A DNA stretch of 64,000 nucleotides, taken from the NCBI RefSeq assembly GCF_001613795.1, contig NZ_LPVZ01000020.1, forward strand, positions 496,001 to 560,000. The letters are read 5' to 3'. This DNA is from Thalassospira sp. MCCC 1A01148. Its GTDB lineage: Bacteria > Pseudomonadota > Alphaproteobacteria > Rhodospirillales > Thalassospiraceae. The translations under genes were made by a program, and so were the position numbers. Positions 1-64,000 of the stretch are shown piece by piece. The notes beneath the pieces are model-generated. The model saw nothing but the letters and a program-made list of their open reading frames with translations. It was not told where the DNA came from and did no database searches. Within the stretch, counting starts at the first letter, position 1, and each line of letters opens with the position of its first letter.

Positions 1-713
1 CTAAGTGAACTATTTTCTCCAAGAAGGCAGCAAGCCTTGATGAGGTCTACCCCGCCCTTGTAGGGTAACAAATTTGCCACAAAGAGGAACACAACCGTTT
101 CTTTTCGTATTCCCAGTTCCTCTCTGACAGTTTGAACATCTGGACATATTGTTTTTGTGAGGTCAGGGACGCCGTTATAGACCAAACTCAGCTTTTCGCG
201 CGGCACGAATTCGGTTTGGGTGAGTTCCCTGATAACGGCGTTAGAATTCGCTAGTATCAAAGACATCTTACCATGCAGAAATTGTTCAGTCTGACGAACC
301 CATTTCGGATATTTGGCGAGGTAACGATTCAAACTCCTCCTACTCATTACTTTCTTTGAAGAATGCAGTAGGGAAATTGGCCCCAGAAGCAGGTATGCGG
401 CAGGTAAGAAAAAATGAACAATGTTCGGATTTCGTGAAAATAAATAGTAAAGGAAAAACAGGCAGGTCCAAACCGTCGTAATCGGCTTAAACACTAGAGG
501 AATGTGCCTCACCCATCCGCTGAACGGGGGAGTAACGACTCTGATTTTCTGTTCTCGCATTTTTGCAGCGAGTTCCCCTGGACGCTCGAAACAAAAAACC
601 TCAATGTCGAAACCACATTCTGCAATAGCAGGTAAAGTTCGCAGCAAGTGCGTTTCGGTACCGCCACGCTCAAGTGACCGAATAATAATCGAAATTCTTG
701 CAACACTAGCCAT
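1..713 (-). CDS. Glycosyltransferase, family 4-like, C-terminus missing at window edge
   Basis: The minus-strand frame is open from an ATG at 713 to base 1, so about 237 N-terminal residues are present and the C-terminal half lies outside the window. The N-terminus (MASVARISIIIRSLERGGTE) has the beta strand and Gly-Gly-x-Glu turn typical of GT-B family 4 acceptor domains. Later stretches such as SNAVIRELT, VYNGVPD and FLVANLLPYKGGVDLI match the hinge and the start of the donor domain of GT4 enzymes. An in-frame stop at 744-746 limits upstream starts. The role is probably sugar transfer to a lipid-linked surface glycan at the cytoplasmic face; donor and acceptor are unknown. The DNA is AT-rich like the main glycan block. 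Confidence 0.8.
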   Translation of the reverse strand, partial: MASVARISIIIRSLERGGTETHLLRTLPAIAECGFDIEVFCFERPGELAAKMREQKIRVVTPPFSGWVRHIPLVFKPITTVWTCLFFLYYLFSRNPNIVHFFLPAAYLLLGPISLLHSSKKVMSRRSLNRYLAKYPKWVRQTEQFLHGKMSLILANSNAVIRELTQTEFVPREKLSLVYNGVPDLTKTICPDVQTVREELGIRKETVVFLFVANLLPYKGGVDLIKACCLLGENSSL

Positions 714-1001
714 TCGGGCCAATCCGAAACACAATACCCATAGTTACATTTCCCGAGCAGCTAGGCCTATCTGGCAAATTTTGCTGCTTTCGCTCCTAAA
801 ACAAATGTCCTAAACCGGTTACAGCAACAGCCCAACCAAAACAGATGGACCGGTTTCGAGAAAACCGAACCAAGCTTACACATGAGGAAAAACTGATTTT
901 ACCGCAAGCTGGATTGCGCCAAGAAACTAACCGTCTGAACATCAATTGTCATCAGTGTATTAGTCTGGCAAATTCCACTAACTTTCTTTGACTCATACAG
1001 G

Positions 1002-1877
1002 ATGACCGAGGTGGATTACCGAACTGAAATTAATGGAGATGGGATCCGAGGTTTCAAATCACGCCTTTTGTACCTCATTCAAAACTTCTGGCTAAATCTG
1101 CGGCCAGCAAAAAAATTGAAAGCAAATAGTTTTTCGACATCTTCACTGTTCAGATCACGGACTAACATACATACGTGGTCACCGGGGCGAGGCTTATCGG
1201 AACAGTTCATTACCCAGTGTCTATCAAAGCTCATTATCGATAAGGCATCTATAGAACCAAGCAACATTTCCATTCTTGATATCGGGTGCGGATCGGGAAG
1301 GTCAGTCCAGTTGTTCGAAAAAGCTGGCCTGACCGGGAAATGGCACGGAACCGATATTCATAACCGCTTTGCTGACCCCACTAGCGGCAAATTTGTTACA
1401 TCATTCTCGCAAGGCGACATTCTCGCGTCGGAGTTTGAGCCCAAATTTGATCTAGTTTATACAAACTCGGCACTTGAGCACATCCCTTTCGATCCAGAAT
1501 TCCCAAACAAAATACGTAAATGGCTCAAACCCGGAGGCAAACAAGTTCATATTGTCCCTGGTCCAACTTCTCTTTTCTTGTACTTATGGCACGGATGGCG
1601 CCAGTATAGCCTACGGCGAATTGAGGAAGCTTTCTGGAATAGCAAGGTTGAAGTGCTTCCGATTGGAGGTCTTTTCACCTCTCTCCTACATTTTTTCTTC
1701 ATTACTTTTTGGGAAAACATCTTCAGGATTTCTATAAGAAAAAAATTCAGCAAGACATATAAATGGCTGTTATTTAAAGCAATAAAAGCTGATCGGTATG
1801 CACCGATTTTTCCAGTCTTTTATGTCGTGATTGCCTTAAACGACCCAGCACCGACAAAAAACAATAGAGTTTCATGA
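1002..1877 (+). CDS. Class I SAM-dependent methyltransferase
   Basis: The 291-residue protein has a Rossmann-type SAM-binding motif I, ILDIGCGSGRSVQLF, near residues 90-104. An acidic motif II region (HGTDIHNRF) and a WLKPGGKQVHIVPGP motif near the end of the fold follow. The C-terminal third is hydrophobic and aromatic and may contact membrane or lipid-linked substrate. Its stop overlaps the start of the next methyltransferase by 4 bases, so the two are translationally coupled. It is divergent from the truncated glycosyltransferase, which suggests O- or N-methylation of a surface sugar. The substrate cannot be deduced. Confidence 0.85.
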   Translation: MTEVDYRTEINGDGIRGFKSRLLYLIQNFWLNLRPAKKLKANSFSTSSLFRSRTNIHTWSPGRGLSEQFITQCLSKLIIDKASIEPSNISILDIGCGSGRSVQLFEKAGLTGKWHGTDIHNRFADPTSGKFVTSFSQGDILASEFEPKFDLVYTNSALEHIPFDPEFPNKIRKWLKPGGKQVHIVPGPTSLFLYLWHGWRQYSLRRIEEAFWNSKVEVLPIGGLFTSLLHFFFITFWENIFRISIRKKFSKTYKWLLFKAIKADRYAPIFPVFYVVIALNDPAPTKNNRVS

Positions 1878-2656
1878 TGAGAGCCGACTATTCAACCAAG
1901 TCTGATCCAAGCCTCACCGAAGAAGACCGCCTGGACAATCATTGGACAGAGAACTGGAAGAAAATTGACAATCAGCGACGCGCACAGTGGCGAATAAAGG
2001 TTCGACCCGAGTACAAGGTTGTGCGGAAGTATGCGCCAACCGCAAGCAAAGGTGTCCGGGTACTTGACGGTGGCTGTGGACTTGGTGAATGGTGTATTTT
2101 ACTGAGAGATCTTGGTTATGAGCCATACGGCCTTGACCTCAGCACCCCTACTGTCCAAGCACTTCGTTCCGAATTCCCCGATATGCACTTTGTGCGCGAA
2201 GATATTCGAAAAACCTCGTTCGAAGACAATTTCTTCGATTTTTATATTTCGTGGGGAACATTTGAGCATTTTGAAAATGGTATGCAGGACTGTTTCCAGG
2301 AAGCTTATCGTGTCCTGAAACCCGGCGGGACACTTATTATTAGCGTTCCGTTTTACAATCACCGGCTGAAGGCGATTGACGCTAAGAACGGCGCACCGGC
2401 AAAGGACGAAGCTGTCAACGAGTTCTATCAGTGGCGCTTGGAGCCAGATGAACTGGCAAACGAGTTTAAAATCAACAACTTTGAAACCAAACACATCGAG
2501 CCAATCTACACCCGCGAGGGGCTGAACCGGCACATGCACCACGCATACGGGGTTCCTTACGGCAAGCTCAGCCGCCTCTCGGCGCTTGCATTGTCGCCGT
2601 TTGTAGACCCGCACAAATACGCACACATGCTGATAGGTGTCGCCACCAAGAAGTAA
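1874..2656 (+). CDS. Class I SAM-dependent methyltransferase
   Basis: The 260-residue protein has motif I VLDGGCGLGEWCILL, an acidic residue after strand 2 (YGLDLS), and the post-motif sequence VLKPGGTLIISVPF. This is the Methyltransf_11/UbiE-like fold. It overlaps the upstream methyltransferase by 4 bases; a second ATG at 1877 is an equally possible start. It ends the AT-rich left-edge glycan segment; downstream sequence becomes GC-rich core. Methylation of a glycan or glycolipid is inferred from context only. Confidence 0.85.
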   Translation: MMRADYSTKSDPSLTEEDRLDNHWTENWKKIDNQRRAQWRIKVRPEYKVVRKYAPTASKGVRVLDGGCGLGEWCILLRDLGYEPYGLDLSTPTVQALRSEFPDMHFVREDIRKTSFEDNFFDFYISWGTFEHFENGMQDCFQEAYRVLKPGGTLIISVPFYNHRLKAIDAKNGAPAKDEAVNEFYQWRLEPDELANEFKINNFETKHIEPIYTREGLNRHMHHAYGVPYGKLSRLSALALSPFVDPHKYAHMLIGVATKK

Positions 2657-2736
2657 CTCGCGCTTCGATAAGCCTTAAGACGTATTCTGAGCTACACTTG
2701 CAATGGCGACTTACACGTTTGCGCTAAGTCTGTTTA

Positions 2737-2766
2737 AGCCCGGCCCTACCATCAAGGAGCCGGGCT
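2737..2766. terminator. Bidirectional hairpin terminator between convergent units
   Basis: Perfect 8-bp arms AGCCCGGC (2737-2744) and GCCGGGCT (2759-2766) enclose a 14-nt loop, with short T/A stretches on both sides. It lies between the convergent ends of the methyltransferase (+) and the copper operon (-), so it can serve both. The T-tract is weak, so efficiency is uncertain. Confidence 0.6.
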
Positions 2767-2777
2767 GTTTAATAGGC

Positions 2778-3218
2778 TTAGCGAACGTCGTAGATTTCGG
2801 CCGTTCGATCATGGATCTGATAGGTCTGGAACGGGGCATTCTTGACCCCGCCCATACCCGGCGATCCCATCGGCATGCCTGGCAGGGTATAGGCCTTGGC
2901 TTCGGGACGTTCGGCCAGAATGCGCTCAATGGTTTCAAAGGGAACATGACCGGAAATGGCATAGCCGTCGATCATGGTCAGATGGCAGCCCTGCATGTCT
3001 TCGGGGATTCCCGTCATGCGTGACATCTGAACGACCTGATCGCTTTCAACCACCTCGACCTCAACATCACGTCTGATCAGGTAATCCGCATAAACCGCAC
3101 AGCAACCGCAATTCGGGTCCTTATAGACTGTTGCCTGCAAGGGGCCCGCGTGACTTTGGGTGTTCAGGCCAATTGTTATCAGCCCGACTGCGAACATAAA
3201 TGCAAAGAAGCGTTTCAT
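2778..3218 (-). CDS. DUF411 family periplasmic metal-associated protein
   Basis: The 146-residue protein has a cleavable signal peptide (MKRFFAFMFAVGLITIGLNT...SHA). The mature start contains VYKDPNCGCCAVYADYL, the Cys-x-Cys-Cys signature of DUF411, a thioredoxin-like fold found beside copper-resistance genes. The ending contains the family's TLPGMPMGSPGM Met-rich turn. The ATG at 3218 is preferred over longer frames because the signal peptide starts there and a GGA-type ribosome site precedes it. It is last in a leftward operon after the multicopper oxidase. Copper binding or trafficking in the periplasm is likely; no biochemical role is firmly established for the family. Confidence 0.85.
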   Translation of the reverse strand: MKRFFAFMFAVGLITIGLNTQSHAGPLQATVYKDPNCGCCAVYADYLIRRDVEVEVVESDQVVQMSRMTGIPEDMQGCHLTMIDGYAISGHVPFETIERILAERPEAKAYTLPGMPMGSPGMGGVKNAPFQTYQIHDRTAEIYDVR

Positions 3219-3256
3219 GGTTTTGATCCTGTTTCTTGTAATTTCAATTTTGCGCG

Positions 3257-4753
3257 TCAGGCGGTTCGGATGAAGCCTGACATGCCGCCGAATTTGTGTT
3301 CGAGAATGTGACAATGGAGCATCCAGTCACCGGGGTTATCGGCAACAAAGGCGATTTCGGCCTGCTCGGCCGGAGCGAGAAGAACCGTATCCTGCCATTC
3401 CTGATAGCGGGTCGGCTGCCCATCGCGTGACAGCACGCGGAAGGCATGACCATGCAGATGGATCGGGTGATACCAGGCCGTTGCGTTGGTCACAGTCACC
3501 ACGCAACTCTCGCCGTTTCCGAGTGAGAAAAGCGGCCCCAACTCATCACGTTCCGGATCGCGGCCATTGACCATCCAGACACCGCCGCCGGTCATCATGC
3601 CCATCATGGACTGTGCCATGCTGCGCACTTCACCAAGGAAGCCGGCCTCGATCTTGCCGGTTTCAACCAGATGACGCAAAACACCACCGCCCATCATGCC
3701 ACCGGTATAAAGCAACTGTTCACGGCGGGCATTTTGCAGATCGGGTTCCGGCAAGGGGTTGTCTGGCAAGGCCATGCTAGTCTGTGCGATATCACCGCGT
3801 ACCGGATTCCCCTGCACGCGCAGGCGTGCCAACGGATTTTCCAACCCATCAAAAAAGCGGTCGATCACGGCAAAATCACCGCTGGCATCTGGCGGCACAT
3901 CCAGAATGAAATCAGCCCGCATGCCCGGCGCAAACAAAAAGACCGGCGTGTCGGGCACGTGCGGTGTGACCGGATGCCCATCAAGTGCCACCAGATGCGG
4001 TGCCAAGCCAGCAAAGTCGATGGCAAACACCCGGGCATTGGCGGTGTTGATCAGACGCAACCGAATACGTTCGCCCGGACGCACCGCAATAGCGGGATTT
4101 GCCACACCATTGATGGTGACCAGTTCGCCCAGCCGCCCGGCGTGACCAACATCGTGCCCGCCATTAAAGGTCGGATCGATTTCGCCAGTTCCCCCCAGAC
4201 GCCAGTCGTCAATCAACCAGACAAATTCCCGATCAACAGCAACAGGTTCGGCTTCCTCGACAATCAGGGCGCCATAAAGCCCGCGGGCGAGTTGGGTCGG
4301 TGAATTGATATGCGGGTGATACCAATAGGTCCCGGCATCGCGGGCATTAAAGCGATAATCAAATGTCTCGCCCGGGGCGACCGGCTTTTGGGTCAGGCCC
4401 GGCACACCATCCATGGCATTGGGAACACGCACCCCGTGCCAGTGAATGCTGCTGGCCTCAGACAGCTGATTGTCAAACCGAACATTAACGTCTTCGCCCT
4501 GTTTCACACGCAGCAAACCGCCGGGCACCGTGCCGTTATACGCCCAGACGGGGGTTTGCATCCCCCCACCGGGAAGAAGATTGACGCTGGTGGGGGCGGC
4601 GGTCACATGGTGGATCGCGTTGCTATTGGTTGCATGGGCCAAGCCCCGTCCGAAACCGGGGATAACACCAAGGGCCGCGGCAGCTGCACTGCCTGCCCCC
4701 AATGTTTGCAGAAATCCGCGCCGCGACGGACGCAAAATGGATTGGGTCTTCAT
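3257..4753 (-). CDS. Tat-exported multicopper oxidase (CopA/CumA-like)
   Basis: The 498-residue protein has all the copper-site motifs of three-domain multicopper oxidases: HWHG (His104, His106), WYHPH (His146, His148), HPIHLHGH, and HCHILEHKFGGM. The last gives type 1 ligands Cys481, His486 and axial Met491. The N-terminus carries a twin-arginine signal (SRRGFLQTLG, about residues 10-19) followed by an Ala-rich hydrophobic stretch, so the folded enzyme is exported to the periplasm. Such oxidases turn Cu(I), Mn(II) or phenolics over to O2. With a Met/Cys-rich small protein upstream and DUF411 downstream, copper detoxification is the best guess. The ATG at 4753 is chosen for the Tat signal and an AGGAAAG site; longer frames lack both. 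Confidence 0.92.
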   Translation of the reverse strand: MKTQSILRPSRRGFLQTLGAGSAAAAALGVIPGFGRGLAHATNSNAIHHVTAAPTSVNLLPGGGMQTPVWAYNGTVPGGLLRVKQGEDVNVRFDNQLSEASSIHWHGVRVPNAMDGVPGLTQKPVAPGETFDYRFNARDAGTYWYHPHINSPTQLARGLYGALIVEEAEPVAVDREFVWLIDDWRLGGTGEIDPTFNGGHDVGHAGRLGELVTINGVANPAIAVRPGERIRLRLINTANARVFAIDFAGLAPHLVALDGHPVTPHVPDTPVFLFAPGMRADFILDVPPDASGDFAVIDRFFDGLENPLARLRVQGNPVRGDIAQTSMALPDNPLPEPDLQNARREQLLYTGGMMGGGVLRHLVETGKIEAGFLGEVRSMAQSMMGMMTGGGVWMVNGRDPERDELGPLFSLGNGESCVVTVTNATAWYHPIHLHGHAFRVLSRDGQPTRYQEWQDTVLLAPAEQAEIAFVADNPGDWMLHCHILEHKFGGMSGFIRTA

Positions 4754-4783
4754 AAGAATGACTTTCCTGACATATGGAGAATT

Positions 4784-4842
4784 CCCGGCATCAAAGCCGG
4801 GCGCATGGCGACGCGCGGGATGAAAAATCCCGCAGCCGCGTC
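4784..4842 (-). promoter_or_regulatory. Tandem stem-loops in the leader of the multicopper oxidase
   Basis: Two perfect hairpins sit in the gap between the small secreted protein gene and the oxidase. The first is CCCGGC/GCCGGG (4784-4789 with 4796-4801). The second is a compound stem with GACGCG/CGCGTC outer arms (4810-4815, 4837-4842) and CGGGAT/ATCCCG inner arms (4816-4821, 4827-4832). Neither is followed by a clear T-tract in the transcribed direction. mRNA processing or differential expression within the operon is an inference. Confidence 0.45.
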
Positions 4843-4845
4843 TGG

Positions 4846-5187
4846 TCAGGAAAGAAGTCGGGGCGGGGCGATTTCGGGGCGCCGGGTGATGCCATTGGCA
4901 AGATGAGCCACCGGCAGGATATAAATCCCTGCGACCAAAAGGACCTTTGCAAGCGGTTCCTTGCGGGCAATCACGGCCGGGACAGCGCAGATGATGTCGC
5001 ACGTATCGCTTACAGCGGGTGTGGCCGTGCAATCATCGCAGTCGGCCATCATCTGTTCCATGGCACCATCAGACATGCCCACAGCCGCCATCGGCATTGC
5101 CGAAGCCGGGCCGGACATATGCGCCATGCCCACAACCGAGGTCGCAAGCAAACACAACGTCATGAGGATATGAAACAGCTTCTTCAT
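4846..5187 (-). CDS. Small Met/Cys-rich secreted protein, DUF2946/CopL-like
   Basis: The 113-residue protein has an N-terminal signal or anchor (MKKLFHILMTLCLLATSVVG). It then has a Met-rich run (MSGPASAMPMAAVGMSDGAM), a Cys cluster (CDDCTATPAVSDTCDIIC) and a second hydrophobic segment near the C-terminus. The pattern resembles small copper-responsive DUF2946/CopL proteins, but the family assignment is by pattern only. It is first in the leftward operon with the multicopper oxidase and DUF411 genes. Methionine and cysteine clusters suggest Cu(I) binding at the periplasmic side. The start at ATG 5187 is chosen because the signal sequence begins there. Confidence 0.65.
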   Translation of the reverse strand: MKKLFHILMTLCLLATSVVGMAHMSGPASAMPMAAVGMSDGAMEQMMADCDDCTATPAVSDTCDIICAVPAVIARKEPLAKVLLVAGIYILPVAHLANGITRRPEIAPPRLLS

Positions 5188-5299
5188 AGGCGGAAGGTAT
5201 CCCGGTCCGATTGGCGCGTCCATGATCTTGATCATATCAAACTGTGGCAATCACATGACCATTGCCAAAACCCACGCGCACCAGGCCAGACCCGGAACC

Positions 5300-5776
5300 C
5301 TAAAATGAAGGACCATATTCGTCCTTGAGCGTTTCGGTGATGATGTAGGTGCGGTACCAGACGATATTGTCATCAGCATCAAAAAGCGTTTCGCAAAGGG
5401 CTGTGTATTCCACCATATCGCGCATTTGCAGGATCATGACACCGGTGACCTCGCCAGTGACAACATGGCACTGGCGCACGGCATCAAGTTCACGAACCTT
5501 GCGAATGAAATCCTGCCGGAACTGATTGCCATGGCGATGAAATTCGAGATTGATCACCGCCCCAAGCGGGCGTTCGACCATCGCCGGATCAATCACCGCG
5601 ACGGTTTTGCGGATGACGCCCGACTGGCGCAATTTTGCCACGCGGCGCAAACAGGCAGATGGCGAAAGGCCAATCCGGTCAGCCAGCTCGGCATTGGGGA
5701 TATCGGCGTTTTCCTGCAACTGGCGCAGGATTTTGGTATCGATCTGATCCAGCTCAGGCACTTTGCACAACTCCAC
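5300..5776 (-). CDS. Lrp/AsnC family transcriptional regulator
   Basis: The 158-residue length is typical of the family. The N-terminal winged helix-turn-helix contains LDQIDTKILRQLQENADIPN, then ELADRIGLSPSACLRRVAKL. The C-terminal RAM/AsnC ligand-binding domain includes VRQCHVVTGEVTGVMILQM. Such proteins form octamers that sense amino acids or small effectors. It is divergent from the gate-domain membrane protein, so it may regulate that gene and itself from the shared region at 5777-5962. The effector is unknown. Confidence 0.92.
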   Translation of the reverse strand: MELCKVPELDQIDTKILRQLQENADIPNAELADRIGLSPSACLRRVAKLRQSGVIRKTVAVIDPAMVERPLGAVINLEFHRHGNQFRQDFIRKVRELDAVRQCHVVTGEVTGVMILQMRDMVEYTALCETLFDADDNIVWYRTYIITETLKDEYGPSF

Positions 5777-5962
5777 AGCGTCAATAGGTCAATCAACGCT
5801 GCCATATTGCACGAAGACACACAAATACGCTGCACTAAATTTGAAAGGCCGTGGCATGATCGCGTTCCTCGACAGACTTGGGCCGCAACGATAAAGGTTG
5901 TGGTACGGGAATATTGGCACCTGCGCCCCACGCGATGTTGCCGACGAGAACGTGAAGCCTTT

Positions 5963-6997
5963 ATGAAAAACCGCGACCGGCAACAGACCGGACGTGCCCG
6001 AACACCGAAGATGGATTGCCGCCCCATGCACCGCTATGCCTTTGATCTGATCAACCGTAGCCAGAAACTGTTCATCACCCTGATCAAGGTAATGTTGCCG
6101 GTGATGGTGATCGTCCGGATTGCCGAGGAATTCGGCGCGGTTGATCTGGTATCCGCGTGGCTGACACCCGTCATGGCATTGATCGGCCTGCCGCCAGAGG
6201 CCGGGTTGATCTGGGCGACCTGTATGCTGGTCAGCATGTATGGCGCGGTCGGGGCCTTTGTCGGGCTGGCGGCCCATCTTGATATGACAGCCGCACAACT
6301 CAGCGCGCTTTGTGCGATGATGCTGTTTGCCCACGGCCTGCCGGTTGAACAGGCGATTGTCAAACGGGCCGGGGCCAGTTTTTGGGCCACCACCGCCCTT
6401 CGCGTTGGCGCAGCGGTTGCCTATGGCGCGCTAGTAACATGGGTCAGTGACATGACCGGATGGTTGTCAGAGCCGGTTGATTTTTCCTGGATGGTCGGCA
6501 GCGACACGACAGCCGCCGCCAGCGGTCTGGCCGGATGGATCGACTGGTCAATCCAGATGGTCAAATCGCTTCTGGTGACCTTTGGCGTGATTGTCGGGTT
6601 GCTCGTGCTGCTTGATATCCTGGAAAAAACCGGGATCACGGCGCGCATCACACAGGCGATGATGCCAATGCTGCGCATTTCGGGCATCTCGCGCGATGTG
6701 GCACCGGTAACCACCATTGGCGTATTGCTTGGCATTACCTATGGCGGGGCGCTGATCATTGATGAGGCGCGCAAGAACAATTACCCCAAACGCACGCTTT
6801 TCCTGTCGCTGAGTTGGCTGTCGCTTTCGCATTCCCTGATCGAGGACACCGCGATCATGCTGGCGCTCGGTGCCGATATCTGGGTCGTGCTTGTCGGGCG
6901 GGTGATCCTGACTTTGATCATCATCGCCCTTCTGGCCCGACTGACGCTCCGCTGGGCGCCGGAGCGCGCGCAACTTGCAACCGAGAATGCGGAGTAA
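5963..6997 (+). CDS. Nucleoside-recognition (Gate) domain membrane protein
   Basis: The protein is about 344 residues with roughly eight hydrophobic segments. Two halves each carry the gate pattern of the Nucleos_tra2/SpmA-SpmB superfamily, for example TLIKVMLPVMVIVRIAEEFG and the GITYGGALIIDEAR segment. The protein is probably an inner-membrane transporter or partner; the substrate is not established for this subgroup. ATG 5963 keeps a hydrophilic lead; ATGs at 6011 and 6026 are also possible and no ribosome site is decisive. Its end is convergent with the PHA-synthase-like gene, 10 bases away. Confidence 0.75.
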   Translation: MKNRDRQQTGRARTPKMDCRPMHRYAFDLINRSQKLFITLIKVMLPVMVIVRIAEEFGAVDLVSAWLTPVMALIGLPPEAGLIWATCMLVSMYGAVGAFVGLAAHLDMTAAQLSALCAMMLFAHGLPVEQAIVKRAGASFWATTALRVGAAVAYGALVTWVSDMTGWLSEPVDFSWMVGSDTTAAASGLAGWIDWSIQMVKSLLVTFGVIVGLLVLLDILEKTGITARITQAMMPMLRISGISRDVAPVTTIGVLLGITYGGALIIDEARKNNYPKRTLFLSLSWLSLSHSLIEDTAIMLALGADIWVVLVGRVILTLIIIALLARLTLRWAPERAQLATENAE

Positions 6998-7007
6998 GGA
7001 AATCGGC

Positions 7008-8195
7008 TTAGCCTGACAACCAATCGACGACGGGCTTCCATGTAGATTTTTCTGCCCTTGATCCGACCATCATCCCAATATGACCGGCAGACGGGTGAAG
7101 TTCGGTACGGATATCTTCGGGGCAAGTTTCAAACAGGGCCTGTGCACTTTCGGGCGGGACGATGCGGTCATTTTCCGGGATCACGGCCAGCACCGGGCAG
7201 GACAAGTCCGCCGGGGTGATATCAATACCGTCAATCTGCCACTGGCCCTTGGCCGGGCGGTTTTCGACATACCAGCCGATCAGACAATCCACCGCGACCC
7301 GGCGCGGCAATGGCACGCCATCATTCAGCCAGTCTTCAAGGGCCACAAAATCGCGGGCCTTGGGGGAATCCATTGCCATGGCCTGAAAACGCCGGAACTT
7401 CTCGCCCATCATGAAGGGATCAAGGCTGGCAAACAGGCTTTGCAGCACATCGACCGGAAGCGTGTCATGGATCGCCAGCATCTGTGGCAATGACGGCGCA
7501 AAGGCAGCAGCAATGCGCGACTGGGTCGGACCGGCGGCCATGAAGTCCCACGGGGTTGCCAGCAGGACGAGCTTTGACACCTGTGCCGGATCGAGAAGCG
7601 TTGCGGCAAGGGCAAGAACCCCGCCCATACAATAACCGACCACCGGCACCGGCCCGCCATTTATGTCGGCCACGTCCTGAAGGATCGTTACCAACCGGCC
7701 CGCCACGTAATCATCGAGACCAAAATTGGCCTCTTCCATGCCGGGATAGCCCCACTCGACCAGAAGCGGGCGATAACCGCATTTGGCAAGATAACGCGCA
7801 AAGCTGCGCTTTTCATTGAGATCAAGGATATAGCCGCGATTGACAAGCGATGGCACCAGCAGGACCACCTCGCCACTTTCGGCCGACTTGTTCCCGGCGG
7901 TCGGAGCATAGTCATAAACCCGCGTCGAGCCTTCTTCCCATATGACCGGCAGGTCCTTGCGGTCCTGGTCGCGCGGGCGGCGATAGGGATGACGTTGATA
8001 GGCCCGCACGCCATCGTGGAACCCGGCATGGCGATCAAAGGCGACCCGGTCCAGTGCCTGCGCAACATCATCAGGGTGATAGGCTTCAAGCTCAGCCAGA
8101 AGACTTTCCGCCTGATCCTTCAGTTCCGGCTTCCAGGGCAGCAATTGTTTCAGAAAGATCGGCAATGCGGCGCGCGAGCTGAGCCAGCTCGTCAT
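7008..8195 (-). CDS. phaC: PHA-synthase-like alpha/beta hydrolase (PhaC family)
   Basis: The alpha/beta-hydrolase core has the PHA-synthase lipase-like box GYCMGG with a cysteine nucleophile. It also has the catalytic Asp in IPENDRIVPP and His in SAGHIGMMVG. These define the Cys-Asp-His triad that polymerises (R)-3-hydroxyacyl-CoA at the granule surface. At about 395 residues it is closer in size to class III/IV PhaC than to the roughly 590-residue class I enzymes, so it may work with the adjacent gene product. The start is uncertain: ATGs at 8195, 8207 and 8213 all overlap the upstream gene by more than 100 bases in another frame. Confidence 0.78.
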   Translation of the reverse strand: MTSWLSSRAALPIFLKQLLPWKPELKDQAESLLAELEAYHPDDVAQALDRVAFDRHAGFHDGVRAYQRHPYRRPRDQDRKDLPVIWEEGSTRVYDYAPTAGNKSAESGEVVLLVPSLVNRGYILDLNEKRSFARYLAKCGYRPLLVEWGYPGMEEANFGLDDYVAGRLVTILQDVADINGGPVPVVGYCMGGVLALAATLLDPAQVSKLVLLATPWDFMAAGPTQSRIAAAFAPSLPQMLAIHDTLPVDVLQSLFASLDPFMMGEKFRRFQAMAMDSPKARDFVALEDWLNDGVPLPRRVAVDCLIGWYVENRPAKGQWQIDGIDITPADLSCPVLAVIPENDRIVPPESAQALFETCPEDIRTELHPSAGHIGMMVGSRAEKSTWKPVVDWLSG

Positions 8196-8904
8196 CTCGA
8201 CTGCCATGTGCATCGGAAGCGGTCTTGGTCCCGCCCGCCTCTGGGTTTCGCGTTTTGGCGGAAGCGGCTTTTGTTTTGGCGGACTGATCATTCTTCCCCT
8301 GCCCCTTTGCAGCATTTTTTGCAGCATGTTTGGTTTTGGAAGTCTTTTTCGGCTTGGCGGTCGCGGATGTTTCCGCGCTGTCTTTGTCGGCGGCATTCCC
8401 GGCAGCACTGGCGGCACCCGCGCTCTCGGGTTCGGTTTTGGTGGGCTTTGGTTTTGGCGTCATGCCCGCCATTGCCGACATATCAGGCGCGAACGGCATA
8501 CCGGCAAACGGAGATGCCGGCAGCTCGGCCGCGGCCTTGGCCATCTGATCCATCATCGCCTGCAGCGGGTTGGCAGCCGTCATGGCATCGCCCATCGGAT
8601 TGCCAATCCCGGCGGCCGGGTGTTGACCCATCGCCATCTGACCGATCAGTTTGCCCCAGGCTTCAAACCCTTCGCCCATGCGGGTGGTGTCCGCACCAAG
8701 AGATGCATAAAGACGCCCGATGGCACTGGCGGCATGCGCGCCGTCTGCGGTTGCCGCGACCTGTTCACGCCACAGTTCAAGGAACTGGCGGGCAAGCTGG
8801 TCGAGCCGTTCGTCATCCGGGTCGGATGAAGCAGCGTCTGCTGTTTGTGATGGATCCGGTGCTTTCGTCGCACCGCTCTTTTCGCCGTTCTTCCTTTGGG
8901 CCAT
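8092..8904 (-). CDS. PhaC partner candidate, phasin/PhaE-like low-complexity protein
   Basis: The 270-residue protein has three parts. An N-terminal helical segment (LDQLARQFLELWREQVAATA and onward to about residue 90) is followed by a Met/Ala/Pro-rich middle. A long Lys/Ala/Thr-rich linker (PKKTSKTKHAAKNAAKGQG) and a short C-terminal coiled coil (ELAQLARRIADLSETIAALE) complete it. The composition resembles phasins and PhaE/PhaM-type granule proteins whose Lys/Ala tails can bind DNA, but no family signature is decisive. It lies directly upstream of, and overlaps, the PHA-synthase-like gene, so a synthase-subunit or activator role is inferred. ATG 8904 has an AAAGGTG site. Confidence 0.6.
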   Translation of the reverse strand: MAQRKNGEKSGATKAPDPSQTADAASSDPDDERLDQLARQFLELWREQVAATADGAHAASAIGRLYASLGADTTRMGEGFEAWGKLIGQMAMGQHPAAGIGNPMGDAMTAANPLQAMMDQMAKAAAELPASPFAGMPFAPDMSAMAGMTPKPKPTKTEPESAGAASAAGNAADKDSAETSATAKPKKTSKTKHAAKNAAKGQGKNDQSAKTKAASAKTRNPEAGGTKTASDAHGSRDDELAQLARRIADLSETIAALEAGTEGSGGKSSG

Positions 8905-9233
8905 CGGCGACACCTTTATCGTTCCCTGATGCAAAGCATTTGTGTTGAGTATCACTATAGAATGTTGGCGCGCGCTGGAAAACGAATTCCCTTGCTGCAC
9001 GGCAACAAACCGTATCCGGAGTTGTTTTTCGCACTGCACTTCGCGTTGAATACTGGACACATTGGAAAATTCGCGGCACTCTCACAGTCTTCTGAGCGAA
9101 TGCAAAATCGAAAATGCTGCGCAACATCGTAAACGCAACAATGTGAATTGCCGGGGCGCAAAGCAGGTGGAACGACACCACCAGAAGGTTCGCCAGACAA
9201 ACGTCCGGGAAACAGGGAAGCAGGAAAGACGCC
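8905..9233. promoter_or_regulatory. Divergent PHA promoter region with candidate PhaR site
   Basis: This 329-base gap separates the leftward PHA-synthase unit from rightward phaR. It contains a near-perfect 14-bp palindrome, ATGCTGCGCAACAT, at 9114-9127 (one mismatched pair). Further TGC-rich words (CTGCACGGCAAC near 8995-9006, CGCACTGCACTTCGCG near 9030) are also present. PhaR proteins in other alphaproteobacteria bind TGC-rich sites and repress their own and PHA genes, so autoregulation here is a reasonable inference. I see no gene in the gap. Confidence 0.45.
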
Positions 9234-9851
9234 ATGACCACCAAGAAATCAGATGATCAGGACCGCATCGTTATCAAGAAATATGCGAACCGCCGCCTCT
9301 ATAACACGGCGACCAGTTCCTATGTGACGCTTGATCACCTTTCGCAGATGGTCAAAGACAATACCGACTTTGTTGTCTATGACGCGAAATCGGGTGAAGA
9401 CATCACCCGTCCGGTCCTTACCCAGATCATTGTCGAGGAAGAAAACAAGGGGCAGAACCTTCTGCCGATCAGCTTCCTGCGACAGTTAATCGGCTTCTAT
9501 GGCGACAGCCTTCAGGGGCTGGTGCCGAGTTACCTTGAACAGGCCATGCGCGCCTTTGGCCATAATCAGGAACAGATGCGCGAATATATGCAGGGCACCA
9601 TGCAGGGCATGTTCCCGTTCGGCCAGTTCGAGGAAATGAACAAACAGAATATCGCACTGTTTGAACAGACAATGAAAATGTTCTCGCCTTTCGCGCAGGA
9701 TGAAAACGGCGAGCAGACTGGCGATGGCCCGAAAAAGCCGACAGCCCCGGCGGGTGCAAAATCAGATGCCTCGCTGGATGAGCTCAAAAGCCAGCTTGAA
9801 GCCATGCAGGCACAGCTCAACAATCTTGCCGGCGGCAAGTCCGACAAATAA
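9234..9851 (+). CDS. phaR: Polyhydroxyalkanoate synthesis regulator PhaR
   Basis: The 205-residue protein has the PhaR N-terminal DNA-binding domain (IVIKKYANRRLYNTATSSYV) followed by two PHB-accumulation repeats. These include VVYDAKSGEDITRPVLTQII and the SFLRQLIGFYGDSLQGLVPS region. The C-terminus ends in a short coiled coil (ELKSQLEAMQAQLNNLAGG). PhaR represses phasin and PHA genes and is released by binding nascent PHB. It is divergent from the PHA-synthase-like operon, and a strong terminator follows. Confidence 0.95.
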   Translation: MTTKKSDDQDRIVIKKYANRRLYNTATSSYVTLDHLSQMVKDNTDFVVYDAKSGEDITRPVLTQIIVEEENKGQNLLPISFLRQLIGFYGDSLQGLVPSYLEQAMRAFGHNQEQMREYMQGTMQGMFPFGQFEEMNKQNIALFEQTMKMFSPFAQDENGEQTGDGPKKPTAPAGAKSDASLDELKSQLEAMQAQLNNLAGGKSDK

Positions 9852-9885
9852 GACATCCTGCCCGCATCCCGCGGCCATAAGACCC

Positions 9886-9922
9886 AAAAGGCGAAGCTGC
9901 ACACCAGCGCTTCGCCTTTTTT
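9886..9922 (+). terminator. Intrinsic terminator of phaR
   Basis: Arms AAAAGGCGAAGC (9886-9897) and GCTTCGCCTTTT (9909-9920) pair fully around an 11-nt loop. The T-run continues to 9922. This is a classical rho-independent terminator for rightward transcription, 35 bases after the phaR stop. Confidence 0.9.
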
Positions 9923-10131
9923 CGTGCCTGCATCAAGGATGCGCAGATCCAGGCAAATGATGCCCCACCCTGTCGGCACCAATCCTGCATAAACTTTTCA
10001 TTAACTTTTTCAGAACGCCCGGCACCGCCGCAAGGCGGCAATTTTTGCCGGGTGCATGTCGTGACCACAAACACAAATCCACGGAGTCCCGAAATACGCA
10101 GGCAACAATGACCCAATAGACCGATAAACAT

Positions 10132-10488
10132 ATGACCGCGATCACACCGATTTCCATGCTCCCGGCCCGCAGGACCGAAACTGCGAGCAGTGGAACCGAT
10201 GGTCCTGCCGGGATCGGGATCGAGCAACTTGCGCGAATTTCGCCAGTGGAGAAAATTGCGCAGAATGGTGGCGCGTGGCTGCAACCCCATGATCTTGTGG
10301 GCAGTGCAGCATTCTGGACCCAGCTTTTGGGACAGGTCTTACCTCAGGAAAACCTTTTGCAACCGCCGGTCATTCAAGCAGCGCATGCCAGCTATGCACA
10401 TCATCACAAACCAGACAGCGTAGAAACGAACGTCTTTTTTTCGCCTTCTGCACTAGACAAAGACAGCTCGATTGACCTATATAGCTAG
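10132..10488 (+). CDS. Small hypothetical protein
   Basis: I do not recognise this 118-residue reading frame. It starts with ATG in MTAITPISMLPARR. It has no signal peptide or membrane segment and a moderately hydrophobic middle (SAAFWTQLLGQVLPQENLLQ). Codon use is GC-biased at third positions through the first two thirds, like neighbouring core genes, and no better frame exists on either strand here. It lies between the phaR terminator and the XRE regulator. It may be real but could be a chance frame. Confidence 0.35.
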   Translation: MTAITPISMLPARRTETASSGTDGPAGIGIEQLARISPVEKIAQNGGAWLQPHDLVGSAAFWTQLLGQVLPQENLLQPPVIQAAHASYAHHHKPDSVETNVFFSPSALDKDSSIDLYS

Positions 10489-10654
10489 CTTCTGGCGGAA
10501 AGCTGCAACGATTATCTGACCAATGTTCAGGTACATGTCACGAACTCGCAACGCTTTATCGGTGTCGCGACAACTGACAATTCGGGAAAAATTAACAAGC
10601 CCGACAGCATCCGAAGTGGGGATTAATAACTGGCGGTTGATAACGGATTATAAA

Positions 10655-11050
10655 ATGACTGAGAACGCTCAAAACGAAGAACCGAAGCGCGCAAACCGCG
10701 CCACAGACACTGACCGTTATGTTGGTCAGCGCATCCGCGAACGTCGCATCATGCTGGGCCTTTCCCAGCAGCAGATGGCCGATCTGATTGGCGTCACCTA
10801 CCAGCAGGCTCACAAATATGAGCGCGGCATTAACCGCATCTCTGCAGGTCGCCTTTACGAGATCTCCCAGGTTCTGGGCGTTCCGGTGAGCTATTTCTAT
10901 GAAGGTCTGGAAGGCAATCAGGAAACCGAGCTTAATGCGCGTCAGCGCATGTGCCTTGAACTTGCGCGTAACTTCGCAAGCATCAAGCACGAGAAGCATC
11001 AGGAAGCACTGAGCCAGATGGCACGTGCCCTTGCCGACCAGGCTGCTTAA
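10655..11050 (+). CDS. XRE-family helix-turn-helix regulator
   Basis: The 131-residue protein has a Cro/CI-type HTH: VGQRIRERRIMLGLSQQQMA, then DLIGVTYQQAHKYERGINRI, then RLYEISQVLGVPVSYFYEG. The short C-terminal helix (MCLELARNFASIKHEKHQEA) matches small single-domain XRE regulators common in Rhodospirillales. The ATG at 10655 is preferred over 10523 because the intervening frame has no recognisable fold and the HTH starts about 30 residues after it. A terminator follows. Target genes are unknown. Confidence 0.88.
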   Translation: MTENAQNEEPKRANRATDTDRYVGQRIRERRIMLGLSQQQMADLIGVTYQQAHKYERGINRISAGRLYEISQVLGVPVSYFYEGLEGNQETELNARQRMCLELARNFASIKHEKHQEALSQMARALADQAA

Positions 11051-11079
11051 GTCCGTTTAACGGACCCTGGTGCCACCTC

Positions 11080-11119
11080 AAAAAAGGCTGCCTTTTGCAT
11101 TGCGAAGGCGGCCTTTTTT
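11080..11119 (+). terminator. Intrinsic terminator of the XRE gene
   Basis: AAAAAAGGCTGCC (11080-11092) pairs, with a small imperfection, with GGCGGCCTTTTTT (11107-11119) and ends in a T-run. A second short hairpin, GTCCGTT/AACGGAC (11051-11065), sits directly after the stop codon. Confidence 0.85.
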
Positions 11120-11195
11120 ATGACTGGTTCGCAGATGCAAAAAAAGGGACGCGAACGTCCCCTTTGTGCCAATTGAAATGATGCAAGATACGCCC

Positions 11196-13429
<2,234 letters not shown>

Positions 13430-13453
13430 CTAAAATTCTATATCACATAAAAC

Positions 13454-13483
13454 AAGGGAGGAATGATTGCTCATTCCTCCCTT
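13454..13483 (-). terminator. Intrinsic terminator after rpmA
   Basis: Perfect 13-bp arms AAGGGAGGAATGA (13454-13466) and TCATTCCTCCCTT (13471-13483) flank a 4-nt loop. In the leftward direction the stem is followed by GTTTTATG. It separates the ribosomal protein pair from obgE, so obgE either has its own promoter within 13355-13453 or depends on readthrough. Confidence 0.85.
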
Positions 13484-13520
13484 AGAAATCTTGCTACGTA
13501 TCGCGCAGCCGACGGGAGGC

Positions 13521-13781
13521 TTACGCCTCTGCCGGAACGACGGTAACGTAGGTACGACCCTTGAAGCCCGACTTGAACTGGACAGAACCGTTCACAGTCG
13601 CAAACAGGGTGTGGTCTTTGGCGAGGCCAACATTGTCACCGGCATGGAACTTGGTGCCACGCTGACGAACGAGGATGTTGCCTGCAACAACTGCCTGACC
13701 ACCGAATTTTTTAACGCCGAGACGGCGACCTTCGGAGTCACGACCGTTGCGCGAACTACCACCAGCTTTCTTATGAGCCAT
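13521..13781 (-). CDS. rpmA: 50S ribosomal protein L27
   Basis: The 86-residue protein begins [20 protein letters not shown], the L27 N-terminal tail that reaches the peptidyl transferase centre. It continues through LGVKKFGGQ and [15 protein letters not shown]. It lies 35 bases downstream of rplU in the usual pair. Confidence 0.98.
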
Positions 13782-13816
13782 GAAACTCTCCTAAAACTGC
13801 ATCTTCACCTGATAAA

Positions 13817-14128
13817 TCAGGCTTTGATGTCCTTGATGCGCAGAACAGTCAGGTTCTGGCGATGACCATTTTTGCGACGGTAGTTATGCCGGCGCTTTTT
13901 CTTGAAAACGATCACCTTGTCGCCCTTGGCCTGCTCGAGAACTTCTGCGGTAACAGAAGCACCTTTGACCAACGGAGCACCAACCTTCGGCGCACCGTCG
14001 CCAGCAACCATGAGAACTTCTTCAAGTTTCACGGTTTCACCAGCCTGGGCAGCGATCTTTTCGACTTTGATTACGTCGTTGGCGGCAACTTTATACTGTT
14101 TGCCACCAGTTTTGATGATTGCGTACAT
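13817..14128 (-). CDS. rplU: 50S ribosomal protein L21
   Basis: The 103-residue protein starts [20 protein letters not shown]. It has the L21 C-terminal [20 protein letters not shown] signature that contacts 23S rRNA. It is first in the leftward rplU-rpmA pair. Confidence 0.98.
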
Positions 14129-14456
14129 CTAAAAGTTCCTGAAAAACATTCTGGAAACACAAACGCGCGCTTCGGTGCCGCTGCTAACAGATACCGAACC
14201 GCTGCGAAGAACGGGTGAATTACCGCTTTTGGCCCGCAGAGTCAACTACAGAGTGACCTTTTACGCGCCCCCATCCCGCATGCCAAAGCCGCAGAATTGC
14301 AGACACAAACGCCCGTTTCAAAATTGGCCAATCCCCGCACCGGGAAAGCGCACACAAAAACACAGACATAAAGAGTCCAACAAATTTGAGATTTCCCTCT
14401 TGCAATCTGCCGCTCATCCCGGTAAACACCGGCTCGAACGCCAAGACCACACATGC
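14129..14456. other. Intergenic region between rplU and tRNA-Ser
   Basis: This 328-base stretch should hold the leftward rplU promoter and the rightward tRNA promoter. I see no convincing gene. Frames crossing it run through the tRNA and give the familiar spurious tRNA translations. No strong inverted repeat was found. Confidence 0.5.
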
Positions 14457-14546
<90 letters not shown>

Positions 14547-14722
14547 TTACCCAGAAGTATCTCACCTACAAAAAAATCAAGTTTTTGGGGCTGCCTGCCA
14601 CATCAGATTCGGAAGTTTAGTTCACTTCGCTTGCGAGAGAACTATGCTATCTTTCCGAGATTGTAGTGGATTTCTGCGAATGACTTACGCCCTGTTTTCA
14701 AAGGGAAATTGGGAACAAGTAA

Positions 14723-15856
14723 CTAAAGAGCGTCTCTAAGTTTGGTTTTTAGCTCCCATTTGTTTCCCTGCAGTTTCCATATCTCGGGATTCCGCCAGCT
14801 CTCCGCGACCTCCCAAAACCGCGTGAGCGGAATATCAAGGAAATCACAAAAACGCTCAATATATTCTTCATGACACTGGCCATCAAACTTCTCGCAGAGC
14901 TCAATAGCCTCGGAACGAGTTAGCCTGCCAGCGCGAATATCGAGCGACGCTTGTTGCGCCGTCATACCAAAACCAAGTTTAAGGTACTTCAAATATTGGT
15001 TGACGATGACAAAATCCTCATCGAGCATAGAATGATTGTGAATAAAGCCAGTCCTTGCAGGGTCCGCATGACGTCCCTCACGAAGCTTCATGCCATGCTG
15101 CACAGCAAATTCTGCGTTATTGTGCTGGTCATAATCCTCAATGTAGTAACCAAGGTAGATTAGCTTTAGGTCGTTTTTGAGAATTCTGTCTTTTTCCGGA
15201 AAACGGAAAAAGTACATTTTATCTTCAGTATTGTACTCATCTAGAAACGGGGTAATGTCTCCACCACGCAGCGTGTTCATGGAAACAACGTTGATTGCGT
15301 TACCGTCTTTTGAGCCGCCTGCCCCGCTACCAAGAGTAATAAATGGGTTCTCACCTGCACACGCCAGAGGAATGTTTGTTTGTAAAGCTGTGCGCGGCAG
15401 ACTGGCATACAAGGCAATCTCTGAAGGATTGGTCCAATTACCTAGCTTCAAAAATGAGTGTCGTATTGCCCTTCGATATACTTCTGGCGCAGGATTTACT
15501 GTCATCACATCAAACCCTTGCTCTACAAGGTTTGATAAATTTGCGGCCCCCAAATCTGTCTGCTGAATCGGCGGGTACACAAAACTGACGAGGAGTGGAT
15601 TGAGGCCAATCTCTCGCGCAAAAAACGCAAGTCGGGTCGAGTCCTTGCCCCCACTCACACCTATGATTGAGTCGTAACCCAAAGGGGATCGCCGCTCATT
15701 TGCCCAAGCAACGATCTCATCCAACTCTTTCCTGCGCCTGTCCCATTCTGCCGCATCATATGACAATGCAAGGGAACAAGGTGTGCACAACCCTTCTTCA
15801 TTGAACACCTGTCCTGGACGGGTATCAGGCTCTACACAACTCCTACAATATTTCAT
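14723..15856 (-). CDS. N-acetyl sugar amidotransferase (WbpG/PseA-like)
   Basis: The 377-residue PP-loop ATP pyrophosphatase has an N-terminal zinc-ribbon pattern (CRSCVEPDTRPG, GLCTPC) and an intact PP-loop IIGVSGGKDSTRLAFF near residues 66-81. This matches the WbpG/PseA/WbuX family, which converts an N-acetyl group on a nucleotide-activated or free amino sugar to an acetamidino group using ATP and ammonia. Ammonia normally comes from a HisH-like glutaminase through a HisF-like partner, and both are encoded just upstream. It is the last gene of the leftward cluster, 8 bases after the paralogue at 15865-17211. The target may be the nonulosonic acid made in this locus; this is inference. Confidence 0.85.
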   Translation of the reverse strand: MKYCRSCVEPDTRPGQVFNEEGLCTPCSLALSYDAAEWDRRRKELDEIVAWANERRSPLGYDSIIGVSGGKDSTRLAFFAREIGLNPLLVSFVYPPIQQTDLGAANLSNLVEQGFDVMTVNPAPEVYRRAIRHSFLKLGNWTNPSEIALYASLPRTALQTNIPLACAGENPFITLGSGAGGSKDGNAINVVSMNTLRGGDITPFLDEYNTEDKMYFFRFPEKDRILKNDLKLIYLGYYIEDYDQHNNAEFAVQHGMKLREGRHADPARTGFIHNHSMLDEDFVIVNQYLKYLKLGFGMTAQQASLDIRAGRLTRSEAIELCEKFDGQCHEEYIERFCDFLDIPLTRFWEVAESWRNPEIWKLQGNKWELKTKLRDAL

Positions 15857-15864
15857 GAGAACAA

Positions 15865-17211
15865 TTACTTGGTTCCGGTTAGGGTCAAATCTACGGGTTC
15901 GTGCTGCCCAAAGCTTGAGTCCGGCATTTGAGTGGATGCAACCGGCCGACTTGGACCTTTCCCGTCGACAAAACCTTTGCCGATTAAAACATAATTACAA
16001 CGGCCTGAATCAGGCTTTTTGGGTTTAGTGATTCTGTAATCAGCCCATGGTTGGTCCGTCTCAAGACGATCAATATGCAAACCAGTATCACGGCGTCGTT
16101 TCAACATCCATTTGCCTTCAGTGTCTTTTTGCCAAACTCTTGGATCCCTGAACCGGTCGACATTGGTCCAGAGTTCCCTCTCTGTCATCCCGACCCACTC
16201 CGTAAAAGTTGAGATTTCCTTGTCAATCGCTGACGTTATCACATTCTGGTGCCTGTCGACGAATGCCTCCCCCTGTTCTCGCGTTAAACGGTGGAGTCTT
16301 ATTTCTCGACAAGCATGATCCGTAACCTTCCCGTATCCCCATTTTCTAAACTTGATCAGGTCATGTAAGCCGGAATAATGAACACTATTGGGATCACTGT
16401 ATGTATCAAACGTTCTATCTTGTCTGACCGTTTCGTATTGATATAGATCGATCATCAATTCGTTTTGTCGACGGCTATCCCAGCGCAGATAATTGTTCAG
16501 ATAAATCCCACGAACACCAACGGCCTCCAATTCTTCATCTTCGGGATATCGGAATATGCCGGTGTTATACGCCTCAAACGATGGGGCCCCCTTGATCAAG
16601 TCTTCTATTTCCATTCCCATCAGGTCATGTTCTTTTCTATATTTGCGTGTCATCTCGACTTTCTGCAAATGAGAGAACATACCCACCTGATCAACGCCTT
16701 GGTGAGCCCCCCAAACAATCAATGGTATCTTGAACTGGATAGCCAACCGAACTGGCCATACAGTCTGTCCCGCCAAGACATGCCAATAGATGCTCCCGAG
16801 TTGTTTGATTGATTGCCGTGTTAGCGCCTGCACGGTCTTAGACGATACATTCATCCCCATCATGTCGCAGTCGAACGCCTGGCGCAGATAAGCCAGGTTC
16901 CGGATACCAGTCTCGGTATTGTAGTGACCATTATAAAACGCAAGGAGAGGCTTCAAACCCAGCACATTTTTGACAACATGCACCATAAAGTATGCATCTC
17001 GACCACCGTCTACTGGCACGATGCAATCATAACTCCGTCCAGATTTGGATTTGTAGCTTGATGTCAACGCCTTCAATTCATCAAAACGCGCATGCCAATC
17101 AATCAAATCCTTCTCTTCATGCACGCGACATCCGCTACAAATCCCCTCATCATCAATAACAATGTTGAGAGGATGCACTTCTGTATAGAGGCACCGGCGG
17201 CACTGTTTCAT
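15865..17211 (-). CDS. N-acetyl sugar amidotransferase paralogue with degenerate PP-loop
   Basis: The 448-residue protein shares the Cys-pair start (CRRCLYTEVHP, EGICSGC) and overall layout of WbpG/PseA enzymes. Its PP-loop reads CIVPVDGGRDAYFMVHVV, where the family has SGGKDS; the Ser and Lys are lost. It also has a C-terminal extension with a Lys/Pro-rich tail. It may be a pseudoenzyme partner of the intact paralogue downstream, or use a modified nucleotide site. Its start overlaps the HisF-like stop by 4 bases, so the HisH-HisF-amidotransferase genes are translationally coupled, which argues that it is the direct ammonia acceptor. Confidence 0.78.
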   Translation of the reverse strand: MKQCRRCLYTEVHPLNIVIDDEGICSGCRVHEEKDLIDWHARFDELKALTSSYKSKSGRSYDCIVPVDGGRDAYFMVHVVKNVLGLKPLLAFYNGHYNTETGIRNLAYLRQAFDCDMMGMNVSSKTVQALTRQSIKQLGSIYWHVLAGQTVWPVRLAIQFKIPLIVWGAHQGVDQVGMFSHLQKVEMTRKYRKEHDLMGMEIEDLIKGAPSFEAYNTGIFRYPEDEELEAVGVRGIYLNNYLRWDSRRQNELMIDLYQYETVRQDRTFDTYSDPNSVHYSGLHDLIKFRKWGYGKVTDHACREIRLHRLTREQGEAFVDRHQNVITSAIDKEISTFTEWVGMTERELWTNVDRFRDPRVWQKDTEGKWMLKRRRDTGLHIDRLETDQPWADYRITKPKKPDSGRCNYVLIGKGFVDGKGPSRPVASTQMPDSSFGQHEPVDLTLTGTK

Positions 17212-18053
17212 ATTTTTTCTCGCTCCACATGAACAAACCCCAGATCGTCCAGCCAGCTCTCATCTCTTTTCATCAACCGGTCATCCTGCCCTATCTTCGA
17301 CAGATCGTGATTGAACGGAAGGTCTTGCCGCATTCTGAAACCCTGACGATGTATCGCTTCCTTCAAGATTGCGACACTGTGTTCTGTGTGGTTGAGAATG
17401 TTGCCCGCTGCGATAGCTGCAACACTTGTGTCTTTTAAGCACTTCACGGCATGAGCACTGTGCCCAATTCCTCCCATCGCTATTACAGGCACAGTAACCG
17501 CACGGCTAACTTCTGCGAGCAAACCAATATCGTAGCCTGATTGGCTTCCGTCTTTCTTCATATTGTGTAACAGAAGTTCGCCTGCGCCGTTCTCACTCAA
17601 GAAAACAGCCCGTTCGACCGGGTCAATCGGCAAATCACCACACACTGTCGCAGTTCTGTCGTGATAATCGACACCCGCTACTACCGCTTGACGCCCATAA
17701 TGCTCCGTGATGTTCTGCAGGAAGAGGATATCCCCTGAAGCTTCGGTTACAACCACCTTATCCACGCCAACCGCGAACACCCTGTGTACGTCAGAGATTT
17801 CTTGTAACCCGCCACCGTACGACATAGGAACAAATGCCTTGCTGGCAATGCTCTTGATCATCTCAATATCCGGGCCTCTCTTGCCGCGGTTCGGCGAGAT
17901 ATCCAAGAGACATATCTCGTCAATGCCCCACCGATTTAGGAATTCAGCACAAATCGCCGGATCACCAATTGGCAGGTATCTTCGAAAACCAAAGCTCTGA
18001 ACAGCGACGCCGTTCAAGACCAAGATGCTTCCGATCAATCGCCGAATAGCCAT
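17208..18053 (-). CDS. hisF: HisF-like ammonia-channel subunit for sugar amidotransferase
   Basis: The 281-residue (beta-alpha)8 barrel of HisF type has phosphate-binding turns (MSYGGGLQ, IAMGGIGHS, AIAAGNIL). The first catalytic Asp of histidine-pathway HisF (PCLDV) is replaced in GSILVLNGV. The second Asp is kept in VVAGVDYHD. The protein therefore probably does not cyclise imidazoleglycerol phosphate but serves as ammonia conduit, as WbuZ/HisF2 proteins do in O-antigen loci. It sits between the HisH-like glutaminase and the amidotransferase, overlapping both ends. Confidence 0.82.
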   Translation of the reverse strand: MAIRRLIGSILVLNGVAVQSFGFRRYLPIGDPAICAEFLNRWGIDEICLLDISPNRGKRGPDIEMIKSIASKAFVPMSYGGGLQEISDVHRVFAVGVDKVVVTEASGDILFLQNITEHYGRQAVVAGVDYHDRTATVCGDLPIDPVERAVFLSENGAGELLLHNMKKDGSQSGYDIGLLAEVSRAVTVPVIAMGGIGHSAHAVKCLKDTSVAAIAAGNILNHTEHSVAILKEAIHRQGFRMRQDLPFNHDLSKIGQDDRLMKRDESWLDDLGFVHVEREKI

Positions 18054-18700
18054 TACTCAAGGCCTAACTGTTTCCGGCACAGGTTGCTGAAGTTTCTCAG
18101 CATAATCAGTCCGGTTCTCTGGCTTTTTTCTGGATGGGATTGCACACCAAAAATGTGCCCTTGCTGCACCACCGATGAAAACTCACCATGGTAGTTTGAC
18201 GAAGCCGCTGTCACGCCAGGAAGAACCTCCATCTGGAATTCATGGTCAAAATAGGTCATATCCCCAGTTTCAATACGCTGAAATAATGGACACTTCGCAT
18301 CCTTGATCTCTACTTCATTCCAACCCACATGAGGGCGTATGATACTTTTGTCCTCTCTACGGTCGGGCGCGACAAGTGTTATGTCTGCATCGATCCAGCC
18401 CAGCCCAGCTACACCACCGCTTTCCTCAGAACTGCGCCCCATCAGTTGCATACCAAGACAAATACCCATGAATGGAATTTTTCTTTCAAAAACAGCTTCT
18501 TCCATTGGATGGATCAAATCTTTACTTCGTAAGTTCTGCATTGCTTTGCCAAAACTTCCGACACCTGGAAGGAATACCCCAGAAAGACCAGTAAATTCTC
18601 TCTGTACACTCACAATTCGGCACTCCACATCAAGAAACCGAAAGGCGGAGATCACCGATCCAAGATTGCCCATACCGTAGTCTATTACACCAATGGTCAT
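18053..18700 (-). CDS. hisH: HisH-like glutaminase (class I amidotransferase)
   Basis: The 215-residue class I glutaminase has the nucleophile elbow FMGICLGMQLM (Cys) and the His-Glu pair in GVQSHPEKSQ. Its opening GVIDYGMGNLGSVISAFRFL is HisH-like. It hydrolyses glutamine to feed ammonia through the adjacent HisF-like barrel. Location in a glycan cluster rather than a his operon, next to two WbpG/PseA-like proteins, points to sugar amidation. Stop and HisF start overlap by one base. Confidence 0.88.
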   Translation of the reverse strand: MTIGVIDYGMGNLGSVISAFRFLDVECRIVSVQREFTGLSGVFLPGVGSFGKAMQNLRSKDLIHPMEEAVFERKIPFMGICLGMQLMGRSSEESGGVAGLGWIDADITLVAPDRREDKSIIRPHVGWNEVEIKDAKCPLFQRIETGDMTYFDHEFQMEVLPGVTAASSNYHGEFSSVVQQGHIFGVQSHPEKSQRTGLIMLRNFSNLCRKQLGLE

Positions 18701-18726
18701 CTTTCTAAATCCACCACTTTAGCGGA

Positions 18727-19773
18727 CTACTCCAACTCCAAGCCAACTGCCTTCAAGTCACTCTCCATCATTTCCTGAACAAGGTCTGGAAAGTTTGTCT
18801 CAGGCTGCCATCCCAACTGTTCGTTGGCTTTGGAGGGATCTCCTAACAGATAATCGACTTCTGTAGGTCGGAAATAGCGGGGATCGATCTCTATCAAAAC
18901 TCTACCCGTTGAAATATCTCTTCCGACTTCTTGGAGTCCAGCGCCACTCCATTCTATTTCCACGTCAACAGTAGAAAAGGCGCGCTCCACAAACTCTCTA
19001 ACTGTATGTGCTTCACCAGTGGCCAGCACGAAATCATCAGGAGTATGGTGATTCATGATCTTCCACATACCCTGAACATAATCTCTGGCGTGACCCCAGT
19101 CCCTTTTCGCTTCCAAGTTACCGAGAAAAAGCTTCTCCTGAAAGCCAGCCTTGATTGCAGCTACTGCACGAGTAATCTTTCGCGTGACGAATGTTTCACC
19201 ACGCGTTGGCCCCTCATGATTAAACAATATGCCGTTGCTTGCGAAAATCCCGTAAGCTTCTCTGTAGTTCCTTGTAATCCAGTAAGCATATAGCTTTGCT
19301 GCAGCATAGGGACTTCTAGGTTGAAAAGGCGTTTGCTCATTCTGGGGCGCAGGGGCATCACCGTAGAGTTCGGATGTTGATGCCTGATAAAATCTGGTAG
19401 ACTTTTCTAGTCCCAGTATCCTGATAGCCTCTAGAATACGAAGTGTGCCGATCGCATCGGCATTGGCAGTATACTCTGGGGTCTCAAAGCTCACCTGCAC
19501 ATGACTTTGGGCCGCAAGATTGTAAATTTCGTCCGGCTTAACGTCTTGGATGATACGTATCAAATTCGTTGAATCCACCATATCTCCATAGTGCATCTGG
19601 AACTTGATCTCTTTCTCGTGAAGGTCTTGATAGAGATGCTCAACGCGTTCAGCGTTAAAAGATGATGAACGACGGCGAACACCATGCACCAGATAACCTT
19701 TTCCCAGCAGAAACTCGGCTAAGTAGGCGCCATCTTGTCCAGTAATCCCAGTTATCAGTGCTGTGCGAGTCAT
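18727..19773 (-). CDS. gmd: GDP-mannose 4,6-dehydratase
   Basis: The 348-residue extended SDR has [19 protein letters not shown] (cofactor loop) and the NADP-binding [16 protein letters not shown] typical of Gmd. The catalytic region is [18 protein letters not shown] with Tyr-x3-Lys in [10 protein letters not shown]. It makes GDP-4-keto-6-deoxy-D-mannose, the branch point to GDP-fucose, GDP-rhamnose and GDP-perosamine. No unambiguous GDP-fucose synthase is adjacent; the SDR at 24327-25328 is a possible next step. Confidence 0.95.
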
Positions 19774-19929
19774 ACTTAAATTTTACTCCGGGTGTCGCCA
19801 ATTCATTCAGGCAGTCTTAGACCGCTAAAGATACTTCTCACAAGAATTTTCTCCCGAAACATTGATCCAAATAAATCCCTTTCTGGAAACCAGCGAAGCA
19901 TATGCTGAGCGAAACTGAATCATTTGTAG

Positions 19930-21021
19930 TCAATTTCTTGCAAGTTCTTCGAACACTTCGCGATGCCTGTTAATCCAATTATTAAGGTTAAAAGCCTCCA
20001 CCGCACGAGCTCTGGCAGCCCGCCCACGGGCTTCGAGATCTTCGCAGATATCTAACATACCCCTCGCAATGTCTTCGACTTCCGGAATACAAACTTCTTC
20101 GAAAGACTGACGAACATCCACACCAATACCCGCAGTTGGGGTGACAAGTTCAGGAACCCCACCTGATTTGCTGTACAGAACGGGCAAACCGCAGGCCATC
20201 GCTTCGAGTACGGTGTTTGGGCAAGGATCATTGTGCTTGAGCATAACATAGACATCTGCAGACTGGTAAATTACAGGTGCGTCCTCCTGCGAATAGGCTC
20301 CAGTACAAATCACATAATCTTCAACGCCTAGTTCCTTGATTAAATCCGCCATCTGACGACGTGCATCTTCTGCAATCCACCCAGATATTTTCAGGATGCC
20401 ATTCAACCCTTGCGACCGCGCCAATGCAAAACTTCTCAAGGTAATATCAAGTCGATAATAGAGATGGTTATCAATTTTTCCGGTTAGAAGAAAAACAATA
20501 CTATTACAATTTTCTTTGAAATCTCTCGGGCGAAACCGGTTTATATCTACGGCATTGAACAGTATTTCTGTTCTACCATTTCTTTGTCCAAGATATTTTT
20601 CTGCACACAAAAAACAAAACTCGCTCTGGCAGAACACATAGTCAGCCGAATGCCAAGCATTTGCCATTTCGCGATTTTTTGCTTCCCAGTTCCCATCATA
20701 CCACGCCCCATAGTACACACCATTCTGGTTAAGGATGATCGGAATTTTCTTGTACTTCAGAAATCTTAGGGCAATTTTTGACAGATACGGAGTATTTGAA
20801 AGTAAATACACGTGAGAAAAGCCCAGATATTCCTGCGGAAAGAATTGGATTAACCTCTTCACCTTGACAAGAGGTCCACCAATATTTCCCGGACGAGCTC
20901 CTCCATACCAAATAGCAAATTTTTTGGCTGGCCAGAGCATTCGGAGCAAAACCCCACAAGTTTGCACGGCCTTCCAAGAGGCTCGAAGAATTTTCTTCCT
21001 TACCGGATCAACCTTCGACAT
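19930..21021 (-). CDS. Glycosyltransferase family 4
   Basis: The 363-residue GT-B enzyme has a donor domain with FLLTGKIDNHLYYRLDITLR, YQSADVYVMLKHNDPCPNTV, and the retaining GT4 ExxxxxxxE pattern around PNTVLEAMACGLPVLYSKSG. It probably transfers a sugar to the lipid-linked glycan at the cytoplasmic membrane. It lies one base after the next glycosyltransferase gene in the direction of transcription. Donor unknown. Confidence 0.88.
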   Translation of the reverse strand: MSKVDPVRKKILRASWKAVQTCGVLLRMLWPAKKFAIWYGGARPGNIGGPLVKVKRLIQFFPQEYLGFSHVYLLSNTPYLSKIALRFLKYKKIPIILNQNGVYYGAWYDGNWEAKNREMANAWHSADYVFCQSEFCFLCAEKYLGQRNGRTEILFNAVDINRFRPRDFKENCNSIVFLLTGKIDNHLYYRLDITLRSFALARSQGLNGILKISGWIAEDARRQMADLIKELGVEDYVICTGAYSQEDAPVIYQSADVYVMLKHNDPCPNTVLEAMACGLPVLYSKSGGVPELVTPTAGIGVDVRQSFEEVCIPEVEDIARGMLDICEDLEARGRAARARAVEAFNLNNWINRHREVFEELARN

Positions 21022-21022
21022 C

Positions 21023-22060
21023 TCACTTACCCCATAAGCCGAACAATCGCTTTATACCAGTTTGCCCTCTCGACAACCTCATTTGCATAAACTCGGCTTT
21101 CCGGGTTAGCAATTCCTCAAACAGCCCCAGCCATTCTTCACATGTTCTTTCCAGACTATTTGGATACCCCTGCGCTTGCTCTTTCCAGTAGTTATAGTCA
21201 GAAATAAAGGCGTCCAAACTTGCCTCAAATTCCTTCGGATGATTGTAGCCAAAACCGTAACCTGCCAAGTACTCTGGCATACAACCGCTCTCCAGATACA
21301 TTATCGGAAGCCCACACTGTATGCCCTCGTTCTGATGGTTCCCGCCAGGTTCATTTACTGAACCTGTTACATATGCATGGTTGTTCTTAAGAGCTGAAGC
21401 AAGTTTTTCGCCGGATAGGGGCGGGATGTGTTTTGCATTCTGAAACTTGTAACCTTTTGGCAAATTGCCGATGTAAGAAAATTCAATCCTATCCGACCAG
21501 CGCTCTGTGCCCAGCATCTTGTCAATCTGGTCATAAACATCGAAGCCCTTCATCCAGTTCCCACCCCAGTGGTGAGTAACAAGCCTCAAAGGGCCTTTCC
21601 CATTCCAAGGCTGAAAACCGGATGAATTAAATATGTTTGAATCTGAGCCGTTCAAGATAACCCTTGAAGGCATTTTCTCAGAACCACCCCAAAGGTCGAG
21701 CATCTTAAGCCAAGAGCCAACAAAAACCGTGAAATCTGCGACCTCGTTACAGCTCTTTAGTTTGTTATTCATATCTCTGGTATTTTTGCGTTCATCACAC
21801 TCATTGATGCGATGCACAATCAGGCATTCGGAGTTTACGCGATTTACGTATTTTTTTGCCTGTTTGTAACTGAACGGGATCGCCCGGTTTTTACGCCCAT
21901 ATCTAGGGTCGGTAATTAGAATGATGTCTATATCTCGATCCGTCAGATTATTTACAACGGAGTGACCACGCGTCTGTAATGCAGCTATCAGGCCCGCAAA
22001 AAAACCGTTCCCGCCTCCCCACGGACCAGAAACTACCTGATACCCAATACATACTTTCAT
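21023..22060 (-). CDS. Glycosyltransferase, GT-B type
   Basis: The 345-residue protein has a short N-terminal Gly-rich turn (VVSGPWGGGNGFFAGLI) and a donor-binding half with LVTHHWGGNWMKGFDVYDQI and the acidic segment ASVNEPGGNHQNEG-like around residues 250-265. The last region occupies the position of the GT4 EX7E motif. It starts at ATG 22060 and is packed against the downstream glycosyltransferase. Divergent enough that a donor cannot be predicted. Confidence 0.75.
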   Translation of the reverse strand: MKVCIGYQVVSGPWGGGNGFFAGLIAALQTRGHSVVNNLTDRDIDIILITDPRYGRKNRAIPFSYKQAKKYVNRVNSECLIVHRINECDERKNTRDMNNKLKSCNEVADFTVFVGSWLKMLDLWGGSEKMPSRVILNGSDSNIFNSSGFQPWNGKGPLRLVTHHWGGNWMKGFDVYDQIDKMLGTERWSDRIEFSYIGNLPKGYKFQNAKHIPPLSGEKLASALKNNHAYVTGSVNEPGGNHQNEGIQCGLPIMYLESGCMPEYLAGYGFGYNHPKEFEASLDAFISDYNYWKEQAQGYPNSLERTCEEWLGLFEELLTRKAEFMQMRLSRGQTGIKRLFGLWGK

Positions 22061-22167
22061 TTACCGCTCACATTATGAATTTAGTGGGCCTTAAAATACG
22101 TCTATTTTCAGCTCACTGATGCTCGTCAAGTCGGTATCCTTTGCGCAAAGACATATCTTGGCCAGAA

Positions 22168-23178
22168 TTAGCCCGCCTTAAGTTCTTCTAGCACCGAGAG
22201 ATAGACCTCTTTGACTGTGATGGAGCGCATGCACAGATGTTCGTTATCGCACCACCCCGCATTACCACAGGGGGCACAACTCACCCTGTGACAAATTATT
22301 CTCTGTTGGTGAGGGTAACCAATGAACTCCGGCAGGGTTAAGCCCCCCCACAAGACTACTGATCTGCAGTTTACGGCAGCTGATAAATGCATCAAACCAC
22401 CCTCGGTTCCAATAAACAACGTGGAACGATCCAATAAGCTCGCCGCTTCCCGGAAACTTGTTTTGTTCGTGAAGTCCCTGACACCGTCTAGGACTCCCCC
22501 CCGCCCCAATCCAGTCTGAATGAGTTCGAACTGCGGCAAATTATCGTTCAACGAGTAAACCAATTCTTGCCAGCGCTCAAAAGGCCAAGCCCTAAGCTCT
22601 CCAAACCAATCGCGGTTCGTATCTGGCTCAATGACAATAAATGGTTTGGTTATACCTTCGCTTGCCAGCAGACCATCGACGTAAGCTTCTTCCTCACTAG
22701 TAGGAAAAAATCGACATTTTGGTTCAGGAACATCAAACCCGAAATTCGCGGCAATGATAGATGAAGCTGTTCCGCCAGTTTTCCAGAAGGTACGTTGTTT
22801 CGTTTGCTTCTCAGCATAAGAATGGAGCCTCATATCAATATGAACATAAAGAGGTTGCTTCCCGTTCTTCCAGTCAGCAAGCGATTTACGGTAGACGTAA
22901 TGCTCCCAACAACTCCTCAGTCGAGGCAATGAAATCATTTTCTCAAAAAGGCAGTCGATCAAGCGCTCAGGCCTGGACTTTGAGGAAATTTTCGGATGCG
23001 CGATTTCGCTATTCCCTAAGAACACTTGGTCCGTGCGATAATCATCCCCCCTTTTAAAGAGGGCGCCCGCAAGAAAATCTGTAAGCAAGGGAGTTTTGGC
23101 AATTACGGGTTTTTCACCGGATTGCTCAGCAATGGAATGAAGAACAGCTGTCCAAATTAAATTCCCCCCCAATCCCAT
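22168..23178 (-). CDS. Glycosyltransferase family 9 (heptosyltransferase-like)
   Basis: The 336-residue GT9 protein has the N-terminal MGLGGNLIWTAVLHSIAEQS and the donor-site FIGTEGGLMHLSAAVNCRSV followed by VVLWGG. Family members are ADP-heptose:LPS heptosyltransferases and relatives in capsule and O-antigen loci. A Cys-rich C-terminal segment (CHRVSCAPCGNAGWC) also occurs in some GT9 proteins. The glycan context makes transfer onto a surface polysaccharide likely. Confidence 0.82.
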   Translation of the reverse strand: MGLGGNLIWTAVLHSIAEQSGEKPVIAKTPLLTDFLAGALFKRGDDYRTDQVFLGNSEIAHPKISSKSRPERLIDCLFEKMISLPRLRSCWEHYVYRKSLADWKNGKQPLYVHIDMRLHSYAEKQTKQRTFWKTGGTASSIIAANFGFDVPEPKCRFFPTSEEEAYVDGLLASEGITKPFIVIEPDTNRDWFGELRAWPFERWQELVYSLNDNLPQFELIQTGLGRGGVLDGVRDFTNKTSFREAASLLDRSTLFIGTEGGLMHLSAAVNCRSVVLWGGLTLPEFIGYPHQQRIICHRVSCAPCGNAGWCDNEHLCMRSITVKEVYLSVLEELKAG

Positions 23179-23190
23179 AGCCTTCTCACC

Positions 23191-24330
23191 TCAAATCGTA
23201 CTGTCATTTAAGATTTCGGCCGCGAGGTTGCATATATTCTGATCCATCCGCACCAAGCCAAAATGCTTCTCAGCTGTATCTCTGGCTGCCCGCCCCATAG
23301 ATCGACGCAGCTCCGGATCGTCGAGCAGCGACAGAATAGCAGCGCGCAGCGCTTTGTGATCTTCAGGGGGAACAATCAGACAATTTTTACCCGAAACCAG
23401 ATATTGTTTATCCCACAGGCCTTGAATACCTGAGATGACGGTTGCTTTTCCACAAGCCATCGCTTGCAGGGAAACACTGTACCCCGAAGGTTGAGCTACA
23501 TCTCGAACTGGAACAACAACGACTTCTGCTTTCTGATAAAGCTCCCGGAGGACTTCATCAGAAATAGCTGAACCATGCAGCGATCCAGACAAGTGCTCAA
23601 CGTTTGTTTGGGATGCTTTAATCGTTGGCTTCAGACGCGTCAGAAGCCTCAGCGGAATATCTGTTTGTACTGCCTCAAGCAGAGTTTCGTAATCACGCTT
23701 TGGATCCGACCCAACAGCAAATACTTCACCATCGCCTTCAGCTCCTCCTTCTTCGAACGAGGGTCGCCAGAAATCAAGATCAACACCAAACGGATACAAA
23801 CTACACCTAGCAGGATCAAGACTATAGCGTTTTATTGCTTGCTTCTTGTCTTCCTCTCCAAAGAAGAAATAGTGATCGAGTCCCAACAGACCCTTTTGAA
23901 TTTCGCGTTCCGCCCACCACTTAACGGATGGAGAAGCTTCATTCACAATGTCACTTAAACCGTGAAACCCACCGACCAGCGTAACTGATTTTGGAAGATA
24001 TTTTCGGTACCGCCCAATTGATAGGCTCCCAGAGTCAGTGAGCGAAAACACAATATCCCCTGTCTGAAAGTCGTTTGAAAAGGCTCTGACCCGCTCCCGA
24101 CTGAGACCAAAGTTTGTAAAGCGATTCCGCACCCTCTCGAACAAAAGAAACGCATTGGCAGCCAAGCCTAGAGGTTGCTTACGGAGGTCTACGTAATGCA
24201 CCCCCCCAAATTTCTTCTCAAGAGCAAGGGCACCATAAAAGAAATCTGCTGGTGCCTTTTTCTGCTTGATATCAAGAAGTCTCTTTGTGCGGCCAGCTAA
24301 CGGAAAGAGAAAACAAAGACGTCGTTTCAT
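23191..24330 (-). CDS. Glycosyltransferase family 4
   Basis: The 379-residue protein has a C-terminal GT4 donor domain: FAVGSDPKRDYETLLEAVQ, then VVVPVRDVAQPSGYSVSLQA followed by MACGKATVISG. A tail of ENCLIVPPEDHKAL type is typical of GT4. It overlaps the downstream-encoded SDR gene by 4 bases (the SDR start codon is upstream in transcription), so the two are co-translated. Donor and acceptor unknown. Confidence 0.85.
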   Translation of the reverse strand: MKRRLCFLFPLAGRTKRLLDIKQKKAPADFFYGALALEKKFGGVHYVDLRKQPLGLAANAFLLFERVRNRFTNFGLSRERVRAFSNDFQTGDIVFSLTDSGSLSIGRYRKYLPKSVTLVGGFHGLSDIVNEASPSVKWWAEREIQKGLLGLDHYFFFGEEDKKQAIKRYSLDPARCSLYPFGVDLDFWRPSFEEGGAEGDGEVFAVGSDPKRDYETLLEAVQTDIPLRLLTRLKPTIKASQTNVEHLSGSLHGSAISDEVLRELYQKAEVVVVPVRDVAQPSGYSVSLQAMACGKATVISGIQGLWDKQYLVSGKNCLIVPPEDHKALRAAILSLLDDPELRRSMGRAARDTAEKHFGLVRMDQNICNLAAEILNDSTI

Positions 24331-25328
24331 GATTTCCCTGCCACGTCTGAGGACTGGTCCTCTTTTGACATGGGGAATGTATCCTTATACCACCCAATCA
24401 TTCGCCCAACTCCCTCTTCAAGAGGTATCTTCTGTTCGAAACCGGGCAGCAATGATAGCAAACGGCAGGGATCGGAACTTTTGATGAATCGACCTTCTGG
24501 CTTGGTTTCATCATACTCCAGCTCAGGTGTCACATTAGCTGCACGACAAATCATTTCAACGAGTTCGGTAACACTAACAGTTTCCGAAAATCCGATATTG
24601 ACAGGTCCATCGCAGACATTCCCAGTCACCAGCTGCTTCATAATTCGCGCGCAATCCAAAGCATGCATATAATTCCGTCGCTGCTTTCCAGAGCCCCAAA
24701 TCTCCACTTTTCCTGTGTTATCGAGTACTTTTTTAACAAGCATTGGAATTGCCTGGCTGTCAGTTCCCATCCAACGATAACGTTCACCATATATATTGAA
24801 AGGGCGCACAACCGTCATTTGCATCCCGGTTTCCCGGGCGTAAATTGCTGCTTTCTGCTCCAAGAACCGCTTTGCCCAACCATATCCCCAGTTGACAACT
24901 TCCGGTTCACCATCAAATAGGGCCAACTCTCCAACCGTATCAGGACCGTCATCCCTGTGCACACATGACGAGGACGTTATCAGCATGCGTTTGACACCGC
25001 GCACCCGCGCTGCTCGAAGAACATTGTTCGTGAGACGCTCATTATGCTCGAGCATATCCAAATGATGGCGAGATGAGTAGCCCACGCCATAGGCACGGCT
25101 TGCTAGGTGGTATACTGTATCAACGCCGGTAAAAACATCATCTGCAACATCAGGTTCCTCAAGATCGGCCTGAACTAGCTTGATACCTGACCTGACATTG
25201 TCGAGGTTTTCCTTTTTACCTTTGCTAAAATCGTCAATCACCACGACTTCATCTTCATCGTCAATCAAGAGTTCCGTTAAGTAAGAGCCAATCAAGCCAG
25301 CTCCCCCCGTAACGACTACTTTTTTCAT
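24327..25328 (-). CDS. NAD-dependent epimerase/dehydratase (extended SDR)
   Basis: The 333-residue protein has the Rossmann glycine motif VVVTGGAGLIGSYLTELL and catalytic residues in LITSSSCVHRDDGP and YGWAKRFLEQ (Tyr-x3-Lys). The substrate-domain segment VVRPFNIYGERYRW follows. It resembles nucleotide-sugar 4-epimerases/reductases of O-antigen loci (GalE, GDP-fucose synthase-like). It could act on the Gmd product or on a UDP-sugar; the sequence does not decide. The start ATG is 25328. Confidence 0.8.
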   Translation of the reverse strand: MKKVVVTGGAGLIGSYLTELLIDDEDEVVVIDDFSKGKKENLDNVRSGIKLVQADLEEPDVADDVFTGVDTVYHLASRAYGVGYSSRHHLDMLEHNERLTNNVLRAARVRGVKRMLITSSSCVHRDDGPDTVGELALFDGEPEVVNWGYGWAKRFLEQKAAIYARETGMQMTVVRPFNIYGERYRWMGTDSQAIPMLVKKVLDNTGKVEIWGSGKQRRNYMHALDCARIMKQLVTGNVCDGPVNIGFSETVSVTELVEMICRAANVTPELEYDETKPEGRFIKSSDPCRLLSLLPGFEQKIPLEEGVGRMIGWYKDTFPMSKEDQSSDVAGKS

Positions 25329-25426
25329 TTATTACCCCTGATTTCTGATGGAGAAATCTTTATTTAAATGCGCTTTATGGAATTTATCCAGAAACAACCG
25401 AGACGAGAGGCCTAGATTATATGACC

Positions 25427-26461
<1,035 letters not shown>

Positions 26462-26477
26462 CTAGGCTTCTGCTCGC

Positions 26478-26523
26478 CACGGCAAGCACTACTGAAAATA
26501 TAGCTTTAGCAGTGCTTGCCGTG
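26478..26523. repeat. Long perfect inverted repeat between sqdB and pseB
   Basis: CACGGCAAGCACT (26478-26490) and AGTGCTTGCCGTG (26511-26523) form a 13-bp perfect stem around a 20-nt AT-rich loop. In the leftward transcript it lies between the sulfoquinovose synthase stop and the dehydratase start. There is no T-tract, so a simple terminator is unlikely. mRNA stabilisation, an attenuator or a protein-binding site are alternatives. Confidence 0.65.
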
Positions 26524-26546
26524 CACACGACTTTATACTCTGGCTT

Positions 26547-27701
26547 TTAATTCTGCTTCCATTTTACACGGGGCTTGAAGACGTCATGGTCTACGTTTTC
26601 ACGACGCTCAATCACTCTCGAAAGCATCGAGTCAACAACGTCGTCTTCAAGCAAATTCGGCTGCAATCCCAACTCGATCAAACCAGTATGAACCGCATTG
26701 TAATGATGGTTCTCTTGCTCAACGCGCGGGTTTTCCAGATGATCAACCTCACACGACAAGCCAGCTCGTTTAGCCGCAGCCTGCACCTTCTTGGCAAGGT
26801 CCGACACAGAGAACTGCTCGGTGAACTGATTGAAAATCCGGAACTCACCTGAGTCGGCAGGTGCATCGGCCGCAAGCGCGACACATGCGATGGTGTCCTT
26901 GATGTTCAAGAAACCACGGGTCTGGGTGCCATTTCCATAAACGGTTAGATTGTGGCCAACTGCTGCTTGCACCAGAAAACGGTTAAGTACAGTTCCAAAA
27001 ATATCGTCATAGTGGAATGACGTGCACAGTGCAGGGTTCAATTCCGTTTCAGCAGTTTCGACGCCGTAAACAACGCCTTGGTTCAAGTCAGTCGCACGCA
27101 TCCCCCAAATACGACATGCAAATTCCAAGTTGGCAGAGTCGTGTACTTTCGACAGGTGGTAAAAACTACCCGGCTTTTTCGGGTACAAAACACGGTCCTT
27201 ACGACCTTTGTGCTCAATCTCGATCCAGCCTTCTTCGATATCGATGTTCGGTGTTCCGTACTCGCCCATAGTTCCAAGTTTTATAAGGTGCGCATCCGGA
27301 ACATATTTCTGCATGGCGAACATCACATTTAGCGTCCCCACCACGTTGTTGTGCTGAGAATAGACAGCTGTTTCTCTGCTCTGCATAGAATAAGGCGCAG
27401 AGGGCTGTTCACCGTAATGAATAATGGCATCCGGTTTAAACTGTTCAAACACAGCATAAACAAAGCGATGATTGCAAAGGTCACCAATTTTTACTTCGAT
27501 GCTTTTCCCTGAGACCTCTTTCCAGACTTTCACGCGACGATGAAGAGTCGAAACATCCCAGAGAGGCTCAATACCTTCTTCTAACTCCCACTGTCGTTTC
27601 GCGAAATTGTCGACGACACACACATCGTCGCCCCGCTGGGAAAAGTGCATGGCAGTAGGCCACCCAAGATAACCGTCACCACCAAGAATTAGAACACGCA
27701 T
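26547..27701 (-). CDS. sqdB: UDP-sulfoquinovose synthase (SQD1/SqdB-like)
   Basis: The 384-residue SDR closely follows plant and cyanobacterial SQD1. It has GGDGYLGWP in the cofactor loop and HYGEQPSAPYSM (about 95-106), and LGTMGEYGTPNIDIEEG with Thr144. SFYHLSKVHDS with Tyr181 and Lys185 and ATDLNQGVVYGV follow. SQD1 catalytic residues are Thr145, Tyr182 and Lys186, an offset of one. The family makes UDP-sulfoquinovose from UDP-glucose and sulfite. Normally it serves the photosynthetic sulfolipid, but no sulfolipid transferase gene is seen here. The surrounding genes suggest that the sulfonated sugar enters a glycan, as archaeal Agl3 does for N-glycans. This substrate use is inferred. Confidence 0.9.
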   Translation of the reverse strand: MRVLILGGDGYLGWPTAMHFSQRGDDVCVVDNFAKRQWELEEGIEPLWDVSTLHRRVKVWKEVSGKSIEVKIGDLCNHRFVYAVFEQFKPDAIIHYGEQPSAPYSMQSRETAVYSQHNNVVGTLNVMFAMQKYVPDAHLIKLGTMGEYGTPNIDIEEGWIEIEHKGRKDRVLYPKKPGSFYHLSKVHDSANLEFACRIWGMRATDLNQGVVYGVETAETELNPALCTSFHYDDIFGTVLNRFLVQAAVGHNLTVYGNGTQTRGFLNIKDTIACVALAADAPADSGEFRIFNQFTEQFSVSDLAKKVQAAAKRAGLSCEVDHLENPRVEQENHHYNAVHTGLIELGLQPNLLEDDVVDSMLSRVIERRENVDHDVFKPRVKWKQN

Positions 27702-27743
27702 ATTAGAGACCTCTTAACAGCAGGAGAATCAAACAGAAAAAGC

Positions 27744-28442
27744 TCACACCCCATAGCGAAGACTAATTTGTTCCGCAAGGAAATAATCCAGTTCTTCGTC
27801 AATGGTAAACGCCTCAATGGCGTTGATATCAACGTAACCTATTGGCCTTGATATTAATGTCCTATTTTTGCGCCATGCCTCTGGAGATGTCACATAGACA
27901 GCATTCCCCAAGCGGCAAAGCTTCTCCATATCCTGACGACGAGTATGTCTGACCTTCGGATCATCCAACAAACGCTCCAAATCATTTCTGTCAGTCTTGA
28001 TAAAAATATTTTCGGGCTTTCGCTCCAAGGGACAAACAGAAATCACGCTCTCATAGCCACCCTGCCGGTAATGCGAGTAGGCATCACGTATTATTTTCCC
28101 GGTACGAAAGGGAGTTGTGGGATCGGTAAACACCAAGGTGGAAAACGTTTTCCCGAAATAACGCTCAGCCCCATTCAAGGCATGATCAATTACTGGAACA
28201 ATGTCAGCGTGATCATCAGACAAGATGTCAGGCCGTAATCCCGGAACAACAACATTTTCATTTTCGCTGATCTCCTTGATTTCTGGATCATCAGTGGAAA
28301 CATAAATGTTGTCGACTACATTGCTGTCTTTACACGCATTGATCGCCCTGACAATCAATGGAACACCACCTATTGGTAGCTTGTTTTTGCTTGGCACCCC
28401 TTTTGAGCCACCACGTGCTGGAATGATCGCCAAAGTGTGCAA
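27744..28442 (-). CDS. neuA: CMP-nonulosonate (acylneuraminate) cytidylyltransferase
   Basis: The 232-residue protein has the CTP-binding N-terminus LAIIPARGGSKGVPSKN and the conserved VSTDDPEIKEIS segment. It also has the TDPTTPFRTGKIIRDAY active-site loop of the NeuA/PseF/LegF family. It activates a nonulosonic acid as its CMP derivative for glycosyltransfer. It is the third gene of a NeuB-NeuC-NeuA order in transcription. Which nonulosonate (neuraminate, legionaminate or other) is not decidable by eye. Confidence 0.9.
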   Translation of the reverse strand: MHTLAIIPARGGSKGVPSKNKLPIGGVPLIVRAINACKDSNVVDNIYVSTDDPEIKEISENENVVVPGLRPDILSDDHADIVPVIDHALNGAERYFGKTFSTLVFTDPTTPFRTGKIIRDAYSHYRQGGYESVISVCPLERKPENIFIKTDRNDLERLLDDPKVRHTRRQDMEKLCRLGNAVYVTSPEAWRKNRTLISRPIGYVDINAIEAFTIDEELDYFLAEQISLRYGV

Positions 28443-28457
28443 TACGAAAACCTCGAA

Positions 28458-29606
28458 TCAATAAGTGATAGTCTTATGTAGTGCCGGACTAAGGGCACAA
28501 AGGACTTCAGCGATTTTCTCGCCAGAATGCCCGTCGCCATATAGGTCATTTGGTTCGAAGAACCCATGTTTGATCTGGCTTTGAGCAGCTTCAATGATTG
28601 CGCCCTTTTCCATCGGAACGTCACAGACGTTTTGCCCTTTCAAACGACTATGCTGCCGCGAACCGATATTTACTGCCGGAACCCCCAGCCATGCTGCCTC
28701 GCGCACACCGCTTGATGAGTTACCGATGAGACATGCTGAATTTCGCAACAGAGATGCATAAAGCTTGAGAGGAAGTCCCCCTACTGCAACGGCATCGGCA
28801 ATATTTTCTAGCAACAATCTTGACCAAGCCTGCTCAAAGTGCTGGGCTCCCGCATCATCATTCGGACGCACCCACACAGAAGGCAGCTTCAACTCTAAAA
28901 CAGCATCTATCAAGATGTCGTATTGAGAGGAAGCAGATTCATACTCGGTGACAACAGGGTGATGGGACACAACGACATAGGGCTCGCTAAGGCTCGGACA
29001 AGCACCAAGCCCTCTCCCCTCTAAATAAGCTCTAACCGCATCCAAATCAGCAAAACCGTTTAAGCGTAAAAGATCCAAGCTGGGCGTACCGCAAATATGT
29101 ATTGAATTTTCTGGCTCGCCCATCTTGATCAACCGTGCCGCAGCATCACGGTTCGCCGGGAAATGATAATGCGCAAGCTTGGAAACAGCATGACGAATGC
29201 GTTCATCAATCGAGCCTGAAATCTCTCCACCTTCGAGATGTGCAATGAGAACATTCTGACAAACGGCAGCCTGCGCAAACGCTAAAACTTCATACCGATC
29301 AGCAATCAAGAAAACTACATCAGGACGATGCACTTCAAGCACTTCGGCAGTTAACTCCGTAGCGCGCGCGGCAGAACGCGAAATATCCAAGGGCGTTTTA
29401 CTGCCAGTAATGTAATCCAGTTCGGCGATGATTTCAAAACCTGTAGCACGAATTTCCTCAATTGTTTGACCATACTCAGGATCAAGTAACGCGCCGCCGA
29501 CAGCGAGCTGCACTTTGACATCTTTGCGATGTTCCAATGCAGTAAGGATTGAACTGACCTTTCCGAAATTTCCTCGTGTCGTCAGGAAGAAACATAACTT
29601 TTTCAT
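28458..29606 (-). CDS. neuC: UDP-N-acetylhexosamine 2-epimerase (hydrolysing), NeuC/LegG-like
   Basis: The 382-residue GT-B-fold epimerase has KLCFFLTTRGNFGKVSSILT at the N-terminus and PDVVFLIADRYEVLAFAQAA followed by HLEGGEISGSIDE near the middle. SSGVREAAWLGVPAVNIGSR carries the UDP-binding C-terminal elements. NeuC hydrolyses UDP-GlcNAc to ManNAc; LegG does the same with a diacetylated bacillosamine precursor. It overlaps the NeuB-like stop by 4 bases, so the two are coupled. Presence of LegG-type versus NeuC-type chemistry needs comparison with characterised enzymes. Confidence 0.9.
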   Translation of the reverse strand: MKKLCFFLTTRGNFGKVSSILTALEHRKDVKVQLAVGGALLDPEYGQTIEEIRATGFEIIAELDYITGSKTPLDISRSAARATELTAEVLEVHRPDVVFLIADRYEVLAFAQAAVCQNVLIAHLEGGEISGSIDERIRHAVSKLAHYHFPANRDAAARLIKMGEPENSIHICGTPSLDLLRLNGFADLDAVRAYLEGRGLGACPSLSEPYVVVSHHPVVTEYESASSQYDILIDAVLELKLPSVWVRPNDDAGAQHFEQAWSRLLLENIADAVAVGGLPLKLYASLLRNSACLIGNSSSGVREAAWLGVPAVNIGSRQHSRLKGQNVCDVPMEKGAIIEAAQSQIKHGFFEPNDLYGDGHSGEKIAEVLCALSPALHKTITY

Positions 29607-30637
29607 GAGTTGATGCTCTCCGTCAACATATCGTCTGCCAATTGGGTATCTGCTTGAACTTCACGGCGCAAAGTTCTACCAATTAAAGACTCTAACTTGG
29701 CCGCCGGTATCCCATTTCCTGGGCGTTTGGCAGTAAGGTCGCCATCGGAGAGCACATGCCCTGCGGACAAATCTCGCGCTACAACAACTGACTTCAACGC
29801 CCAGTCCATACCAGCGACCTCACAAGAAGCAGGTTTCTTTTCGCGGAGACCAATCATCTTTTCCATACGCCTGACATCGCTTACTAGCTGGGCAAGATCC
29901 TCTGGGCCTGCTGAAACTCTCCAATCCTGAGCATTTGGGACATCACGCAAAATAGTAATGTGCTTCTCTATAACTTTTGCGCCTCGCGCTACGGCGCCCA
30001 GCACGGCTAAACCATCAACGGTATGGTCGGAATAGCCGACTGGACCCGCGAAAATATCCTTCATGCTTTCCATCGCCGCCAAATTTACATCATCGGCTGG
30101 TGTTGGATAACTCGTAACACAATGGAGAAGCGCAAGCTGGTCAACATCTGCTTGCGCCATCAATTTCACAAGCTGTAGAACTTCTTCATTGGAATACATA
30201 CCCGTCGACACAATCATCGGCTTTCCAAATTCGGCAAGCTTGCGCAGAAACCAAGGATTCCCCTTTTCACCGGATCCCACCTTGATTGCAGGCAAATCCA
30301 GCTCGGCGATCCAGCTTAATCTGGATGTGTCATGCGCTGTTGCCATGAATGACATGCCGCGACTTTCAGCTCGCTCTTTTAGTTCAAGCGCCTGATCAAG
30401 TGTCAAATTTCTGGGCCGCAGCCTGTCTTTCCAATCAGCCGCATCATTGGAAATAAGTTCGTCAACGTCAAAAATCTGGGTTTTGAAGACGTCTGCTTTG
30501 CTTTCCGCAGCCAAATCAACCAGATCTCTTGCTAAACTCATGTCGCCGAAATGAGCAACTCCAGCCTCGGCTATGAATAAACATGGATTATCTTCACCGA
30601 CCTGACGTTCGCCTATACGAAAACTTTTTCTAAACAT
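29603..30637 (-). CDS. neuB: Nonulosonic acid synthase (NeuB/LegI family)
   Basis: The 344-residue protein has the TIM-barrel NeuB domain: FIAEAGVAHFGDMSLARDLV, KTQIF, LPAIKVGSGE, VSTGMYS, LLHCVTSYPTP, VGYSDHT and EKHIT. A C-terminal SAF (antifreeze-like) domain (ARDLSAGHVLSDGDLTAKRP, then GNGIPAAKLESLIGR) follows. It condenses phosphoenolpyruvate with a six-carbon N-acyl sugar to give a nine-carbon nonulosonate. Its start overlaps the ABC-transporter stop, placing sugar synthesis and export in one transcript. Confidence 0.94.
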   Translation of the reverse strand: MFRKSFRIGERQVGEDNPCLFIAEAGVAHFGDMSLARDLVDLAAESKADVFKTQIFDVDELISNDAADWKDRLRPRNLTLDQALELKERAESRGMSFMATAHDTSRLSWIAELDLPAIKVGSGEKGNPWFLRKLAEFGKPMIVSTGMYSNEEVLQLVKLMAQADVDQLALLHCVTSYPTPADDVNLAAMESMKDIFAGPVGYSDHTVDGLAVLGAVARGAKVIEKHITILRDVPNAQDWRVSAGPEDLAQLVSDVRRMEKMIGLREKKPASCEVAGMDWALKSVVVARDLSAGHVLSDGDLTAKRPGNGIPAAKLESLIGRTLRREVQADTQLADDMLTESINS

Positions 30638-32459
30638 TAACTTCTCGTTTCGGGCGCTGATCTCTCAAGAGTTCAACAAACGCCCCTTCTTTATTTACAA
30701 GCTGCTTCCAAGTTCCGCGTTCACAAACAGAACCGTCACGCATCACAAATATTTCAGACGCGTTCTCAAGCAGAGCGCACTGATGTGTAATGAACAAAAC
30801 GATTATGTCGCTGGACAGTTCTTCAAAGAGCTGCCCCATCTTTTGCGCCATATCATTATCGAGGCCGCTCGTTGCTTCATCCAAAACCAACAACTTTGGC
30901 TTCTTATAAAGGGCCCTGGCAATCGCAATTCTTTGTTTTTGCCCACCAGAAAACCTCCCGCCGAGGTCCCCAGACAGGGTATCAATGCCCTGTGGCAGAG
31001 TCTGTAAAAACTCAGCCAAACCGGCCCTTTGCAGACACTCTTCAACCCAAGCCCGATCCAAGTCGGTTTCTCCAAAACCCACGTTCTCCGCCAAAGTACC
31101 GTCGATAAGAAACGGTTGTTGCGGCACATAAGAAATCCCTGATCGGTACTCAATAAGTCCAAACTCGCAAACCGGAACACCGTCAAGCGAGACAGACTTC
31201 AAACTGTCAATCCGCATTCCCATAATTAGATCGACTAACGACGTTTTCCCCGAACCCGATACACCGACCAAGCCATAGAATGCACCCTGCCTTAATTTGA
31301 TCGATATTCCGGTCAATTTGCTACCGCTATCACTACCAATATACATTTCATTCAGTTCTACTGCCAATTCGTTCCAATTAGTATTTTCGCTTGGCACGAT
31401 CTTTGTGGAAGATAATTTCGATGTTATCTGGTGTTCCTGCAAGTCCCTTTCGAGCTTTTCCAACCCTTGCAGGAACGGAAAAACTTGCCAAAACTTGCCA
31501 AAATTAACAGAAAGCCTGTTTGCGACAGGCAATACTCGTGAAGCGACAACCCCTAAAACTGCAATATTACTTGCTATATCCGGGAGGGTAAAATTGTTCA
31601 TAAACATTATAAGAACAATGCATAGAAGACTAAATTGACTTAGAAAGGTAATAAATTGAGGCGGAATTTTACCCCACATATTCTGATACAAATGAATATT
31701 GCTTGCTCGCTGAACTGAAAAGTCAATTCTTTGCTCAAACCACTTCGGGTTCAACGCGAACCGAATATCCTTGTAACCTCTTAACAGTTCTCCGTATCCA
31801 ATCTGGATCTCGTTGGCTGCCAGCCTTGCTTGCTCCGCATATCGCGCCAAACGTGGACGTGAAATCAGCGTCAGCACAAGGACCATAAGCGCAATGGCAA
31901 AGAAGTAAATCAGCCCTTCCAACGGCAACGAATAGACTAGAATACCTGTCATAACCAAGATCAGAGAGATGTCCGCAAACACCGTAAGACTGAACATGAC
32001 AAAGTCCCGCGCCCACATCGAGATGTCTTGCTGACAAATACGAACAACTTCCCCCGAATTGTTACTTGAATTCCAGGACGAGTCAGCGTTTTGCATCATC
32101 GCAACGAGATGGCGAGACATACGTTGCCAACGCCCTATTCCAAACTTAAGAATGAGCCAAGCTTGCGTCGCATTGAGGATAAAGGCGCACGCGATTAAAG
32201 CAATTGGCACACAAACAAATATCAAGACGCGTTCTTGCGGATTGAAATGGGCGAGCAAATCTTGCGCAAAGGCTGGCAAGAAGTCTATCTCTCCACCGGA
32301 CATTACGAACTTAAAAAATGGTGCTATCGAGGAAATTGCGAGCATATCTACAAAACTAACACCGCACAAAAATACGATCAGAACAGACATCAGGTGTCTC
32401 TCACGTTCTGTCATAAGTGAACGGCCCAATTTCCAGCAGCTGGCTATAGAGTTCTTCAT
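30630..32459 (-). CDS. ABC transporter with fused permease and ATPase (PglK/MsbA-type flippase)
   Basis: The 609-residue half-transporter has about six membrane segments in residues 20-300. Its nucleotide-binding domain has GLVGVSGSGKTSLVDLI (Walker A), FSGGQKQRIAIARAL (signature) and LLVLDEATSGLD (Walker B), and an H-loop His in FITHQCA. Within a nonulosonate glycan cluster, and with no Wzx or Wzm/Wzt recognised, it is best viewed as a PglK-like flippase for lipid-linked oligosaccharide. Lipid export in the manner of MsbA is the alternative. Confidence 0.85.
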   Translation of the reverse strand: MKNSIASCWKLGRSLMTERERHLMSVLIVFLCGVSFVDMLAISSIAPFFKFVMSGGEIDFLPAFAQDLLAHFNPQERVLIFVCVPIALIACAFILNATQAWLILKFGIGRWQRMSRHLVAMMQNADSSWNSSNNSGEVVRICQQDISMWARDFVMFSLTVFADISLILVMTGILVYSLPLEGLIYFFAIALMVLVLTLISRPRLARYAEQARLAANEIQIGYGELLRGYKDIRFALNPKWFEQRIDFSVQRASNIHLYQNMWGKIPPQFITFLSQFSLLCIVLIMFMNNFTLPDIASNIAVLGVVASRVLPVANRLSVNFGKFWQVFPFLQGLEKLERDLQEHQITSKLSSTKIVPSENTNWNELAVELNEMYIGSDSGSKLTGISIKLRQGAFYGLVGVSGSGKTSLVDLIMGMRIDSLKSVSLDGVPVCEFGLIEYRSGISYVPQQPFLIDGTLAENVGFGETDLDRAWVEECLQRAGLAEFLQTLPQGIDTLSGDLGGRFSGGQKQRIAIARALYKKPKLLVLDEATSGLDNDMAQKMGQLFEELSSDIIVLFITHQCALLENASEIFVMRDGSVCERGTWKQLVNKEGAFVELLRDQRPKREVNV

Positions 32460-32489
32460 TTAATTGAAATACTTAAATTGAAAATAGCT

Positions 32490-33515
32490 TTAGATGCTAA
32501 TGACATGACACCCTCTAAGCCTTGCTTCTGCAATGAAACCGCCAGGCAAACCGATGATATAGTCAGCAGAGAGCATTGCATCTTTTGCACTACCAAAATC
32601 ACTAACAGAAATTAACACTCCAAACTCTTTCTCTAACATATAGCTGTATTTACCAGCATTTTCGCGCGGATGCGGTCGTATTATCAGATGAGGATTCTTT
32701 ATCTGATCTGTCACACCCAATTCATCCATCTTCCCTTCGCCTATTAGTCGAGCCAACCTTTCGGCAGTCAAAACTTCGTCAAACTCGACATTCCGACCTT
32801 TCCCCCGAAGTTCCCTGCCTACAAGAGAAGGATATAAAATTACAGTCGCATCTTTGCCTACTGCCCAAGCCTCCCGACAATCCATACTACGACTGTCATC
32901 TGTATCCAAAGTTGCTTCATGCAACTGGTCAAAAAACACGACCCGTTGTGTTTTAAAAACCTCGTGTGCTGACGCACTACGCGATTCCGTGCTAGTTGGT
33001 ACGATCAATAGATGCGGTATGAAATCCTCACCTTTGATATCTTTGAGCCGGATATTGATGTTGAAATTCACATCTGCCAAACAAATGATTGGGACGTTGT
33101 TCGCTCGCGCTTGCGCCCACAAAGCACGAACCCGAACTGCGTCAACGTCATCAAGCCCGGTTATCAAAAGCTCCGGACGAATTCTGTCGACAACGTTCTT
33201 TGCGAATTCGATTTCTGCTTCAAGAGACTTTTCATTACCAACTTGATCAATTTCGATCCGACTTTTCTCAAAGCATTTAGAACTTCCTTCGTTAAATGCC
33301 CAAACAGAACTCTGCCAAATCAACACATGGAACTTGGCAAGCTGCATAGGTGGCAGAGAATGATTTTTCAATACCCCGTCCAATCTTCCACGCAAGTCGG
33401 GAAAATTGTTGCTGGTATATATCTTTAGGAAAGCAACAAGCGTATTTGCGGCACCAGGGTCCCGACTTGCAAGCAAAACTGGGAGCTGATCGTCCGGGCG
33501 CTCATAGACCGTCAT
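32490..33515 (-). CDS. Putative GT-B glycosyltransferase-like protein of unknown family
   Basis: I do not recognise a named family for this 341-residue protein. It opens with PVLLASRDPGAANTLVAFLK, has a mid domain of ELLITGLDDVDAVRVRALWA, and a C-terminal half with PHLIIRPHPRENAGKY and LSADYIIGLPGGFIAEARLR. The Arg-Pro-His-Pro motif and the Gly-Gly-x-x-x-Glu turn are common in capsule-type GT-B transferases. It is co-translated with the aminotransferase upstream (4-base overlap), so a role in the same sugar or in its transfer is likely. Confidence 0.6.
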   Translation of the reverse strand: MTVYERPDDQLPVLLASRDPGAANTLVAFLKIYTSNNFPDLRGRLDGVLKNHSLPPMQLAKFHVLIWQSSVWAFNEGSSKCFEKSRIEIDQVGNEKSLEAEIEFAKNVVDRIRPELLITGLDDVDAVRVRALWAQARANNVPIICLADVNFNINIRLKDIKGEDFIPHLLIVPTSTESRSASAHEVFKTQRVVFFDQLHEATLDTDDSRSMDCREAWAVGKDATVILYPSLVGRELRGKGRNVEFDEVLTAERLARLIGEGKMDELGVTDQIKNPHLIIRPHPRENAGKYSYMLEKEFGVLISVSDFGSAKDAMLSADYIIGLPGGFIAEARLRGCHVISI

Positions 33516-34816
33516 TTGACCAGATCTTTGATATTTTCGGCAACTTTCAAAAATGCACTCGCCACGTCATCCAAGTCGTTCTCAGACATACCGGGGCGCA
33601 TGAGCTCATGTGTAATGACTGTCGAGTAATGCGCCTCCTCACAATTTGGACAACTTTGATCCAGATAAGTAGTCTCTGCCTGTTCTGAGGCGCCCTGAAT
33701 AACAGGATGCATTTTGGATCTATAAAATGATTGTTTGTATAAGGGCCTCACATAACCAGCCCCGATTAGAACACCTTCATGCATCCTTAGCTCAGAAGGT
33801 GTCAATTCCGCCTTTACCGCAGCGACATATTGCTCCCTATCAACTCCTGCGACTTTCTGATCAAACTTCAACGGATGTAGGTAGTAGCAATGTGTATCCC
33901 CTTCTCGGACTTCTGGCATCGTTAGGAAAGGAATGTCGCGCAATTTTTTTTCAAGAAAGTGTACGTTCTCTATTCTCTCTTCAATCAGCGCCGGCAACCG
34001 ATCAAGTAGAGACAAAGTGATGGCCGCTTCAATTTCTCCCAACCGAAAGTTATAGCCAACAATGCCACTTAACTTTTCATCGATATGAGTTGGCATTCGA
34101 TCTACCACAGCCTCACTGTGGTTCCTAACCAGCCGCAAACGTTGTGCCAATTCGTCTGAGTTAGTAACCACAACACCACCTTCTCCACAGTGGATATGCT
34201 TGTGATAGTTAAGACTAAAGACCCCCATGTGCCCGATCGAACCAACTTTTCGACCGTTGCATTCTCCCAACGGAGCCTGCGCACAATCTTCAATGACCGT
34301 TAACTTATGTTTTTGGGCCAACGACATAATGGCATCCATGTCAGCTGAACCGCCAAATATGTGTACAACGATGATGCCCTTGGTCTTAGCATTAATCAGA
34401 CGCTCCAACGCAGTTGGACACAAACACCAGCTATCGGGGTCAATATCGCAAAACACGGGTGTAGCACCATTGACGACAGGGGCTACAGCAGATGCCGACA
34501 TTGTATAGGGGGAAACGATAACTTCATCATCTGGACCAAAACCAGCTGCGGCGCAAGCAGCATACAAACCACTGGTGGCAGAGTTCATTGATACGCTGTG
34601 CGCGACGTCAAACATCTGCGCCCATTTTTCCTCAAGCAGTCGAACTTTAGGCCCACCAAGAAAATCCTCATGCCAGGTTCCCAGGTATCTGGATAAAACG
34701 CCGGATTCCATGACAGCCGTTGCCGCATCAATTTCCTTTTGCCCGATTACATTATAACCAGGGAAAGGTTCTGTTCTGACGGGCTCACCACCGAAAATCG
34801 CAAGCTCTTTTGCCAT
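33512..34816 (-). CDS. DegT/DnrJ/EryC1/StrS sugar aminotransferase
   Basis: The 434-residue PLP enzyme starts AIFGGEPVRTEPFPGYNVIG and has VIEDCAQAPLG (PLP-contacting Asp). FSLNYHKHIHCGEGGVVVT places the Schiff-base Lys in the segment HKHIHCGEGG. YNFRLGEIEAA follows. The long C-terminal part includes a Cys pair (QSCPNCEEA) not seen in PseC or LegC. It transaminates a 4-keto or 3-keto nucleotide sugar. The sequence style is nearer to StsC/AHBA-type aminotransferases than to PseC. A 4-keto sugar from the dehydratase at 25427 or the Gfo/Idh product at 34864 are candidate substrates. Confidence 0.85.
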   Translation of the reverse strand: MAKELAIFGGEPVRTEPFPGYNVIGQKEIDAATAVMESGVLSRYLGTWHEDFLGGPKVRLLEEKWAQMFDVAHSVSMNSATSGLYAACAAAGFGPDDEVIVSPYTMSASAVAPVVNGATPVFCDIDPDSWCLCPTALERLINAKTKGIIVVHIFGGSADMDAIMSLAQKHKLTVIEDCAQAPLGECNGRKVGSIGHMGVFSLNYHKHIHCGEGGVVVTNSDELAQRLRLVRNHSEAVVDRMPTHIDEKLSGIVGYNFRLGEIEAAITLSLLDRLPALIEERIENVHFLEKKLRDIPFLTMPEVREGDTHCYYLHPLKFDQKVAGVDREQYVAAVKAELTPSELRMHEGVLIGAGYVRPLYKQSFYRSKMHPVIQGASEQAETTYLDQSCPNCEEAHYSTVITHELMRPGMSENDLDDVASAFLKVAENIKDLVK

Positions 34817-34863
34817 CTGTGCCTCACGTCTGTACTGCGTTGCATTCTAAAACGATCATAAGT

Positions 34864-35844
34864 CTATTCTTTGAATGAAGAGAAAGTTTTATCTAGTTCA
34901 AATGCGACTTTTTCCTGTTCAACGCACCATGTCCCATCTCGAACCAAGAAGGCTCCTTTCTCGAAGACATCCCTCCAGTTCTGCCAAGCTGCTGGCAATG
35001 CCCGAAATGGATCCAAATTCTCAGATTGGATATCTTCTGGGTAAGCAAAGCCCGTATAAACGGTATGGCTTGATGCAAATCTACGACGAATACGACGCCC
35101 ACCATCTTCCAGACGTACGATGGCATTCTCAAAAAATAGTTCGAGTTCGAAGAAGTTATAATCGACCTTATCAAGTTCTTTTAAACTTACATTTGCTTGG
35201 GGCTCACTGAGCAATCTGACAGAAAAATCACCCCGGCTGTTCATCTGATTCGGAGTAGCTTGTACTTCTCCAAAAAAGTCTGCAAGCAGAACTATCATGT
35301 GCGGACCATTATGACTAATTCCCTTAACAAACCAGCCATTTGCTGACGTCAAACGCCCATATACGCCATCTGCAATCTCTTTTTTTAGAGCCAACAGGCC
35401 TTGGTCCCAAAGGCGGAAATAGTTAACCCCAACTTGAACTTTATTTCTGTTAGCCAACTTAAGAAGTCTAGAACTAATCTCATAATTGGAGGTAAAGGGC
35501 TTCTCACAGAAGATACCACTGACACCATTTTTTAAGCAAAAATCGACATGTTCCTCGTGCAGTTCTGTAGGAGAGGAAATAACTGCCAAATCGAGCTTTG
35601 GTATTTCTACATTTAAGTCATGAACGCTACGAACCTCGACAGCTTCAGGGAAATTCTCTTTTACCCGTCTTGTTTTGCTCTCATCAGGATCAACGCAAAG
35701 GACCACTTGGAAACCACCAATATTTAACAATGCGCCCAAGTGAGTCAAAGCGCCGTCAACCTCTCGCGCATTTGTTTTTGCGTCATAGCCCGCAGCTATT
35801 GCCCCGCATCCTATCAGCGCTACCCGGATCAATATTGAACCCAC
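34864..35844 (-). CDS. Gfo/Idh/MocA family NAD(P)-dependent oxidoreductase
   Basis: The 326-residue protein has an N-terminal Rossmann fold (RVALIGCGAIAAGYDAKTNA) and the EKP signature in SGIFCEKPFTSN. The C-terminal beta-sheet domain follows. In glycan clusters such enzymes oxidise or reduce a sugar ring carbon (often C3) before transamination, which suits the DegT aminotransferase next door. Its 5' end overlaps the cytidylyltransferase-like gene by 16 bases. Confidence 0.85.
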   Translation of the reverse strand: MGSILIRVALIGCGAIAAGYDAKTNAREVDGALTHLGALLNIGGFQVVLCVDPDESKTRRVKENFPEAVEVRSVHDLNVEIPKLDLAVISSPTELHEEHVDFCLKNGVSGIFCEKPFTSNYEISSRLLKLANRNKVQVGVNYFRLWDQGLLALKKEIADGVYGRLTSANGWFVKGISHNGPHMIVLLADFFGEVQATPNQMNSRGDFSVRLLSEPQANVSLKELDKVDYNFFELELFFENAIVRLEDGGRRIRRRFASSHTVYTGFAYPEDIQSENLDPFRALPAAWQNWRDVFEKGAFLVRDGTWCVEQEKVAFELDKTFSSFKE

Positions 35845-36569
35845 TTGTGCTGGATTTTATCATTCAACGCCCTCAGATCCGGCCGCGAGGCAACAAGTTG
35901 AAGAATGTCTTTCAACTCGAAATTTGGGTTGTTCGGGTAGAGATCTTCGTAAACTGCGGTCACCAACTTATAGTCATCCTCGGTATCAACGGTGAGCCGG
36001 AGATTTGGATCGAATAGTTCTGCAGATGCTTCAATCCATTCCAAACTGTATAGTTCTGGATGCCTGTAGATGAATAGGCTAACGTGCTCCCGTTCTTCCA
36101 AATCGTTGGTCCTAGCGAAAGCATCTGCCAGAACGCGCGTAGAAAAAACCTGTACATCCATCCCAATCGGGAAACAACGCTTATAGATGTTCGAACAATA
36201 GTCAGCCCCAGAAATACGATATTTTTCAAATACTTTGTCGCATATTCCGGGATCAATCAAAGGGCAATCACCTGTGGTTTCTATGATATGCTCAACATCG
36301 TAATACTTTGCGGCACCGAGAACACGGGACATTACGTCTTCTTCACTTCCGCGAAAGCATAGTATGCCAAGTCGACTGGCTTCTGCAGCAAGAACGTCAT
36401 CCGTTGCATTTTCGGTAGTACAGAGGATGATTTCATTAGCGCATTGAATTCTTCGTAAGCGTTCTACCATCAACTCAAGCAGTGTTCGTCCCATGACAGG
36501 TTTTAAGACCTTGCCGGGCAGACGGGTCGATGTCATCCTTGCCTGGATCGTAATTGCTGTATGAACCAT
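35829..36569 (-). CDS. SpsF-like cytidylyltransferase family protein
   Basis: The 246-residue nucleotidyltransferase fold has AITIQARMTSTRLPGKVLKP at the N-terminus, then IILCTTENATDDVLAAEA and IIETTGDCPLIDPGICDKV. This is the SpsF/spore-coat type group related to KdsB and acylneuraminate cytidylyltransferases. It probably activates a sugar or alcohol phosphate of the glycan with CTP. A start at 36569 is preferred over 36596 because an AAAGAGA site precedes it. It is divergent from the GNAT gene at 36644. Confidence 0.78.
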   Translation of the reverse strand: MVHTAITIQARMTSTRLPGKVLKPVMGRTLLELMVERLRRIQCANEIILCTTENATDDVLAAEASRLGILCFRGSEEDVMSRVLGAAKYYDVEHIIETTGDCPLIDPGICDKVFEKYRISGADYCSNIYKRCFPIGMDVQVFSTRVLADAFARTNDLEEREHVSLFIYRHPELYSLEWIEASAELFDPNLRLTVDTEDDYKLVTAVYEDLYPNNPNFELKDILQLVASRPDLRALNDKIQHKWVQY

Positions 36570-36643
36570 TATGTTTCTCTTTATCTGTCCAGTCATAAAA
36601 ACTTTAGCTTCAAACGCCTAAGACAAACAGGTCTTCGATTAGA

Positions 36644-37159
36644 ATGTCCCAGCATTATGCGCCTCCCGCCACGCCATCGGTTACTATTCGTCCAGCAGAG
36701 ATGTCTGATGTCTCAGAGACATGGGTCCGTTGGCTAAATGACCCCAAGGTCACCCAGTATTCCAAACAAAGGCTTAAGACGCACACATTAGACAGCCAGA
36801 GCGCTTTCCTTTCGCAGCGCCTTTTAGACGAATCCCGCGTTGTCTATCTCGCCTTTCTGTACGGAACGCATATTGGTACCGGAGAAATTCTTTATATCCG
36901 GAACTCCGATGAGGGCGCATGTGCGGAAGTCAGCTACATGATCGGAGAGAGGTGTTGCTGGGGCAAAGGCATAGGGCGCCAACTCGTAAACCTTCTGTGT
37001 AAGGAAGCTTTCAAGAATAAAAATATCAGGAAAGTCCAGGCTGGCGCTCATCGCGAAAATATCGGCTCGCACAAAGTCCTTCTATCTAACGGATTCAAAA
37101 TATCAAAAGAGAGAAATTCCGACACATACTTCATTTTGGACAGGGAAGACTTTATTTAA
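36644..37159 (+). CDS. GNAT N-acetyltransferase (RimJ/PseH-like)
   Basis: The 171-residue protein has the RimJ/RimL-type start VTIRPAEMSDVSETWVRWLN and the acetyl-CoA loop VSYMIGERCCWGKGIGRQLV (Q/R-x-x-G-x-G/A). VQAGAHRENIGSHKVLLSNG follows in the last third. PseH and LegH are relatives that acetylate amino-sugar nucleotides, which would suit the aminotransferase in this locus. It is the only rightward gene in the block, flanked by leftward genes, so it must have its own promoter in 36597-36643. Confidence 0.85.
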   Translation: MSQHYAPPATPSVTIRPAEMSDVSETWVRWLNDPKVTQYSKQRLKTHTLDSQSAFLSQRLLDESRVVYLAFLYGTHIGTGEILYIRNSDEGACAEVSYMIGERCCWGKGIGRQLVNLLCKEAFKNKNIRKVQAGAHRENIGSHKVLLSNGFKISKERNSDTYFILDREDFI

Positions 37160-37182
37160 TCAAGCACCACTTGTTTAGCCGC

Positions 37183-38841
37183 CTACGATGTATACTGGGT
37201 CGCATTTAGCATTTTCCAAGCATGGTAGTGCGGGTATTTACTATGAACCCATTGACGGATCTCTCTTGCTTCGGCTTCTAGAGCCTCCACTTGCGTCTCT
37301 AGTATTACAGCCAATTTTTCGTAGTTTTCCAACCCGTGAGCATCGTCTGGGAGCAAAAATTCTTTTTGCCACAGCGGCCGTCCCCAAAAGACCCCCCCAA
37401 ATATTTTTGCACGCTTTGTAGCAGAAGCTATATCGAATTCTCTCCACCAATCAGTACCTAGTTTGGCGAGAAAATCTTCGCGACTTTGGCTGGAAACAAC
37501 AAACTGCCAATCGTGATACCACCCTCGATCAGCAACTAAAACTGGCACACCAAGCATTGATGCTTCAACACCAATCGTTCCATGGTACGTAACAATCCCA
37601 TCGACTGATTCGATCATGGATTTACCACTCCACGTCTCATGCGCAATGCCCGTGTTCTCCAGGTCAATTTCCCCTAGAATATCCGAAAGTGTTACCCCTC
37701 CATACCACGCGTCGCACGGATGTGCTTTGAATATCCAGTTAAACTCGGGATGTGCTTTTGCTTGCTTCACAACCTCCATTATCCAATCATGGAAGTCCCT
37801 GAAATGGCTCATACCATAGGTATGCGGGTAATCGAACCAGTTTGATGCATATATTCCTACAATCGGCTTTTGACCATCCCAACCAAAAGTCTGACAAATC
37901 TCCCGACGATCAACTTTCTTGGTACGCTCAGAATACGCGAACGCAGCGCCAATATCATCGGTTTCACCGGAAAAGCGTTTTTCCAAATAGGCTTCCCCGA
38001 TTTTTGATAAGTACTGTTGTCGCTGTTCATCAACGCTGTCCATATCTTCCCGGCTGGGACGATCACCATAATCAAAGACATCTACCGAATTACTTACGTC
38101 CCAAAGGCGCATGGTGTTAAAATCACTATCCGCCACGATAACGCGGACTCCCCTTTGTAGGGCTTGCCAAACAAAACTAATGCAAATAGTGTCCGGATGA
38201 CTAGACAAGACAAACTCGGGTTCGTAAACATCAAAAGCCTTCTTCGCCCCAACCAGGTACCCAACATAATCGTGAATGTGGGCACCAATGTTCGGGTGCG
38301 AGATATCAACAAACGCTGCTGTCTGTTTCTTCAGAAGGTAATCGTAAAACATTCTTGCCGGGATATCGTAAGGGAGATCGACGTTTAAAACTGGAACACC
38401 ACTTTTCAGTTGCTGAAGAATTGATTGGGTCCAGTAGCTCACTTCGCGAATATCGGCATTTTTCAACAAATCATACGAACACTGCAGTCCCAAGTTAGCG
38501 GCAGAATCCTTTTGTACTTCCTGTTGATAGTCAGCTAAAAGGAGTACTTCGTTTGATCCATCCCAGCCCATTGCTTTTCTCACAAGAGCATAACGAACCC
38601 AAAAAAGAGGGTTGGCAAAACTGCCGTCGACAAACACAATAGATTCCCTCCCGGGCATCCTACCTGCCACGGTGTCGCTGGAAATCGGGGCGCTCAAAAA
38701 GCCCCGTATCCCCTCGAAAAACCGACGCCTTAACTCAGCATATTCTCGAAGGTGTCGTCGTTCATTTCTAAATGTCGAAAAACGGCTAATTTTGCGCTTT
38801 AGATATGCGACAAATTCGCCGCATGCAGAGCCTGCACTCAT
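37183..38841 (-). CDS. Putative capsule-type glycosyltransferase/polymerase, GT-B fold
   Basis: The 552-residue protein has an N-terminal basic region and a C-terminal GT-B half with PIVGIYASNWFDYPH, WIFKAHPCDAWYGG, and SVDGIVTYHGTIGVEASMLG followed by VPVLVADRGW. The His-Gly-Thr/Ser and Glu-Ala-Ser pattern is that of capsule synthesis/CDP-glycerol transferase-like proteins (KpsC/KpsS, TagF type). No signal peptide. It probably acts at the cytoplasmic face. Exact chemistry unknown. Confidence 0.7.
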   Translation of the reverse strand: MSAGSACGEFVAYLKRKISRFSTFRNERRHLREYAELRRRFFEGIRGFLSAPISSDTVAGRMPGRESIVFVDGSFANPLFWVRYALVRKAMGWDGSNEVLLLADYQQEVQKDSAANLGLQCSYDLLKNADIREVSYWTQSILQQLKSGVPVLNVDLPYDIPARMFYDYLLKKQTAAFVDISHPNIGAHIHDYVGYLVGAKKAFDVYEPEFVLSSHPDTICISFVWQALQRGVRVIVADSDFNTMRLWDVSNSVDVFDYGDRPSREDMDSVDEQRQQYLSKIGEAYLEKRFSGETDDIGAAFAYSERTKKVDRREICQTFGWDGQKPIVGIYASNWFDYPHTYGMSHFRDFHDWIMEVVKQAKAHPEFNWIFKAHPCDAWYGGVTLSDILGEIDLENTGIAHETWSGKSMIESVDGIVTYHGTIGVEASMLGVPVLVADRGWYHDWQFVVSSQSREDFLAKLGTDWWREFDIASATKRAKIFGGVFWGRPLWQKEFLLPDDAHGLENYEKLAVILETQVEALEAEAREIRQWVHSKYPHYHAWKMLNATQYTS

Positions 38842-38851
38842 TTTATACTCA

Positions 38852-39676
38852 TCACAAATAAAACGGGTCGGCTTTTGTGGCTCCTTTTGGAGGCTTTACG
38901 CACCCGATCAAATGATCTGTCTCTACATTACCAAGGGAGTTGGCAATATCTCGGCTATGCCAGAAGTATATCTCGGCGCCAAGATCATGGAGCATTTTAT
39001 GCAAGTCTTTGCCGGAATGATAACTCTCTGGCCATAAGTCCGTCGCCTGCGGGTCATATGTTCCATTAAAGACGAATCTTCCACCTGGTTTAAGAACACG
39101 CAATGCTTCGGACAACGCCTGTTTGGTGTCCGAAGCATATGAGAGTACATTCGCCATAACCACACAGTCGTATTGTTCGTCTTCAATGGAGAGGTTTTCC
39201 ATATTCATCGGCAATATTTTCTGATGTGTTGAATACAGATCTACTCCTGTAATGTTTTTCCACGAGAAACCCTGTGTCCAAGCTATAAGAAGTTCATGAA
39301 CCGTGCGGCTGCCAATCGACAACAATTTCTCGTCGCGCAACTCTCGGACTGGGAGTGCAATTACTGCGTATGCCCTCTCACTCAATCGGTTTGTTAGAAC
39401 CTGCTTTGTACTGGTTGTGGTAGCGTTGTGGTCAAAAACTTTTTTGAAATGTTCCGTTTTGCCTAGATCATCTGCTGGTTTCTCTGCTGCAATCTCCTTT
39501 ACTCTCGCCAATTGGCGCATTTGCATAACGAAACTGACGCGATCGAAAATAAACGGTAACCGAACAAACTCTCTAACGACGTTGGCCGGCCTGTGCATCA
39601 AGCCCTTAGCGACGAAAAAGCGATACACATAGTACACCCAAGTGCCTCGCAGGAACCCTTTAACAGTGTTGATCAA
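38852..39676 (-). CDS. SAM-dependent methyltransferase-fold protein, paralogue A
   Basis: The 274-residue protein is a clear paralogue of the product of 43488-44312. Shared landmarks are the HRP/HKP-VREF(V/I)R segment near residue 35, NR(L/K)-(S/A)ER, LLSIGSRTVHELLIAWTQGF, FSWKNI, and RVLKPGGR(F/L)VFN with a final DHLIG. The methyltransferase motif I is atypical: LSIGSRT where DxGxGxG is expected. The Asp after strand 2 (GVDLYSTH) is kept. The N-terminal 60 residues are basic and hydrophobic and may associate with membrane. A glycan methyltransferase or a non-methylating relative are both possible. Confidence 0.72.
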   Translation of the reverse strand: MINTVKGFLRGTWVYYVYRFFVAKGLMHRPANVVREFVRLPFIFDRVSFVMQMRQLARVKEIAAEKPADDLGKTEHFKKVFDHNATTTSTKQVLTNRLSERAYAVIALPVRELRDEKLLSIGSRTVHELLIAWTQGFSWKNITGVDLYSTHQKILPMNMENLSIEDEQYDCVVMANVLSYASDTKQALSEALRVLKPGGRFVFNGTYDPQATDLWPESYHSGKDLHKMLHDLGAEIYFWHSRDIANSLGNVETDHLIGCVKPPKGATKADPFYL

Positions 39677-39697
39677 AATCGCATTCCCATAAAATTC

Positions 39698-40660
39698 CTA
39701 AAAAACCAAAGCAGGATCATGCGGATACCCGGTATCTCTTACTACACCCTCCTTGGCATATCGCTCCCAATCGATAGGACGGTCAGCGGGATAGAACTGA
39801 AAAACGATTGCTGTTCTGGTAAAGCCGGGAGCCGGGTATCCTCCGGCATGCTGAAGATTGTTCAAAAATGGCACAACAAGACCAGGCTTTGGTGAGCGGG
39901 GTTGAACCACATATTTTTTCAGGGAACTCTCAGCTTTGGACTTTACGGTCCGGGAAATATATTCTCGTCCAAGCTGACCTTCTGGACGCGCTCCCAAATG
40001 TCCGATAGCGTTGCGCAAACCTCTTCGAGCATCTTTCCAGACTTCGACGGATTTTTCCCAAGGCAAAAGTTCAATACCGCCGCTCTCAGGGCCCATCTCG
40101 TGCAAATAAAACAGCATGTTGACACAGCTCCCCGGACCAGAGTCACTGTGCCACCCTTGCGATCCTTGGCGTTGTCCAAGGTTAGTCGATTGGTACAATA
40201 CAGCTTGCCAGACCTTGAAATCACAGCCGAAGTAACAAGTCAGAAAGTCTGTCATAACATTTGAAAACAATTCTTCTATTTCAGGAAACTCAACCCAGAA
40301 GTTTCCCGAAAAGTTCTTATTGCCAGAACCTCCACTTTTTTCGACCCAGATATCTGACGCACCTTGAATCTTGCCCCATATCTTATTTGCAAGATTTTGA
40401 GTTTGTTCAGTTTGTAAAGAGGTAAAGCCGTTGACTTTGAAGTCATCAACCTTGTCTCTAATGTGGTTGGAGACCTCAATATCTTGCCCATACGCCCGCT
40501 GGCACTGCTCCCAATAGGCGCTGTATTGAGATGCGTTGCGCCATCCAATTGTCGTCCGGTGTTTATCCACAGAACGAAAATCGAGGAAGTCATTTATCCC
40601 TGCACGCCACCATGCGGGCTTCCCAAGGTGGGATAGGCTAAAACTATCGTTCAATTCCAT
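39698..40660 (-). CDS. Phytanoyl-CoA dioxygenase (PhyH) family Fe(II)/2-oxoglutarate enzyme
   Basis: The 320-residue cupin-like dioxygenase has the Fe ligands HxD in SQGWHSDSGPGSCVN and a distal His in NLQHAGGYPAPGFTR. An Arg follows that would bind 2-oxoglutarate. Family members hydroxylate unactivated carbons in secondary metabolites and lipids. Between a methyltransferase and the amidotransferase-amidase fusion, it could hydroxylate a sugar, an N-acyl group or a lipid of the glycan; the substrate is inferred only from location. Confidence 0.82.
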   Translation of the reverse strand: MELNDSFSLSHLGKPAWWRAGINDFLDFRSVDKHRTTIGWRNASQYSAYWEQCQRAYGQDIEVSNHIRDKVDDFKVNGFTSLQTEQTQNLANKIWGKIQGASDIWVEKSGGSGNKNFSGNFWVEFPEIEELFSNVMTDFLTCYFGCDFKVWQAVLYQSTNLGQRQGSQGWHSDSGPGSCVNMLFYLHEMGPESGGIELLPWEKSVEVWKDARRGLRNAIGHLGARPEGQLGREYISRTVKSKAESSLKKYVVQPRSPKPGLVVPFLNNLQHAGGYPAPGFTRTAIVFQFYPADRPIDWERYAKEGVVRDTGYPHDPALVF

Positions 40661-40706
40661 AACACAACTATCCCTTATGGAGCCAAGAGCAAAACTACTT
40701 GTCCCC

Positions 40707-43319
40707 CTATCTTAGAGCTTCAACAACGTTTGCCTCTGCCGGCACCATATTCAACGACCGCAAACTTTGCAAAAACCTGATCAAACCGATGTCTCGATAT
40801 TTTCTTGCGACAATTTGAGCACCGAACGGCATTCCACGACTATCAGCAAAAACCGGTAAGTTCACTGCCGGCATATGGGTCAATGTCCACATCAACCCTG
40901 GATCTCTATTTTCCACTTCTCCGCGTTGTGGAGCTGCTCCCGCCGTCGATAAACAGATCAGAGCGTCATAATTGGCCATAAAGCCATCCATCTCATCAAT
41001 CATTCTGGTCTGCTCTGCCAAGGCCCCTTTATATTGAGCAGGTGTAACTTCCAGACCTTTCTCAATCAAACGGTACATGGTCTCTGACATTTGATCTTTA
41101 GAGTCGAACTCAGATTGGAAGTAATAGGCTAGACATTTGTTATATAGAGTTTCATGAACTTCATGACTCTTGTTCATCATCACCGGCAATGAAACGTCCT
41201 CTACCACTAGATCGTTGCTCGTCGATTTCAGCTCCTCGACCCAATCAGTGATCGCAGCCTTGGCATAAGGCTCCGCAAAATCCCATGTATGGGTTTTAAC
41301 AAAACCAATCTTCCACGGACCATCTGGATTGATTTTTTGCTTTGCGGGATTTTCAAGAATGCTGTTAATAAAAGGATAGTCTTCGCCATGCACTCGTAAT
41401 GCGTTGAAAGTGCGCTCCATATCTTCCATATGCCTCACAAAGAAGCCAATGGTGTCAAGGGTGTCGGTTGTCTTTAAAACACCAGTTCGCGGCATGACAC
41501 CGTAAGATGGCTTCATTCCGTACACGCCACAAAAGCTGGCAGGCCTGATAATCGAAGCAGCCGTTTGCGATCCCAAAGCAATCGGGACCATGCCCGTCGC
41601 TACCGCAGCAGCAGACCCACTTGAAGAAGTCCCTGGGGTCAACTTTGAGTCATGCGGGTTTAGGGTTTCGTTAAGCTCGTGAACAGCGAACTCGGCCGTT
41701 ACCGTTTTCCCTGCCACACATGCTCCACTTCTCTTAAGGTTGAATACCATTCGAGAATCGTTGCCGGGGGTGAAGTCTTTCCATTGCGGGCTTCCCATTT
41801 CTGTTGGGAAATCAATCGTGTTAAAAATATCCTTTACACCAACCGGTATCCCTTCAAGCAGCCGCATCGGTTGCCCAGAAACCAAATGAACCTCGCTCGC
41901 TCGAGCTGCAGAGTACATCTTGGCTTCGTCAAACCCTACCCACGCCTGTACAGCATGGTTTACGTTCCCAATTCTTTCAGCAAAGGCCTTTGCTACATCC
42001 GTGGGCGTCACAAGACCTTCTCGGAACGCTTCATGGATATGCCTGACACTCCAGTCCCAGATGGGTTTCCGTTCATCTCCCCCACTTGAGCCTTCTGTAA
42101 AAGATCCCGCGAAAACTTCATCTTCAAAAATTGGTGGAGCTTTGGGAGATAACTTCTCGAGAATCTGCTGCGGGAAAGGCTTCAGTACCTCTTTGTTCGG
42201 AGAAGTCTTTTCGGTGATTGGTATATTCTGTTCTTTCAACTGAGGCAGGCGGTGTTTTTCCATGATCTCATAGAATTCCTCCTCAGAGTACCCTGTTATC
42301 TGGAGGTAATAATCGAGAGCTTCTGGACGTTGCGTATCGTGTTTTCGAACCAGATCAAAACCTTCTTCCCGTGTGAGCAACCCATTTCGGACGTCAACGC
42401 TTGAATGGAATGAAGATCGCCCCCAACCACGCTTCAAATAACAGGTGAAATCGTGAACGCCAGGCATGATGCACTCTGCACTCTTATAACCCTTATATGC
42501 GTTTTCCACTTCGGTTTCGCGCCAACCATAGGTGTCGCGAAGGAACTCAGTCTGTCGCTCATCATCCCAAAAAATGTAATCGCCCAAATGCATAATTTTG
42601 ATTTTTGCGTTATCGAAATCTTCATCATTGGGCAATTGGTACATGTGCAGGTCTTTAGGCGTAATGTACTCACAGACCATCTCATCCGGAGTTTTCTTTG
42701 CCGAAAACTCCGTAAAATAGTCTTTGCTGTAGCACGGCTTAACCGAAGTGAAGTAATCCCCTCGCTGCGTAACTTCGGCAACAGACTCACCATAAATTAT
42801 CAGGGGAATATTGAAGTTCATGGCAATATGTATTGGAAACGCCCCAACGCCAGAATGGCACTGCCAACATGCATCACCAATCATCGGAAGCGACCGTTTG
42901 GCCAAACGACCAAGCAAATCTCTGTTTGGGGTGAACTGGATATGATCGACATTAAATGCCTCAAGACAGTTCATTAGGTTGTAGTAGCCGGTCTCGCTTA
43001 ACCAATTATGATTATAGGTTACAGTCAAGGGCTTAACGCCCAATACGTTAACCAAAACGTGGAGCTGAAACATACTGTCTTTGCCACCACTAATTGGAAC
43101 GATACAATCATAGTTTGTACCAGAAGCTTGCTTTACTTCCTTCATCAAACCTTCGAGGGCCCTCCAGCGTTCAGCCCAATCAATATGCATTTTTTGTTCG
43201 GATGACCGGCAGATCCGGCACATACCCATACCATCATCCTGATACCCTTCCTCTGTCTCAGGCATGCAGCAACGCGTGCAGTATTTCATATCGAAGAGAG
43301 GTTTGCCGCTAGCATTCAT
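40707..43319 (-). CDS. N-acetyl sugar amidotransferase fused to amidase-signature hydrolase
   Basis: The 870-residue fusion has two parts. Residues 1-380 form a WbpG/PseA-like amidotransferase with zinc-ribbon pairs (Cys14/Cys17 in CTRCC, Cys34/Cys37 in CRIC) and an intact PP-loop ISGGKDSMF (residues 76-84). After a Pro/Ser/Gly-rich linker (about 365-420), residues 420-870 form a GatA-type amidase. Its triad is visible: Lys496 in PVGVKDIF, Ser565 in PGTSSSGSAAAV and nucleophile Ser589 in TAASIIRPAS, spaced as in GatA. The N-half would amidate an N-acetyl sugar with ATP; the C-half could release the ammonia it needs, as GatA does for tRNA amidation. ATG 43319 has a GGAG site. The start frame and single open frame exclude a sequencing-joined pair. 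Confidence 0.9.
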   Translation of the reverse strand: MNASGKPLFDMKYCTRCCMPETEEGYQDDGMGMCRICRSSEQKMHIDWAERWRALEGLMKEVKQASGTNYDCIVPISGGKDSMFQLHVLVNVLGVKPLTVTYNHNWLSETGYYNLMNCLEAFNVDHIQFTPNRDLLGRLAKRSLPMIGDACWQCHSGVGAFPIHIAMNFNIPLIIYGESVAEVTQRGDYFTSVKPCYSKDYFTEFSAKKTPDEMVCEYITPKDLHMYQLPNDEDFDNAKIKIMHLGDYIFWDDERQTEFLRDTYGWRETEVENAYKGYKSAECIMPGVHDFTCYLKRGWGRSSFHSSVDVRNGLLTREEGFDLVRKHDTQRPEALDYYLQITGYSEEEFYEIMEKHRLPQLKEQNIPITEKTSPNKEVLKPFPQQILEKLSPKAPPIFEDEVFAGSFTEGSSGGDERKPIWDWSVRHIHEAFREGLVTPTDVAKAFAERIGNVNHAVQAWVGFDEAKMYSAARASEVHLVSGQPMRLLEGIPVGVKDIFNTIDFPTEMGSPQWKDFTPGNDSRMVFNLKRSGACVAGKTVTAEFAVHELNETLNPHDSKLTPGTSSSGSAAAVATGMVPIALGSQTAASIIRPASFCGVYGMKPSYGVMPRTGVLKTTDTLDTIGFFVRHMEDMERTFNALRVHGEDYPFINSILENPAKQKINPDGPWKIGFVKTHTWDFAEPYAKAAITDWVEELKSTSNDLVVEDVSLPVMMNKSHEVHETLYNKCLAYYFQSEFDSKDQMSETMYRLIEKGLEVTPAQYKGALAEQTRMIDEMDGFMANYDALICLSTAGAAPQRGEVENRDPGLMWTLTHMPAVNLPVFADSRGMPFGAQIVARKYRDIGLIRFLQSLRSLNMVPAEANVVEALR

Positions 43320-43487
43320 CGCATTGCTCCAGTAAAGGCAGGAAGTTTGATAATCGATGGGTGTTAAGTTAGAAAATCAACAGTGTCAAGCACACCCCAA
43401 AAGCGTTGAATCGTTCAATTGCCTTACTCACAATGAGCTTAAATAAGATCAATTCAAATCTGACGGGAGAATAGAAGAAATGGCTGA

Positions 43488-44312
43488 TTAAAGCCGCATC
43501 TCATCGAACAAACTATTCCCATTTTCGGGCTTCATTGTTCCGATCAAATGGTCAGCTTCATTATGTCCCGCCCTATTGCGATAGTTGCGGGTAGTCCAAT
43601 AGTAGATTCTCATATCAAGTTCTTCAAGGAGAGCTCGGGCATCAGAACCACTGAAGGATGCCCCCGGCCAATCCTGAGCAGCGTCGGGTTCGTACATGAC
43701 GTTGAATACCAATCGCCCACCTGGGCGCAAAACTCTCACTGCCTCTCTGATCGCACTCGGCACATCCCAAGTATCAGAAATTGCGTTTGCTATCACAACA
43801 CAATCGAAAGAATTGTCCGCAAACGCCAACTCTTCCATATTCATGACCCGTATTTTGGGATGGGTTGAAAAAAGATCAACTGCTTGGATATTCTTCCAAG
43901 AGAAACCAAATGACCATGCAAGCAAAAGTTCGTGAGCAGATCGAACGCCAATTGACAACAGCTTCTCGCTCTTCGTTTCTCTGAAGGGCAGAATTGCAAC
44001 GGCGTAATGGCGCTCAGCCTTTCTGTTCGCAAGGACTCGCGTACCTTTGACTTTGGCTACATTTATATCGAGCAACTTCTGGAAGTGAGCCTCTTGACCT
44101 CGTGGATCAAAATTGACAACACCCTCAAGCGCCCGAATACGAGAATAATATCGCATCTGAATCAAGAAACTCAAACGATCATAGATCGCAGGAATTCTAA
44201 TAAATTCCCTGACTGGCATTACGGGTTTATGCAGAATTCCTTTTATCCGCATAAAGCGGTAAGCGTGAATTACAAAAGTGTCCTCAATGATTTTTTTTAT
44301 CCAAGTCTTCAT
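43488..44312 (-). CDS. SAM-dependent methyltransferase-fold protein, paralogue B
   Basis: The 274-residue protein is a paralogue of the product of 38852-39676, equal in length and colinear throughout. It has LLSIGVRSAHELLLAWSFGF at the motif I position (degenerate), QAVDLFSTHPKIRV with the motif II Asp, ANAISDTWDVPSAIREAVRV, and RVLRPGGRLVFNVMY. The pair brackets the PhyH gene and the amidotransferase-amidase fusion. Its start overlaps the next methyltransferase stop by 4 bases. Confidence 0.72.
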   Translation of the reverse strand: MKTWIKKIIEDTFVIHAYRFMRIKGILHKPVMPVREFIRIPAIYDRLSFLIQMRYYSRIRALEGVVNFDPRGQEAHFQKLLDINVAKVKGTRVLANRKAERHYAVAILPFRETKSEKLLSIGVRSAHELLLAWSFGFSWKNIQAVDLFSTHPKIRVMNMEELAFADNSFDCVVIANAISDTWDVPSAIREAVRVLRPGGRLVFNVMYEPDAAQDWPGASFSGSDARALLEELDMRIYYWTTRNYRNRAGHNEADHLIGTMKPENGNSLFDEMRL

Positions 44313-45034
44313 TCCACCCCCGAAAGATTGACTAATCCTTCAACAACACCCGTCACCAAGCATTGAGAATGTTCTCCTGGAGCACATTTTTCAATAAATA
44401 CGCCTGATGAGTAAATACTATCGATATTGTTTGGAATTTTCGTATTTTTATTCTTTTTTGTCTCATATCCAAAGAATTCAATAGTTTTGATATTTTCAAA
44501 ACTACACAAATCCGAAATGAATCTCTCGATTGAAAATATACAGAAAAACAGGGGGTTTTCTTTACTCCCCGCTCGTGACTTCTCAATATCAATTACATGC
44601 TCGCTGATATCTGCAAATTTCACGTCAAACAAAACGTACTTCCTACTTGCAGAGAGCATCATATTCAACAGGCCCTCAAAGTTCGGGTCATGCTGAAACA
44701 CGCCAGTAGCGTTTACGATATCGAACTCCTCATTAAAGTCAAAATCCGACGCGTTCCCGAAGAAGAATTCGTTCTCCGGGTAGTTTTCTCGCGCAAGATG
44801 GATATTTTTTTCACTAATATCTATTCCGGAATAGTCACCTGAAAACCCTAAAGATTTAAGCAGTTCAAGAAAGCGGCCAGTTGCACAGCCTACATCCAAA
44901 ACTCTTTCCAATCTCGACGCTATGGGCCTAAGAAACTTCTTCTCCGTCTCAAAAAAATCCGCTGGCGACTTTTGCGCAAAGATATTTACACATTCGTCTT
45001 CATTCCAGCGCGCATAAATGTCACGCGTGCTCAT
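44309..45034 (-). CDS. Class I SAM-dependent methyltransferase
   Basis: The 241-residue protein has canonical motif I RVLDVGCATGRFLELLKSLG and motif II YSGIDISEKNI. FDIVNATGVFQHDPNFEGLL is the post-II region. It likely methylates a sugar or its amine in the glycan. Coupled to the downstream degenerate methyltransferase paralogue by overlap, so the two may form a heteromer with this one supplying the SAM site. Confidence 0.85.
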   Translation of the reverse strand: MSTRDIYARWNEDECVNIFAQKSPADFFETEKKFLRPIASRLERVLDVGCATGRFLELLKSLGFSGDYSGIDISEKNIHLARENYPENEFFFGNASDFDFNEEFDIVNATGVFQHDPNFEGLLNMMLSASRKYVLFDVKFADISEHVIDIEKSRAGSKENPLFFCIFSIERFISDLCSFENIKTIEFFGYETKKNKNTKIPNNIDSIYSSGVFIEKCAPGEHSQCLVTGVVEGLVNLSGVE

Positions 45035-45071
45035 TTCGCCCCCCCCTGAACAGAAAGCATCAAATCTATAA

Positions 45072-46001
45072 TCAATACGGTAAGCAATTTGTATCGATTC
45101 TCGGTAGCCTCATTGAAGAAACAGATGTCGATCCGATGTCCCCATGATCAACGGTGAGCCCCAAGACCGCCCCTTCCTGTTGTGCAATATCGCAAATCTG
45201 ATCACTGTGACCGCCAAATGGGTAGCACATTACCCAGTTCTGTACGCTTTGCCCAAGTTTGCTAAGCCATTCGACCCCAGATCGGATCTCTTCTCGCACT
45301 TCTGAATGTGATAACTCGGTCAACCAAGGATGACTGTTGGTATGGTTTCCTATAACCATCCCGTGGCCAACCATTTCCTCAATCTGCGTTTCTGACATGT
45401 AGAGCTGTTCGGCGAAACCACGTTCGTCGTCAGTAACAAATCTTTTAAAGAAGTCTTTCGCTAGCTCGTATGCAAATGGTCGCGGTAGTCCTCGCTGCAG
45501 CATTCGCTTTATGTAAAACGTTTCAGCAGAGTCCCAACGCCCACCCTTAGACCAGATCTCCCAGTACTCCTCCGGCGATTTCAAACCTACTTCGCTTTGG
45601 GATTCCAGGATAGCCATATCCATTTTTTCCCGAAGAACCCCATGATCTTTAACAGCCGCCAACAAGAACTGTATTCTGTTAACGGAGAGCAAAGAAAAAT
45701 CACGAGACGAACATACAACTGGGAAAAATATTCCTGAAAGGTCATTTTCTACAAGAACAGGCAATACGTTGATATAATGGTCCAAATAACCATCATCAAA
45801 GCTAAGGATCACACTATTATTCATGTCCTTTGGTTCACCATTGACGATCGCATCAATCGCTTCATGAATTGATATTATATTGAATCTTTTCTTTAAATAT
45901 AAAACTTGATTATTAAATTCATTTAAAGTCCGCACTGGTAAATTTGGGAACATTACGTCGCTGCGATCTCGAACATAATGATACATTACGATCTGCAACA
46001 T
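45072..46001 (-). CDS. Polysaccharide deacetylase (NodB/CE4 family)
   Basis: The 309-residue protein has the NodB motif 1 VILSFDDGYLDHYINVLP with the metal and catalytic Asp pair and motif 2 HxxxH in IGNHTNSHPWL. CYPFGGHSDQ follows late in the sequence. There is no signal peptide, so it probably acts in the cytoplasm on an N-acetylated sugar intermediate. With the formyltransferase gene 28 bases upstream in transcription, a deacetylate-then-reacylate scheme is plausible. Confidence 0.85.
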   Translation of the reverse strand: MLQIVMYHYVRDRSDVMFPNLPVRTLNEFNNQVLYLKKRFNIISIHEAIDAIVNGEPKDMNNSVILSFDDGYLDHYINVLPVLVENDLSGIFFPVVCSSRDFSLLSVNRIQFLLAAVKDHGVLREKMDMAILESQSEVGLKSPEEYWEIWSKGGRWDSAETFYIKRMLQRGLPRPFAYELAKDFFKRFVTDDERGFAEQLYMSETQIEEMVGHGMVIGNHTNSHPWLTELSHSEVREEIRSGVEWLSKLGQSVQNWVMCYPFGGHSDQICDIAQQEGAVLGLTVDHGDIGSTSVSSMRLPRIDTNCLPY

Positions 46002-46029
46002 CCACTCCTACAATAGAAAAATTCACTCC

Positions 46030-46842
46030 TTATGGAATGTATCGAACTTTTTCTTTACGACTATTTTGAACGTTCAGGTATTCTGAGATCTTTTTATCGT
46101 CCCATCTAGACAAGCAGTCTAACAACTTCTCTGCAGTGAAGTCTTTATTGTAGTAAGTACGCCCGACATTCAGGTCCTGCTCAAAGACTTTCTCAGTTCC
46201 AGCTTCGATTTCCGACAATGCCTGCACCTGAAGCTTTACACCCGTTATGATTGACTTAACACTACCATCATGAATCTGATCCCCCTCGACGAAATCGACC
46301 AACCCTTGATGCAATATCGGACCGGAATCAATACCCTCGTCTAGATGGAAAACCGTAACACCCACATATTCCGGCTCATTGTTGAAAAATGGCCAAAATG
46401 ATGTTGCCACACCTCTGTAGTAGGGGGATAAGCCCAAATGGATATTAACGAAGTGAGGCGTCATATCCAGCAAGTCACGCTTCACCAGACTGGTCCCGAA
46501 CACAGCAAAAGCATCGGGCCTCAGACCTGCGATTAAATCTATCACCTCCGGTCGATTCAATCTATCCGGGTCAATCTGAAAGAATGGAACACCTTCGGGT
46601 ATAGAAAAATCACCACCCCCCATAGGGAGCAGATACTCCTGCTCTTTTTGCTCGAACTCCCGCAAATAACTTGCAATAACATCAGCTCCAGAAAGAGTAC
46701 CTAGTTTTGCCCTCTCTGCGAGATTGCGCTTTGGCTGCTTCCCCTCTGAAAAGATACCAACAACTTCATGTTTTTTGCATATTTGGTTCACCATATATTT
46801 GTGACGAACCTTGTTACTTGTCAGAATAATTACTCGCATCAA
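46030..46842 (-). CDS. Formyltransferase family protein (sugar N-formyltransferase candidate)
   Basis: The 270-residue protein has the formyltransferase core: FVNIHLGLSPYYRGVATSFW carries the Asn and His. VTVFHLDEGIDSGPILHQG carries the catalytic Asp. These are shared with methionyl-tRNA and sugar N-formyltransferases that use 10-formyl-tetrahydrofolate. It lacks the tRNA-binding C-terminal domain of Fmt, which favours a sugar amine acceptor. It overlaps the upstream glycosyltransferase-like gene by 4 bases; ATG at 46839 is an alternative start. Confidence 0.85.
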   Translation of the reverse strand: MMRVIILTSNKVRHKYMVNQICKKHEVVGIFSEGKQPKRNLAERAKLGTLSGADVIASYLREFEQKEQEYLLPMGGGDFSIPEGVPFFQIDPDRLNRPEVIDLIAGLRPDAFAVFGTSLVKRDLLDMTPHFVNIHLGLSPYYRGVATSFWPFFNNEPEYVGVTVFHLDEGIDSGPILHQGLVDFVEGDQIHDGSVKSIITGVKLQVQALSEIEAGTEKVFEQDLNVGRTYYNKDFTAEKLLDCLSRWDDKKISEYLNVQNSRKEKVRYIP

Positions 46843-48230
46843 GCCCTCTTTCCGGAAGTAAGTTCATCAGCCAACGACAATAATCGCTCTCCGTAGGTCG
46901 CCCCATCTTGGCAAACGAAATATTCGCCGAGTGCGCCAAGCGATTTCTTTACATTGTCGTCTTTTGAATCTTCAAGAACCTGGCAACAGGCATCCACCAG
47001 CTTCGTTGTTGTAGTGCATCGCCCGACACCAGGCCCTGAAAACTCTGAAAAATGTCGTTGCCGCGCCGTGGCCTCGTAAACTCTGCGGATCTCTTCATCA
47101 ACGTTTTCAGAGGTCATCAAGACCTGAACTGGTTTTTTGCAAAGAACCGCTTCCAGAAGGATTGTTGACAATGGCGACACGACACCGGAAACCAATTCCA
47201 AGAGCTTTCTTGTTGGCTCATAAGGGGCCATATCAAAGCTATCATCAGGTTCTTTACTAATACGCCTGTAATAAGCCTCCATATGGGGGTCCATTGTGAC
47301 ATTTTCGAACCCGCACTCAAAGAAGTCTGGCTCATTTTCCATCAAACCACTTCGCCAAGGATGCGGTCTGTAGACAACATGACAACGCGGGATATCCCCA
47401 CGAGTTATAGCGTCATCAATAATCTTAAGATGCCTAGTTTCCTCAACGCTTTTGCTTGTTCCGCCGTAAAGCAAAATTGGGAGACCTGCCGGAACCCCAA
47501 ACAGCTGACGGAGCTCGCAATCATTTTCGACGACTGGCTTTCTGTATATTTGAAACTGGGCAGCACCAAAAACAAGCACACGCCCCTCTGGAACTCGCAT
47601 ATACTCCATGGCATGCCGTTTCGTTTGTTCTCCCCACACAACCAATCGGTCTGCTGGGCCGGTTGCTGAAGATTTCTGAGAAGGATTATCCCAAGAATTC
47701 ATTAAACACACATAAGGTATTTTTAGCCTCTTGCAGATAGGCCCTAGCTCATTGATAAAATATCCAGTCAATATTGAAGGATGAATTACAATATCTGCCT
47801 TCTCTTCCTCCACAAAACTTAGAAGATCTTTGTGCACCCCCATATATCTTTTGTAAAGGAATGCAAAAACTCCAAAAATAATAGGCAGGGAAAGAAAAGC
47901 GTGTTTTCTGACCAATGATGCCGGTCGCATGCTCTTGAAAAGCTCAAGCCTATCCACGTAGTAATCCGTACCACGCAAATTGTGTAAAACCGTCGGACAA
48001 AACAGATGATCCCACATACCCATGCGGTATCGGCTTACCTGAAATCTACACCAACTCTTTAAGCCCAACTTTTCAAGATCGAAATTAATGCCGAGCTTCT
48101 TCGAACTATCATCGGTGTGGAATACGTATTTTACGTCATATTTTTCTTCCAACTCATTAAATGCACCAGACAAAATAAAGTGCCGAATAAGCATATCAAA
48201 ATCGAGAAAAACCAAAGCCTTCTTTTTCAT
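46839..48230 (-). CDS. Putative GT-B glycosyltransferase (capsule synthesis-like)
   Basis: The 463-residue protein has an N-terminal ALVFLDFDMLIRHFILSGAF, a middle segment YVCLMNSWDNPSQKSSATGP, and a C-terminal donor half. That half includes LPILLYGGTSKSVEETRHLK, VVYRPHPWRSG and GVVSPLSTILLEAVLCKKPV. The Arg-Pro-His-Pro and Ser-Pro-x-Ser-Thr-x-x-Glu elements recur in surface-glycan GT-B enzymes. It is the first gene of the leftward block at its right edge. The ATG at 48230 is preferred because upstream residues to 48335 are low-complexity and overlap mntR. Confidence 0.7.
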   Translation of the reverse strand: MKKKALVFLDFDMLIRHFILSGAFNELEEKYDVKYVFHTDDSSKKLGINFDLEKLGLKSWCRFQVSRYRMGMWDHLFCPTVLHNLRGTDYYVDRLELFKSMRPASLVRKHAFLSLPIIFGVFAFLYKRYMGVHKDLLSFVEEEKADIVIHPSILTGYFINELGPICKRLKIPYVCLMNSWDNPSQKSSATGPADRLVVWGEQTKRHAMEYMRVPEGRVLVFGAAQFQIYRKPVVENDCELRQLFGVPAGLPILLYGGTSKSVEETRHLKIIDDAITRGDIPRCHVVYRPHPWRSGLMENEPDFFECGFENVTMDPHMEAYYRRISKEPDDSFDMAPYEPTRKLLELVSGVVSPLSTILLEAVLCKKPVQVLMTSENVDEEIRRVYEATARQRHFSEFSGPGVGRCTTTTKLVDACCQVLEDSKDDNVKKSLGALGEYFVCQDGATYGERLLSLADELTSGKRA

Positions 48231-48288
48231 ATCAACCACAAACCAAGAGAAACACAAAATATTTGAACCAAAAAATTGGTTCACACAA

Positions 48289-48720
48289 CTATTCCCATAA
48301 TAAAAGACAAGAAAAAACTGCCAACGTCTCCTCACTCACATGATGCTCAATCCCCTCGGCATCGAACTCCGCTATTTCGGGGTCCACCCCGATAGAGACC
48401 AAGAAGTTATAGACGATCTGGTGGCGTTCGCGACATTTTTTGGCAAGCGTTTCGCCTTTTTCTGTCAGGAAGATCGAGCGATATGGGCGGGAGGTGACAT
48501 AGCCGTCGCGTTCCAGGCGCTTGATGGTGTTATTGACTGTTGCCGCTGTCACGCCAAAACGTTCTGCCAGCGCGACGGAGCGCGCCTCACCTTCTTCGGC
48601 AATCAGGTCGCCGATCATTTCGACATAATCTTCGGTCACTTCGCGGGCATGCGCATCACGCAGGCGCGCGAAAACTTCGGCCTTGTTATGACGCGGATTA
48701 AGCGGCGTGTCTTCGCCCAT
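48289..48720 (-). CDS. mntR: Manganese transport regulator MntR (DtxR family)
   Basis: The 143-residue protein has a winged HTH (ARSVALAERFGVTAATVNNT, then IKRLERDGYVT) and metal-binding positions in DYVEMI, RERHQIVYNF and EGIEHHVSEE. These are typical of gram-negative MntR, the Mn(II)-dependent repressor of Mn importers. The start ATG at 48720 has a GGAGAG site. The last residues (FSCLLLWE) fall in AT-rich DNA and look unlike the usual MntR ending, so the 3' end may have been replaced at the island junction. It is divergent from the importer operon it should control. Confidence 0.9.
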   Translation of the reverse strand: MGEDTPLNPRHNKAEVFARLRDAHAREVTEDYVEMIGDLIAEEGEARSVALAERFGVTAATVNNTIKRLERDGYVTSRPYRSIFLTEKGETLAKKCRERHQIVYNFLVSIGVDPEIAEFDAEGIEHHVSEETLAVFSCLLLWE

Positions 48721-48779
48721 TGATCTCTCCACTGCAGACTTCCGGAACCTTCATAACAAGTAAGCTCGCAAATAGCAAT

Positions 48780-48815
48780 TTAGCCTTGACTAACTTTGAA
48801 AGTCCGCACATAAAT
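48780..48815 (+). promoter_or_regulatory. Promoter and candidate MntR operator of the Mn/Fe importer operon
   Basis: TTGACT (48786-48791), a 17-bp spacer and CATAAA (48809-48814) form a sigma-70-like promoter for the rightward operon. The -35 box is embedded in the inverted repeat TTAG-N6-CTAA (48780-48793), reminiscent of DtxR/MntR-type operators. Repressor binding there would block RNA polymerase. Sites for both divergent genes could be shared. The assignment is by pattern. Confidence 0.5.
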
Positions 48816-48861
48816 AGGGGACATTCACCAGAGTAATTCCAATTTGCTGTCGGAAGCCCTG

Positions 48862-49836
48862 ATGCAGATCTTTTCCCCACTTCGTCCAGTCATCAGCTAC
48901 CTTGCCCTGCTTGCGGCAATTGTATTTGCGAGCACGGCGACATCACATGCTAAACCGCTTAATGTGGTTGCAACGACATCCATGATTGCCGATGCCGCCC
49001 GCCAGATTGCTGGTGATCGCGCCGAGGTCAAGGCGCTGATGGGGCCGGGTGTCGATCCGCATTCCTATCGTCAAACCCGAAGCGATATCGCCGCCATGGC
49101 GCGCGCCGACCTTGTTCTTTGGCATGGCCTGTATCTGGAAGCACAGCTTGAAGAATTCTTCTTTGATCTTGGCAAACGCCGCAATGTCGTTGCGGTTGGC
49201 GAAGCTGTGGCGCGCGACAAGCTTTTGAGCCATGCTGATTATGATGGCCGGTTTGACCCGCATGTCTGGATGGACCCGAAACTTTGGGAAACCGTTGTCT
49301 ATGCCGTGCGTGATGCGCTGATTGCGACTGATCCCGATGGTGCGGCGACCTACACCGCCAATGCCAAAGCACACGTTGCCGAGATCAAAAAACTGACCGC
49401 CTACATGGCGTCCGTCACCGCCACCGTGCCGGAGAAAAGCCGGGTTCTGTTGACCGCGCACGATGCATTTAGCTATTTCGGACGCGGATATGATTTCGAG
49501 GTGCTGGGCATTCAGGGCATATCAACCGAGTCTGAAGCCGGTCTGCGCCGGGTCGAGGAGCTGGTTGATACCATTGTCGAGCGCGAGATTTCAGCAGTGT
49601 TTGTTGAAAGCTCTGTCCCGGAGCGCAATGTCCGTGCCCTGATTGAAGGGGCTGCGGCCCGTGGCCAGGACGTGGCGATTGGTGGTACGCTGTATTCCGA
49701 TGCCATGGGTGAGCCGGGAACCTATGAAGGCACCTATATCGGCATGATCGATCACAATGCCACATTGATCACGCGTGCCCTTGGCGGGGATGCACCCGAA
49801 GGCGGTTTTCAGGGCAAACTTGCCGCCGGGTCCTGA
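48862..49836 (+). CDS. sitA: Mn/Fe ABC importer, periplasmic binding protein (SitA/MntA-like)
   Basis: The 324-residue cluster A-I binding protein has a signal peptide ending near SHA-KPLNVVATTSM. Metal ligands are visible as His in GVDPHSYRQT, His in FDPHVWMDPK, Glu in GISTESEAGL and Asp in GGTLYSDAMG. The His-His-Glu-Asp set is the Mn/Fe type (SitA, MntC, TroA); zinc-specific ZnuA has a third His. ATG 48862 with a GGAAG site is chosen over TTG 48844. It heads a four-gene operon opposite mntR. Confidence 0.92.
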   Translation: MQIFSPLRPVISYLALLAAIVFASTATSHAKPLNVVATTSMIADAARQIAGDRAEVKALMGPGVDPHSYRQTRSDIAAMARADLVLWHGLYLEAQLEEFFFDLGKRRNVVAVGEAVARDKLLSHADYDGRFDPHVWMDPKLWETVVYAVRDALIATDPDGAATYTANAKAHVAEIKKLTAYMASVTATVPEKSRVLLTAHDAFSYFGRGYDFEVLGIQGISTESEAGLRRVEELVDTIVEREISAVFVESSVPERNVRALIEGAAARGQDVAIGGTLYSDAMGEPGTYEGTYIGMIDHNATLITRALGGDAPEGGFQGKLAAGS

Positions 49837-49891
49837 TCCCCGACAAGCATAACGTAGAGCCGACAACGCAAAGCGAAACAGGACACGAACC

Positions 49892-50692
49892 ATGAGCAAC
49901 GCCAAACTGGTTGCAGAATCGGGCAAGATACTGGACGTCGCGGCAAAGGATGCGCCGCTGACCGTGCGTGGCCTGACGGTGTCCTATGGCAACAAGCCAG
50001 CCGTATTTTCCGTTGATGCATCAATCCCGGCGGGCTCCATGACAGCCATCATCGGCCCGAATGGTGCCGGCAAATCGACCTTCCTGAAAGGCGCGCTTGG
50101 TGTTGTGCCGCGTCTTTCAGGCGAAGTGCGTATTTTTGGCAAACTGTTTGAAGATGCGCGTGACCGGGTTGCCTATGTTCCGCAGCGCGCCAGTGTCGAT
50201 TGGGATTTCCCGGCGCGCGTCATCGATGTTGTCCTTATGGGGCTTTACGGATCGGTCGGGCTGTTTCGTCTGTGGCGGGCCCGCCATCGTGAACAGGCGA
50301 TGGACTGCCTGAAGCGCGTTGGCATGGTCGATTTCGCGGACCGCCAGATCGGGCAGCTTTCCGGCGGCCAGCAGCAACGTGTTTTCCTGGCCCGCGCCCT
50401 GGCCCAGAATGCAGAGTTCTATTTGCTGGACGAACCATTTGCCGGTGTCGATGCCGCGACCGAACGCGCCATTGTTTCGGTCTTAAAAGAGCTTAAGGCC
50501 GAAGGCCGTACGGTGGTCTGCGTACATCATGATCTATCGACCGTTGCAGAGTATTTTGATCGGGTTCTTCTGATCAATGTGCGGCGCATTGCCGAAGGCC
50601 CGGTCAAAACGACCTTTACGGCCGAGAACCTTCAGGAAACCTATGGCGGGCGTCTTGCCACGACCCACATTGATGAATTGCATCTGGCCTGA
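49892..50692 (+). CDS. sitB: Mn/Fe ABC importer, ATP-binding protein (SitB-like)
   Basis: The 266-residue ATPase has [18 protein letters not shown] (Walker A) and [17 protein letters not shown] (signature). [15 protein letters not shown] (Walker B) and the switch His in CVHHDLSTV follow. It drives import through the two permeases encoded next, the first of which begins 5 bases after its stop. Confidence 0.93.
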
Positions 50693-50697
50693 GCGAC

Positions 50698-51927
50698 ATG
50701 GGGTTTTTTGATTATTTCATAAGCGCCCTTTTCCTGCAGGCTGGCTATAACAGCGCGCTTGTTGCAATCGGTGCGGGCTTGCTTGGCCTTTCGGCCGGCA
50801 GTGCGGGCGCGTTCATTTTTCTGCGCAAGCGCGCCCTTGTTTCCGATGCGATCAGCCACGCCACCCTGCCCGGCGTCGGGCTTGCCTTTATCATCATGGT
50901 GGCCTTTGGCAGTGATGGGCGCTGGTTGCCGGGACTTATTCTGGGATCGGCGGTTTCATCGGCCATCGGGCTTTTGATGGTCGAATGGATCACACGCAAA
51001 ACCCGCCTGACAGAGGACGCGGCCATTGGCGCGGTTCTGTCGGTGTTTTTCGGGTTTGGCATCGTGCTTTTGACTGTCATCCAGACCATGTCATCAGGCC
51101 GTCAGGCGGGGCTTGAGAACTTCCTGCTGGGCTCAACAGCTGGCATGCTGATTTCAGAAGCCACCACCATTGCCGTTGCCGGGGCGCTGGCCGCCGCGTT
51201 TGTTTTCCTGCTTAGGCGCCCGATGACCCTAGTGGCGTTTGATCCGGAATATGCCGCAACGACTGGTGTCAATGTGCGTAATATCGATCTTGCCATGATG
51301 GGCCTTGCCCTGATTGTCACGGTCATTGGCCTAAAGATCGTCGGTCTGATCCTGATTGTTGCCCTTTTGATCATTCCGCCGGTTGCCGCACGCTTCTGGA
51401 CCAATCAGGTCGGCAAAATGATTGGCATTGCGGCGGTCATCGGTGGTCTTTCTGGCTATATCGGTGCGGTATTGTCCGCCGCCGAAGCATCGCTTCCGAC
51501 CGGTCCGATCATTGTTCTGGTTGCCTTTGGTTTCTTTTTGATTTCCGCCCTGTTTTCGCCATTGCGCGGCGGGTTGGCATCAGCCCTGCGGCATCAGCGT
51601 TTTCAGCGCCGTGTCCATCGTCGGCAGGGATTGCTTTCGCTTGCACGGCGTGAACCGATTTATGATGGTCTGACCATTCGTATCCTGCGCCGTGCCGGGA
51701 TGATCCGCGCAGACGGGGTTGCCACCGCACGCGGACGGATTGCCGCAGAAAAGGCCGCCCGTGATGAAGCGCGCTGGGCAATGGCGCGCCGGATGTTGTC
51801 CGACGATTCAGCTATTGAACGCTATGACGGACTGACCCCGATTGAACGGATGATGACCCCGGACCAGATTGCCGAAATTGACCGCATGATCCAGAACGCA
51901 CAAGCCGCGAAAGGAGCCAAAGCATGA
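50698..51927 (+). CDS. sitC: Mn/Fe ABC importer permease with C-terminal extension (SitC-like)
   Basis: The 409-residue protein has an ABC-3 permease domain of about eight membrane segments in residues 1-290. Landmarks are FLRKRALVSDAISHATLPGV, FDPEYAATTGVNVRN and LIIPPVAARFWTNQ. A soluble C-terminal tail of about 110 residues (DGLTIRILRRAGMIRADGVA, ARGRIAAEKAARDEARWAMA, LTPIERMMTPDQIAEIDRMI) is longer than classical SitC. It resembles the winged-helix-like tail of MntC/TroC proteins. It overlaps sitD by 4 bases. Confidence 0.9.
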   Translation: MGFFDYFISALFLQAGYNSALVAIGAGLLGLSAGSAGAFIFLRKRALVSDAISHATLPGVGLAFIIMVAFGSDGRWLPGLILGSAVSSAIGLLMVEWITRKTRLTEDAAIGAVLSVFFGFGIVLLTVIQTMSSGRQAGLENFLLGSTAGMLISEATTIAVAGALAAAFVFLLRRPMTLVAFDPEYAATTGVNVRNIDLAMMGLALIVTVIGLKIVGLILIVALLIIPPVAARFWTNQVGKMIGIAAVIGGLSGYIGAVLSAAEASLPTGPIIVLVAFGFFLISALFSPLRGGLASALRHQRFQRRVHRRQGLLSLARREPIYDGLTIRILRRAGMIRADGVATARGRIAAEKAARDEARWAMARRMLSDDSAIERYDGLTPIERMMTPDQIAEIDRMIQNAQAAKGAKA

Positions 51928-52874
51928 TCAATGACCTGATCACAGCCCTTGGCGCGGAGTTTGTGCAGCTGAGCCTGACGCCGATTGTGATTGGCACACT
52001 GGCTGCCATTGCCTGTGCATTGCCCGGTAATTTCCTGTTGCTGCGCCGTCAGGCCCTGATTGGTGATGCGATCAGCCACGTCGTGCTGCCCGGTATTGTT
52101 GCCGCCTTTCTGGTGACGGGCACAATTACCGCCGTACCGATGATGATCGGTGCCGGCGCGGCCGCCATTATCGCGGTAATCATGATCGAAATCGTCAAAC
52201 GGCTGGGCCGGGTGGAGCCGGGCGCGGCCATGGGCCTGGTTTTCACCACCCTGTTTGCCGCCGGCGTTCTGTTTCTTGAAATCACAGATACCAGTTCGGT
52301 CCATATTGATGTGCAGCACGCGCTTTTGGGCAATCTTGAAAGTCTGATCTGGTTTGACGCAAACGGTTGGGGATCGCTTCTTGATCCCGCAGCACTGGCC
52401 ACACTGCCCCCCCAATTGCCGCGTCTGGCCGTTGTTCTTGTTGCGATTACACTGTTCATTTTCCTGTTCTGGAAAGAATTGAAAATATCGACCTTTGATG
52501 CGGCCTTTGCCGGTGCGGTTGGCATTCGCACCCGTACACTTGGTTTTGCGCTGGTGGTGGCAACAGCCGTTGCAGCCGTCGCAGCCTTCGATGCGGTCGG
52601 ATCGATTATTGTGATTGCGATGTTTGTCTGCCCACCAGCCAGTGCGCGACTGATGACCAACCAACTGGCTCGACAGGTTGGCTGGTCAGTTATCTTTGCA
52701 ACCATTTCGGCCGTTCTGGGTTACGTATTTGCAGGCTATGGTCCGGGCTGGTTTGGGTCACCCTATGCGGTCAGTGCCGCGGGCATGATTGCCACGGTAT
52801 CAGGTGTGATCCTGCTCCTTGCTTGCCTGTTTGGTCCGCAACGCAAACGCACCGGCCAACAGGCCGAAACCTGA
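51924..52874 (+). CDS. sitD: Mn/Fe ABC importer, second permease (SitD-like)
   Basis: The 316-residue ABC-3 permease has LLRRQALIGDAISHVVLPGI, GAAMGLVFTTLFAAGVLFLE, FDAAFAGAVGIRTR and IAMFVCPPASARLMTNQLAR. It is paralogous to the preceding permease without its soluble tail. Together the two would form a heterodimeric channel. It starts within the 3' end of sitC. Confidence 0.92.
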   Translation: MINDLITALGAEFVQLSLTPIVIGTLAAIACALPGNFLLLRRQALIGDAISHVVLPGIVAAFLVTGTITAVPMMIGAGAAAIIAVIMIEIVKRLGRVEPGAAMGLVFTTLFAAGVLFLEITDTSSVHIDVQHALLGNLESLIWFDANGWGSLLDPAALATLPPQLPRLAVVLVAITLFIFLFWKELKISTFDAAFAGAVGIRTRTLGFALVVATAVAAVAAFDAVGSIIVIAMFVCPPASARLMTNQLARQVGWSVIFATISAVLGYVFAGYGPGWFGSPYAVSAAGMIATVSGVILLLACLFGPQRKRTGQQAET

Positions 52875-52919
52875 TTGTTTCATCTGGCAGGCCTGACCAA
52901 GCACATGCATAGTGATGCG

Positions 52920-53831
52920 ATGAATGGTCTCGTGCGAAATAGCCTTCAAGGGATATGTCTAATCGGCATGCTGGTTCTGGCCAGTGCGACGACAAGCCAT
53001 GCCCAAACAGAACAACTGGAAGCAGAACTCCATCAATTCGGTGACATCGAACTCATAACGTTTGAAGGACGCGAGGACTTCCTGAGGAAGATCGACACGG
53101 CACTCGGACTTGGCAATATCAAGGACCCGAATCAGACATTTGCCAGGCTGCCGCGATCCCCGTTCACCGTGACCGGGCGTCAAAATGGTCAAGCGTTGAC
53201 GACCTGCCGGATTTTTGTCCCAGCCAGGCTTACCCCCGAAAACAACAGCGAAATTTTTGCCGAACTGATGCGCAACTGGTTTGGCACAAGCCTTAACTAT
53301 GCCAGCGACACCGGCCTTACCTATCGCTGGCTGATCTTTCATGAAGCACGTCATTGCCAGCCCGATCATTTCGGCGGTGACGCGCTTAAGGATAATCGCG
53401 ACGAACACGAAGCCGACCTGTTTGCATTCAACAAACTGGCAAATGCGCAAAACCGCGATCAGCTTGCCATCGATATCACGGCGTTTCGCATGATCACATC
53501 TGCCCTGATTGCCCGGCCAAGCCATATGACAGGCTTGTCGCTCAAGCGTGCCATTGAAGCAAGGACACCACTTGATGCCAGCGTGGAAATGGCCGCCTTT
53601 CAAACGGTACGCGCGATGATAAACCGGCGGGCAAAATCAATTGCCACAGCCATCAATCCCACCAACCGGGAACTGATTCGTGCCATTACCGAGTTGCGGA
53701 AAGAAGCCGGGCAGGAAACGGGCAGATCAAGTGATCCGCTAACTGTCGAAATCCTGATCGCGCTCGATGACGCCATTGCGCATTTTGCGCCAGCCCTGCA
53801 TCGGTCCGTCGCCAATGTCAGGGCAAATTGA
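52920..53831 (+). CDS. Secreted protein with HEXXH zinc-protease-like motif
   Basis: The 303-residue protein begins with a signal peptide (LQGICLIGMLVLASATTSHA) and has a zinc-protease-like motif HEARH at residues 141-145 in RWLIFHEARHCQPDHF. DEHEADLFAF at 161-170 could supply a third ligand. No named peptidase family was recognised. The gene directly follows the Mn/Fe importer operon on the same strand with a 45-base gap, so it may be co-transcribed. An alternative start at 52905 is possible. A periplasmic metallopeptidase is likely but unproven. Confidence 0.68.
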   Translation: MNGLVRNSLQGICLIGMLVLASATTSHAQTEQLEAELHQFGDIELITFEGREDFLRKIDTALGLGNIKDPNQTFARLPRSPFTVTGRQNGQALTTCRIFVPARLTPENNSEIFAELMRNWFGTSLNYASDTGLTYRWLIFHEARHCQPDHFGGDALKDNRDEHEADLFAFNKLANAQNRDQLAIDITAFRMITSALIARPSHMTGLSLKRAIEARTPLDASVEMAAFQTVRAMINRRAKSIATAINPTNRELIRAITELRKEAGQETGRSSDPLTVEILIALDDAIAHFAPALHRSVANVRAN

Positions 53832-53843
53832 CCGAAACCAGAC

Positions 53844-54911
53844 TTAGCGCCCCGCCTTGCGCCAGAATGTCATGGCAAGACACTTGTCGCGATCAAGACC
53901 CAGCTCCTTGCGCCAATAATTATGGATGGGCTTGTAATCGGACTGCTCCACTCCGGCCCAGCAATACACACTCTGACCCGCGTCGGGCAGATCGACAGAT
54001 CGAATGGCATCTTGCAGCAGGCTACGTTCCACCACCTTCGCGTCATCGCGAAAAAGCCATGTAACCTGTATCTGACTTTCTGTTTTTACCGAAATGACGT
54101 CGGATTGGCTGCCGACCTCGATGAAGGCGTGGCCCGATACATGATCCGGCATTTCGGCCAGATAGCGCCCGATGGCCGGCAAAGCGGTTTCGTCCCCCGC
54201 CAACAGCATCCAGTCGGCGTCGGGCAAGGCGGTTCCAAGTGGCCCTGTCATGGCAACCACATCACCGGGACTGGCATGCATGGCAAAAGCCGAACCCGGG
54301 CCGTTATCGCCATGCATGACGAAATCGACATCAACCCAGCCGGCCCCGGCGTCGATTGCGCGGATCGTATAAACGCGCTGTTCGACGGTGTTTTCATCAC
54401 TGGGCCAGACGGGCATGCCATTGTCCGCCAGGGTCGGCCATTGCGGATTTTCCTGCCCACGTGGCGGGATCAGCAACCGCACATGGATGGCTTCGCTGTC
54501 ATATGCCTCAAGCTCACTGCCATGAAGGCGCAAGCGCCGCATATGCGGCGAAAGGTCGGTGATCTCGCCCACGGTCAGTTCGCAGAAATTGGGCAACTTT
54601 CCATTGCCTTTGCCCGCCCCCTGCCAGCGGCAATCAAGATCGGCGTCTGGCATGGCCTGTTGCAGGATGGAAATAATCGCAGACTTCATCTGCATCACAT
54701 CCACTTCACTCTTGGCTGCAATTTCAACCTCAAGCGCAGTTTCTGTACAGCTCAGTTGGATCTGGCCGACAGAAACTGAAATCCGTGTCCGATCACCCTG
54801 ACAGGAAACCTCGAAATCATGTTCCCGATAGAATGCGGCAGCCTGATTGATCAGGGCCGCAGAGTTTGGCAACGCAATGCGCGTTTTGGCGGTCAGTAGC
54901 GATGTGGACAT
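53844..54911 (-). CDS. Siderophore-interacting protein (ferric-siderophore reductase) with DUF2218
   Basis: The 355-residue protein has an N-terminal DUF2218-like domain (about 1-95) followed by a FAD-binding SIP domain with the flavin motif RVYTIRAID. VDVDFVMHGDNGPGSAFAMH and AGDETALPAIGRYLAEMP of the SIP family follow. GQSVYCWAGVEQSDYKPIHN and YWRKELGLDRD complete it. It uses NAD(P)H/FAD to release iron from siderophores in the cytoplasm (ViuB/SIP family). Its promoter region contains palindromes (54946-54994), so iron-responsive control is likely. It ends 13 bases from the convergent HEARH gene. Confidence 0.9.
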   Translation of the reverse strand: MSTSLLTAKTRIALPNSAALINQAAAFYREHDFEVSCQGDRTRISVSVGQIQLSCTETALEVEIAAKSEVDVMQMKSAIISILQQAMPDADLDCRWQGAGKGNGKLPNFCELTVGEITDLSPHMRRLRLHGSELEAYDSEAIHVRLLIPPRGQENPQWPTLADNGMPVWPSDENTVEQRVYTIRAIDAGAGWVDVDFVMHGDNGPGSAFAMHASPGDVVAMTGPLGTALPDADWMLLAGDETALPAIGRYLAEMPDHVSGHAFIEVGSQSDVISVKTESQIQVTWLFRDDAKVVERSLLQDAIRSVDLPDAGQSVYCWAGVEQSDYKPIHNYWRKELGLDRDKCLAMTFWRKAGR

Positions 54912-54945
54912 GATTTCCCGGATAAATGGGCGAACAGGATTGGCC

Positions 54946-54994
54946 CATTGTTAATAGTAACAATGATAGGCATTCTCAATAAAAATTATCATTG
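54946..54994. promoter_or_regulatory. Palindromic operator region, candidate Fur-type control
   Basis: CATTGTTA (54946-54953) and TAACAATG (54958-54965) form a perfect 8-bp inverted repeat with a 4-nt spacer. CAATGATA (54961-54968) and TATCATTG (54987-54994) form another perfect 8-bp repeat with an 18-nt spacer. Between them TGATAGGCATTCTCA (54964-54978) resembles a Fur 7-1-7 site. The region lies upstream of the siderophore-interacting protein gene. Which repressor (Fur, Irr or another) binds is not determined. Confidence 0.55.
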
Positions 54995-55092
54995 ATTTTG
55001 CCGGCCCGTGATAGATGTTTGTCACCTATGCTTGCCCCGCCCCCGCGCGGTAAGCCCGACATTTATTGATTACCGGAAGTCTGAAAAAAGCG

Positions 55093-55944
55093 ATGCCTGA
55101 CAAGATCCGCCGTCTTAAATCATTCGAGTTTCCCGTTGCCGTTGACTGGGCTGCCAAAGAAGGCTGGAACCCCGGCATTCATGATGCAGAGGTGTTTTTC
55201 AACACCGATACCGAAGGGTTCTGGGGCGCGTTTGACAAGCAGGGACTGGCGGCTGTTATATCAGCGGTTCAGTACAGTTCGGACTTCGGGTTTGTCGGCT
55301 TTTACATCTGCCGCCCGGACCGTCGCGGATCGGGTCTTGGCTATCGGTTGTGGCAAACGGTGCTTGAAGACAGCGTTCTGAAGACCGTTGGCCTTGATGG
55401 TGTGGTCGATCAGCAGGACAATTATCGCAAATCCGGTTTTGAGTTTGCCCATCGCAACATCCGGTTCGGCGGCGTGGTAGAGACCGATGTCGACATCCCT
55501 GATGATCTGATCACGCTTGAAATTAATGACATCGCCATTGTCGATGCATTCGAACAGACCTGTAACCTGTTTCCGGAAAGCCGCCTGAACTTCCTGCGCG
55601 GCTGGATCGGGAACGCCAAGCACACTGCCCTCGCCCTCAAGGGCCCGATGGGTATTCGTGGTTATGGCGTTATTCGACCATGTCTTGAGGGCCACAAGAT
55701 CGGCCCGCTATTCGCACAGGATACCAAAGATGCCAAAATTCTGTTTGGTGCCCTTTTGCAAAGTCGTTCTGATCAAGGCAGCAAGGTCTATCTTGATGTA
55801 CCCGAACCCAATCAGGCTGCCGTCGACCTGGCCAAGATGCACGGCATGGTGCAGGAATTTGAAACTGCACGGATGTATAAGGGCCCGGCACCCGAACTGG
55901 ATCTCGATAATATCTTCGGGATTTCATCGTTTGAGCTGGGTTAA
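55093..55944 (+). CDS. GNAT N-acetyltransferase, tandem-domain type
   Basis: The 283-residue protein has an N-terminal GNAT domain with acetyl-CoA loop GFYICRPDRRGSGLGYRLWQ and substrate segment GVVDQQDNYRKSGFEFAHRN. A second, more degenerate C-terminal half (GPMGIRGYGVIRPCLEGHKI) resembles a GNAT dimer domain, as in YitH-like enzymes. ATG 55093 is chosen over TTG 55066. It is divergent from the iron-linked gene and may share its operators, but a metal role is not implied by the domain. Confidence 0.8.
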   Translation: MPDKIRRLKSFEFPVAVDWAAKEGWNPGIHDAEVFFNTDTEGFWGAFDKQGLAAVISAVQYSSDFGFVGFYICRPDRRGSGLGYRLWQTVLEDSVLKTVGLDGVVDQQDNYRKSGFEFAHRNIRFGGVVETDVDIPDDLITLEINDIAIVDAFEQTCNLFPESRLNFLRGWIGNAKHTALALKGPMGIRGYGVIRPCLEGHKIGPLFAQDTKDAKILFGALLQSRSDQGSKVYLDVPEPNQAAVDLAKMHGMVQEFETARMYKGPAPELDLDNIFGISSFELG

Positions 55945-56413
55945 TTTGCCGCACAAGCCACTCAAATATCAGAATATGTCAGGATTCCAGTCCTGTTCTT
56001 GAGCGTAGCCAACGTGTAAAAGCAAACAGTGCAAACCTAGGAAAGACAACCTGTTATTCTTAGGGTGGGGTTGAGAACCATACGAAAGTCTGGCAACAAA
56101 CATTTAACCCTAAATGCATGGCAAAGGGGGAACCAACGCCATAATTTTGCAATTCGGGGCGCTGCGTGCGTGACACTTTTTATGTTTGCGCACAGGAAGT
56201 TGCCCCAAGCGTATGGAAAACCGGTAACGCAAACCCAATTTCAGGAGTGTAGTCCGCGTTTGATTTCCATCTGGTAGCATTCCATGCAGTCCGTTTTTTG
56301 TCCGCATGGCTGTCAGACAACCGATTAGTTATGACCCGCCACGTGTCGCCCGCCGTCATGCGTTAAGGACACGTTTGAGGAATTTGTTTTAAGGCCGGAT
56401 ACCAAAAACCGAT
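55945..56413. other. Intergenic region upstream of the stator genes
   Basis: This 469-base gap precedes the motility stator genes. Frames crossing it are short and uncharacteristic. It has several AT-rich blocks but no convincing sigma-28 or sigma-54 promoter match was found by eye. It probably holds the promoter of the stator operon and the trailer of the GNAT gene. Confidence 0.4.
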
Positions 56414-57184
56414 ATGGATATAGCGACACTTATTGGAATTATCGCCGGGATGGGCGTTATTTTTGGCGCCATCTTGATGGGCGGCAGCCTTGATTCGTTT
56501 GTCGATGCTCCATCAGTCATGGTGGTTTTTGGCGGAACAGCCGCGGCAACCCTGATCAAATTCCCGATGCGCGATGTCATCAAGTCGCTCAAGATCGGTG
56601 TTGGTATTGCATTCAAGAACCCCAAGGAAGATCCGCTTTCCATCTATGAGAAGGCGATTGAGCTTGCAGGACTGGTCCGTAAGAACGGCCTTCTTGGTCT
56701 TGAGAATGTCGAGATCGACAATGAAATCATGGCCCGTGGCATCCGCATGTGTGTGGACGGTCACAGTGGCGAAGTGATCCGAAGCTCTATTTCAAGCGAG
56801 GTGGAAAAATCCATCCAGAATGACGAGCTTGGCGAATTGATGTTTCGCGGCATTGGCGACACCGCGCCAGCCTTTGGCATGATCGGCACCCTGGTTGGCC
56901 TTGTACAGATGCTGGCCAACCTTTCAGACCCGGACGCCATTGGCCCGGCGATGGCGATCGCCATGCTGACAACGTTTTATGGTGCGGTTCTGGCAAACCT
57001 CATCGCACTGCCGATTGCCGACAAGCTTGCGCTTAAGGTTGACCGGCTCAAAAACACCAAACAGCTGATCATTGAATCGGTCGTGCAGATTCAAGCCAGC
57101 CAGAGCCCGATGGTCATGAAGGAAATCCTTGGCCCCTACCTTCCGGGCGGCGTTCCGGCCGACGAAGACGGCGGCGGAGAATGA
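56414..57184 (+). CDS. pomA: Flagellar stator protein PomA/MotA
   Basis: The 256-residue protein has four membrane segments of the MotA/TolQ/ExbB type. The N-terminus MDIATLIGIIAGMGVIFGAI and the GDTAPAFGMIGTLVGLVQML and AIGPAMAIAMLTTFYGAVLA segments are PomA-like. The charged cytoplasmic loop includes residues that contact FliG. PomA subtypes use Na+. It pairs with the MotB-type gene next, 44 bases downstream. Confidence 0.93.
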   Translation: MDIATLIGIIAGMGVIFGAILMGGSLDSFVDAPSVMVVFGGTAAATLIKFPMRDVIKSLKIGVGIAFKNPKEDPLSIYEKAIELAGLVRKNGLLGLENVEIDNEIMARGIRMCVDGHSGEVIRSSISSEVEKSIQNDELGELMFRGIGDTAPAFGMIGTLVGLVQMLANLSDPDAIGPAMAIAMLTTFYGAVLANLIALPIADKLALKVDRLKNTKQLIIESVVQIQASQSPMVMKEILGPYLPGGVPADEDGGGE

Positions 57185-57228
57185 TCTTGATGGTCGCGAG
57201 CAAACAGGCAACAGGCTGGGCATAAGCC

Positions 57229-58182
57229 ATGGCAAAGAAACCCGCAGCAGGCGCACCGGCTTGGATGGCGACATTCGCCGATCTGATGTCGTTGCTGCTT
57301 GTCCTGTTTGTGCTTTTGCTGACCTTCGCCGAGATGGATGTCATCCGCTATAAACAGATTGCCGGGTCGGTTAAAGCTGCGTTCGGGTTCTCGCAACAGG
57401 ACCAGCTGGCAGGCGTGATCGAACTTGATGGTTCGATTGTTGGCAAATCGCTTAAGGCACCGACGCCAGATACGCCGCGCGTGGTGTCGGAAATTCCCCC
57501 CGTCGATCCGCCAAAGGTTGAGAACCAGAACAAGGACAGCAAGGAAGAAAAGGCCGAGGCGCTTGAGGAAACCCTGAGCTCCGTTCTGGACAATATGGGC
57601 CTTCAGGATCAAGTCGGACTTGAACGCATTGATGGCGAAGTTGTAATGCGGTTCCCCAACGAACTGGCCTTTCCGTCCGGCTCTTCAGGCATGACGCAGG
57701 AATTCGCCGCCATTCTTAATCGCGTCGCCCCCGTGATCAACCAGACCGAGGGCGAAATTCAGGTCGCCGGGCATACCGACAATGTTCCGGTATCGGCTTC
57801 GTCACCCTATATATCAAACTGGGACTTGTCGGCAGCACGTGCGACGTCTGTTCTGCATTTCCTGATTGATCAGAACGGCACCGATCCGGGCCGCATGGTA
57901 ATCCAGGGATACGGCGACAGCCGCCCGCTTGATACCAACGACACCCCGGAAGGCCGCGCAACGAACCGTCGGGTCGAAATCACCATTGAAATGGTCGACA
58001 CCAACTACGAGGCGGGTGCGAACGGCGCGGCAAATGACGGACAAGGCCCGGCACCGACAGAAGGCGAAGTTGGCACAGGAAATGGTAATGGCAGCGGTGA
58101 TGGCGCAGTTAGTGGTGATAGTCAAAGCACCAATCCGGCACCGGAAAGACGCCGTACATTTAGCATTCCTGATGGTCTCTGA
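57229..58182 (+). CDS. pomB: Flagellar stator protein PomB/MotB, OmpA domain
   Basis: The 317-residue protein has a single membrane segment with the essential Asp in WMATFADLMSLLLVLFVLLL, followed by TFAEMDVIRYKQIAGSVKAA as in Vibrio PomB. The C-terminal OmpA-like peptidoglycan-binding domain has VAGHTDNVPVS, NWDLSAARATSVLHFLI and GYGDSRPLDTND. An Asn/Gly-rich low-complexity tail follows. With PomA it forms the ion-driven stator complex. PomB-like sequence suggests sodium coupling, which fits a marine organism. Confidence 0.93.
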   Translation: MAKKPAAGAPAWMATFADLMSLLLVLFVLLLTFAEMDVIRYKQIAGSVKAAFGFSQQDQLAGVIELDGSIVGKSLKAPTPDTPRVVSEIPPVDPPKVENQNKDSKEEKAEALEETLSSVLDNMGLQDQVGLERIDGEVVMRFPNELAFPSGSSGMTQEFAAILNRVAPVINQTEGEIQVAGHTDNVPVSASSPYISNWDLSAARATSVLHFLIDQNGTDPGRMVIQGYGDSRPLDTNDTPEGRATNRRVEITIEMVDTNYEAGANGAANDGQGPAPTEGEVGTGNGNGSGDGAVSGDSQSTNPAPERRRTFSIPDGL

Positions 58183-58244
58183 GGGCGATCCGTCCATAGA
58201 ACTGTTTGGCAAAAACCTGCCGCGAGAAGGGGGCATCGCGCATC

Positions 58245-59669
58245 ATGGTCAGCCATGACAACAAGAAAAAGACGATCCTGTATGCGGACTACAGCGAACG
58301 CAATATCAGTGCTGCGCGTGCTGCTGTGGAACCGCTTGGCTTTGGCAAGTTTGTTGATTGTGACGACCGTGAACGCACGGTCGAGCTGGTCCTGGAACTC
58401 AAACCTGACATCGTGTTGATCGGTCTTTATCTTGATGGCATTCGGGGTATCTCAACCATTCGTGCCATTCGCGATGCCGCAACCAGTGACAATCCATACG
58501 GACGCACTGTGCCGATTTTGTTGGGGGCACCGAAACTTGACCGGCGCGGCATGCGTGATGCCGTCGATGCCGGGATAGAAGGCGTTTTCCGCCAGCCTGT
58601 CGATCCCCAGCGTCTGACAAAGATCATTGAAGCCGTTCTGAAAAAGCCCAGACGCTTTGTGTTTGAAGAAAACTATTTCGGTCCGGCCCGCCCGCAGGAC
58701 ATTGCAAAAACCAACGAACCGGCGCCAACGGCAAAAGAACCCGATAAACCCGCTAAACCCGATACTACCAAAAAACCAGCAGCCCCCGCCGCCGAGCTAT
58801 CCAACAGCAAGGACGTACCGGAAAAGTCAGAAAAGGGCACTGCTGGCCCGGCAACACGCACAAGATTGCCAAAGTCATCTCCTTCATCCCCGTCATCCCC
58901 TGCGGTTGGAACGACGACAAACCTTGATATCGCCGCATCGCGGCCACGCCTAAATGGCGCGGGACAGACGTTTGATGACGGCGAGCTTGTCGGTGTGCCA
59001 ACGGCGCGCGACAAACGCACAGGCGCGCAGAATTTGGAAGCCCTGCAATCAGCGAAAGAGGCCCTGCCCACCGCGACCCCGCAGAGCGAAAACAAACCTT
59101 CAGAAGCGCCCACACAGGAAGTTGACGCCGAAGACACGATTGCCGAGCAAGATGAAGAGCTTGTCGAAATTGATCTGCATGCGGCCCTGATCAGTCACAA
59201 GCTGTGGGTCGATACCGGTGGGCGTGAAGGAACGGTCATGTCAATCGAACATGCCGATCTGCGCGAGGCGGAGCTTGAAGGCATTGATCTTAGTCGCTGT
59301 GGCTTGCCCTATGCCAGTTTTCAGCGCGCCAACTGCAAAGATGCAGTTCTGCGCCGTTGCAACCTGATTGCCGCCGACTTCGTTGAAAGCAATCTTGATA
59401 ACGCCAATCTGGCTGCAAGCCGCCTTTCCGGGGCACGCTTTAACAAGGCGATGATGCACAACACTGTGTTTCTGGGGTCTGATCTGTCAAACGCCAACTT
59501 TCGCGGGTTAAGACTGCCCAACTGCGATCTGAGCGGTACCAATCTTGCGGGCGCCGATTTCCGTGATGCGGACCTGAGCGGTACACGGGGCCTGTTTGCC
59601 GAACAGATCCAGCGCGCCCGTGTGAATGCCAATACCCGCCTGCCCCGTGGCCTTAAACTGCGTGATTAA
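58245..59669 (+). CDS. Receiver-like domain fused to pentapeptide repeats
   Basis: The 474-residue protein begins with a response-regulator receiver fold (KTILYADYSERNISAARAAV). The phospho-acceptor position is Gly60 in PDIVLIGLYLDG, and the conserved Lys is Gln117 in VFRQPVDP. The acidic pocket residue Asp15 survives. It is therefore probably a pseudo-receiver. A long Pro/Ala/Thr/Ser/Lys-rich linker (about 140-330) is followed by pentapeptide repeats (ADLREAELEGIDL, ANLAASRLSGARF, NLAGADFRDADLSG), which form a right-handed beta helix. It follows the stator genes on the same strand. Function unknown; a scaffold near the flagellar motor is one idea. Confidence 0.85.
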   Translation: MVSHDNKKKTILYADYSERNISAARAAVEPLGFGKFVDCDDRERTVELVLELKPDIVLIGLYLDGIRGISTIRAIRDAATSDNPYGRTVPILLGAPKLDRRGMRDAVDAGIEGVFRQPVDPQRLTKIIEAVLKKPRRFVFEENYFGPARPQDIAKTNEPAPTAKEPDKPAKPDTTKKPAAPAAELSNSKDVPEKSEKGTAGPATRTRLPKSSPSSPSSPAVGTTTNLDIAASRPRLNGAGQTFDDGELVGVPTARDKRTGAQNLEALQSAKEALPTATPQSENKPSEAPTQEVDAEDTIAEQDEELVEIDLHAALISHKLWVDTGGREGTVMSIEHADLREAELEGIDLSRCGLPYASFQRANCKDAVLRRCNLIAADFVESNLDNANLAASRLSGARFNKAMMHNTVFLGSDLSNANFRGLRLPNCDLSGTNLAGADFRDADLSGTRGLFAEQIQRARVNANTRLPRGLKLRD

Positions 59670-60181
59670 TCAAGGTCGCAAACCATATGCAGGCTCGGAA
59701 AGGTGAAATCCGGTGCAAAGGGTGCTGCGAAATCGCCAATGGCCCGAAAACCCCGCGATTCATAGAACCGTCTGGCCGAAAGTGTGGAATAGCATTCAAA
59801 CCGTGTGACATTCTCGGACGCCTTGGCATCGCGCACGCACCGATCAAACAGCATACTGGCGATACCCCCGCGGGCATATGCCGGATCGACCGCGAAATGC
59901 CGAACATGGGCCAGCCCCGATTGAACATCACCGTCCTTGCTGCCCGGTCGCACTGCCGTCCAGCCCCCGGCTCCAACGACGTAGCCGGTTTCGGCCCTCG
60001 CCAGATAATAGGTCCCTGACGCCAGAAGATCCGGGTTGGCCTTTGCCAGAAAGGTCATCCCGCGCTCAAGGATTTCGGGCGCATAGTCATCGACCAGAAG
60101 CACCGAATAGGAGCGCGCAAACAAGGCGCTTACTGCGGGTGCATCGTCGGGGGTGGCAATATGAAGCGTGATACCAGCCAT
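59666..60181 (-). CDS. GNAT N-acetyltransferase
   Basis: The 171-residue GNAT has LHIATPDDAPAVSALFARSY at the start, HVRHFAVDPAYARGGIASML as the acetyl-CoA-binding segment (R-x-x-G-I-A), and FECYSTLSARRFYESRGFRA at the end. Substrate unknown. It is convergent with the pentapeptide gene (4-base overlap) and 8 bases after mutL in the leftward direction. Confidence 0.9.
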   Translation of the reverse strand: MAGITLHIATPDDAPAVSALFARSYSVLLVDDYAPEILERGMTFLAKANPDLLASGTYYLARAETGYVVGAGGWTAVRPGSKDGDVQSGLAHVRHFAVDPAYARGGIASMLFDRCVRDAKASENVTRFECYSTLSARRFYESRGFRAIGDFAAPFAPDFTFPSLHMVCDLD

Positions 60182-60189
60182 CTGCTTTC

Positions 60190-62148
60190 CTACCTGCGCC
60201 CGAACATCTTTTCGATGTCATTTAGTTTCAGTTCGACATAGGTCGGCCGGCCATGGTTGCACTGCCCGGAATGCGGGGTGGCTTCCATCTGGCGCAACAG
60301 CGCATTCATTTCATCGGCATTAAGCTTGCGGCCAGATCGCACCGATCCATGGCATGCCATGGTGGCGCAGACATACATCAACCGATCTTTCAGTGCCATG
60401 CCCTGCCCCAGTTCGGCAATTTCATCGGCCATGTCACGCACAAGTGCGCTGACATCAACCTTGCCCAGCATGGCGGGCACTTCACGGACCACAATCGCGC
60501 CGGGGCCAAACGGCTCGATCACCAGACCAAGCTCGGAGAATTCCTCGGCCCGCTCCGCAATGCGATCTGCGGATGCCTCGTCAAGTTCGACGACTTCGGG
60601 CAGCAAGAGCCCTTGTCGCTTTACACCGCTTTCGGCCAGATCGGCCTTCATGCGCTCATAGACAATGCGTTCATGTGCGGCATGCTGATCAACAATCACC
60701 AGCCCGTCACGTGTCTGGGCGATGATGTAATTGGCATGCACCTGTCCGCGCGCCGCCCCCAGGGGATGATCCACAAACTTGCCTTCATCGGCGATGTTAT
60801 CAATGCGCGCCGACGGTGCGGCGGCGTCATATCCGCCAGACAGGGCTGCTGCCGCGGCCGCAGCAAAGCCGCCCTCGCCACCTGCGATGTTAGCGCTACC
60901 ATTCCCGCCGAACTCGCGCCCGCGATCAAACAGGCCGCCATAGTTTCCGGGGGTTTCCACCGGGGCCTGGGCGGCATAGTCACGTTCAATGGCTGCGTGG
61001 CCCGGCACGCTGGGCTGATACTGGCCGATGTTAAACCCGCCACCACTTCCGGTGCGCGCACCACCGCCATAAGGAAGTGAGGGTCCCTCACCTTCGCGGC
61101 GCACAGCGCCCAGGGCCATGTCGGCCACCGTGGTTGAGGCGCGATGCCCGGCCCCGGCCAGCGCATGTTTCAGCGCACCGACAATCAATCCGCGCACCAG
61201 TCCGGGATCGCGGAAGCGGACCTCGGTCTTGCCGGGATGGACGTTGACGTCGACATCGCGCGGGGTCAGTTCAAAGAACAGGGCCAGCAACGGATGACGA
61301 TCACGTGCCAGAAAATCCTGATAGGCCCCGCGCACCGCCCCTTGCAGCAGCCGGTCCTTGACCGGGCGGCCATTGACGAACATGAACTGCATCTGGGCAT
61401 TGCCACGGTTGAGTGTTGGCACCCCGGCATAGCCGGTCAAGCGGATGCCTTCACGCTCTGCCTCGATCTGAAGGGCATTGTCCTGAAACTCGCGCCCCAT
61501 GACAGCACCCAGCCGTTTAAGACGCGCATCAAACAAATCACCTTCGCAGGCCGGGTAATTCAGGATTGTCTTGTTGTTATCACCACTGAGCGTAAAGCCA
61601 ACATCCGGACGCGCCATGGCCAGGCGGTCCATGATCTCGCGCGCATACATCTGTTCGGTTCGCGCCGTTTTCAGGAACTTCAGACGTGCTGGCGTAGCAT
61701 AGAAAAGATCACGGACCTCGACCCGCGTGCCATAGGGATGGGCGGCCGGTTCCGGTTCGCCCTTGGCCCCGCCTTCAACCACCAGCGTCCATGCATTTTC
61801 AGAGCCGCGCACACGGCTGGTCAAACGCATCCGTGACACTGACCCGATGGATGGCAAGGCTTCCCCGCGAAAGCCCATGAAGCCGATATTGAACAGGTCA
61901 TCATCGGGCAGCTTGGATGTGGCGTGGCGTTCGACGGCCAGTCCAAGTTCCTCGGGCGTCATGCCCTTGCCGTCATCGGTAACGGACAGCAACGTGCGCC
62001 CGCCATCGCGCAGATTGACATCCACCTTGGTCGCCCCGGCATCCAGCGCGTTTTCCACCAGTTCCTTAAGCGCAGCCGCAGGACGTTCGACCACCTCACC
62101 GGCGGCAATCTGGTTGATCAGGTTCTGTGGCAGGACGCGCAGGGTCAT
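60190..62148 (-). CDS. mutL: DNA mismatch repair protein MutL
   Basis: The 652-residue protein has a GHKL ATPase N-domain: [61 protein letters not shown]. After a variable Gly/Ala-rich linker the C-domain has the endonuclease signature [21 protein letters not shown] and [11 protein letters not shown]. MutL couples mismatch recognition by MutS to strand incision; the endonuclease motif is present here. ATG 62148 matches the family start [20 protein letters not shown], while the longer frame to 62211 has no homologous sequence. Confidence 0.97.
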
Positions 62149-62208
62149 AAAGGCGGTGCTCGTGATGTTCGGATGGATATTGTTGTTTGAAATGAACCTA
62201 CCAAAGCA

Positions 62209-62242
62209 CAAAGCGCGGCGAAATCCCTTTCACCGCGCTTTG
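62209..62242 (-). terminator. Hairpin between the M16 gene and mutL
   Basis: Perfect 10-bp arms CAAAGCGCGG (62209-62218) and CCGCGCTTTG (62233-62242) enclose a 14-nt loop, following the leftward M16 gene and just upstream of mutL. The leftward trailing T-tract is short. It could terminate the peptidase transcript or act as an mRNA stem-loop. Confidence 0.6.
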
Positions 62243-62267
62243 CAACTTTTCCGATGTGGTTCTGCGA

Positions 62268-63599
62268 TCAGAAGACCAGATCACCTTCCGGCTTGCCAAC
62301 CACGGTGACCGTGACACTGGCCGGGTCCATCAGATCGGCGGCGACACGGTTGACGTCATCAAGGGTCACGGCATTGACCATGTCATTGCGACGATCAAGG
62401 AAGTCCATGCCAAGCTCTTCCTTTTGCATGCCGACCAGCATGCCCGACAGGTTGCCAAGGCTGGTGAAGCGCAGTGGGAAGGCCCCCGTCAGGTAGGCCT
62501 TGGCATTTTCAAGCTCTTCCGGGTCAATGCCATCCTGCTTCATCTTGGTCCATTCGGTGCTGATCAGCGACAGGCTTTGCCCGATCGCGTCATTGCGCGT
62601 CGCAACCCCGCCCATCATCAGGTCGGCATGGTCCAGATTGGCAAGGTAGCTATAAACGCCATAGGCCAGACCGCGCTTTTCACGAACTTCCTCTGTCAGG
62701 CGCGATGAGAAGCCGCCACCGCCAAGAATGTAATTCATCACATAGGCGGCATAAAAATCCGGGTGCTTGCGCGCAATACCTTTCTGGCCCCAGATCGCCT
62801 GACTTTGCGGGATGTCCTGTTCGACCACCTCGATGGTGCCAAAAGTCGGCTCCACATCGGCGACTTTTGGCAGATCGCTGTGATCGGGCAGCGCACCAAA
62901 GGCTTCATCAAGCAGGGGGCCGAGTTCTTCGGCCGTGATGTCGCCCGCAACCCCGACGATCAGGTTGTCCTTGGCAAAGGCCCGGCGCACAAAGCCACGG
63001 AAATCATTGGCATTGAGCCCCGCCACCGTTTCAAGCGTGCCTGACGGTGGGCGTCCATAAGGATGATCACCAAAGATAGAGGCGAAGAATGTCCGGCTTG
63101 CGATATCACGCGGATTGTTTTCCGCCTGTTTAAGGCCCGAGACAATCTGGGCACGGATACGTTCGACCGCCTCGTCATCAAAACGGGGTTCGGACAAAGC
63201 CAGCCGCAAAAGATCAATCGCGGTTTCGCGTTCACGCGTCAGCGTGGTGAGGGAACCTGAAAAGTCATCACGCCCGGCATCGAACGACAGGCTGATAGAC
63301 CGGTTTTCCATCTCGCTGCGGAAGGTCTGGCTATCCATTTCGCCGGCACCTTCGTCAATCAGGCCAGAAACCATGTTGGCCAGACCAAGCTTGCCTTCCG
63401 GATCGGTAGATGCCCCGGCACCGGTAAAGGCGATATCCATGGTCATTAGCGGGTTCATGTGATCTTCGATCAGCCAGGCGCGAATGCCGCCGTCCGAAAT
63501 CACTTCCTGTACCTCGACCGCCCTGGCCTGTTGCGCAAAGCCAACGCCCAGTATCGCGGCAAAGGCAACACCGGCAATCTGTTTAAACAGCTTGTTCAT
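62268..63599 (-). CDS. M16 family peptidase-like protein lacking the zinc motif
   Basis: The 443-residue M16 protein has a signal peptide (MNKLFKQIAGVAFAAILGVG then QQARA). The place of HxxEH reads GLANMVSGLIDEGAG, so catalytic zinc ligands are missing. The second half has GGGGFSSRLTEEVREKRGLA and YGVYSYLANLDHADLMMG, typical of M16. It is adjacent to another M16 gene upstream in transcription (at the window edge). Such inactive/active pairs form heterodimeric periplasmic or membrane-exposed peptidases. ATG 63599 begins the signal peptide. Confidence 0.92.
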   Translation of the reverse strand: MNKLFKQIAGVAFAAILGVGFAQQARAVEVQEVISDGGIRAWLIEDHMNPLMTMDIAFTGAGASTDPEGKLGLANMVSGLIDEGAGEMDSQTFRSEMENRSISLSFDAGRDDFSGSLTTLTRERETAIDLLRLALSEPRFDDEAVERIRAQIVSGLKQAENNPRDIASRTFFASIFGDHPYGRPPSGTLETVAGLNANDFRGFVRRAFAKDNLIVGVAGDITAEELGPLLDEAFGALPDHSDLPKVADVEPTFGTIEVVEQDIPQSQAIWGQKGIARKHPDFYAAYVMNYILGGGGFSSRLTEEVREKRGLAYGVYSYLANLDHADLMMGGVATRNDAIGQSLSLISTEWTKMKQDGIDPEELENAKAYLTGAFPLRFTSLGNLSGMLVGMQKEELGMDFLDRRNDMVNAVTLDDVNRVAADLMDPASVTVTVVGKPEGDLVF

Positions 63600-63600
63600 A

Positions 63601-64000
63601 TCAGTGCACTCCTTCGCCAGACGTGATTGGCAGCGCGGCACCGCCACGCGTGACCGGACCACCTTCGGGCGGCATCAGCCAGCCGGTGACAGATCTCTTG
63701 TCATCGAACACCCGTTTGGCAGCGTCATTGACCTGATCGACGGTCACGGCCGAAATCCGGTCCGGCCAGCTTTCGACCTGATCGACACTTAAACCAACCG
63801 CAAGCGACTGCCCCAGAACACGCGCACCAGCCGAAAGCGAATCACGGGCAAAGACCGCACTATCAAGAAGCTTTTGCTTGGCGCGGTCGAGTTCATCCTG
63901 CGTCACGCCATCGGCAACGACCTTGTCGATTTCGGCCTCGATCGCCTGTTCAAGGTCGGCAAGTTCAACATCGCCGCGCGGAACGCCATAAACCCCGAAT
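63601..64000 (-). CDS. M16 family peptidase, C-terminal fragment (window edge)
   Basis: The frame is open from 64000 to a stop at 63601-63603. About 132 C-terminal residues are seen, including VYGVPRGDVELADLEQAIEA and GVTQDELDRAKQKLLDSAVF, the helical M16 C-terminal domain. The end (PEGGPVTRGGAALPITSGEG) is one base from the next M16 gene start. The N-terminal half, where HxxEH would be, is outside the window. It is probably the catalytic partner of the zinc-motif-lacking M16 protein. Confidence 0.88.
   Translation of the reverse strand, partial: FGVYGVPRGDVELADLEQAIEAEIDKVVADGVTQDELDRAKQKLLDSAVFARDSLSAGARVLGQSLAVGLSVDQVESWPDRISAVTVDQVNDAAKRVFDDKRSVTGWLMPPEGGPVTRGGAALPITSGEGVH

Follow-up and report, generated by a model that had tools for sequence, protein, structure and literature searches.

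N-acetyl sugar amidotransferases of the WbuX/WbpG/PseA type (TIGR03573) are canonically co-located with HisH and HisF, and in the HisH-HisF2/WbuZ acetamidino set these partners are presumed to deliver ammonia to WbuX. That supplier combines a class I glutaminase with a TIM barrel, a pair unrelated in fold to the amidase-signature enzymes. Among the latter, GatA of the GatCAB tRNA amidotransferase hands ammonia to an ATP-using partner, and malonamidase E2 (1obi, 1ock, 1o9o, and others) is a free-standing hydrolase. A solved WbuX-type structure, LpNASAT (8WEX), has been described in a paper that also defines the tetracysteine motif of these enzymes as CxxC...[GN]xCxxC (PMC10607449); a term search of that paper finds ammonia in one place and no occurrence of HisH, HisF, glutamin-, amidase, or fusion. 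Another nitrogen source for an acetamidino nonulosonate has been proposed in Tannerella forsythia, where an AsnB-like gene would supply the acetamidino group (PMC6120980). That proposal resembles the case described here in departing from the canonical supplier but differs in resting on an asparagine-synthetase-type gene, with no amidase-signature domain mentioned in the accessible part of that paper.

The fused gene and its two domains

The window analyzed here, a stretch of 64,000 nucleotides from Thalassospira sp. MCCC 1A01148, contains an open reading frame of 870 codons at 40707 to 43319, read on the minus strand (43319→40707) from an ATG start; on the plus strand, the same frame has stops throughout. 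A sequence-only reading of this DNA had given the coordinates correctly, without a strand, and had seen an intact WbpG/PseA-like domain and an amidase in the one frame, which profile matches confirmed (305.1 bits to TIGR03573 and 232.7 bits to PF01425). The WbuX domain (residues 11 to 354; 42258 to 43289, minus strand) exceeded the TIGR03573 cut-off of 203.2 bits and covered profile positions 1 to 344 of 344, and LpNASAT was the sole solved relative of this half at E 0.01 (E 1.6e-33). The ISGGKDS motif and zinc-ribbon cysteine pairs pointed out earlier were likewise borne out: the PP-loop (S77-G-G-K-D-S82) and the tetracysteine residues C14, C17, C34 (as G32-x-C34), and C37 were conserved in 49 of 49 aligned rows of the clade described below.

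The amidase-signature domain (residues 442 to 843; 40791 to 41996, minus strand) matched PF01425 far above the gathering cut-off of 27 bits. Its proposed Lys496-Ser565-Ser589 triad held in every ungapped row of 47 aligned amidases found beside or within a WbuX, a set that counts the window's protein and one sequence present twice (L143, identical to L054): lysine in 47/47, serine at 565 in 46/46 (one gap), and serine at 589 in 45/45 (two gaps). By hand-counted numbering, their counterparts in malonamidase E2 are K62, S131, and S155, and PDB titles name K62A, S131A, and S155C mutants of that enzyme. R592, arginine in 45/45 ungapped rows (two gaps), sits at the position of malonamidase E2 Arg158, which presumably binds the substrate carboxylate, and Q585 was invariant in 45 of the 47 rows, that is, in all rows ungapped there.

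The description of this half as GatA-type is a loose one. In a Foldseek search with a model of the fused protein, the top rank went to a GatA model and the next to malonamidase E2, whereas the best solved sequence relatives were malonamidase E2 chains (E about 1e-54), followed by GatA (8.5e-36), and the score to gatA (TIGR00132) was 176.4 bits against a cut-off of 481.1; the name GatA was accordingly dropped. GatA has a different residue pattern after the nucleophile, and its partner is GatB, not a PP-loop sugar enzyme. The likeness to malonamidase E2, in turn, lies in the conserved triad and Arg158 positions and stops at 28 to 29% identity in structural alignments and at the free-standing state of that hydrolase.

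An AlphaFold2 model of the 870-residue protein, built from 56 alignment rows, most of them half-length, had a pLDDT of 91.7 and a pTM of 0.90, with only residues 394 to 415 (42075 to 42140, minus strand) below 50. If two domains of similar size were free to orient, a far lower pTM would be expected; the score, read without a control, therefore predicts a defined packing of the WbuX and amidase halves. The low-confidence stretch is part of a variable linker, and ahead of this linker the window's protein and those relatives retain the tail common to unfused WbuX; because of that retained tail, an origin of the fusion through loss of a stop codon is plausible.

When 84,980 species, each represented by one genome, were scanned with patterns drawn from the WbuX and the amidase half (a recruitment that favors amidase-bearing loci), 48 loci were recovered (L008 to L055). 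Three were fused like the window (L008, L009, and L010), 41 had a separate amidase, and four showed none (L043, L047, L049, and L053). The fused enzyme of the sequence-only reading is thus real but, in this domain search across genomes, represents the rarer state, adjacent genes being commoner and fusion being limited, among the loci found, to the window and three Desulfo- relatives. These four, with the unfused L035, grouped at SH-aLRT 96 in one tree; the same set was unstarred in a larger one. Counting L124, 39 of 42 separate pairs had a candidate start codon (ATG, GTG, or TTG) lying -30 to +20 bases from the stop of the first gene. The gene order was reversed (amidase, then WbuX) in L048 and L050, and in G317 (L168) the two genes stood 2.2 kb apart.

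That the pairing is fortuitous or a product of misassembly is highly improbable. Many relatives are indeed MAG contigs, yet amidase-partnered rows span 19 phylum names, both gene orders occur, phage contigs carry the pair, and the fusion is present in a named strain, Solidesulfovibrio alcoholivorans DSM 5433, whose record bears no MAG mark; the spread and conservation of the pairing largely contradict an artefact. For the window's own fusion, an assembly error is unlikely because three relatives from separate assemblies are also fused, and on the strength of the same three, one of them strain DSM 5433, a frameshift or assembly artefact was rejected.

Partners of WbuX inside and outside the amidase clade

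To recruit WbuX genes independently of the amidase, TIGR03573 alone was also searched against two genome sets: the window's class (289 genomes, 55 matches over the cut-off) and the phylum that includes L009 (247 genomes, 28 matches over the cut-off). The neighborhood of every such match was taken in, with the exception of one whose frame was interrupted by stops. The survey loci, L008 to L055, and the window were then scanned with profiles built for WbuX, this amidase, HisF, and HisH, with a neighbor limit of 3 kb, and the 166 distinct WbuX domains were pooled in one tree (a quick search, with long branches flagged). All 45 amidase-partnered WbuX, with the amidase fused or within 3 kb, fell in a single clade of 50 rows (SH-aLRT 100). 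By profile search, HisH or HisF was found within 3 kb of none of these 50 rows; at this range the canonical co-location is not seen in the clade. Conversely, this amidase stood within 3 kb of none of the 116 WbuX outside the clade, of which 90 had HisH and/or HisF within that distance, some sharing one pair. The tree requires one change between partner types. In the class survey, which used WbuX alone, two loci besides the window had the amidase (L124 and L143, the latter the same sequence as L054), and two further clade loci were cut by contig ends (L141, the same as L053, and L156).

Five of the clade's 50 rows had neither partner, and four of these lay at most 250 bases from the downstream contig end. 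The sole clade WbuX with enough downstream DNA and no amidase seen was that of L043, in whose genome another WbuX and a HisF-like gene lie about 11 to 13 kb from the clade WbuX, which may explain the missing amidase.

The two halves also appear to share a history. In a tree with 12 other amidases, the 45 paired amidases formed one side of a branch (SH-aLRT 99, some of the 12 having long branches). Across 43 pairs, distances between WbuX sequences correlated with those between the amidases (r 0.837, with 0 of 2,000 permutations as high, uncorrected for the species tree).

Because the amidase replaces the partner across a whole clade and is in places fused to WbuX, we consider it probable that the fused protein makes sugar N-acetimidoyl (acetamidine) groups as a self-contained synthase, with the amidase taking over from HisH-HisF as the source of ammonia. 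The idea of an in-cis ammonia source, already put forward in the sequence-only reading, thus draws good support from comparative genomics, even if its "GatA-type" partner fits that label only loosely. The window-type enzyme shares with described WbuX/WbpG/PseA proteins the full-length match over the cut-off, the PP-loop, and the tetracysteine motif, and differs from them in its fused or nearby amidase, in having no HisH/HisF within 3 kb, and in its separate clade.

An unlikely alternative is that the amidase is a separate pathway enzyme, acting before or after amidination to hydrolyze an N-acyl group or an amide of the sugar or of another metabolite, while WbuX takes free ammonia. The nearest solved amidase acts on malonamate (from PDB titles), the amidase half being nearer by sequence to this malonamate hydrolase than to a glutaminase, and the window cluster has other acyl-modifying genes (a deacetylase and a formyltransferase). 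Free ammonia may suffice, moreover, for the 26 of 116 WbuX outside the clade that had neither HisH/HisF nor the amidase nearby, and these partnerless cases mean that missing HisH/HisF alone proves little. What such a role leaves unexplained is the clade-wide replacement of HisH/HisF by the amidase, with no mixed case within 3 kb, as well as the close spacing and the fusion.

Still less probable is that the amidase half transfers acyl or amide groups in some other reaction, with a product other than acetamidine. The substrate of WbuX may have changed, since 40 WbuX positions were at least 90% conserved inside the amidase clade with the same residue in at most 20% of rows outside it. Against such a change of product stand the PP-loop and tetracysteine motif, kept throughout the 49 clade rows, and the recurrence of neighboring GNAT (32/47) and DegT (34/47) genes, as expected with an N-acetyl substrate.

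Canonical genes do occur elsewhere in some of these genomes. The window itself holds a separate canonical set on the minus strand, on which the sequence-only reading was silent, with two WbuX genes (14723 to 15856 and 15865 to 17211), a WbuZ/HisF-like gene (17208 to 18053), and HisH (18053 to 18700), together spanning 14723 to 18700 and falling outside the amidase clade. This places canonical HisH/HisF beside the other WbuX genes of the window's genome, 22 kb from the fused gene, and the genome has another HisF-like gene besides. L009 and L039 likewise have a canonical WbuX-HisH-HisF set about 4 to 6 kb from the WbuX-amidase pair; cross-supply is therefore possible in these three genomes. At the other extreme, 17 of the 48 genomes of the recruited loci, their completeness unstated, had no WbuZ/HisF-like match above 100 bits, on a scale where full-length HisF/WbuZ-like matches score about 200 to 304 bits and the window's own WbuZ 176; weaker HisF-profile matches of 70 to 99 bits, HisA-like in appearance, were present in most of the 17. 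The canonical supplier, too, is sometimes fused to WbuX, as HisF and WbuX share one open frame at L129, L147, and L187 and, judging from coordinates and frame lengths, probably also in G919 and G923.

Sugar-pathway cassette, spread, and phage copies

Proteins around 47 loci were clustered and the families named from representatives. Besides the pair, six families recurred: DegT aminotransferase (34 of the 47 loci), GNAT acetyltransferase (32), Gfo/Idh dehydrogenase (29), the family labeled C5 (28), NeuB (27), and a KdsB-like cytidylyltransferase (17). In at least 19 of these loci, the gene immediately upstream of WbuX was the GNAT gene, and its product, going by family, would be able to make the N-acetyl substrate for WbuX. 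The order KdsB-Gfo-DegT-C5-GNAT-WbuX-amidase was found in six loci (L021, L024, L026, L033, L036, and L037; five Ignavibacteria and one labeled Bacteroidetes), and the nearest fold to the modeled C5 member of L036 was UDP-GlcNAc 2-epimerase. Taken together, the Gfo/Idh, DegT, GNAT, WbuX, and amidase genes would fit a chemistry running from ketone to amine to N-acetyl to N-acetimidoyl (acetamidine).

The window has a match to every cassette family, at 32.5 to 37.2 kb with NeuB at 29.6 kb, and all at least 3.5 kb from the fused gene. Nearest to it is the GNAT N-acetyltransferase gene (36644 to 37159), here on the opposite, plus strand, with 112 bits to the profile of cluster C3, whose representative is a GNAT. 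The others are on the minus strand: the KdsB-like cytidylyltransferase (35829 to 36596; PF02348, 308.9 bits to cluster C7), the Gfo/Idh/MocA dehydrogenase (34864 to 35844; PF01408, 202 bits to C4), the DegT (PseC-like) sugar aminotransferase (33512 to 34816; 524 bits to C2, and 223 bits to TIGR03588, below its 423.5 cut-off), the C5 member (32490 to 33515; 77 bits to that cluster), and the NeuB-like nonulosonate synthase (29603 to 30637; 296 bits to C6, and 291 bits to TIGR03569, below its 399.65 cut-off). Genes of the Gfo/Idh, DegT, GNAT, NeuB, and CMP-sugar synthetase families are thus the neighbors that recur elsewhere. Those singled out in the sequence-only reading fared unevenly: Pfam supports the two adjoining methyltransferases, the formyltransferase, and the deacetylase, but these recur rarely or never at other loci, and for the supposed PhyH protein neither Pfam nor NCBIfam gave a family match at E 0.001.

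The 19 phylum names of the amidase-partnered rows include one archaeal, and the rows are mostly MAGs with taxa strongly mixed. Within 398 genomes of the window's phylum, with two candidates scored per genome, a clade-like WbuX half together with the amidase at E 1e-60 occurred only in the window's genome and G317. Of the three same-genus genomes listed, two were without a match and one had the amidase only, and plasmids yielded no match at E 1e-60. The fused gene looks accessory and was probably acquired.

Viral sequences also carry the pair. A first scan with the whole fused protein found three contigs (L205 to L207), and a second, with a WbuX alignment containing these, found eight, namely the same three and five new ones; as L206/L207 and L214/L215 are near-copies, about six are distinct. 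The amidase was encoded on seven of the eight (four of the five new ones), that of L212 being cut by the contig end, and L216 had a clade WbuX with no amidase seen. Structural phage genes neighbored the pair or the WbuX on most contigs: major tail and tape measure (L205 and L213), terminase and portal (L206), major head (L207), major tail (L212), and terminase (L216); three proteins tested on L215 matched no structural family. Several of the contigs also had Gfo, DegT, GNAT, PseF-like, or PseB-like genes. All six viral WbuX tested fell in the amidase clade (56 rows, SH-aLRT 100, no HisH/HisF-partnered row), the two catalytic serines, the lysine, and the arginine were kept in all four viral amidases checked, and no HisH/HisF profile match was seen on the viral stretches, which are fragments. 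Six named phage records matched, to the amidase half only, at 28 to 31% identity.

A proposed second supplier of ammonia to surface sugars

In the favored scheme, the WbuX domain would use ATP, as its family suggests, to activate the N-acetyl group on an activated sugar or nonulosonate, and ammonia would then displace AMP to yield what is presumably an amidine. The amidase would cleave an amide by its Lys-cisSer-Ser triad and pass the ammonia, perhaps through a channel, to the WbuX domain, thus doing the job of the HisH glutaminase and HisF barrel of canonical WbpG/WbuX systems. Candidate amide donors are a small carboxylated amide, glutamine, and asparagine. GatA would offer an analogy in working as well as in fold if ammonia were indeed passed to the ATP-using partner.

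A more extended proposal, which we hold tentatively, adds to this scheme a malonamidase-like pocket, perhaps for a donor other than glutamine, from which the amidase-signature domain would channel ammonia to the sugar amidine synthase; the cassette, free of HisH/HisF, would move between phyla and into runs of phage structural genes, letting phages put amidine sugars on their hosts or on their own particles.

The proposed amidase-fed WbuX looks like an undescribed way of supplying nitrogen to surface sugars. Searches of open-access literature turned up, among the papers listed, none linking this amidase to WbuX, and with most subscription journals outside their scope this is weak evidence of novelty; the same searches found no description of the WbuX-amidase pair, in keeping with the earlier remark that no fusion of this kind was known. 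Because the fused form is a single protein to purify, the source of the ammonia can be tested directly, and the phage copies prompt one to ask why sugar genes sit among phage structural genes. If the proposed role is true, there are two unrelated suppliers of ammonia for one known modification of surface sugars, the second following the logic by which GatA serves tRNA amidation. Acetamidine sugars could then still be made by genomes that lack HisF, and predictions of amidinated glycans based on HisH/HisF would miss them.

Residues and neighbors of the fused gene

In the 870-amino-acid protein encoded at 40707-43319 (-), which joins a WbuX sugar amidotransferase to an amidase, the second CxxC (residues 151-154) reads CWQC. 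Both cysteines were 96% conserved within the amidase clade, the WbuX clade most of whose members pair with an amidase, fused or nearby; outside this clade, the motif was found in a minority of sequences (12-14 of 76 rows at most). Judging from sequence, this motif is a possible extra metal site. Around residues 587-588, the stretch preceding the amidase nucleophile (S589) reads TAAS, and position 588 was Gly in 43 of 45 aligned rows.

The gene at 39698-40660 (-) had been named PhyH in the sequence-only reading; at a threshold of E 0.001, neither Pfam nor NCBIfam gave a match for its product. Farther away lies a member of family C5 (32490-33515, -), a protein family that recurs in the cassette of Gfo/Idh, DegT, GNAT, WbuX, and amidase genes. 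The two C5 members tested matched nothing in Pfam or NCBIfam, and one modeled member has a predicted fold like that of UDP-GlcNAc 2-epimerase.

Clade members on phage contigs and without an amidase

WbuX was also encoded on 8 IMG/VR phage contigs (L205 to L207 and L212 to L216), accompanied by an amidase of this kind on 7 and adjoined by head, tail, or packaging genes on 6; frequent companions were Gfo/Idh, DegT, GNAT, PseF-like, and PseB-like genes. No amidase was seen in the searched loci of two clade WbuX genes, phage L216 and L043. In the genome of the latter, a further WbuX gene lies 11-13 kb from the clade WbuX, as does a HisF-like gene.

The canonical ammonia supplier

With a profile of the HisF-like WbuZ, no HisF-level match was found in the genomes of L021, L024, L026, L033, L034, L036, L037, and L042; the matches of 70-99 bits in these genomes are perhaps HisA-like by sequence. 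Within the window, two tandem, divergent WbuX genes (14723-17211, -), the first on a long branch in the tree, have one HisF/HisH pair in common. HisF and WbuX occupy a single open frame in L129 (838 amino acids), L147 (773), and L187 (693) and, by coordinates, probably also in two genome contigs, G919:C8 (700) and G923:C46 (682). Such one-frame HisF-WbuX genes are natural fusions of the canonical supplier.
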